NCBI GenBank assembly: GCA_947451045.1
Contig: CANFXM010000015.1
Coordinates: 1-33,008, forward strand
DNA from: Actinomycetota bacterium
GTDB lineage: Bacteria > Actinomycetota > Actinomycetes > Nanopelagicales > Nanopelagicaceae
Direction of reading: 5' to 3'
Length of the DNA: 33,008 nt
Shown here: one piece after another, positions 1 through 33,008 of the stretch
Layout of the letters: each line of letters begins with the position of its first letter
How positions within the stretch are numbered: position 1 is the first letter of the stretch
The notes under the pieces: model-generated
What the model saw: only the letters and a program-made list of their open reading frames with translations
The model's database searches: none
Told to the model about the DNA's origin: nothing
Program-made: the position numbers and the translations under genes

Positions 1-1
1 A

Positions 2-19
2 GTTGCTTCAGCAGAATAA
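2..19 (+). CDS. possible 3' tail of the upstream gene (rpsA?)
   Basis: One frame reads V-A-S-A-E-stop just before a strong terminator. In actinobacteria the gene before coaE is commonly rpsA (ribosomal protein S1), whose C-terminus is often short, acidic and alanine-rich, so this could be its end. Only five codons are visible and the other two frames also stay open for a while, so the assignment rests mostly on expected gene order. Confidence 0.3.
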   Translation, partial: VASAE

Positions 20-30
20 TTTCTAACTCT

Positions 31-89
31 AAAAGGCGTTTGGTTGCTTTGGACTTACTCAGTCCGAAAGCCAACTGGACGCCTTTTTT
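31..89 (+). terminator. long intrinsic terminator upstream of coaE
   Basis: Bases 31-55 pair with 61-87 around the 5-base loop TACTC. The outer stem is AAAAGGCGT with ACGCCTTTT, followed by three G-U wobbles, then GTTG, CTTT and GGACT paired with their complements across two single-base bulges. The total is about 25 pairs. A run of six T follows at 84-89. It would end the transcript of the upstream gene and is longer than a typical terminator stem. Confidence 0.85.
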
Positions 90-102
90 AGTTCTTGTGC
101 AA

Positions 103-108
103 TAAAGT
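103..108 (+). promoter_or_regulatory. candidate leaderless -10 element for coaE
   Basis: TAAAGT sits exactly six bases before the ATG at 115, and no Shine-Dalgarno sequence is visible. This fits the actinobacterial -10 consensus TANNNT with transcription starting at the A of the ATG. I see no convincing -35. Confidence 0.45.
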
Positions 109-114
109 GTGGTC

Positions 115-717
115 ATGTTAGTCGTTGGCCTTACTGGTGGAATTGGGAGTGGAAAGTCTTTAGCTGCACAATTTTTTGCAGAACTAGGTGCCCTCGTGAT
201 CGATGCTGATCAATTAGCGCGAGATGCTATTGAGCGCGGAAGTGATGGATTCGACCAACTGATAGCCACATTTGGTGATTCAATTCTTACCAATGGACTT
301 GTCGATCGTCGAGCTTTAGGTGATCTCGTTTTTCGAGATAAAGACGCAAAGCAAAAACTTGAGGAAATTATTCATCCGATAGTTCGAAAAGAATTTGAAG
401 AAGCAGTGCAATCTCTTACAGATGGCGAGATATTGATTTACGAGATCCCTTTGCTCTTCGAAACTAAAGCGATGGAACGATTTGATTACATTGTTAGCGT
501 TGAGGCAAATCTGGAATTGCGTAAAGAGAGACTTTTGAAAAAAGGGCTACGGATATCAGAAATTGAATCACGAATAGCATCCCAAGCAACTCGCGATGAG
601 AGAGTATCTATCGCAGACCAAGTATTCGAGAACAATGGAAGTGAAGATGAGTTGCTACGGAGCGTTGAAAACCTCTGGGAATTGCTAAAGATGCGTAGTA
701 AGGGTTCGCCCAAGTAG
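115..717 (+). CDS. coaE: dephospho-CoA kinase
   Basis: Cytoplasmic kinase that phosphorylates the 3'-hydroxyl of dephospho-CoA, the last step of coenzyme A synthesis. The product is 200 residues, normal for the single-domain family. A P-loop GGIGSGKS lies near residues 8-15 and the conserved DADQLARD follows around residue 32; IHPIVRK and YEIPLLFE of the CoA-binding and lid regions are present. A GTG at 109 would add two residues, but the ATG at 115 is preferred because TAAAGT lies exactly six bases before it and the family normally begins with a hydrophobic strand directly before the P-loop. It follows a strong terminator, so it probably starts a transcription unit with uvrB. Its stop codon overlaps the candidate uvrB promoter. 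Confidence 0.95.
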   Translation: MLVVGLTGGIGSGKSLAAQFFAELGALVIDADQLARDAIERGSDGFDQLIATFGDSILTNGLVDRRALGDLVFRDKDAKQKLEEIIHPIVRKEFEEAVQSLTDGEILIYEIPLLFETKAMERFDYIVSVEANLELRKERLLKKGLRISEIESRIASQATRDERVSIADQVFENNGSEDELLRSVENLWELLKMRSKGSPK

Positions 718-720
718 AGT
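715..720 (+). promoter_or_regulatory. candidate leaderless -10 element for uvrB
   Basis: TAGAGT includes the TAG stop of coaE and lies exactly six bases before the uvrB ATG at 727. No clear Shine-Dalgarno sequence precedes that ATG. The same hexamer occurs in front of pheS. Confidence 0.4.
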
Positions 721-726
721 GAGAAT

Positions 727-2805
727 ATGCGCCCGATAACCGACCTGCAACGTCGCGTCGAGCCTTTTCAAGTAATTAGTGACTACGTTCCAGCCGGTGA
801 TCAGCCTGCCGCCATTGAAGAAATCGTACGTCGAGTTCAAGCTGGTGAGCAAGATGTAGTCCTTCTCGGCGCAACCGGAACTGGAAAATCTGCAACGACC
901 GCATGGTTGATTGAGCGATTACAACGTCCTACATTGGTTTTAGCACCAAATAAAACTTTAGCTGCTCAGTTAGCCAATGAGTTTCGAGAACTCATGCCAA
1001 ATAATGCGGTCGAATATTTTGTTTCGTATTACGACTATTACCAACCAGAAGCTTACGTTCCACAAACTGATACCTTTATTGAGAAGGACTCCAGTGTCAA
1101 CGATGAAGTGGAACGTTTGCGCCACTCTGCGACCAATTCATTGCTGACGAGGCGTGATGTCATTGTCGTCGCTACTGTTTCATGCATTTATGGACTTGGT
1201 ACGCCTCAAGAATATGTGGACCGCATGGTCAAACTACGAGTTGGTGATGAGATAGATCGAAATGTGCTTTTACGCAGATTTGTAGATATTCAATATAAAA
1301 GAAATGATATGGCCTTTGAACGAGGAACATTTAGAGTACGCGGTGACACAATTGAGATCATTCCGATGTATGAAGAGCTTGCGCTACGTATCGAAATGTT
1401 TGGCGATGAAATTGAAAAGATTACGACCTTGCATCCTCTGACCGGTGAAATCATCCGTGATGAAACTGAAATGTATATCTTTCCGGCAACGCACTACGCA
1501 GCGGGTCCAGAAACCATCGAACGAGCCATTGGTGAAATTGAGAGTGAACTTGCTACTCAGTTAGAAGTCTTTGAGAAACAAGGAAAACTACTTGAGGCGC
1601 AGAGATTACGTATGCGAACGACATTTGATATTGAAATGATGCAACAGCTTGGATTCTGTAGTGGAATCGAAAACTATTCACGCCAACTAGATGGACGAGC
1701 AGCGGGCACTGCACCTAATTGCCTACTTGATTATTTTCCAGAGGATTTTCTAGTTGTAATCGACGAGAGCCACGTAACTGTTCCTCAGATTGGAGCAATG
1801 TTCGAAGGCGATGCTTCGCGTAAGAGAACGTTGGTTGAACATGGGTTTCGATTGCCGAGTGCGATGGATAATAGACCTTTGCGTTGGCCAGAATTCTTAG
1901 AGCGGGTCGGACAAAAAGTTTATTTATCAGCAACTCCAGGCCCATATGAACTAGACAAGGTTGAAAATGATGTTGTCGAACAGGTGATCCGTCCTACCGG
2001 ACTTGTAGATCCACAGATTATTGTCAAGCCAATCAAGGGTCAAATAGATGATCTACTCAAAGAAATTAATATAAGAGCATCAAAGAATGAACGTGTACTG
2101 GTGACAACCTTGACTAAAAAAATGTCAGAGGATCTGACTGAGTACCTCCAGGAAAAAGGCGTACGCGTTCGATATTTACATTCAGAGGTAGACACGTTAC
2201 GTCGGGTTGAGTTGCTGCGTGAATTACGCAGTGGTGAATACGATGTTCTCATCGGTATCAACTTGTTGCGTGAAGGCTTGGACTTGCCCGAAGTATCACT
2301 TGTCGCGATTTTAGATGCAGACAAAGAAGGTTTCCTTAGATCAGCAACTTCGTTGATTCAAACAATTGGTCGTGCCGCAAGAAATGTTTCTGGTGAAGTG
2401 CACATGTATGCCGACAATATGACAAAGTCAATGATTAAGGCGATTGATGAAACTAATCGTCGACGAGCGAAGCAAGTAGCCTATAACGTTGAACGCGGTG
2501 TTGACCCTCAACCTCTTCGTAAGAAAATTGCTGATATTACCGATCTCATCAATCGAGAGTCCGAAGATAGTGAGGCGCTACTCTCGACTAATAAGAAAAA
2601 TCAGAAGAGCGCCCCTGGAATTGGAATCTACGCGAAGAATTTAGCCTCCTTGCCGCGCCAAGAGTTATTAGCGCTGATAGGGTCGCTCACTGATCAGATG
2701 CGCAGCGCAGCGGGGGATCTGCAATTTGAGCTCGCTGCTCGATTACGTGATGAAATAAAAGAGTTAAAGCGTGAACTACGCGCAATGGATGAGGCAGGAA
2801 TTTAG
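727..2805 (+). CDS. uvrB: UvrABC system protein B, excinuclease helicase subunit
   Basis: Damage-verifying DNA helicase of nucleotide excision repair; UvrA loads it at lesions and it recruits UvrC. The 692-residue length is typical. Walker A GATGTGKS is at residues 48-55, the tyrosine-rich beta-hairpin that probes the lesion ([12 protein letters not shown]) near 101-112, the DESH box at 346-349, [10 protein letters not shown] near 399, and helicase motif QTIGRAARN near 545-553. A C-terminal UVR domain, which contacts UvrC, covers about 650-690. The start gives the family N-terminus through the conserved GDQPAAI. It lies nine bases after coaE and is followed one base later by uvrA. Candidate own promoter TAGAGT at 715. 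Confidence 0.98.
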
Positions 2806-2806
2806 A

Positions 2807-5686
2807 GTGAGTATCGACAAGCTAGTTGTTCGTGGCGCTCGTGAACATAATCTTAAAAATGTTTCGATTGAATTGCCACGTAATTCTCTCGTTGTTTTCA
2901 CTGGGCTATCAGGATCAGGAAAATCGAGTCTTGCATTCGACACAATATTTGCAGAAGGTCAGCGTCGATATGTTGAATCACTTTCGGCATATGCGCGACA
3001 ATTTTTAGGACAAATGGACAAACCAGATGTCGATTTCATTGAGGGCCTTTCACCTGCGGTCTCTATCGATCAGAAATCCACGAATCGAAACCCTCGTTCT
3101 ACTGTAGGAACAATTACTGAGGTTTACGACTATTTACGTTTGCTCTTTGCGCGCGCAGGTAAGCCACATTGTCCTTCATGCGGCAAAGCCGTGACTCGTC
3201 AAAGTCCACAACAAATCGTTGATCAGATTCTGACGATGCCAGCGACTACCAAGTTTCAAGTTTTGGCTCCAGTAGTGAGAGCGCGTAAGGGCGAGTTCGT
3301 AGATTTGTTTGCAGAATTAATAACTCAAGGTTATGCGCGCGCACGTATTGATGGCGAAGTAATCGCCTTATCTGAAGCTCCGAAGTTGAAAAAACAAGAA
3401 AAACATACAATTGAAGTAGTCGTCGATCGTTTGAGCGCAAAAGCGGAATCGAAGTCTCGCCTTACTGATTCGATTGAAACAGCCCTACGTCTTGCAACAG
3501 GAATTGTAATTTTGGATTTTGTGGATGCAAAAGGCGCCGAGAAAGAGCGCACGTATAGCGAACATTTAGCGTGCCATGATTGCAATCTTTCATTTGAAGA
3601 GTTAGAGCCGCGCTCATTCTCGTTCAACTCGCCATTTGGTGCATGTCCTGAATGTTCTGGAATTGGTACTAAATTGGAAGTTGATGAGGAACTCATCATT
3701 CCCGACGATTCGATATCGATTAATGAAGGCGCTATTGCTCCTTGGTCTGGCGGGCAATCTGCTGATTACTTCTTACGACTCATCGAGGCTCTCTCATCCG
3801 ATGTTAAATTTTCACTTGATACACCATGGAAAAAATTGTCTCAAAAAGCAAAAGATGCACTAGTCAATGGTTATGAATATGAAGTGCAGGTAAAATACAA
3901 GAATCGATACGGACGAGTAAGAAATTATTCGACGGGTTTTGAAGGCGTTGTTCCATTTATTCATCGACGACATGGTGAAACCGATAGTGATTACAGTCGT
4001 GATAAATATGAAGCGTATATGCGTCAGATTCCGTGCTCTGTTTGTAGTGGAGCTCGCCTCAAGCCAGAAGTTCTTGCTGTCACCATCGGCGATAAAAATA
4101 TTTCTGAAATATGTGAACTCTCGATTGGGGAATGTGCAGAATTTCTTCAGAAAATTGATCTTGATAAACGAGAAGCCCAAATCGCTGAGCGCGTACTCAA
4201 AGAAGTACATGCACGTTTAGGCTTCTTACTGGATGTTGGCTTGGACTACTTATCACTTGCGCGTCCAGCAGCAACGCTATCGGGAGGGGAAGCGCAACGT
4301 ATCCGCCTAGCTACACAAATTGGCAGCGGATTAGTTGGAGTGCTTTACGTACTGGATGAGCCGAGCATTGGACTTCATCAACGAGATAACAGGCGCTTGA
4401 TTGACACCCTGACGCGTCTTCGTAATTTAGGAAATACTTTGATTGTTGTTGAACATGACGAAGAAACTATTCGCGCCGCAGATTGGATTGTTGACATCGG
4501 TCCAGGTGCCGGTGAACACGGGGGAGAGGTAGTTGTTTCCGGCGATTACCAAATGCTTATTGATTCACCGACTTCAATTACGGGTGCATATCTATCGGGT
4601 AGAAAATCTATTGCCATACCGGAGCAACGCCGTCCTTGTGATCCGAAACGAAAGCTTGTTATTAAAGGTGCAAAAGAAAATAATCTTCAAGATCTTCAAG
4701 TCGAAGTGCCGTTAGGAGTTTTTGTTGCAGTAACCGGAGTCAGTGGCTCGGGCAAATCAACTTTGGTCAACGATATTTTGTATACGACACTTGCCAACAA
4801 ACTCAATGGTGCGCGATTAGTTCCTGGTCGTCATCGCACAATCACGGGAATAGATCTGCTTGACAAAGTAGTGCATGTTGATCAATCACCTATTGGTCGT
4901 ACACCTCGTTCTAACCCCGCCACCTATACAGGTGTATTTGACAAAATTCGAGCGCTCTTTGCCGAAACTACTGAAGCCAAAGTGCGTGGTTACCAACAAG
5001 GTAGATTCTCTTTCAACGTCAAGGGTGGACGTTGCGAAAACTGTTCTGGAGACGGAACTATTACAATTGAGATGAACTTCCTACCCGATGTCTATGTTCC
5101 TTGCGAGATATGCCATGGTGCTAGATATAACCGTGAAACTTTAGAGGTGCATTACAAAGGAAAAACCATCGCGCAGGTGTTGGATATGCCAATCGAAGAG
5201 GCCTTCAACTTCTTCGAATCTGTGCCTACAATTTCACGATTCTTGAAAACGCTCTCAGATGTTGGACTTGGATATGTACGTCTTGGCCAGTCCGCCCCAA
5301 CACTTTCCGGCGGTGAAGCTCAACGTGTAAAACTTGCTACTGAATTACAGCGACGCTCCACAGGACGTACGATTTATGTTCTCGATGAACCAACAACTGG
5401 TCTGCATTTCGAGGATGTCAGTAAATTACTGGGAGTTCTCAATCGACTGGTTGATTCGGGAAATACAGTTGTTGTCATTGAACATAATTTAGATGTAATC
5501 AAGAGTTCGGACTGGGTCATCGACATGGGCCCAGAAGGCGGTTTCCGAGGCGGGCTAGTAATCGCGGAGGGTACTCCTGAAGATGTAGCAGCAAATAAGA
5601 AGAGTTACACAGGAACGTATCTAGCTGAGATATTGGCATCGAATAGAGTGAAGATTCCTGCGAAAAAAGTTTTGGCTAAAAAGTAG
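2807..5686 (+). CDS. uvrA: UvrABC system protein A, excinuclease ATPase subunit
   Basis: ATP-dependent damage sensor that delivers UvrB to distorted DNA. The product is 959 residues with two ABC ATPase halves: Walker A GLSGSGKS near 33-40 and GVSGSGKS near 644, and an LSGGEAQR signature in each half (about 491 and 834). Zinc-binding CxxC pairs are visible near 121 (CPSC), 255-285 (CHDC, CPEC), 410 (CSVC) and 743-768 (CENC, CEIC). The GTG at 2807 is chosen because it gives the usual [15 protein letters not shown] opening, follows the uvrB stop by one base and has AGGA seven bases upstream. A GTG at 2771 or ATG at 2789 would add 12 or 6 residues overlapping uvrB and is less likely. Expression is probably coupled to uvrB. 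Confidence 0.98.
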
Positions 5687-5694
5687 CTACGACG

Positions 5695-7614
5695 ATGGCT
5701 GATCCGCTTTCATATCGTCCGTCAAATATTCCCGAGCAGCCAGGCGTTTATAGATTTTTCAATAAGGATGAGAAAGTTATTTATGTTGGAAAGGCTCTCA
5801 ACCTTAAGAATCGCTTAGGAAATTATTTTCAAAGTGGATTAGCTCAACGAACTGAACGAATGGTGCATGAAGCAGTCCGAGTCGATTGGACAATTGTTGC
5901 CACAGAAGTCGAAGCCCTTCAATTAGAATTTTCCTGGATAAAACAATATAACCCGACTTACAATGTGCAGTTTCGAGATGACAAGTCGTATCCATATTTA
6001 GCAATTAGTGAAAGTGATGAATTCCCTCGGGTTTTCATCACTAGGAAATCAAAAAGGCCAGGACTTACATATTTTGGTCCATTTACTCACACATGGGCTT
6101 TGCGAAGTACCTTTGACGTAATACTTAAGATTTTTCCGATTCGCTCCTGCACTGCCGGAAATTTTGATCGAGCACGTCGAACCAATAGACAATGTTTGCT
6201 TGGCGATATTGGTAAATGCGCGGCTCCTTGCGTGGGATGGATTTCGCAAGCGGACCACAAGGAACTGACTTCAAATCTGGTCTCGTTTATGTCGCACGGA
6301 AATGGAGAAATATTGCCAACGCTTCGCGCCGAGATGGAAAGAGCCTCGAGCGCTGAGGAGTATGAGCGAGCAACAAAAATTAGAGATCAAATCCAAGCGT
6401 TAGAGAAAGCGCAAGAATCCACGGATGCTGCCTTACCGCAGAATTTATCTGCCGATTTCATTGCCCTTCATCAAGAAGGTGCACATGCAGCGGGTACTCT
6501 TTTTATTGTTCGTGGTGGAGTGATCAAAGGATCACGTTCTTGGATTGTGGATCAAGAAAGAGCTCTCGAAGGTGATGATCAAATCGGCTCCCTTCTTTTT
6601 TCAATCTATAACGAAAGCGATTCGCGCGAGATTCCGGCTGAAATTCTGATCTCGGATCTTCCAAGTGATCAAAGTGCTCTTGAACAATGGTTGTCCACGA
6701 TTCGCCAGGGAAGCGTGTCGCTAAAAATTCCTCAACGAGGAGAGAAAGTTGAATTACTCTCAACGGTCAAGAGAAATGCCCAATACGCACTCATTCAATA
6801 TTTGAGTAAGCGCGCAAATGATGCAGCAGTGAGCGGGAAAGCACTGACGGAGATTGAAGAATTATTGGATCTAGAACGTACCCCACTACGTATTGAGTGC
6901 TTTGATATTTCAAATATTTCTGGAACCTCAGTTGTCGCTTCAATGGTTGTATTTGAAGATGGCCTTGCCAAGAAGAGCGAGTACAGAAGATTTATAATCG
7001 ATACGAGCGAGGGCTTTGACGACACGAGAGCAATGCATCAAGTAATCACTCGACGGCTAAAAAGACTCCTGGATGATCGTGAAGTTGATCAAAATGAAGT
7101 CGCACAATTAGGTGGCAGATTAAGTAAATTTTCATATCCACCCCAACTCATTGTTGTCGATGGTGGAGCTCCACAAGTAAGCGCAGCGGCACGAGCAATG
7201 CGAGAACTGGGAGTCACTGATATTGCTTTGTGTGGCTTAGCAAAACGACTTGAAGAAGTGTGGGTGCCCGATTCAAAGGACCCACTCATACTTCCTAGAA
7301 CAAGTGAAGGTCTCTACCTATTACAAAGAATTCGCGACGAAGCTCACCGATTTGCGATTACTTTTCATCGATCTCGTCGCTCAAAAGTAATGCTCGAATC
7401 ATTGCTAGATGAAATACCTGGCCTGGGTGCAACTCGCAGGAAAGCGCTCTTGGAGAAATTCGGATCTGTCGCAGGAATTCGCAAAGCAGATGCTTCAGAA
7501 ATTTCTCAAATTCCCGGAATCGGCGAAAAAATTGCTTCTCAGATTGCGCATCATTTATCGCAAGTAGGAACTAGTTCTGTAGATATGGAAACTGGAGAAA
7601 TTTCAAGCAACTAA
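5695..7614 (+). CDS. uvrC: UvrABC system protein C, dual-incision nuclease
   Basis: Makes both incisions around the lesion. The 639 residues show an N-terminal GIY-YIG nuclease (GVYRFF at 17-22, IYVGKA at 29-34), then four cysteines at 152, 167, 175 and 179 matching the arrangement reported as an iron-sulfur site in E. coli UvrC, although the first gap is longer here. A UVR motif lies near 206-241. The RNase H-like nuclease carries ECFDISNISG, VVDGGAPQV and RDEAHRFAITFHR. A double helix-hairpin-helix (IPGLGATRRKALL and IPGIGEKIA) ends the protein. The gene starts eight bases after uvrA with no good ribosome binding site, so it likely depends on upstream translation. Confidence 0.97.
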   Translation: MADPLSYRPSNIPEQPGVYRFFNKDEKVIYVGKALNLKNRLGNYFQSGLAQRTERMVHEAVRVDWTIVATEVEALQLEFSWIKQYNPTYNVQFRDDKSYPYLAISESDEFPRVFITRKSKRPGLTYFGPFTHTWALRSTFDVILKIFPIRSCTAGNFDRARRTNRQCLLGDIGKCAAPCVGWISQADHKELTSNLVSFMSHGNGEILPTLRAEMERASSAEEYERATKIRDQIQALEKAQESTDAALPQNLSADFIALHQEGAHAAGTLFIVRGGVIKGSRSWIVDQERALEGDDQIGSLLFSIYNESDSREIPAEILISDLPSDQSALEQWLSTIRQGSVSLKIPQRGEKVELLSTVKRNAQYALIQYLSKRANDAAVSGKALTEIEELLDLERTPLRIECFDISNISGTSVVASMVVFEDGLAKKSEYRRFIIDTSEGFDDTRAMHQVITRRLKRLLDDREVDQNEVAQLGGRLSKFSYPPQLIVVDGGAPQVSAAARAMRELGVTDIALCGLAKRLEEVWVPDSKDPLILPRTSEGLYLLQRIRDEAHRFAITFHRSRRSKVMLESLLDEIPGLGATRRKALLEKFGSVAGIRKADASEISQIPGIGEKIASQIAHHLSQVGTSSVDMETGEISSN

Positions 7615-7632
7615 TGAGGTGCTTGACAGGGG

Positions 7633-8514
7633 ATGCAAGATAGGAACATGACAAAAGAAATTCTCATTGTCACCGGAATGTCTGGTGCTGGTCGCTCAAC
7701 TGTGGCCCACGCCCTTGAAGACTTAGGTTGGTATGTCGTCGATAATTTACCCCCTGCATTGCTTCCTCAACTTGTTGAACAAGGAACTGGGATTGAAGGT
7801 AAGTCCTTTGCCGTAGTTGTTGATGTACGTGGAGGCGAATTTTTCGATGACTTAACTCTTTCCCTTCAGACCATAACTGCGACAGGTGGAAAATACAGAC
7901 TCCTGTTTCTCGATGCCACAGATCATGCACTTGTCCAGAGATTCGAATCCACTAGACGCCCGCATCCCTTGCAGGGCAAAGATCGAATTGTCGATGGAAT
8001 TGCTCGTGAACGACTGAAGTTAGAGGAATTGAAATCAGAGGCCGATATTGTTATCGATACTTCTAATCTCAATGTTCATCAATTAGAAAAACGAACCGGT
8101 GAAATTTTTGCAGCCGGCACTCTTGAAGGAATTAGAATCAATATTCTCTCTTTTGGATATAAGTATGGAATTCCCGTGGATTCTGATCTTGTTTTAGATT
8201 GTCGTCACATCCCAAATCCACACTGGATTCCTGCTCTTCGACCTCTCAATGGTCTATCAACTGAAGTGAGTAACGAAGTTTTAGGTAGCCAAGGTGTCGA
8301 AGAATTTGTTGCAAAGTATGTTTCATTGATAGAACTTATGGTTCCGGGATATCTGAATGAAGGTAAGAAGTACCTCACTGTTGCAGTCGGTTGTACAGGT
8401 GGAAAACATAGAAGCGTTGCAGTGGCTCAAGAACTAGCTCGACTTCTCAATTCCAATGCTAAGAAATTGGAGATATCCGCTCACGCAACTCATCGTGATG
8501 TAGGACGTGAATGA
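7633..8514 (+). CDS. rapZ: RapZ/YvcJ-family P-loop nucleotide-binding protein
   Basis: Nucleotide-binding regulator; in enterobacteria RapZ binds small RNAs that control amino sugar synthesis, while its role in actinobacteria is not well defined. The product is up to 293 residues, with Walker A GMSGAGRST at 15-23, ALEDLGWYVVDNLPPALLPQ after it, and the C-terminal VAVGCTGGKHRSVAVAQEL typical of the family. The start is uncertain: ATG 7633 and ATG 7648 are both open. AGGGG abuts the first and AGGA is only two bases from the second, so neither has ideal spacing. The next gene yvcK overlaps its stop by four bases, and whiA follows, the standard actinobacterial trio. Confidence 0.93.
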   Translation: MQDRNMTKEILIVTGMSGAGRSTVAHALEDLGWYVVDNLPPALLPQLVEQGTGIEGKSFAVVVDVRGGEFFDDLTLSLQTITATGGKYRLLFLDATDHALVQRFESTRRPHPLQGKDRIVDGIARERLKLEELKSEADIVIDTSNLNVHQLEKRTGEIFAAGTLEGIRINILSFGYKYGIPVDSDLVLDCRHIPNPHWIPALRPLNGLSTEVSNEVLGSQGVEEFVAKYVSLIELMVPGYLNEGKKYLTVAVGCTGGKHRSVAVAQELARLLNSNAKKLEISAHATHRDVGRE

Positions 8515-9461
8515 GTTCAACACGAGTAGTTGCTTTAGGTGGCGGGCATGGCTTAGCAAATACTTTGTCAGCACTTCGAACAATCACTGAAAATATAACC
8601 GCCATTGTTACAGTCGCAGATAATGGTGGATCTAGTGGCCGATTACGTAAAGAATTTCCTATATTTCCCCCGGGTGATTTACGTATGGCCCTGGCAGCCC
8701 TCTGTTCTGATGATGAATGGGGTCGCAGTTGGGCGCAGATAATGCAATATCGCTTCAGTAGTGATGGCGGACTCGATGGCCATGCGGTCGGGAATTTATT
8801 GTTGGCCGCATTGTGGGATCGTGATGAAGATCCAGTACAAGGTCTTGATCGAGTTGGAACGTTATTAAAAGTTATTGGCCGCGTATTGCCGATGGCATCG
8901 GTTCCACTCGATATCGAAGCTCGCTTTATTACATCAACTGGACGCATTGTTGTTCGCGGACAGAAAGAAGTTGCAACAGCGAAAGGACGCATTGAATCCC
9001 TGACGATAATTCCAGAAAATGCGAGCGCTAGACCAGAAGCGCTAAAAGCTATTCATGATGCAGAATGGATAACAATGGGACCTGGTTCATGGTTTTCCAG
9101 TGTTATTCCACATTTGCTAGTTCCCGATCAACGTGAAGCACTCAACGTTAGCCGTGCTAAAAAAATAGTGATACTCAATTTAGATGCACAACCAGAATCA
9201 CGCGGTGAGGAATTTGCGGGCTCTACACCTGAAGAACACCTTGAGCTTTTTCATAAATATGCACCTGATTTGCGCATTGATTATTTTCTTGCCGACCCAT
9301 CTATTGTGAGAAATCGCACATCACTTGAAAAATTGGCCGGTGAATATGGAGGCACACTTGTAATTGGAGATATTCGCAAAGCCCCAGGCAGTGTCCATCA
9401 TGATGATAAAAAATTGGCATCTCAATTGAGCCACATTTTTCATGAAAGCCTGATTGGATAG
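8511..9461 (+). CDS. yvcK: gluconeogenesis factor YvcK/CofD-like protein
   Basis: Member of the YvcK branch of the CofD-like superfamily. In Bacillus YvcK is needed for growth on gluconeogenic carbon and for cell-shape control, and in mycobacteria the homologue CuvA acts in cell-wall metabolism; its substrate (a UDP-sugar) is known mainly by binding. The 316 residues include [14 protein letters not shown] near the N-terminus, the conserved [12 protein letters not shown] around 37-48, and [12 protein letters not shown]. The ATG overlaps the rapZ stop as ATGA, with AGGA five bases upstream, so the two are translationally coupled. Confidence 0.94.
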
Positions 9462-9465
9462 GCCC

Positions 9466-10446
9466 ATGGCAATGACTTCTTCAGTGAAAGACGAATTGAG
9501 TCGACTCTCAATTACAAAACCCTGTTGCCGTAAAGCCGAAGTTTCTGCACTCCTTCGTTTTGCAGGTGGGTTACATATCGCAGCAGGAAAGATTGTCATT
9601 GAAGTCGAATTAGATACTGCTCAAAGTGCGCGGAGACTTCGAAAAGATATTGCAGATATTTACGGACATGAAAGTGATTTGGCAGTGCTTTCATCGAGTG
9701 GATTACGTAAAGGTTCTCGCTACGTTGTTCGAGTTATCAATGAAGGTGAAGCGCTGGCTCGTCAAACAGGATTAGTGGATGCCCAAGGTCGACCAGTTCG
9801 CGGATTGCCACCCCAGGTTGTATCTGCAGCAACATGTGATTCTGAGGCTGCATGGCGTGGTGCATTTATTGCGCATGGATCATTGACTGAACCCGGACGT
9901 TCTTCCTCACTTGAAATTACATGCCCTGGTCCAGAAGCTGCCCTTGCACTCGTCGGTGCAGCACGGCGTCTTGGAATTGTTGCAAAGGCGCGCGAAGTAC
10001 GAGGTGTTGATCGCGTTGTTATTCGTGATGGTGATGCTATTGGAGTTTTGCTAACACGACTTGGTGCCCATGAAAGTGTTCTCGCATGGGAAGAGCGACG
10101 CATGCGCCGTGAAGTTCGAGCAACAGCTAATCGCTTAGCTAATTTTGATGATGCTAATCTTCGTCGTTCAGCAAGAGCTGCTGTAGCTGCAGCTGCGCGC
10201 GTGCAACGTGCAATGGAAATTCTTGGGCCAACGATTCCTGAACATCTCAAAGAGGCCGGTGAGCTGCGCATTAACCACGGGCAAGCAAGTCTTGAAGAGT
10301 TAGGGTCGCTTGCAACTCCAGCTATGACAAAGGATGCAATTGCTGGCCGAATTCGTCGCCTATTAGCGATGGCTGATAAGAGAGCAAATGATCTTGGAAT
10401 TCCTGATACTGAGGCGGGTCTCTCACCAGACTTGCTAGGCGAGTAG
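9466..10446 (+). CDS. whiA: DNA-binding regulator WhiA
   Basis: WhiA controls sporulation septation genes with WhiB in Streptomyces and is kept in non-sporulating Gram-positives, where it links to division. The 326 residues have the LAGLIDADG-like N-terminal domain (beginning [14 protein letters not shown], then [20 protein letters not shown]) and a C-terminal helix-turn-helix with [20 protein letters not shown]. The ATG at 9466 is chosen over an upstream TTG at 9454 because it gives the conserved MAMT opening and does not overlap yvcK. It follows yvcK by four bases. The ribosome binding site is weak, so coupling is likely. Confidence 0.96.
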
Positions 10447-10468
10447 CCAGAATCCACTGGTAGTATGA

Positions 10469-10490
10469 GCCACGACCCCAATGTTGTGGC
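10469..10490 (+). terminator. possible weak terminator after whiA
   Basis: GCCACGAC (10469-10476) pairs with GTTGTGGC (10483-10490) over a 6-base loop, giving eight pairs with one G-U. The following bases are AT-rich (AGATTATTTG) but not a clean T run, so termination may be partial. Confidence 0.4.
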
Positions 10491-10513
10491 AGATTATTTG
10501 CCGTATTCGCGTG

Positions 10514-11560
<1,047 letters not shown>

Positions 11561-11561
<1 letters not shown>

Positions 11562-12751
11562 TGCCAGATCTTGCAACTCTTGAACTCGTTGGAAAGCGAG
11601 TCTTTTTACGCTGTGACCTCAATGTTCCATTGAAAAATGGAGTCATTACAGATGACGGGCGTATCAAAGCTTCGCTTCCAACGATAAAGGCTCTTCTCGA
11701 AAAAGGTGCATCTCTTGTTATTGCGGCACACTTAGGGCGCCCCAAAGGCGAAGCAAAACCAGAGCTCTCACTCGCACCCGTTGCTCAACGACTCGGAGAA
11801 TTACTAGGAAAAGAAATTGTTTTTCCAGGTGAAGTCATTGGTGATCTAGTAACAAAGAGTGCGTATGACTTGAAAGCGGGAGAAATCCTACTTCTTGAAA
11901 ATATTCGCTATAGCGCTGCCGAGACAAGTAAAGAAGAGAGTGAAAGAGTTGCTTTTGCGACAGAGCTAGCAAAGCTTGCAGATTATTATGTCGGCGATGG
12001 CTTTGGAGCAGTTCATCGTAAGCACGCATCAGTTTATGATCTTCCAAAGCTTCTTCCGCATGCAGCCGGTTTTCTGGTTTCTGCGGAAGTGGAAGTGCTC
12101 AAGAAACTTACTCAACACCCAGATAAGCCATATGGAGTTGTATTAGGTGGGGCAAAAGTTTCAGACAAAATCGCGGTTATTTCTAATCTTTTGGACAAAG
12201 TCGATGTCATGGCCATTGGCGGTGGCATGGTTTTTACATTCCTTGCCGCGCAGGGTAAAGAGATTGGGTCATCACTTGTTGAAAGAGATTTGATTCCAAC
12301 GGTTAAAGATTTGATGGCTCAAGCAGTAAAAAATGGAGTTGAACTGCATCTCCCTACAGATATTCTCGTTGCGCCAGCATTTTCGGCCGATTCACCGGCA
12401 ACACTTGTAAGTGCTGATTCGATTCCTGCTGATCAAATGGGATTAGATATCGGGCCAGAATCTGCCAAAGATTTTGCTCAAGCAATTCAAAAGTGTAAAA
12501 CGGTATTTTGGAATGGACCGATGGGAGTCTTTGAATTTCCTGCCTTCGCACAAGGAACAAAAGTTGTAGCACAAGCACTGACACAGGTTTCAGGAATTTC
12601 AGTTGTTGGCGGGGGAGACTCTGCAGCCGCTGTTCGCGCCCTGGGATTTGCAGATGGCGATTTTGGTTATATCTCAACAGGTGGTGGCGCATCCCTTGAG
12701 TATCTTGAAGGAAAAGAACTTCCTGGTTTAGTTGCTTTGAATCTTGTGTAA
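11561..12751 (+). CDS. pgk: phosphoglycerate kinase
   Basis: Transfers phosphate from 1,3-bisphosphoglycerate to ADP. The 396 residues show the N-terminal KRVFLRCDLNVPL, AAHLGRPKGE, ENIRYSAAE and the actinobacterial-style DGFGAVHRKHASVYD. The nucleotide-binding half has VLGGAKVSDKIAVI, FWNGPMGVFEFPAFAQGT and GGGDSAAAV with the C-terminal STGGGASLEYLEGKELPGL. Length and motifs are complete. The ATG overlaps the gap stop by one base. Confidence 0.98.
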
Positions 12752-12777
12752 TTTCATAAACAATAAAAGGAGTAAAA

Positions 12778-13551
12778 ATGCGTAAGCCACTCATGGCAGG
12801 TAATTGGAAGATGAATCTCAATCACCTCGAAGCAATTGCGGTTGCGCAAAAACTTGTATACAGCCTCGATGACAAAGATTTTGACGCCGTCGATGTTGCA
12901 ATCATTCCTCCATTTACAGATATTAGATCTATTCAAACTCTTGTCGATGGTGATCGACTACGTCTTCAATACGGAGCACAAGATATGTCACCTGAAGTAT
13001 CAGGGGCATTCACAGGAGATATTTCTGGATCAATGCTTCACAAATTAGGGTGCACATTTGTTGTACTTGGTCATTCGGAGCGTCGCGCGATTCATCAAGA
13101 GAGTGATTCTCTGATCAATCGAAAAATCAAAGCAGCGCTAGCGAATGAATTAACACCTATATTTTGTGTAGGCGAAGAACTTCCAATTCGTGAATCAGGT
13201 ACTCATGTTTCACATGTGATTCGCCAAATCCGCGGCGGTCTTGAGGGTCTTACAAAACCAGAACTAAAGAAAATTGTTATTGCATACGAACCAGTGTGGG
13301 CGATTGGTACGGGCAAAACCGCAACACCTGAAGATGCACAAGAAGTCTGCGCTGCTATTCGTGAAGAGATAGAAACTATTGGCTCGCCAGAGATTGCTGC
13401 GGCAATGAGAATTCTCTATGGAGGTTCTGTGAAATCTTCAAATATCGTCGAAATCATGAAACAGGGCGATGTAGACGGTGCACTTATTGGCGGAGCGAGC
13501 CTAGATCCTGAGGAATTGGCAAAAATCGCCAAATTCCATCTTGCCGGCTAA
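12778..13551 (+). CDS. tpiA: triosephosphate isomerase
   Basis: Interconverts dihydroxyacetone phosphate and glyceraldehyde 3-phosphate. The 257-residue TIM barrel has the catalytic Lys11 in GNWKMN, His99 in LGHSERR and Glu171 in [16 protein letters not shown], the last including the flexible loop 6. The phosphate-binding [10 protein letters not shown] and LIGGASLD follow. A strong ribosome binding site AAAAGGAGT lies before the ATG. It follows pgk by 26 bases, so it is probably in the same transcript. Confidence 0.98.
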
Positions 13552-13594
13552 TCCCTAGTATCCTTACCCATCTAGTTACCTACAGGAGTCCGAC

Positions 13595-13822
13595 GTGAAA
13601 TTAGCTCTTTCAATTCTGCTCGTTATTTCGAGCGTACTTATGATCCTGCTTGTACTTCTCCATAAGGGCAAGGGAAGCGGGCTCTCCGATTTATTCGGTG
13701 GAGGCATCTCTTCAAACTACGGTGGTTCTTCCGTTGTAGAACGCAACCTCGATCGCATCACAATCGTGGTGGGTGGACTTTGGTTCGCACTTGTTGTTGC
13801 GCTTAGTTTGGTTTTGAAGTAA
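13595..13822 (+). CDS. secG: preprotein translocase subunit SecG
   Basis: Small subunit of the SecYEG protein export channel in the cytoplasmic membrane. The 75 residues have two hydrophobic segments (about 2-21 and 55-74) separated by the glycine-rich loop GSGLSDLFGGGISSNYGGS, the family hallmark. The GTG start has AGGAG seven bases upstream. It follows tpiA, the usual actinobacterial arrangement, probably in one transcript. Confidence 0.95.
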   Translation: MKLALSILLVISSVLMILLVLLHKGKGSGLSDLFGGGISSNYGGSSVVERNLDRITIVVGGLWFALVVALSLVLK

Positions 13823-13853
13823 ACCGTTTTCTAATTCTTTGAAGGAGTAATAC

Positions 13854-14192
13854 ATGGCAAGTGCAATTCGTGGAAGTCGTGTCGGTGCCGGTCCAATGGG
13901 CGAGGCCGAACGCGGTGATTCGATTGCTCGTTCGCACGTTTCTTATTGGTGCTCTAATGGACATGAAGTTCGTCCGTCATTTGCTGAAGAAGAGACTGTT
14001 GTTATTCCAGCAGAATGGGATTGCCCAAAATGTGGTTTCCCTGCAGGACGTGACAAAAATAATCCACCTAGCCCGGTAAAGAATGAGCCTTACAAAACTC
14101 ACCTTGCTTATGTAAAAGAGCGTCGCACAGATGCAGAAGGTGCTCGCATTCTTGAAGATGCGCTCCGTAAATTACGCGGAGATGATGAATAA
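13854..14192 (+). CDS. rbpA: RNA polymerase-binding protein RbpA
   Basis: Actinobacteria-specific partner of RNA polymerase that binds the primary sigma factor and stabilises the open promoter complex. The 112 residues contain the basic N-terminal tail and linker (RGSRVGAGPMGEAERG), a core domain with likely zinc ligands Cys33, His37, Cys57 and Cys60, and the C-terminal sigma-interaction helix THLAYVKERRTDAEGARILE. Ribosome binding site GAAGGAG precedes the ATG. It ends the gap-pgk-tpiA-secG-rbpA run, with a terminator 20 bases beyond its stop. This gene is strong evidence for the phylum. Confidence 0.97.
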   Translation: MASAIRGSRVGAGPMGEAERGDSIARSHVSYWCSNGHEVRPSFAEEETVVIPAEWDCPKCGFPAGRDKNNPPSPVKNEPYKTHLAYVKERRTDAEGARILEDALRKLRGDDE

Positions 14193-14205
14193 AAGTTTCT
14201 AATAA

Positions 14206-15735
14206 CTAAAGTTGGCGAGCTGCTTCTAGTAGCTCGCCAATTCCTTTTTTGCGATCGTTGAGATGTAATCGTAATAAGGGATAAGCGCGAGATTCGAGAG
14301 CACGTCCATCACCGAGTGCTTGCGCCATCAGCAGTGTTTGGAAACCAAAATTCTTACCTGGTATTTCAAAATCGATATCGCATGCACCTGTAATTTGTAG
14401 GAATGCGCCATTGCGCTGACCGCCCTTATGGAATTGACCAGTTGAATGCAGGAAGCGTGGCCCCCAACCAAAAGTGACAGGACATTGTGTTTTACGTGCG
14501 AGTATTTTTCTCAATTCTGTTATCGCGCCATCGTCCGCTCGATCTAAATAAGCCATAATCGAAATATAGCCATGTGCAGGAATGCGTGAAATAAATTGTT
14601 GAAGTGATTCGATTGATGAATTTCCAGCTCCAAAAATCCCAATTGATTTATCTACTACCATGGCGGTAAATACGGGGAGTCTTCCTGACCATTCGTTGAG
14701 CAATGTAGAAGTTTGCTCTTTGGCTTCAGTGACATTGGGTTGGTTGAATGGATCAATTTCTAGCGCTGCGCCGACTAAAGCGGTGATCCATTCCCATGTA
14801 ATGAACTGCGCACCAAGATCTCCTGAGACAACACATTCTTGATTACCTGTAAAAGAAATACGAAGTGGTTCGCCTTCACTTCCTTCTTGTGCATTTTCAA
14901 CAACAACTGGAAGACGTCCCACTTGGTTTTTGCCAGTTGATTCTGCAACTAATTGCTCGATCCAATCACTGAGACCTGGCATCCCTGAATTCTCATCAGT
15001 GAAAGTTAGATATTGGCCAGCAGTAGCAATCACATACGCGCAATCAATTATTGGTTGTGAATTGGCGAGAAAATCTCTTTTAGCATCGTTTGCGCTATCG
15101 AGAAGAATTGAAATATCTACACCAATGAGAGCCGATGGCACTAAGCCAAATGCACTCAATACGCTAAATCGCCCGCCGACATTTGGGTCTGCATTGACGA
15201 CACTGAGACCTTGCGCTCGAGATTCTTTATCTAAAGGGGAGCCAGGATCGGTAACAATAACCATGTGATCGGATAGTGATAGTCCGGCTTTCTCAAATTC
15301 GCCCGCGAAGAATGCTCGCGCTGATGCAGTCTCAATTGTTGAACCAGATTTTGAACTTACGATTACTAAAGTCTCTGAGAGATTTCCAGCAAGTGCGTTC
15401 TCTACATAATGTGGATCTGTTGAATCGAGAATAAACAGATCTTTTCCATATGTCTGAGCAATAACTTCGGGACCCAGTGATGATCCACCCATTCCTGCTA
15501 GAACTATATGTTTTTTATCTCGATGCTTAGCAGCAAGTGCGTCCAGCGCTGGCAATAATTCCCGAGATTTTTCTGGCAGATCCACCCAATTAAGACGAAT
15601 TGTTGCTTCTGCAACCGCATCAGGGCCCCAAATAGTCGGATCCTTTTTCGCTAAGCGCTGATGTGCATCAGTTATACGTGCATACAAAGCGCTGTCCCGA
15701 TCTGTTGGTGAAACTTTGCACATAAATGAACTCAT
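14206..15735 (-). CDS. pgi: glucose-6-phosphate isomerase
   Basis: Interconverts glucose 6-phosphate and fructose 6-phosphate. The 509 residues carry GMGGSSLGPEVI and SSKSGSTIETASARAF, which bind the sugar phosphate, then DWIEQLVAESTGKNQVGRLPVV. It resembles the actinobacterial Pgi usually encoded beside transaldolase and related to the Pgi half of Tal-Pgi fusions. The ATG overlaps the tkt stop by one base (TAATG), so it is coupled to tkt. Its final codons form the rbpA terminator hairpin. An alternative internal ATG four codons on is possible. No transaldolase lies between tkt and pgi. Confidence 0.96.
   Translation of the reverse strand: MSSFMCKVSPTDRDSALYARITDAHQRLAKKDPTIWGPDAVAEATIRLNWVDLPEKSRELLPALDALAAKHRDKKHIVLAGMGGSSLGPEVIAQTYGKDLFILDSTDPHYVENALAGNLSETLVIVSSKSGSTIETASARAFFAGEFEKAGLSLSDHMVIVTDPGSPLDKESRAQGLSVVNADPNVGGRFSVLSAFGLVPSALIGVDISILLDSANDAKRDFLANSQPIIDCAYVIATAGQYLTFTDENSGMPGLSDWIEQLVAESTGKNQVGRLPVVVENAQEGSEGEPLRISFTGNQECVVSGDLGAQFITWEWITALVGAALEIDPFNQPNVTEAKEQTSTLLNEWSGRLPVFTAMVVDKSIGIFGAGNSSIESLQQFISRIPAHGYISIMAYLDRADDGAITELRKILARKTQCPVTFGWGPRFLHSTGQFHKGGQRNGAFLQITGACDIDFEIPGKNFGFQTLLMAQALGDGRALESRAYPLLRLHLNDRKKGIGELLEAARQL
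14212..14250 (+). terminator. rbpA terminator located inside the end of pgi
   Basis: TTGGCGAGCT (14212-14221) and AGCTCGCCAA (14231-14240) form a perfect 10-pair stem with a 9-base loop, followed by TTCCTTTTTT. It ends the plus-strand operon. The same bases encode the last residues of Pgi (ELLEAARQL) on the minus strand. The minus-strand side lacks a dense T run, so it is a weaker terminator for pgi. Confidence 0.9.
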
Positions 15736-17777
15736 TACTTAGTCCCTGTGATTACCGCATCAACGATTGCTTGCGGAGTAAAGCCAAACTCCTTGAAAAG
15801 AACTGATGCAGAGGCAGATGCTCCGTAGTGCTCTAAGGAAATTGCAGTGCCTTTATCTCCAATAAGTTCGCGCCATCCTTGAGCGATGCCAGCTTCGACG
15901 CTGATACGGTTGGTAATAGTTGGAGGTAGGACTTCATCGCGATATGTAGTTGATTCTTCGTTGAACCATTCGATACACGGTGCACTCACTACGCGAACGG
16001 CCACATTCTTTTCCGCCAGTATCTTTTGCGCTTCCAAAGCGATACTTATTTCGGATCCCGTTGCAATGATGATCGCTATTGGGTTTTTTGAATCCTTGAG
16101 AATATAAGCGCCTTTATCTACACCTTCAACATTTCCATGAGTTGCACGATCAATGACGGGAAGATTTTGGCGAGAGAGCAAGATGCCTGCTGGCTTGTCA
16201 CGCTTGAGAATGCTCTTCCATGCTTGTGCCACTTCATTAGCATCAGCTGGACGAATAACTGCAAGTCCAGGTATCGCACGAAGTGCTGCAAAATGTTCAA
16301 CTGGTTGATGTGTAGGGCCATCCTCGCCCAATCCAATGGAATCGTGTGTCCACACGAAAATACTTGGAACTCCCATAAGTGAAGCTAAACGAACTGCTGG
16401 TCTCATGTAGTCGCTAAAGACCGCAAATGTTCCACCGAATGTTCTGGTGAGGCCATGGAGAGATATTCCGTTGAGTATCGAACCCATGGCATGCTCGCGA
16501 ATACCAAAATGAATCACTCGACCGTAGGGATTTGTATTTTTCATTGCACTCGTTGCAGGCAAGAATGAAGAAGATCCTTCAATAGTTGTGTTATTACTTT
16601 CAGCTAAGTCGGCCGATCCGCCCCATAATTCTGGGAGAACTGATGCAATCCCTTGAATTACATCACCTGATGCTTTACGAGTTGCAATCTCTTTTCCTGC
16701 CTCGAATGTTGGGATTGCCTTTTCCCAACCAGCTGGAAGTGTGCGTGAACGTAGTCGCGTTAGTAGTTCAGCCTTATCTGGATTCCCTGCCGACCAAAGC
16801 GCAAACTGCGCATTCCATTGGCTGTGAATAGCTGCGCCACGATTTTTTACTTGTCGAACGTGATCAAGGAGTGCAAATGGCATTGCAAAATTTTCATCAG
16901 GATTGAGCCCAAGTAATTTTTTAGTCTCTGCAATTTCAGCATCACCAAGTGCAGAACCATGTGATTTCGCAGTACCTTGCGCTTTTGGTGCGGGCCATGC
17001 GATGACAGAATGCATTCTGATCAATGATGGGGCAGTGGTATGCGCCTTAGCAGCAGTCATTGCTTTATCGAGTGCTGGTAGATCAACATTTCCATCTGCT
17101 TGTGCAGCTACATCGATAACATGCCAACCGTATGCACGGTAGCGAGCACTGACATCTTCAGTAAATGCGACATGGGTATCACCCTCGATAGAAATACGAT
17201 TGTCATCATAAATAACGACAAGATTTCCAAGAGCTTGTGTTCCAGCAAGAGATGATGCCTCAGAACTTACGCCTTCTTGTAAATCGCCATCTGAACAAAT
17301 GACCCAGATAGTGTGATCAAAGATTGATTGTGCGGAATCTGGATCCAGTAAGCCCTTTTCATATCGAGCCGCCATTGCCATACCAACTGCAGTTGCGACA
17401 CCTTGGCCAAGTGGCCCAGTTGTCATTTCTACGCCTGCAGTGTGGCCCCATTCAGGATGTCCCGGTGTAAGTGAATTCCACGTTCTAAAACTTTTCAGAT
17501 CATCAAGCTCTACGCCATATCCACTAAAGAAAAGTTGAATGTAAAGAGTGAGTGAAGAATGACCACAGGATAAAACAAATCGATCTCTTCCTAACCACTG
17601 TGGGTCTGCAGGGTCATGCACTAAATGACGTTGAAAAAGATTGTAAGCAACCGGGGCAAGTGACATTGCAGTACCAGGATGGCCATTGCCAACTTTTTGT
17701 ACTGCATCCATTGCGAGTGCACGTGCATGAGCGACTGCTACATCGTCGTTCGCACTCCATTGATTCATTGATGCCAT
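15735..17777 (-). CDS. tkt: transketolase
   Basis: Thiamine diphosphate enzyme moving two-carbon units in the non-oxidative pentose phosphate pathway. With the ATG at 17777 it is 680 residues: NGHPGTAMSLAP at 31-42 including His33, the thiamine-binding GDLQEGVSSEAS...IYDDNRIS region at 164-196, and C-terminal FGIREHAMG and THDSIGLGEDGPTHQPVEH. The frame stays open 44 codons further upstream, but that part is unlike transketolase and would overlap ctaA, so it is rejected. AAAAGGG lies about nine bases before the chosen ATG. It follows ctaA by 16 bases. Confidence 0.97.
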   Translation of the reverse strand: MASMNQWSANDDVAVAHARALAMDAVQKVGNGHPGTAMSLAPVAYNLFQRHLVHDPADPQWLGRDRFVLSCGHSSLTLYIQLFFSGYGVELDDLKSFRTWNSLTPGHPEWGHTAGVEMTTGPLGQGVATAVGMAMAARYEKGLLDPDSAQSIFDHTIWVICSDGDLQEGVSSEASSLAGTQALGNLVVIYDDNRISIEGDTHVAFTEDVSARYRAYGWHVIDVAAQADGNVDLPALDKAMTAAKAHTTAPSLIRMHSVIAWPAPKAQGTAKSHGSALGDAEIAETKKLLGLNPDENFAMPFALLDHVRQVKNRGAAIHSQWNAQFALWSAGNPDKAELLTRLRSRTLPAGWEKAIPTFEAGKEIATRKASGDVIQGIASVLPELWGGSADLAESNNTTIEGSSSFLPATSAMKNTNPYGRVIHFGIREHAMGSILNGISLHGLTRTFGGTFAVFSDYMRPAVRLASLMGVPSIFVWTHDSIGLGEDGPTHQPVEHFAALRAIPGLAVIRPADANEVAQAWKSILKRDKPAGILLSRQNLPVIDRATHGNVEGVDKGAYILKDSKNPIAIIIATGSEISIALEAQKILAEKNVAVRVVSAPCIEWFNEESTTYRDEVLPPTITNRISVEAGIAQGWRELIGDKGTAISLEHYGASASASVLFKEFGFTPQAIVDAVITGTK

Positions 17778-17793
17778 TGCGTGTGACCCTTTT

Positions 17794-18657
17794 CTATCCA
17801 AGTGATATAGGTGTAGATGTGCGAGATGTCGATAGCCAGATACGCCACGCTGCGATCCAGACAAAAATGGAACCAAGAAGATGAGCGCCAACAAGGAGCG
17901 GGGGAACACCTTGGTAGTACTGAATAAAGCCTAAAGTACCCTGAGCGATACTGATAACTCCGAGAATGCGAATAAGTCTTTTCGACTCCTGGGAGAGTTT
18001 ACCTAAGAAATAATATGCCAGGGTAAGAAGCAAGAAAATGATTACGACATCAGAGTGAACTCGAGCGATTGACTCTATTTTGAAATGGAATCGAGGGGCT
18101 TGCCAATCGCCAGCATTTGGCCCAGTACCCGTAACTAAAGTTCCCAGAATGATAACTATGGTGGCTAAGAAAAGATGTAAGCGAGCAAAGACTGGAATTG
18201 AAGGAATCTTTCTAAATTTAGAATCCCATTGATAGTACAAAGTAGTACCTGCAGCGACGAGTGCAATACTGAGCAGAAAATGACCTGCTACCGGAATCGG
18301 ATTCAACTTTGTGAGAACAGTGATGCCACCTAATACTCCTTGGCCAAAAATTCCAATGAATTGAAATGCTGCTAGTACTCGCAAATCTTTTCTTCCCGAT
18401 TTCAAGACCGCAATAATTGCAACGATTGCACCAACAACCAGAGCGAAGGTCAAAAGACGATTTGAGAATTCAATCCAAGAATGAAAATGTCCCTCTGCTT
18501 GCCCCACTACCGGCTTGTATGAATCTGCCGTACATCTGGGCCATGTAGGACAGCCAAGGCCCGAACCTGTGAGACGGACCGCGCCACCAGTAACGATGAT
18601 CGCACTTTGGAGAAAGAGCAGGACTGCCAAGATTGGACGCATCAAACGGGTGGCCAT
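17794..18657 (-). CDS. ctaA: heme A synthase, COX15/CtaA family
   Basis: Membrane enzyme that oxidises heme O to heme A for aa3-type cytochrome oxidase. The 287 residues form about eight hydrophobic segments. GGAVRLTGSGLGCPTWPRC places Cys36 and Cys42 in the first external loop, matching the redox cysteine pair of Bacillus CtaA. Candidate heme histidines include those in EGHFHSWIEFSNR, VAGHFLLS, RVHSD and VGAHLLGS. SURF1, another oxidase assembly factor, is at 26889-27590. It is divergent from sufR with a gap of 57 bases. The partner ctaB, often next to ctaA in actinobacteria, is not in the window. Confidence 0.93.
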   Translation of the reverse strand: MATRLMRPILAVLLFLQSAIIVTGGAVRLTGSGLGCPTWPRCTADSYKPVVGQAEGHFHSWIEFSNRLLTFALVVGAIVAIIAVLKSGRKDLRVLAAFQFIGIFGQGVLGGITVLTKLNPIPVAGHFLLSIALVAAGTTLYYQWDSKFRKIPSIPVFARLHLFLATIVIILGTLVTGTGPNAGDWQAPRFHFKIESIARVHSDVVIIFLLLTLAYYFLGKLSQESKRLIRILGVISIAQGTLGFIQYYQGVPPLLVGAHLLGSIFVWIAAWRIWLSTSRTSTPISLG

Positions 18658-18663
18658 GCTCGT

Positions 18664-18669
18664 AGCCTA
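18664..18669 (-). promoter_or_regulatory. candidate leaderless -10 element for ctaA
   Basis: On the minus strand TAGGCT is exactly six bases before the ctaA ATG, with no Shine-Dalgarno sequence. The identical hexamer at the identical distance precedes the DUF3099 gene. Confidence 0.45.
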
Positions 18670-18714
18670 GAACCCGTGGGCTCAAGGAGAACCATTGGGC
18701 GCGTGTGATGCTAA

Positions 18715-19449
18715 ATGGCGAAATCAGGGGAATTACGACACAATACTGTTGTGAAAATAGGCGCTGCACAAGGAGCTCATACGGGTGAGGATCTTCGCAC
18801 CCGAGATGCGGTTGCCCGCTCAATTCTTGAAAATGGGCCATCGACTGCCGTTGCCTTAGGGGAGAGACTCTCTCTAACACCAGCAGGTATTCGCCGCCAT
18901 CTTGACCTTTTAGTTGCCGATGCAATCTTGGAAGCTAAAGAACCCCGGACGGCGATCGTTCGTGGACGCGGACGTCCATCAAAAGTATTTGTCATGACAG
19001 ATTTTGGACGACAAAAGTTTGAACATTCCTATGACGATTTAGCAGTTGCTGCACTTAAATTCATGTCAGCGCAATCAGGAGGAGCACTCGTTACTGCTTT
19101 TGCTGAGTCACGCGCCCAGGATATGGAACGCAAAGGTTTGGCTGCAATGGCTAAGCGATCAAATAAGAATGAAGCGCTCGCAACTTTCTTAACAGAACAA
19201 GGCTATGCGGCAAGTGTTGTCACGCGAACAACTGGTGAAGAAATTTGTCAACACCATTGTCCTATTGCCCACGTTGCCGCTGAGTTTCCTCAATTGTGTG
19301 AAGCCGAAACCGAAACATTCTCGCGTCTATTAGGTACACACGTTCAACGTTTAGCAACAATTGCCCATGGCGATGGAGTTTGTACAACATTTATCCCCGC
19401 TATAAAAACTTCCACGAAAACAAATGCAACAAGAAAGGTTCGTGCATGA
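18715..19449 (+). CDS. sufR: SufR-type iron-sulfur transcriptional regulator
   Basis: ArsR/MarR-like winged helix regulator that senses an iron-sulfur cluster and represses the suf operon. From the first ATG the product is 244 residues: DNA-binding helices about 30-75 ([18 protein letters not shown]), the wing [12 protein letters not shown] at 84-95, and four cysteines at 178, 182, 195 and 223 as probable cluster ligands, with [18 protein letters not shown] characteristic of the family. The start is uncertain. ATG 18715 has neither a Shine-Dalgarno nor a TANNNT element; GTG 18751 is in frame, sits on a perfect palindrome and would leave 232 residues with all conserved parts. Its stop overlaps sufB as ATGA. 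Confidence 0.9.
18739..18753. promoter_or_regulatory. palindrome CACAA-N5-TTGTG, candidate SufR operator
   Basis: CACAA TACTG TTGTG is a perfect 5+5 inverted repeat. Palindromic autoregulatory SufR sites of similar size are described for mycobacteria and Streptomyces (recalled, not looked up). It overlaps CACAAT (18739-18744), a -10-like hexamer exactly six bases before an in-frame GTG at 18751. Binding here would block transcription start if that GTG is the true start. Confidence 0.4.
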
Positions 19450-20855
19450 CTATCGCACATCCAGAGCTCGAAGGTCTTGGAAACTATGAATACGGTTGGT
19501 CAGATAAGAATGAGAAGTCTGATAACTCCAAGCGCGGTCTGAGCGAAGAGGTCGTACGCGATATCTCAGCGAAGAAGTCAGAGCCACAGTGGATGCTCGA
19601 TCTTCGCCTCAAAGGTCTTGGTCTTTTCTATAAGAAGCCAATGCCAACGTGGGGATCTGATCTTTCCGGAATATTCTTCGACACAATCAAATACTTTGTT
19701 CGTTCAACAGAGAAGCAAGCAACAACATGGGATGACCTGCCTGCCGATATTAAGAATACCTATGATCGTTTGGGTATTCCTGAAGCAGAGAAGCAACGTC
19801 TTGTTTCAGGTGTTGCTGCGCAATACGAATCTGAAGTTGTGTATCACTCAATTCGTGAAGATTTAGAGAAGCAGGGCGTCATATTTCTTGATACAGATAG
19901 TGCTCTGAAGCAACATCCTGAACTATTCAAAGAATATTTCGGAACTGTTATTCCTGTGGGAGATAATAAGTTTGCAGCACTGAATACTTCTGTTTGGTCC
20001 GGTGGATCATTTATTTATGTACCTAAAGGCGTACATGTAGATATCCCATTGCAGGCTTACTTCCGAATCAACACAGAGAATATGGGTCAATTCGAACGTA
20101 CTCTCATCATTGCTGATGAAGATTCATATATCCATTACGTAGAAGGATGTACTGCGCCAATCTATAAGTCGGATTCATTGCACTCTGCAGTAGTTGAAAT
20201 TATTGTGAAAAAGGGCGCACGCGTTCGTTACACAACGATTCAAAACTGGTCTAACAATGTTTATAACTTAGTGACCAAGCGCGCTACATGTGCTGAAGGT
20301 GCAACTATGGAATGGGTCGATGGAAATATCGGTTCAAAGGTCACCATGAAATACCCAGCAATATTCCTTATGGGTCCTCATGCAAAGGGTGAAACACTCT
20401 CACTGGCATTTGCTGGTGAAGGCCAACACCAAGATTCTGGTGCAAAGATGGTTCACGCCGCTCCATATACATCGTCATCAGTTATATCTAAATCTGTTGC
20501 ACGCGGCGGGGGACGTACTTCCTATCGTGGACTTGTTCAGGTTCAAGAAGGCGCTCATCATTCTGCAAGTACAGTCAAATGTGATGCCCTTCTTGTCGAC
20601 ACAATTTCTCGCTCAGATACCTACCCGTATGTTGATATTCGTGAAGACGATGTATCTATGGGGCACGAAGCAACTGTTTCAAAAATCAGTGATGATCAAT
20701 TGTTCTACTTGATGTCACGCGGACTTACAGAAGATGAAGCAATGGCAATGATTGTTCGAGGATTTATCGAACCAATCGCTCGTGAGCTACCAATGGAATA
20801 TGCCCTAGAGCTCAATCGACTCATTGAACTTCAAATGGAAGGCGCTGTTGGTTAA
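19446..20855 (+). CDS. sufB: Fe-S cluster assembly scaffold protein SufB
   Basis: Core of the SufBCD scaffold complex on which clusters are built. The 469 residues from ATG 19446 begin [20 protein letters not shown], then [70 protein letters not shown] and [23 protein letters not shown]. The ATG overlaps the sufR stop and has AAGAAAGG about eight bases upstream. A longer reading from 19380 would overlap sufR and lacks family support. Its stop overlaps sufD by one base. Confidence 0.98.
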
Positions 20856-21943
20856 TGTCTTTACTCACAACAAATTATTTAACACCAACTGGGCGCGAAG
20901 AGGCGTGGAGATTTACACCTCTGAAGCGTTTAGGTGGACTCCATGACGGCACCGCAAAAGTTGGAGATCGTGAATCGCTCTCTCTCAAGAATGGAGCCCC
21001 TGGAGTTAAATTCGAAAGAATTTCTCGCGAGTTGGCAGCATCGCCCGTTGATACAGATGATGTTGTTATACAACGAGTACGAGAAGGTGCACACAATGTG
21101 GCCACTCTTACGATTGCAGCAAATACTGAAGTAGCCGAGACAATCACATTGTCGCGTTCTAGCCACGGTCTAGATTCTGCAGAGTTTTCTCGCGTTCGCA
21201 TTGAACTCGGAGCCCATGCTCGCGCAACTGTGATCATGGAAAATACTGGAGATGCATTTCTTGCTGAAGATGTTGAGTTTGCGTTAGCACCAGGGTCTAA
21301 TCTCACATTTGTTTCTTTGCAAGAGTGGAATACAGGTTCAACCCACCTTGCTAAGCACCATGCAATCGTTGATCGTGATGCAACTTTCAAATCCATCACG
21401 GTCACAGTTGGTGGATCCTTAGTTCGCTTATTGCCAAGCGTTGAATTCATTGGACAGGGCGCATCATGCGAACTGCTTGGAGTGTATTTTGCAACAGAGG
21501 GGCAGTTCTTCGAACACAGAATGTTTGTAGATCACAAAGTTCGTAATGCAAAATCGCGCGTGAATTACAAAGGAGCACTTGCAGGTCAAGGTGCTCATAC
21601 AGTGTGGATTGGCGATGTATTTATTCGTGCAGCTGCCGAAGGTACTGATACATATGAACTAAACCGCAATTTACTTCTCAGTGATGGCGCTCGTGCCGAT
21701 TCTGTACCGAATCTTGAGATCGAAACAGGAGAGATTGTAGGTGCTGGTCACGCTAGTACCACGGGTCGATTCGATGATGAACAACTTTTCTATTTGATGT
21801 CTCGGGGAATCGAACTATCTGATGCACGGCGTCTAGTTGTACGTGGATTCTTCAATGAAATTGTTACAGAGATCGGTGATGCAGTTATTCAAGATCGCCT
21901 GATGGATCGCATTGATTGCGAACTCGCTAAGGCAGGTTCATAA
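20855..21943 (+). CDS. sufD: Fe-S cluster assembly protein SufD
   Basis: Partner of SufB in the scaffold heterodimer that SufC energises. The 362 residues have the N-terminal TPTGREEAWRFTPLKRL and the C-terminal beta-helix segment [21 protein letters not shown], which includes the conserved histidine of SufD, then ARRLVVRGFFNEIV. The ATG overlaps the sufB stop as TAATG, implying coupled and probably equal synthesis, consistent with a SufB-SufD complex. Confidence 0.97.
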   Translation: MSLLTTNYLTPTGREEAWRFTPLKRLGGLHDGTAKVGDRESLSLKNGAPGVKFERISRELAASPVDTDDVVIQRVREGAHNVATLTIAANTEVAETITLSRSSHGLDSAEFSRVRIELGAHARATVIMENTGDAFLAEDVEFALAPGSNLTFVSLQEWNTGSTHLAKHHAIVDRDATFKSITVTVGGSLVRLLPSVEFIGQGASCELLGVYFATEGQFFEHRMFVDHKVRNAKSRVNYKGALAGQGAHTVWIGDVFIRAAAEGTDTYELNRNLLLSDGARADSVPNLEIETGEIVGAGHASTTGRFDDEQLFYLMSRGIELSDARRLVVRGFFNEIVTEIGDAVIQDRLMDRIDCELAKAGS

Positions 21944-22240
21944 ATGGCTGATCTTCAACTCTCTAACCTTGTCTCAGGCAAACCTGTTCTACTTGAAAAA
22001 AATGGCATATCAATCTGCGTTACTCGCGTTGGCGATGAAGTCTTTGCAATCAATGATGTCTGTTCGCACTCAGATGCATCCCTTTCCGAAGGAGATGTCA
22101 CGGGTTACAAAATTGAATGCTGGCTCCATGGCGCCGAATTTGATTTACGAACTGGTGAAGCAGTGACCTTGCCAGCCAATATGCCAGTCGATGTTTATGC
22201 AGTAAAGGTTGACGGAGATTCCGTCACCATTGAAATTTAG
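21944..22240 (+). CDS. Rieske [2Fe-2S] ferredoxin of the SUF operon
   Basis: Small ferredoxin of the type found as the electron-transfer component of non-heme iron dioxygenases. The 98 residues carry the complete Rieske motif: Cys40 and His42 in CSHSDASLSEG and Cys59 and His62 in CWLHGAEF. The ATG follows the sufD stop directly. No oxygenase subunit is nearby, and the gene lies between sufD and sufC, a position known from other actinobacterial suf operons. It may supply electrons to cluster assembly or be an early recipient of clusters; both are inference. Confidence 0.93.
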   Translation: MADLQLSNLVSGKPVLLEKNGISICVTRVGDEVFAINDVCSHSDASLSEGDVTGYKIECWLHGAEFDLRTGEAVTLPANMPVDVYAVKVDGDSVTIEI

Positions 22241-22264
22241 TACCGATACGAGAGACGAGAGACG

Positions 22265-23017
22265 ATGAGTACATTAGAAATCCGCGGGTTACAGGTAAGT
22301 GTCAATACAGATGCAGGCGCAGTTGAGATTCTCAATGGCGTAGATCTAACAATCAAATCTGGTGAGACACATGCAATCATGGGACCAAACGGTTCAGGAA
22401 AATCAACCCTTGCTTATTCCATTGCAGGTCATCCTAAGTATTCAATTACTGGCGGAACAGTAACTCTCGATGGAGTAGATCTACTTGAGATGAGCGTTGA
22501 TGAGCGCGCAAAGGCTGGACTCTTTTTAGCAATGCAATATCCAGTTGAAGTACCTGGAGTTTCAGTATCGAACTTCTTGCGTACTGCTGTAACTGCACTT
22601 CGCGGTGAAGCGCCTAAGTTACGTACATGGACTGGTGAAGTAAAAGATGCAATGGAAGCCCTCAAGATGGATCCTTCTTTTGCAACACGTAATGTGAATG
22701 AGGGATTCTCTGGTGGAGAGAAGAAACGCCATGAAATTATGCAATTGGAATTACTCAAGCCAAAGATTGCAATCTTGGATGAAACAGATTCAGGACTTGA
22801 TGTTGATGCACTCCGCATCGTTTCTGAGGGTGTGGTTCGCGCTAAAGAGGCAAACAATTTAGGAGTACTTCTCATCACTCACTACACACGCATATTGCGC
22901 TACATCAAGCCAGATTTTGTTCACGTTTTTGCTAATGGAAAAATTGTTGAAGAAGGCGGCCCTGAACTTGCTGAAAAACTCGAAGCTAATGGGTATGCGG
23001 AGTACGTCGGTAGCTAA
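22265..23017 (+). CDS. sufC: Fe-S cluster assembly ATPase SufC
   Basis: Soluble ABC-type ATPase of the SufBCD complex. The 250 residues have Walker A GPNGSGKST at 40-48, signature FSGGEKKRHEIMQ and Walker B IAILDETDSGLDVDAL; the ETDSGLD form is typical of SufC rather than of transporter ATPases. The switch histidine is in LITHYTRILRYIKPD. It follows the Rieske gene by 24 bases, with a GAG-rich stretch before the ATG serving as a weak ribosome binding site. Confidence 0.98.
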   Translation: MSTLEIRGLQVSVNTDAGAVEILNGVDLTIKSGETHAIMGPNGSGKSTLAYSIAGHPKYSITGGTVTLDGVDLLEMSVDERAKAGLFLAMQYPVEVPGVSVSNFLRTAVTALRGEAPKLRTWTGEVKDAMEALKMDPSFATRNVNEGFSGGEKKRHEIMQLELLKPKIAILDETDSGLDVDALRIVSEGVVRAKEANNLGVLLITHYTRILRYIKPDFVHVFANGKIVEEGGPELAEKLEANGYAEYVGS

Positions 23018-23026
23018 CCGATAGTC

Positions 23027-24259
23027 ATGAGTGAACTCGATGTTGCGAAACTCCGTAAAGATTTCCCAATCTTTACAAGGACTATTCGCGATGGAAAAAA
23101 GTTGGTGTATCTAGATTCTGGAGCCACAAGTCAAAAGCCACAATCGGTCATTGATGCTGAAGTAAATTTCTATTCAAAAAATAATGCGGCCGCTCATAGA
23201 GGTGCTCATCAGCTTGCCGAAGAGGCTACTGAAGCAATGGAGTCATCTCGTCAGATTGTTGCTGACTTCTTGGGTGGCGAAGTAGATGAAATTGTCTTCA
23301 CGAAGAGTGCAACTGAAAGCCTGAATTTACTTGCATATTCCTATACTTCCCTCATTACAAAAAATGACAGCATCGTTGTTACAGAGATGGAACATCATGC
23401 GAACTTGATTCCTTGGCAACAATTAGCCGAGCGCACTGGTGCGACTCTCAAATGGTTTGAAGTAGATCAAGAAGGACGTCTTGATTTATCAGCGATAGAT
23501 AATTTAATCACTGAAGATACAAAAATAGTCGCAATCACTCACCAATCAAATGTACTTGGAACAATTAATCCGCTAGAAGCGATTGTTGCTAGAGCACATG
23601 AAGTTGGGGCCGTTGTAATTCTGGATGCATGTCAATCAGTACCTCACATGCCAATCAATGTTGCCGAACTCAATATTGATTTCTTGGCGTTTTCCGGACA
23701 TAAGGCTGTTGGCCCTACAGGAGTAGGTGTGTTGTGGGGGAGAAGCGAACTTCTAGAGATGTTGCCACCTTTCTTGTTTGGTGGCTCAATGATTGAAACA
23801 GTGACAATGACAAGTGCAACATGGGCACCAGCGCCACGTAAGTTTGAGGCAGGTGTTCCGAATATGGCCCAGATTGTTGGACTGGGAGCAGCACTAAATT
23901 ATTTATCACAGATTGGTATGGAGAAGATTTATCTCCACGAAGTAAAACTTGGGGCCTATCTCATAGAGAGATTGAGTTCCATCGATGGATTACGAATAGT
24001 TGGGCCGCGTCTTATGGAATCGCGTGGAGGGACTGTCTCTTTCACATTCGGTGATATACATCCGCACGATCTTGGCCAGTATTTAGATGCGCAAGGCATT
24101 GCTGTTCGTACTGGACATCACTGTGCATGGCCGTTGACTCGTAAGTTAGGCGTACCGGCGACAACTCGTGCGTCTCTCTATTTTTATAACGATGAAAGCG
24201 ATGTAGATGCGCTGATCGAAGGAATTATCGGCGCTAAGAAATACTTCGGAGCTCCATAA
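23027..24259 (+). CDS. sufS: cysteine desulfurase SufS
   Basis: Pyridoxal phosphate enzyme that removes sulfur from cysteine as a persulfide. The 410 residues have the cofactor lysine at 226 in FSGHKAVGPTGVG, the catalytic cysteine at 366 in RTGHHCAWPL, and MEHHANLIPW and LDACQSVPHM around the cofactor. The group II features match SufS, and the partner sufU starts on its stop codon (TAATG), as expected for a SufS-SufU transfer pair. Confidence 0.98.
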   Translation: MSELDVAKLRKDFPIFTRTIRDGKKLVYLDSGATSQKPQSVIDAEVNFYSKNNAAAHRGAHQLAEEATEAMESSRQIVADFLGGEVDEIVFTKSATESLNLLAYSYTSLITKNDSIVVTEMEHHANLIPWQQLAERTGATLKWFEVDQEGRLDLSAIDNLITEDTKIVAITHQSNVLGTINPLEAIVARAHEVGAVVILDACQSVPHMPINVAELNIDFLAFSGHKAVGPTGVGVLWGRSELLEMLPPFLFGGSMIETVTMTSATWAPAPRKFEAGVPNMAQIVGLGAALNYLSQIGMEKIYLHEVKLGAYLIERLSSIDGLRIVGPRLMESRGGTVSFTFGDIHPHDLGQYLDAQGIAVRTGHHCAWPLTRKLGVPATTRASLYFYNDESDVDALIEGIIGAKKYFGAP

Positions 24260-24696
24260 TGGAATTAGATGCCCTCTACCAGGAAGTTATTTTGGACCAC
24301 TACAAGCATCCTCAACATAAAGGACTTCTATCAACATACGATGCCCAGGTTCACCACGTTAATCCAAGTTGTGGCGATGAGATCACTCTCAATCTCACTC
24401 TCGACAACGGATCTATCTCTGCACTGTCATGGGATGGAGTGGGCTGTTCGATAAGCCAGGCTAGCGTTTCGATTATGAGCGATTTGGTAATCGGTAAAAA
24501 CGTAGCTGATGCTCGCGTAATTTTGGACAGTTTCGTTGAACTTATGCAGAGTAAAGGTCTCAAGACTGGTAATGCTGAGATTCTTGAGGATGCGGTCTCA
24601 TTAGCGGGTGTTTCAAAATTCCCAGCACGCATTAAGTGTGCGCTTTTGGGCTGGATGGCTTATAAGGATGCAGTACTTTCGGCTTCAAACAAATAG
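24259..24696 (+). CDS. sufU: zinc-dependent sulfurtransferase SufU
   Basis: Accepts persulfide sulfur from SufS and passes it to the scaffold in Gram-positive SUF systems. The 145 residues have Cys38, Asp40, Cys63 and Cys127, matching the zinc-binding and acceptor residues known from Bacillus SufU; the region between Cys63 and Cys127 has the length of SufU rather than IscU. The start overlaps the sufS stop by one base. Confidence 0.97.
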   Translation: MELDALYQEVILDHYKHPQHKGLLSTYDAQVHHVNPSCGDEITLNLTLDNGSISALSWDGVGCSISQASVSIMSDLVIGKNVADARVILDSFVELMQSKGLKTGNAEILEDAVSLAGVSKFPARIKCALLGWMAYKDAVLSASNK

Positions 24697-24722
24697 AATA
24701 GAAATCTAGACGGAGGAATAAT

Positions 24723-25034
24723 ATGGTCACAACGATTGATGATGTAACAGAGGCAATGAAGGATGTTGTCGACCCTGAATTAGGAATCAATGTTGTTGAT
24801 CTGGGTTTAATTTATGATGTTATGGTCGATGAAGCGAATATAGCCGTGCTCAATATGACTCTTACTTCAGCGGCCTGTCCACTCCAAGATGTCATCGAAG
24901 ATCAAACTCGTCAAGCATTAGCAGGCATGACTACAGATGTAAGAATTAACTGGGTATGGATGCCACCATGGGGCCCAGATAAAATTTCAGATGACGGAAG
25001 AGAACAGCTTCGCGCCCTCGGATTTACGGTTTAG
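24723..25034 (+). CDS. sufT: SufT-like DUF59/MIP18 family Fe-S maturation factor
   Basis: Small protein of the MIP18 (DUF59) family, implicated in delivering clusters to apoproteins. The 103 residues contain DPELGINVVDLGLIYDV and TLTSAACPLQDVIEDQ with the conserved cysteine, ending in WMPPWGPDKIS. GGAGGAATAAT before the ATG is the strongest ribosome binding site of this operon. It lies 26 bases after sufU and ends the recognisable suf set. Confidence 0.94.
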   Translation: MVTTIDDVTEAMKDVVDPELGINVVDLGLIYDVMVDEANIAVLNMTLTSAACPLQDVIEDQTRQALAGMTTDVRINWVWMPPWGPDKISDDGREQLRALGFTV

Positions 25035-25037
25035 GTC

Positions 25038-26930
25038 ATGAGTCAGCATGCGGCATGGATGACGCATCGTTCAATGACGGCTGATCCATCTGTAAAAGAA
25101 CGTAAATTAAAACCAGGAACCGTCAAGCGAATATTTTCTTTCGCAACCCCTTACCGACGTAGCATCATTCTCTTCCTCGTCACTGTTGTTATTGATGCAG
25201 TATTGGTCGTCGCAACTCCACTGTTACTGCGTCGCTTGATTGATCAGGGTGTAATTCCTAAGAACGCTCACCTTGTAACCCAATTAGCGATAGCAGTGGG
25301 TGTTTTGGCGATAGCCGATGCGCTGATGAGCATGGCGGGTCGTTGGTATTCATCGCAAATCGGAGAAGGATTGATCTACGATCTGCGTGCACTTGTATTT
25401 GCGCATGTACAACGACAGTCAATTGCATTCTTTACTCGCACGCAGACCGGTGCATTGATTTCACGGATAAATTCAGATGTGATTGGGGCTCAGCAAGCTT
25501 TCACAGCAACGCTATCTGGAGTTGTCAGCAATGTGGTGAGTTTGGTTTTAGTCGGTATTACGATGCTAATTTTATCGTGGCAAATTACTTTCGTAGCACT
25601 GATCTTGCTACCGCTCTTTCTCTTTCCGACAAAGTGGGTAGGAAGGAAATTGCAATCCCTTACTCGCGAATCCTTCAATCTCAACGCACAAATGTCGAGC
25701 ACAATGACAGAGCGATTCAATGTCTCTGGAGCGATGCTGGTTGCACTCTATGGTCAACCAGATCGCGAAAAAGAATACTTTCGTAGCAGAGCACGAAAAG
25801 TCGCTGACATAGGAATAACAATGGCGCTTCTCAATCGCCTATTTTTCATAGCGCTAACGAGTGTGGCTGCAATCGCAACAGCCTTTGCCTATGGAATTGG
25901 AGGTCACCTAGCTATTTCTGGAGGCGTCACTGTAGGAACATTGTTGGCAATTACCGCCTTACTTGCACGTTTGTACGGACCACTGACAGCCCTTTCAAAT
26001 GTACGAATAGATGTAATGACATCCTTAGTGTCTTTTGAGCGCGTCTTTGAAGTCCTCGATTTAGAACCTATGGTTCGCGACAGAGTCGGTGCGATTGAAC
26101 TGGAAGCAAAGAGTCCAACTATCGAATTTAGAAATGTTGGTTTTCATTATCCACGGGCTGAAGAGATTTCACTTGCCTCACTTGAATCAACGGCTAAAGC
26201 AGAGACAATACAAAGCGGCGAGGTACTCCATGACCTCTCTTTCATCGCAAAGTCAGGAACGTTGACGGCATTGGTGGGACCATCAGGTGCGGGTAAAACG
26301 ACGATTAGCGCGCTGTTGCCACGACTGTACGACGTGACTGATGGTGAAATTCTCATTGATGGGCATGATCTCAGGGATTTGAAATTGGAATCTCTCAGAA
26401 ACTCAATTGGTGTTGTAATGCAAGATGCACATCTTTTCCACGAAACAATTGCAGAAAATCTTCGTTATGCAAAAATAGATGCAACAGTTGATGAAATGCG
26501 TTTAGCGTGTGAAGCAGCCCAAATATGGAAACTCATCGAATCGTTACCGAATGGATTAGAGACCATGGTGGGGGAACGAGGTCATCGATTATCCGGTGGA
26601 GAGAAACAACGATTGGCAATAGCTCGATTACTATTGAAATCACCTTCAGTTGTAATTTTGGATGAAGCAACAGCGCATTTAGATTCGGAAAATGAGCAAC
26701 TTGTGCAAGAAGCTTTGAAAGTTGCCCTCAAGGGTCGCACAAGTATTGTTATTGCGCACAGGCTCAGTACGGTTCGCGATGCTGATCAAATTTTAGTTCT
26801 GGAAAAAGGTGCAATCGTTGAACGAGGAACTCACGACGAATTAGTTACCCGTGGTGGACTTTATTCAGAACTATATTCAAGACAAGACCTAACGGGTGCG
26901 GCGAATCAAAAATCTTCCGTAAAGGATTAA
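25038..26930 (+). CDS. ABC exporter, fused membrane and ATPase domains
   Basis: Half-transporter of the MsbA/LmrA-like type; it would work as a homodimer, substrate unknown. The 630 residues have a six-helix membrane domain (about 35-320) and an ATPase domain with Walker A GPSGAGKTT near 414-422, signature LSGGEKQRLAIARLL near 518 and Walker B VVILDEATAHLD near 538. Between the first strand of the ATPase and Walker A there is an extra segment of about 20 residues (after VGFHYPRAEEISLASLE), a feature I associate with actinobacterial members. It starts three bases after sufT, so it may be in the suf transcript. Its last 42 bases overlap the end of the SURF1 gene on the other strand. Confidence 0.95.
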   Translation: MSQHAAWMTHRSMTADPSVKERKLKPGTVKRIFSFATPYRRSIILFLVTVVIDAVLVVATPLLLRRLIDQGVIPKNAHLVTQLAIAVGVLAIADALMSMAGRWYSSQIGEGLIYDLRALVFAHVQRQSIAFFTRTQTGALISRINSDVIGAQQAFTATLSGVVSNVVSLVLVGITMLILSWQITFVALILLPLFLFPTKWVGRKLQSLTRESFNLNAQMSSTMTERFNVSGAMLVALYGQPDREKEYFRSRARKVADIGITMALLNRLFFIALTSVAAIATAFAYGIGGHLAISGGVTVGTLLAITALLARLYGPLTALSNVRIDVMTSLVSFERVFEVLDLEPMVRDRVGAIELEAKSPTIEFRNVGFHYPRAEEISLASLESTAKAETIQSGEVLHDLSFIAKSGTLTALVGPSGAGKTTISALLPRLYDVTDGEILIDGHDLRDLKLESLRNSIGVVMQDAHLFHETIAENLRYAKIDATVDEMRLACEAAQIWKLIESLPNGLETMVGERGHRLSGGEKQRLAIARLLLKSPSVVILDEATAHLDSENEQLVQEALKVALKGRTSIVIAHRLSTVRDADQILVLEKGAIVERGTHDELVTRGGLYSELYSRQDLTGAANQKSSVKD

Positions 26931-27590
26931 ACCAGCGAAAAAAACCCACTGCAGCGCGTAAGCCATGTGTGGGCCGTCGCTGAGTTCGGGAAGTTGGGCG
27001 CTAACAATAGGAGTCAAAGCAGGTACGGATCCGCTGAGTAAATCAATATAGAAATTTTCCGTATCTTCTCTCGCTTGGGCATTAATTTCAGATGTGATGC
27101 CACTTTTTCCATTTCCGGGTAATGCAAAAAAAGTTCCCGACGGCAAAGATGTGCTGAGACGAAAACGGCCAACAATTGAAACGTGACCAGAAGGCGCAGG
27201 TGTTGCAACGGGGGCAGTCGCAGCTGTTGCACCAGCTTTGACCCATCCTCGATCCACCCAGAATTTTTTTCCAGAGTCATTAGTGAAGAGAGTAAGTATT
27301 TCAAATCCGTATTGACCTTCACTGTAATGGTTTCGCAATAAAATCTGTTTTTGTGAGTCGAAAGTGCCGCTCGTTTGGACGCTTCGCCATTCTAAAAGTA
27401 AAAGATTGCGATGCGTATCTAACGGAAGATCAATAATGGACTGTGCTGAATTTTTCGAAATAAGAAAATTTCTATGATGACGATCGATACCTCGGTGATA
27501 TTGCCATTGCGCAGCCCAAAGTGTGAAGATTATAAGAATGAGGGCAACAAAGGATTTCAAAATTGCTTGAGGCTCCCTCGTTTTTGCCAT
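26889..27590 (-). CDS. SURF1 family cytochrome oxidase assembly protein
   Basis: Membrane protein that assists insertion of heme A into cytochrome c oxidase. The 233 residues have a transmembrane segment at each end (about 12-28 and the stretch after ALQWVFFAG), with a soluble domain between. Family marks include AQWQYHRG near the first helix, FWVDRGWV in the middle and HMAYALQW before the last helix. It is convergent with the ABC exporter and overlaps it by 42 bases. It follows the DUF3099 gene by 14 bases on the minus strand. ctaA, whose product makes heme A, lies on the same strand in this window. Confidence 0.92.
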   Translation of the reverse strand: MAKTREPQAILKSFVALILIIFTLWAAQWQYHRGIDRHHRNFLISKNSAQSIIDLPLDTHRNLLLLEWRSVQTSGTFDSQKQILLRNHYSEGQYGFEILTLFTNDSGKKFWVDRGWVKAGATAATAPVATPAPSGHVSIVGRFRLSTSLPSGTFFALPGNGKSGITSEINAQAREDTENFYIDLLSGSVPALTPIVSAQLPELSDGPHMAYALQWVFFAGLILYGRFLIRRTR

Positions 27591-27596
27591 AAAGGG

Positions 27597-27602
27597 AGTT
27601 TA
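27597..27602 (-). promoter_or_regulatory. candidate leaderless -10 element for the SURF1 gene
   Basis: On the minus strand TAAACT lies exactly six bases before the SURF1 ATG at 27590, in the 14-base gap after the DUF3099 stop. There is no Shine-Dalgarno sequence. Confidence 0.4.
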
Positions 27603-27604
27603 GA

Positions 27605-27877
27605 TTACGAAAGGGCTTTTGGTTTCTTCTTCAATATTGCACTTCCCGTTTCGACTGTTTCTCGACCCGCATTTGCAACGACTACCGCGATATAGGGCAG
27701 AAATACTGCACCGACTAAGGCGACCCATCGATATGGACTCGGTAGTACAACGGTGAGTATGAAACACAATGTACGAACCATCATGGAAATAAAATAGCGA
27801 CGTTGACGCCCTGCTTGATCATTACTCAGTGACTTTGCTGCTGATGTGATGTCAAATATTTCATCGTCTTGAGCCAT
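27605..27877 (-). CDS. DUF3099 family membrane protein
   Basis: Small membrane protein of unknown function restricted, as far as I know, to actinobacteria. The 90 residues begin with a short soluble part (ITSAAKSLSNDQAGRQRRYF), followed by two hydrophobic segments (about 34-46 and 51-69) joined by PSPYRW, then a charged tail with KKKPK. It sits between fabG (divergent) and SURF1, a neighbourhood found in other actinobacteria. Candidate promoter TAGGCT lies six bases before the ATG. Confidence 0.82.
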   Translation of the reverse strand: MAQDDEIFDITSAAKSLSNDQAGRQRRYFISMMVRTLCFILTVVLPSPYRWVALVGAVFLPYIAVVVANAGRETVETGSAILKKKPKALS

Positions 27878-27883
27878 GGCATA

Positions 27884-27889
27884 AGCCTA
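27884..27889 (-). promoter_or_regulatory. candidate leaderless -10 element for the DUF3099 gene
   Basis: Minus-strand TAGGCT is exactly six bases before the ATG at 27877. It is the same hexamer at the same distance as for ctaA. Confidence 0.45.
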
Positions 27890-27957
27890 AGTGCCATCAA
27901 TGTTTTTCGCATCCTCGTATGTGCGTGCCAATTCTTTCTTTACGCTTGAGTAGCCAT

Positions 27958-27963
27958 TAGATT
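27958..27963 (+). promoter_or_regulatory. candidate leaderless -10 element for fabG
   Basis: TAGATT is exactly six bases before the fabG ATG at 27970. No Shine-Dalgarno sequence is present. It is divergent from the DUF3099 promoter, with the two -10 candidates 68 bases apart. Confidence 0.45.
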
Positions 27964-27969
27964 GAGACA

Positions 27970-28686
27970 ATGAGTGAGCAAGGGCGTTCGGTAGCGTTAG
28001 TGACCGGAGGCAACCGCGGTATTGGTTTGGCGATTGCAGCAGCTCTCAAGGCCAGTGGCCATGATGTTGTTGTGACCTATCGATCTGGCACCCCGCCAAC
28101 TGGTTTCAATTGCGTGATTATGGATGTCACATCGACACAAAGTGTTGATGCTGCCTTTGCAGAGATTGAAGATAAATGGGGTACACCAGAAATAATTGTT
28201 GCCAATGCTGGAATCACAAAAGATGGACTTGTAATGAGAATGAGTGATGAAGATTTTGAAAATGTACTTGATGCAAATTTGACAGGTGCATTTCGTGTTG
28301 CCCGTCGTGCCACTAAAGGTTTGCTCAAACTAAAACGGGGGCGATTGATTTTTATTGGTTCAGTAGTTGGGGGAGTGGGAGCAGCAGGCCAAGTCAATTA
28401 CTCAGCAAGTAAGGCTGGACTCTTAGGTATGGCTCGTTCTTTTGCGCGAGAATTAGGAAGCCGCGGTATCACCGCAAATGTTATTGCTCCAGGTTTTGTA
28501 GAAACCGATATGACAGCGGCATTAGATGATAAGCGTCGCGGCGAGATTGCGAGTTCGGTTCCCTTAGGACGATTCTCGACACCTGAAGAAATTGGCAATG
28601 TCGTATCCTTCATTGCCTCAACACAAGCAAGTTACATCACTGGCGCACTTATACCGGTCGATGGCGGATTAGGAATGGGACACTAA
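27970..28686 (+). CDS. fabG: 3-oxoacyl-ACP reductase (FabG/MabA type)
   Basis: Short-chain dehydrogenase that reduces beta-ketoacyl-ACP in fatty acid synthesis. The 238 residues have the NADPH motif GGNRGIG at 13-19, NAG at 79-81, and the catalytic set Asn103, Ser131, Tyr144 and Lys148 (YSASK). VIAPGFVETDM and a C-terminal PVDGGLGMGH complete the fold. The pairing with an InhA-like enoyl reductase two bases downstream mirrors the mycobacterial mabA-inhA operon and supports the fatty acid role over other short-chain dehydrogenases. Confidence 0.95.
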   Translation: MSEQGRSVALVTGGNRGIGLAIAAALKASGHDVVVTYRSGTPPTGFNCVIMDVTSTQSVDAAFAEIEDKWGTPEIIVANAGITKDGLVMRMSDEDFENVLDANLTGAFRVARRATKGLLKLKRGRLIFIGSVVGGVGAAGQVNYSASKAGLLGMARSFARELGSRGITANVIAPGFVETDMTAALDDKRRGEIASSVPLGRFSTPEEIGNVVSFIASTQASYITGALIPVDGGLGMGH

Positions 28687-28688
28687 CA

Positions 28689-29456
28689 ATGGGAATTCTT
28701 CAAGGAAAGAGAATTTTAGTTACGGGTGTACTTACCGATGCCTCAATTGCTTTTCATATTGCCCGACTTGCACAAGAAGAAGGTGCAACCGTTGTTCTGA
28801 GTTCATATGGTCGAGTACACCGCCTCACTGAACGCATTGCTGGACGCCTTCCTCAACCAGCACCAGTAATTCAACTCGATGTCACAAACAAAGAAGATTT
28901 AGCAGCGCTACCGGATCGAGTTCGCGAACATGTCGACGGACTCGATGGCGTAGTCCATTCGATTGGATTCGCACCCGAAGCAGCACTAGGTGGAAATTTT
29001 CTCAATACTGAATGGGACGACGTTGCAGTTGCAATTCAAGTTTCAGCTTTCTCACTAAAATCGTTAACGATGGCGGCGCGTCCACTCTTTACTGGTGGTG
29101 GTTCAGTTGTCGGTTTAGATTTCGATGCACAGGTTGCATGGCCAAAATATGACTGGATGGGTGTTGCAAAAGCGGCACTTGAATCCACATCTCGTTATTT
29201 AGCGCGTGATCTTGGCCCTGAAAATATTCGTGTCAATCTTGTAGCAGCGGGACCAATTCGCACTATGGCAGCTAAATCAATTCCAGGTTTTGAAGAATTT
29301 GAAAAAGTATGGAATGAACGCGCTCCACTTCAGTGGGATGTAACTGATCCAGTTCCGGCCGCCCAGGCGACAGTGGCGCTTCTTTCGGATTGGTTTCCAA
29401 AGACTACGGCTGAGATTATTCATGTCGACGGTGGCGTACATGCAATGGGAGCATAG
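28689..29456 (+). CDS. fabI: enoyl-ACP reductase, InhA/FabI type
   Basis: NADH-dependent enoyl-ACP reductase completing each elongation cycle. The 255 residues show the divergent nucleotide-binding loop VTGVLTDASIAFHIA, HSIGFAP near 90-96 and the catalytic pair Tyr154 and Lys161, with the wider segment FDAQVAWPKYDWMGVAK strongly resembling mycobacterial InhA, including the Phe of FDA. NLVAAGPIRTMAAKSIPGF follows. It is co-transcribed with fabG, two bases upstream. Confidence 0.95.
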   Translation: MGILQGKRILVTGVLTDASIAFHIARLAQEEGATVVLSSYGRVHRLTERIAGRLPQPAPVIQLDVTNKEDLAALPDRVREHVDGLDGVVHSIGFAPEAALGGNFLNTEWDDVAVAIQVSAFSLKSLTMAARPLFTGGGSVVGLDFDAQVAWPKYDWMGVAKAALESTSRYLARDLGPENIRVNLVAAGPIRTMAAKSIPGFEEFEKVWNERAPLQWDVTDPVPAAQATVALLSDWFPKTTAEIIHVDGGVHAMGA

Positions 29457-29675
29457 GCGCGAATTTCGCTATTTGGGCTCACTCGGGTAATCTTTGCAAC
29501 AGACCAGTGGCTCCGGCTGCTGCAAGAGGAGTTACCGCTCCCACCTTTTTCGCTTATGGCGATTTGGTTCGTCGGGTATGACATAAGGACTTGTTCCTTT
29601 TTCTAGCCCTTGCGGTTGCTATTTTTGTAGCGCTTGATTCACTAGAAGCGTTCGACACAACCATAAGGAGCACAA
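29457..29675 (+). other. 219-base structured leader between fabI and infC
   Basis: The longest non-coding stretch in the window. GGTAA (29486-29490), TCT, TGCA and CAG (to 29502) can pair with CTG, TGCA, AGA and TTACC (29517-29536) as one imperfect stem that leaves GGAG (29528-29531) bulged. GGAG can instead pair with CTCC (29538-29541) as a small hairpin followed by CACCTTTTT. A further short hairpin AAGGA/TCCTT at 29585-29599 is followed by Ts. This could be an attenuating 5' leader of the infC operon, or a fabI terminator region plus promoter. I found no convincing promoter or leader peptide. Confidence 0.4.
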
Positions 29676-29678
29676 ATC
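29665..29678 (+). promoter_or_regulatory. infC ribosome binding site and AUC start codon
   Basis: AAGGAG at 29665-29670 lies five bases before ATC at 29676, which is in frame with all of IF3. An in-frame TAA at 29664-29666 excludes any earlier start. The first ATG in frame is at 29784 and would remove 36 conserved residues. Confidence 0.88.
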
Positions 29679-30260
29679 ACAACAGAACCGCGCATCAACG
29701 ATCGAATTCGTACACCTCAAATTCGTCTCATCGGTTACACCGGAGAACAAGTTGGAGTTGTAGATATCGATACAGCGCTCAAGATGGCAGATGAAGTTGG
29801 TCTCGACTTAGTTGAGATTGCGCCAGATGCTAATCCGCCCGTTTGCAAGATCATGGACTTCGGAAAATATAAGTACGAAGTTGCACAGAAAGCTCGGGAA
29901 GCGCGACAGAACCAGACCCACATCGTGGTGAAGGAAGTGCGATTGACACCGAAGATTGAAACTCACGACTATGAGACGAAACGTGCGCAAGTTGAAAAGT
30001 TTCTCAAAGGTGGCGACAAGGTGAAAGTTACGATGAAGTTTCGTGGAAGAGAACAAACGCGTCCTGAGTTGGGTTACAAAATGCTGCTACGTCTTGCAGA
30101 AGATGTTGTAGAAGTGGCCTTCATTGAATTCGCCCCAAAGCAAGAGGGACGAAACATGACGATGGTCCTGGGTCCAACCAAGAAGAAGACAGAAGCAGTT
30201 GCAGAACAGAAAGCAGCACGCAAAGCGAAAGCCGAAGCTGCAGCTGAGACAACCGAGTAA
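29676..30260 (+). CDS. infC: translation initiation factor IF-3
   Basis: Binds the 30S subunit and rejects wrong initiator tRNA and start codons. Read from the AUC at 29676 the protein is 194 residues: [19 protein letters not shown] and [19 protein letters not shown] of the N-terminal domain, then [15 protein letters not shown], the linker, [18 protein letters not shown] and [19 protein letters not shown] of the C-terminal domain, with an alanine- and lysine-rich tail. No ATG, GTG or TTG occurs in frame before codon 37. A non-standard start is a known autoregulation device of infC (AUU in E. coli). rpmI and rplT follow, the classic operon. Confidence 0.97.
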
Positions 30261-30271
30261 GGGAGCTTGTA

Positions 30272-30469
30272 ATGCCAAAGATGAAGACACACAGTGGGGC
30301 GAAGAAAACATTTCGCGTCACAGGTACAGGAAAGATCATGCACGAGCGCGCTGGTAAGCGCCACCTTCTCGAGCGTAAATCCTCACGACAGACACGTCGT
30401 TTGAGTACAGAGACTTCCGCAAAACCAACCGTAACAGTGACAGCCAAGCGCATGCTTGGTTTGAAATAA
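30272..30469 (+). CDS. rpmI: 50S ribosomal protein L35
   Basis: Small basic protein of the large ribosomal subunit. The 65 residues begin [21 protein letters not shown] and continue with [16 protein letters not shown], diagnostic of L35. AAGGGAG precedes the ATG. It lies 11 bases after infC and 13 before rplT, in the conserved infC-rpmI-rplT order. Confidence 0.98.
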
Positions 30470-30482
30470 GGAGCGTGACTAA

Positions 30483-30845
30483 ATGGCAAGAGTAAAACGT
30501 GGAGTTCACGCAGCAAAGAAGCGTCGTACAACCCTCGAGCGCGCAAGTGGATACCGTGGACAACGTTCACGTCTTTTCACAAAAGCGAAAGAGCAAGTTA
30601 CGCACTCAATGGTTTATGCATTCAATGACCGCAAAGATAAGAAAGGCGATTTCCGTCGTCTTTGGATTCAACGCATTAATGCTGAATGCCGTGCAAATGG
30701 ACTTACATACAACCGCTTCATACAAGGCCTCAAGGCTGCAGGAGTTGAAGTCGATCGTCGTGTACTTTCAGAGCTAGCAACAAATGAGCCATCAACATTC
30801 AAGACTCTCGTTGATGTTGCTCGCAAAAACTTGATCTCTGCTTAA
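30483..30845 (+). CDS. rplT: 50S ribosomal protein L20
   Basis: Large-subunit assembly protein; in several bacteria it represses its own operon by binding the mRNA. The 120 residues open [19 protein letters not shown] and include [38 protein letters not shown] and the C-terminal [23 protein letters not shown] is positioned before the ATG. I did not identify an L20-binding mimic in the leader. Confidence 0.98.
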
Positions 30846-30854
30846 TAGGCACCA

Positions 30855-31649
30855 ATGATTGAGAGCCTTCATTCGCCACATATTGCGCGAGTGAAGGCTC
30901 TTATTGGTTCTAGGGGAGTAAAAGAAAGACGGAATGCAGCTCTTTTTGTAGCTGAAGGAATTCAAAGCGTTCGCGAAGCAATCACATTTCGCAAAGAGAT
31001 ATCAATAGACACCCTCTACCTAACAGGTAATGGGCGAAATCGCTTAGAGGAATCAATAAATTTATCCGATGTCAACACTGTTGATGTTAGCGATGAAGTA
31101 ATGGCTGCCATATCAGAGACAATTACACCGCAAGGGATTCTTGCCGTTTGTTCGATCCCACAACGTAACATTTCGCAATTTCAACTACGCGGTAATAGCA
31201 GAATCATATATTTATCTGAGATTCAAGATCCCGGAAATGCAGGAACCATTATTCGTTCTGCTGATGCTATGGGCATGAGCGCAATTGTTACTTCGCCAGG
31301 AAGTGTTGATTTATTTTCGCCGAAAGTTGTGCGATCAACCGCAGGTTCGTTGTGGCATATACCTGTTTTCGAAAGTGTTTCGTTGGACGAAATAACTGCT
31401 ATTTTCCCTGGAACCGACATGTTTACCTTGGGATCAAAGGGATCAACTCCTCTGCCTGAATTGAAAGTAACTAGTGATTGCATTGCAATATTTGGCAATG
31501 AAGCTCGCGGAATTGCAACGCCACAGAATCTTGCGCAGGTGAGCATTCCTATGCCAGGAAATGCTGAAAGCCTCAATCTTTCTGCTGCAGCATCAATTGT
31601 TATGTATCACCTTTCAAATATCCCGACCTCTGCTAACTCGTCGCGATAG
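30855..31649 (+). CDS. TrmH/SpoU family RNA 2'-O-ribose methyltransferase
   Basis: Methylates a ribose in RNA, probably 23S rRNA by family and location after rplT; the exact nucleotide cannot be told. The 264 residues have an N-terminal substrate-binding domain (RRNAALFVAEGIQSVREA) and the knotted SPOUT domain with its three motifs: QDPGNAGTIIRSADAMG, IFGNEARGI and IPMPGNAESLNLSAAASI. It starts nine bases after rplT and precedes pheS, a common actinobacterial order. Confidence 0.93.
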   Translation: MIESLHSPHIARVKALIGSRGVKERRNAALFVAEGIQSVREAITFRKEISIDTLYLTGNGRNRLEESINLSDVNTVDVSDEVMAAISETITPQGILAVCSIPQRNISQFQLRGNSRIIYLSEIQDPGNAGTIIRSADAMGMSAIVTSPGSVDLFSPKVVRSTAGSLWHIPVFESVSLDEITAIFPGTDMFTLGSKGSTPLPELKVTSDCIAIFGNEARGIATPQNLAQVSIPMPGNAESLNLSAAASIVMYHLSNIPTSANSSR

Positions 31650-31652
31650 AGT
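31647..31652 (+). promoter_or_regulatory. candidate leaderless -10 element for pheS
   Basis: TAGAGT, including the TAG stop of the methyltransferase gene, lies seven bases before the pheS ATG at 31660. There is no Shine-Dalgarno sequence. The same hexamer precedes uvrB. Confidence 0.35.
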
Positions 31653-31659
31653 TGGACTC

Positions 31660-32667
31660 ATGGATTCAAAGGAAGTATCAGGCTGGGTAAAAGATGCTCA
31701 AGCTGCCTTCCTCTCCGCTGGTGACCTTGATGAGCTCAAGAGTGCACGCCTGGCGCACATGGGGGATAAAGCTCCTATTTCATTAGCGAGTAGATCACTT
31801 GGTTCACTCTCAGCAGATGAGAAAGCATCATTTGGAAAAGTAATCGGAGATGCGAAAGCGCAGATTGCAAGTGCTTTGGATATCGCGACAAAGAAATTAG
31901 AAAATATAAGAGATCAGAAAGTTTTGCTCGAAGAAGTTGTAGATATAACACTGCCGGCAAGTCGTATGCATAGAGGCGGACTTCACCCAATCTCCATTAT
32001 TAAGAATGAGATTTCTGATTTCTTTATTGAACAAGGATTCTCAGTTGAAGAAGGGCCAGAGATGGAATCTGGTTGGCTAAACTTCGATGCTCTCAATATT
32101 CCAGCTGATCATCCAGCACGAACTATGCAAGACACATTCTTTATCGAACCATTGGAATCAGGAATGGTTCTTCGGACACAAACTTCGCCTGTGCAAATTC
32201 GCACAATGCTCACACAAGAACCACCTATATACATTATTTCTCCAGGTAGAACATTTCGTGCCGATGAACTCGATGCCACTCATAGTCCTGTCTTTCATCA
32301 GGTAGAAGGACTTGTCGTTGATCGAGGTATAACCATGGCGCATCTGAAAGGTACCCTCGATAATTTTGCGCAGCACATGTTCGGCGCAGATGTAACAACT
32401 CGACTTCGTCCTTCGTTTTTCCCTTTCACTGAACCGAGTGCAGAAGTAGATATCTTTTTCAACGGTCGCTGGATTGAATGGGGCGGTTGCGGAATGGTCA
32501 ATCCGAAGGTTCTTCAGACGTGTGGGATAGATACAGATATCTTTACTGGCTTTGCATTTGGAATGGGACTAGAACGCACCTTGATGGTCCGTCATGGAAT
32601 TACTGACATGCACGACATCGTTGAAGGAGATCTTCGTTTTACTCGACAGTTCGGTATGGGGTTGTAA
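31660..32667 (+). CDS. pheS: phenylalanine-tRNA ligase alpha subunit
   Basis: Catalytic subunit of the alpha2-beta2 class II synthetase that charges tRNA-Phe. From ATG 31660 it has 335 residues: an N-terminal coiled-coil arm (about 1-85), HPISIIKNEISDFF, motif 2 FRADELDATHSPVFHQVEG, and motif 3 GFAFGMGLERTLMVRHGI. The frame is open 33 codons further upstream, but that segment overlaps the methyltransferase gene and lacks family similarity. Its stop overlaps pheT by one base (TAATG), ensuring coupled synthesis of the two subunits. Confidence 0.97.
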   Translation: MDSKEVSGWVKDAQAAFLSAGDLDELKSARLAHMGDKAPISLASRSLGSLSADEKASFGKVIGDAKAQIASALDIATKKLENIRDQKVLLEEVVDITLPASRMHRGGLHPISIIKNEISDFFIEQGFSVEEGPEMESGWLNFDALNIPADHPARTMQDTFFIEPLESGMVLRTQTSPVQIRTMLTQEPPIYIISPGRTFRADELDATHSPVFHQVEGLVVDRGITMAHLKGTLDNFAQHMFGADVTTRLRPSFFPFTEPSAEVDIFFNGRWIEWGGCGMVNPKVLQTCGIDTDIFTGFAFGMGLERTLMVRHGITDMHDIVEGDLRFTRQFGMGL

Positions 32668-33008
32668 TGCGTGCACCGTTATCGTGGTTGCGTGAATTCG
32701 CCGCTATCCCAGAATCAATAAGTGCGGAAGAAATTTCAAATGCCTTTATTCGTGTTGGATTTGAAGTCGAAGAAATTATCACTCAGGGAGCTGATCTAAC
32801 GGGGCCTCTTGTAGTTGCAAAGGTTTTAGCCATAGAAGAACTCGCAGGAAATAAGAAGCCGATTCGTTATGTTGAATTGGATTGCGGTGAGAAGCAGTCC
32901 AGGTTCGTCATATGTGGAGCCACTAATTTCGTAGTCGGCGATTTAGTCGTTGCAGCACTTCCAGGAGCAGTGCTTCCTGGAAATTTCGCAATCTCAGCGC
33001 GCGAAACG
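32667..33008 (+). CDS. pheT: phenylalanine-tRNA ligase beta subunit, 5' part
   Basis: Only the first 114 codons are in the window; the rest lies beyond it. The protein begins MRAPLSWLREFAAIPESIS, then VGFEVEEI, and the EMAP/OB-fold tRNA-binding domain is recognisable in LVVAKVLAIEE, ICGATNFVVGDLVVAALPGA and LPGNFAISARE. The start overlaps the pheS stop. Confidence 0.95.
   Translation, partial: MRAPLSWLREFAAIPESISAEEISNAFIRVGFEVEEIITQGADLTGPLVVAKVLAIEELAGNKKPIRYVELDCGEKQSRFVICGATNFVVGDLVVAALPGAVLPGNFAISARET

Follow-up and report, generated by a model that had tools for sequence, protein, structure and literature searches.

A non-standard AUC start codon of infC, a related clade with GUC and a conserved leader RNA in an actinobacterium of the Ca. 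Planktophila type

The gene for translation initiation factor IF3, infC, starts at an ATC codon at position 29676 of the window, by which we mean the whole stretch of 33,008 nucleotides analysed. The source, a freshwater actinobacterium, has a genome of the Ca. Planktophila type, whose closest named matches are uncultured actinobacteria and Ca. Planktophila. Within its genus the infC start is ATC or, in one clade, GTC, and upstream of the gene lies a structured RNA whose base pairs covary. We consider it probable that the AUC start places infC under feedback by IF3, with a clade of relatives using GTC and the leader probably acting as a second control on the operon. An AUC start in an actinobacterial infC is already known and is no new extension to the actinobacteria; what is new is the GTC clade, together with a leader found across the class, the core finding being an instance of a known autocontrol.

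The genes around infC are arranged in the order fabI, a 219-nt gap, infC, rpmI, and rplT, all on the forward strand. The features are as follows.

28689..29456, forward strand: fabI, the upstream neighbour of infC, ending 219 nt before it
29664..29666, forward strand: in-frame TAA closing the IF3 frame, overlapping AAGGAG (sequence)
29665..29670, forward strand: Shine-Dalgarno sequence AAGGAG of infC, 5 nt before ATC (sequence, start survey)
29676..29678, forward strand: ATC start codon of infC (sequence, genus comparison)
29676..30260, forward strand: infC, encoding translation initiation factor IF3 in 194 codons from ATC, followed by the stop (IF3_N, IF3_C, TIGR00168)
29784..29786, forward strand: first in-frame ATG of infC (codon 37), rejected as start
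30272..30469, forward strand: rpmI (L35), ATG start
30483..30845, forward strand: rplT (L20), ATG start (TIGR01032)

The infC frame is open from 29676 to the stop codon at 30258-30260, with the spacer CACAA between AAGGAG and ATC and no ATG, GTG, or TTG between ATC and 29784. The 194-residue protein read from ATC contains complete IF3_N and IF3_C domains, covers positions 1-70 of 70 of the Pfam IF3_N profile, and scores 220.2 bits against TIGR00168 (cut-off 60). A preliminary description had proposed this start, and its coordinates for the TAA (29664), AAGGAG, ATC (29676), and ATG (29784) all hold; it mentioned neither the GTC clade nor the leader RNA. Were the protein to start instead at ATG 29784, the first standard start in frame, it would be deprived of the first half of its N-terminal domain: the first 30 profile positions are lost, leaving positions 31-70 of 70, and the TIGR00168 score drops to 176 bits. 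Amino-acid constraint acts on codons 2-36 just as on the remainder of infC, and by eye no Shine-Dalgarno sequence precedes this ATG. A start at 29784 is therefore highly improbable, and the earlier prediction that software accepting standard starts only would remove the 36 codons up to that ATG is well supported.

Constraint within the genus begins right after the ATC. Among the loci with this start, the minority fraction at codon positions 1/2/3 averages 0.001/0.011/0.313 for codons 2-12, and 0.404/0.326/0.314 for the ten codons upstream of the start, where a coding pattern is absent. All 81 of these loci have ATC as codon 1, and each of the nine further conserved Ile codons listed varies. 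As a control of the method, the E. coli infC start was read as ATT. The ATC codon, the closed frame, and the constraint boundary together give infC a start other than AUG, GUG, or UUG. A sequencing or assembly error at 29676 could be suspected, as the window comes from a 1.39-Mb draft in 73 contigs. However, 81 genomes of the genus, among which several consist of a single contig, share this codon, which refutes this explanation and reduces its probability to almost nothing.

We found an infC match in 113 of 135 genomes of the genus and read the start in 108 (G196, G201, G223, G234, and G279, with matches lacking the N-terminus or in pieces, were left out). The start codon is ATC in 81 and GTC in 27, and never a standard one (0/108). 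No relative with ATG at the same position, which would have spoken against the ATC start, was found among the 108 loci of the genus (0/108) or the 32 from the other genera of the family (0/32). An upstream stop closes all 108 frames; between this stop and the start codon, no ATG, GTG, or TTG is present in 44/81 ATC loci and 7/27 GTC loci. A pattern search yielded 22 GTC loci among the 135 genomes, the remaining five coming from reading other loci. GTC sits six bases after the Shine-Dalgarno sequence, one further than ATC. In a quick maximum-likelihood phylogeny built from infC alone, with codon 1 removed (107 rows: 99 from the genus, 23 of them GTC, and 8 outgroup; nine short genus loci were omitted), GTC requires one change, against a mean of 21 after shuffling, with an SH-aLRT value of 88. 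By this comparison the GTC starts form one clade within the genus.

These GTC codons might also be internal Val codons, translation in the clade starting further upstream in frame. An in-frame ATG, GTG, or TTG does occur upstream in 20 of the 27 loci, at codons −8 to −112, so that for those loci sequence alone leaves room for an upstream start. The candidates are not at one place, however, and the other seven loci have none, the closing stop being only 5 codons away in L014 and L154. Moreover, constraint in the GTC set starts at codon 2 (0.000/0.027/0.199 after the start vs 0.215/0.181/0.159 upstream), and GTC is kept in 27/27 loci, unlike most of the other Val codons, although three further Val columns are constant too, as GTG. 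An upstream start of the clade is thus very unlikely, and we read GTC as its start codon. The IF3 proteins of the two sets also differ at two residues (window numbering). Residue 144 is V in 74/74 ATC loci, and I in 21 and T in 2 of 23 GTC loci; residue 148, mostly changed from A to G, is G in 23/23 GTC loci and also in 5/74 ATC loci. We claim no meaning for these single-clade differences.

An initiator-type Met-tRNA anticodon stem with CAU (pattern TGGGCTNNNAACCCA) was found in 11 of 11 Planktophila genomes, nine of which are GTC species, and ARAGORN reported tRNA-Met (CAT) in 6/6 of those loci scanned. GGG/CCC stems mark initiator tRNAs. No special initiator tRNA for GUC was found. A first pattern (CGGGCTNNNAACCCG) had no match in the 11 Planktophila genomes; one unrelated match came from another family. 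Since the CAU initiator-type tRNA is present in 11/11 genomes, GUC must be read by mismatch. At the aligned start of rpmI, the sole start-codon control, 190 loci were read, with 184 ATG, 5 GTG, and 1 ACG; rplT was dropped as a control, its extrapolated start being off, with stop codons in 41/116.

Outside the genus, the start was assigned by a rule that selects, among the in-frame codons, the one preceded by the best Shine-Dalgarno sequence. This rule gave ATC in 31 of 32 loci from the other genera of the family; the 32nd, L134, was called ATT but carries ATC at the aligned place. Elsewhere in the same class, 19 of 20 loci, from eight families of unequal sizes, have ATC and one (L186) ATT. The 29 loci from other classes to which the rule was applied comprise 13 ATC, 8 GTC, 4 GTA, 1 ATA, 1 unsure (L277, TTC), and 2 uncalled (L273 and L276); the call of L270, GTA or ATC, is also doubtful. 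Twenty more other-class loci, read by eye, gave 8 GTC, 1 GTA, 5 ATA, 3 ATC, 1 ATT, 1 ATG, and 1 ambiguous start. The ambiguous locus, L317, has ATC with in-frame GTG and ATG directly upstream, and L305 (G498) is the sole clear case of ATG at the aligned infC start. These two loci show that the phylum does not use a weak infC codon throughout. The wider search read 69 of 241 infC-bearing genomes, and non-standard starts amount to 205 of the 207 genome-search loci called, the others being the one ATG and the one ambiguous start. ATA starts were observed in L309-L311, L315, and L318, and ATT, as in L186, in L313 of another class. L254 (G247:C17:5465-6220) has an infC split over two frames, probably through a frameshift or assembly error.

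Family f16, from another class and with 16 genomes in the search, has GTC in 12 and GTA in 3 of the 15 loci read, the last five by eye (L194, L197, L200, L201, L262, L265-L268, L274, and L299-L303). Its Shine-Dalgarno sequences are mostly long (GGAGGTGAT), with 7 to 9 bases in 14/15 loci and 4 in L200. Families f51, f55, and f61 have GTC in four of five loci, the fifth being L305 with its ATG; both other loci read in its family, f51, have GTC, and L305 may represent a natural escape from the weak codon. Among 57 named actinobacterial contigs, some of them probably of the same species as genome-search loci, 52 have ATC and 5 GTC. Twenty-three further contigs (L088-L110), mostly of Rhodobacteraceae and kin by title, have ATA (21) or ATC (2). 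One of these, L094, is titled Enemella evansiae, an actinobacterium, and has a Rhodobacteraceae-like infC; it is perhaps a mislabelled or contaminating contig.

Such codons have precedents. Passages of a study of Streptomyces state that infC starts there at ATC and that IF3 thereby autoregulates, the feedback being unmeasured in those passages, and that the infC start is wrong in most Streptomyces annotations (PMC5472188). They also report a GTC start for Streptomyces sigR, whose repression by IF3 was measured; codons of this kind respond to IF3 in E. coli infC (AUU) and in sigR (PMC5472188). The window shares with E. coli infC the gene itself, the class of start rejected by IF3, and the order infC-rpmI-rplT; it differs in having AUC (GUC in relatives) instead of AUU, and a structured leader before infC. 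It shares with Streptomyces infC the ATC codon, the phylum, and, for Scr1601-matching loci, the leader core upstream, but here the genome is small and low in GC and AAGGAG lies at 5 nt. The IF3-controlled GTC start of sigR is a precedent for the GTC clade, although it belongs to a sigma-factor gene there and to the gene for IF3 itself in the relatives here. GUA was reportedly described as a mutant start codon suppressed through IF3 by Haggerty and Lovett in 1997. No GTC-start infC is reported in the parts of the literature that our search covered.

It is reasonable to infer from E. coli and Streptomyces that IF3 feeds back on infC of the window. AUC might instead be merely weak and hold IF3 at a low level, with no IF3-dependent feedback. 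Weak codons indeed cut output at any IF3 level, and L305, in another class, has ATG. Yet the 205 of 207 called loci have arrived at an IF3-rejected codon by different routes, namely ATC, GTC, GTA, ATT, and ATA (TTC in L277 being unsure); the passages cited above describe such codons answering to IF3 in E. coli infC and Streptomyces sigR (PMC5472188); and the good Shine-Dalgarno sequence suggests that infC output itself is not minimised. A merely weak start is thus rather unlikely, and feedback by IF3 is the reading that we retain.

The RNA between fabI and infC is strongly conserved from AGACCAG (29501) onward. Its elements, with the putative promoter element before it, are as follows.

29486..29493, forward strand: putative −10 region (GGTAATCT), from column conservation in 106 genus loci
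29501..29643 (about), forward strand: conserved infC leader RNA, both alternative folds (conservation, covariation, fold energy)
29501..29574, forward strand: leader 5' domain, closing pairs 29502-29504/29571-29573 around three hairpins (models R1 and R2)
29505..29522, forward strand: leader hairpin A, changes on both sides in 3/7 pairs in alignment A1 and 7/7 in A3
29528..29541, forward strand: leader hairpin B (GGAG/CUCC), nearly invariant, hence no covariation
29543..29568, forward strand: leader hairpin C, 3 outer pairs invariant, inner pairs changing on both sides in 4/4 (A1) and 3/4 (A3)
29612..29629, forward strand: 3' strand of the alternative long-range helix, pairing with 29521-29538 (minimum-energy fold)

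Alignment A1, of 40 sequences, has 97.4% of cells paired, with changes in both partners for 7 of its 21 pairs; the closing pairs, like most of hairpin B, are invariant and thus uninformative on covariation. None of 500 shuffles scored as high, and slid controls had 22-52% of cells paired. Alignment A3, of 61 distinct sequences from more genera, was fitted to the model and so leans to it; here 97.0% of cells are paired and 13 pairs change on both sides, a count reached by 3 of 500 shuffles (0/500 for the other measures). Comparison thus shows that the leader covaries. A second, minimum-energy fold has 92.7% of cells paired over 44 sequences, hairpin C included: 93.2% in GCGGU/ACCGC, where three of five pairs change on both sides, and 87.5% in the U-rich part, where 0 of 8 do. 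The fold energy of 29501-29645 is −51.6 kcal/mol, vs −38.1 (sd 3.3) for shuffles (z −4.08), and RNAalifold recovered the structure in part only from the raw alignment of 55 leaders. As the strand CUGCAAGAGGAGUUACCGC is common to both folds, these partly exclude each other, and the models suggest that the leader may switch between them. Pairing of the CUCC of hairpin B with the Shine-Dalgarno sequence was considered and is not claimed; by eye, the base after the Shine-Dalgarno sequence has no clear covariation.

The window carries the leader core CAAG[UCA]GGAG..CUCCCACC, with hairpin and GGU, before infC. Model R1 matches the 5' domain in the window with 87.9 bits, the window's own copy being in the model, and finds 32/32 loci from the other genera of the family, including 25/25 not used in building it. 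A strict whole-genome search with R1 matched 8 of 118 genomes of the class, all in the family. Model R2, built over the family, matches 19/20 same-class genomes of other families, 13/14 named contigs with 59-66% IF3 identity, and 5/5 left-over family loci; it matches 0 of 9 loci in other classes. Many class-wide R2 hits are weak (E 0.01-2), and the evidence is their constant place: 37 of 38 hits are on the infC strand, 51-213 nt before the infC start, in 37/37 loci with a hit.

A search of Rfam with window positions 28500-33008 found no family at E ≤ 1, hence neither RF02830 nor RF00558, which we take to be the L20 leader of Bacillus. Scr1601 (RF02830), a Streptomyces 'sRNA', is the only Rfam match to the leader core. 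It exceeds its gathering threshold (100 bits) in 2 of 18 loci scanned, with 186 and 171 bits, and reaches a sub-threshold 20 bits in L079. The two matches span the infC leader of these same-class loci (L174:2161-2386 and L177:2157-2370), and the R2 hit lies inside in both; Scr1601 is nevertheless classed as an sRNA gene and stays below threshold in the window and in 16/18 loci scanned. From this label and these scores, the upstream RNA could be taken for a free-standing small RNA and not a cis leader of infC. Against this, the RNA keeps its place and strand before infC in all 37 loci with a hit. The passages available place the S. ambofaciens homologue of Scr1601 among UTRs and not among predicted sRNAs (PMC8388888), and describe for M. 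tuberculosis a 326-nt infC 5' UTR that is more abundant than the coding part and resembles the infA 5' UTR (PMC3207917). A terminated leader would, besides, resemble an sRNA. We hold a free-standing RNA to be improbable and favour a cis leader of infC. The relevant part of a review describes control by L20 via the infC leader in B. subtilis, with alternative folds (PMC10931766). The leader described here is likewise structured, precedes infC-rpmI-rplT, and has alternative folds; it differs in that Rfam has no match in the window region.

The motif GGTAAYCT is conserved 8-15 bases before AGACCAG in 106 loci of the genus, and from its position the transcript may start near 29501. Together with an ATTTC block lying about 20 nt upstream of it, it gives window positions 29463-29501 a promoter-like appearance for the leader; a consensus promoter scan of the window found none. 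A terminator scan of the window gave two terminator-like sites (0.4 in shuffles), both inside hairpins B and C, and a scan of L074 gave none. In L072, L074, L174, and L175, a GC-rich hairpin followed by a T run was observed by eye between the leader core and infC. Attenuation between leader and infC is not claimed, as the terminator-like sites lie in hairpins of the 5' domain and L074 has none.

According to the proposed mechanism, the initiator tRNA would read AUC at 29676 by a third-position mismatch, helped by AAGGAG. IF3 would destabilise initiation at such a codon, so that high IF3 lowers its own synthesis, and rpmI and rplT, with ATG starts in the window, would be free of this brake. Selection would keep the infC codon weak, since it is ATC or GTC in the genus and never standard. 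GUC, in one clade, differs from AUG in two of its bases, and the set point would presumably differ as well. The leader RNA would probably be a second control on infC-rpmI-rplT, switching between a cloverleaf-like fold and the long-range helix.

Taken alone, the ATC start represents a known autocontrol in one more genome. The series ATC, GTC, GTA, ATT, and ATA at infC is a comparative sign of selection for codons rejected by IF3. We tentatively propose, as a possibility that falls short of being probable, that the set point of actinobacterial IF3 feedback is tunable by the start codon. Codons off AUG at the first and third positions would have arisen at least two times if ATC is ancestral (GUC in a clade of Planktophila; in families of another class, GUC or GUA behind an extended Shine-Dalgarno sequence), with AUG, GUG, and UUG nearly always avoided. 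The brake would work with an actinomycete-wide switching leader, represented in Rfam solely by a Streptomyces 'sRNA', that responds to L20 or some other operon product. In these genomes, annotation restricted to standard starts will put the beginning of infC in the wrong place. With the GTC clade, close species form natural ATC/GTC pairs in which the effect of the codon on IF3 level can be measured, and through the leader the Streptomyces 'sRNA' would become a candidate for class-wide cis-regulation of a translation operon.
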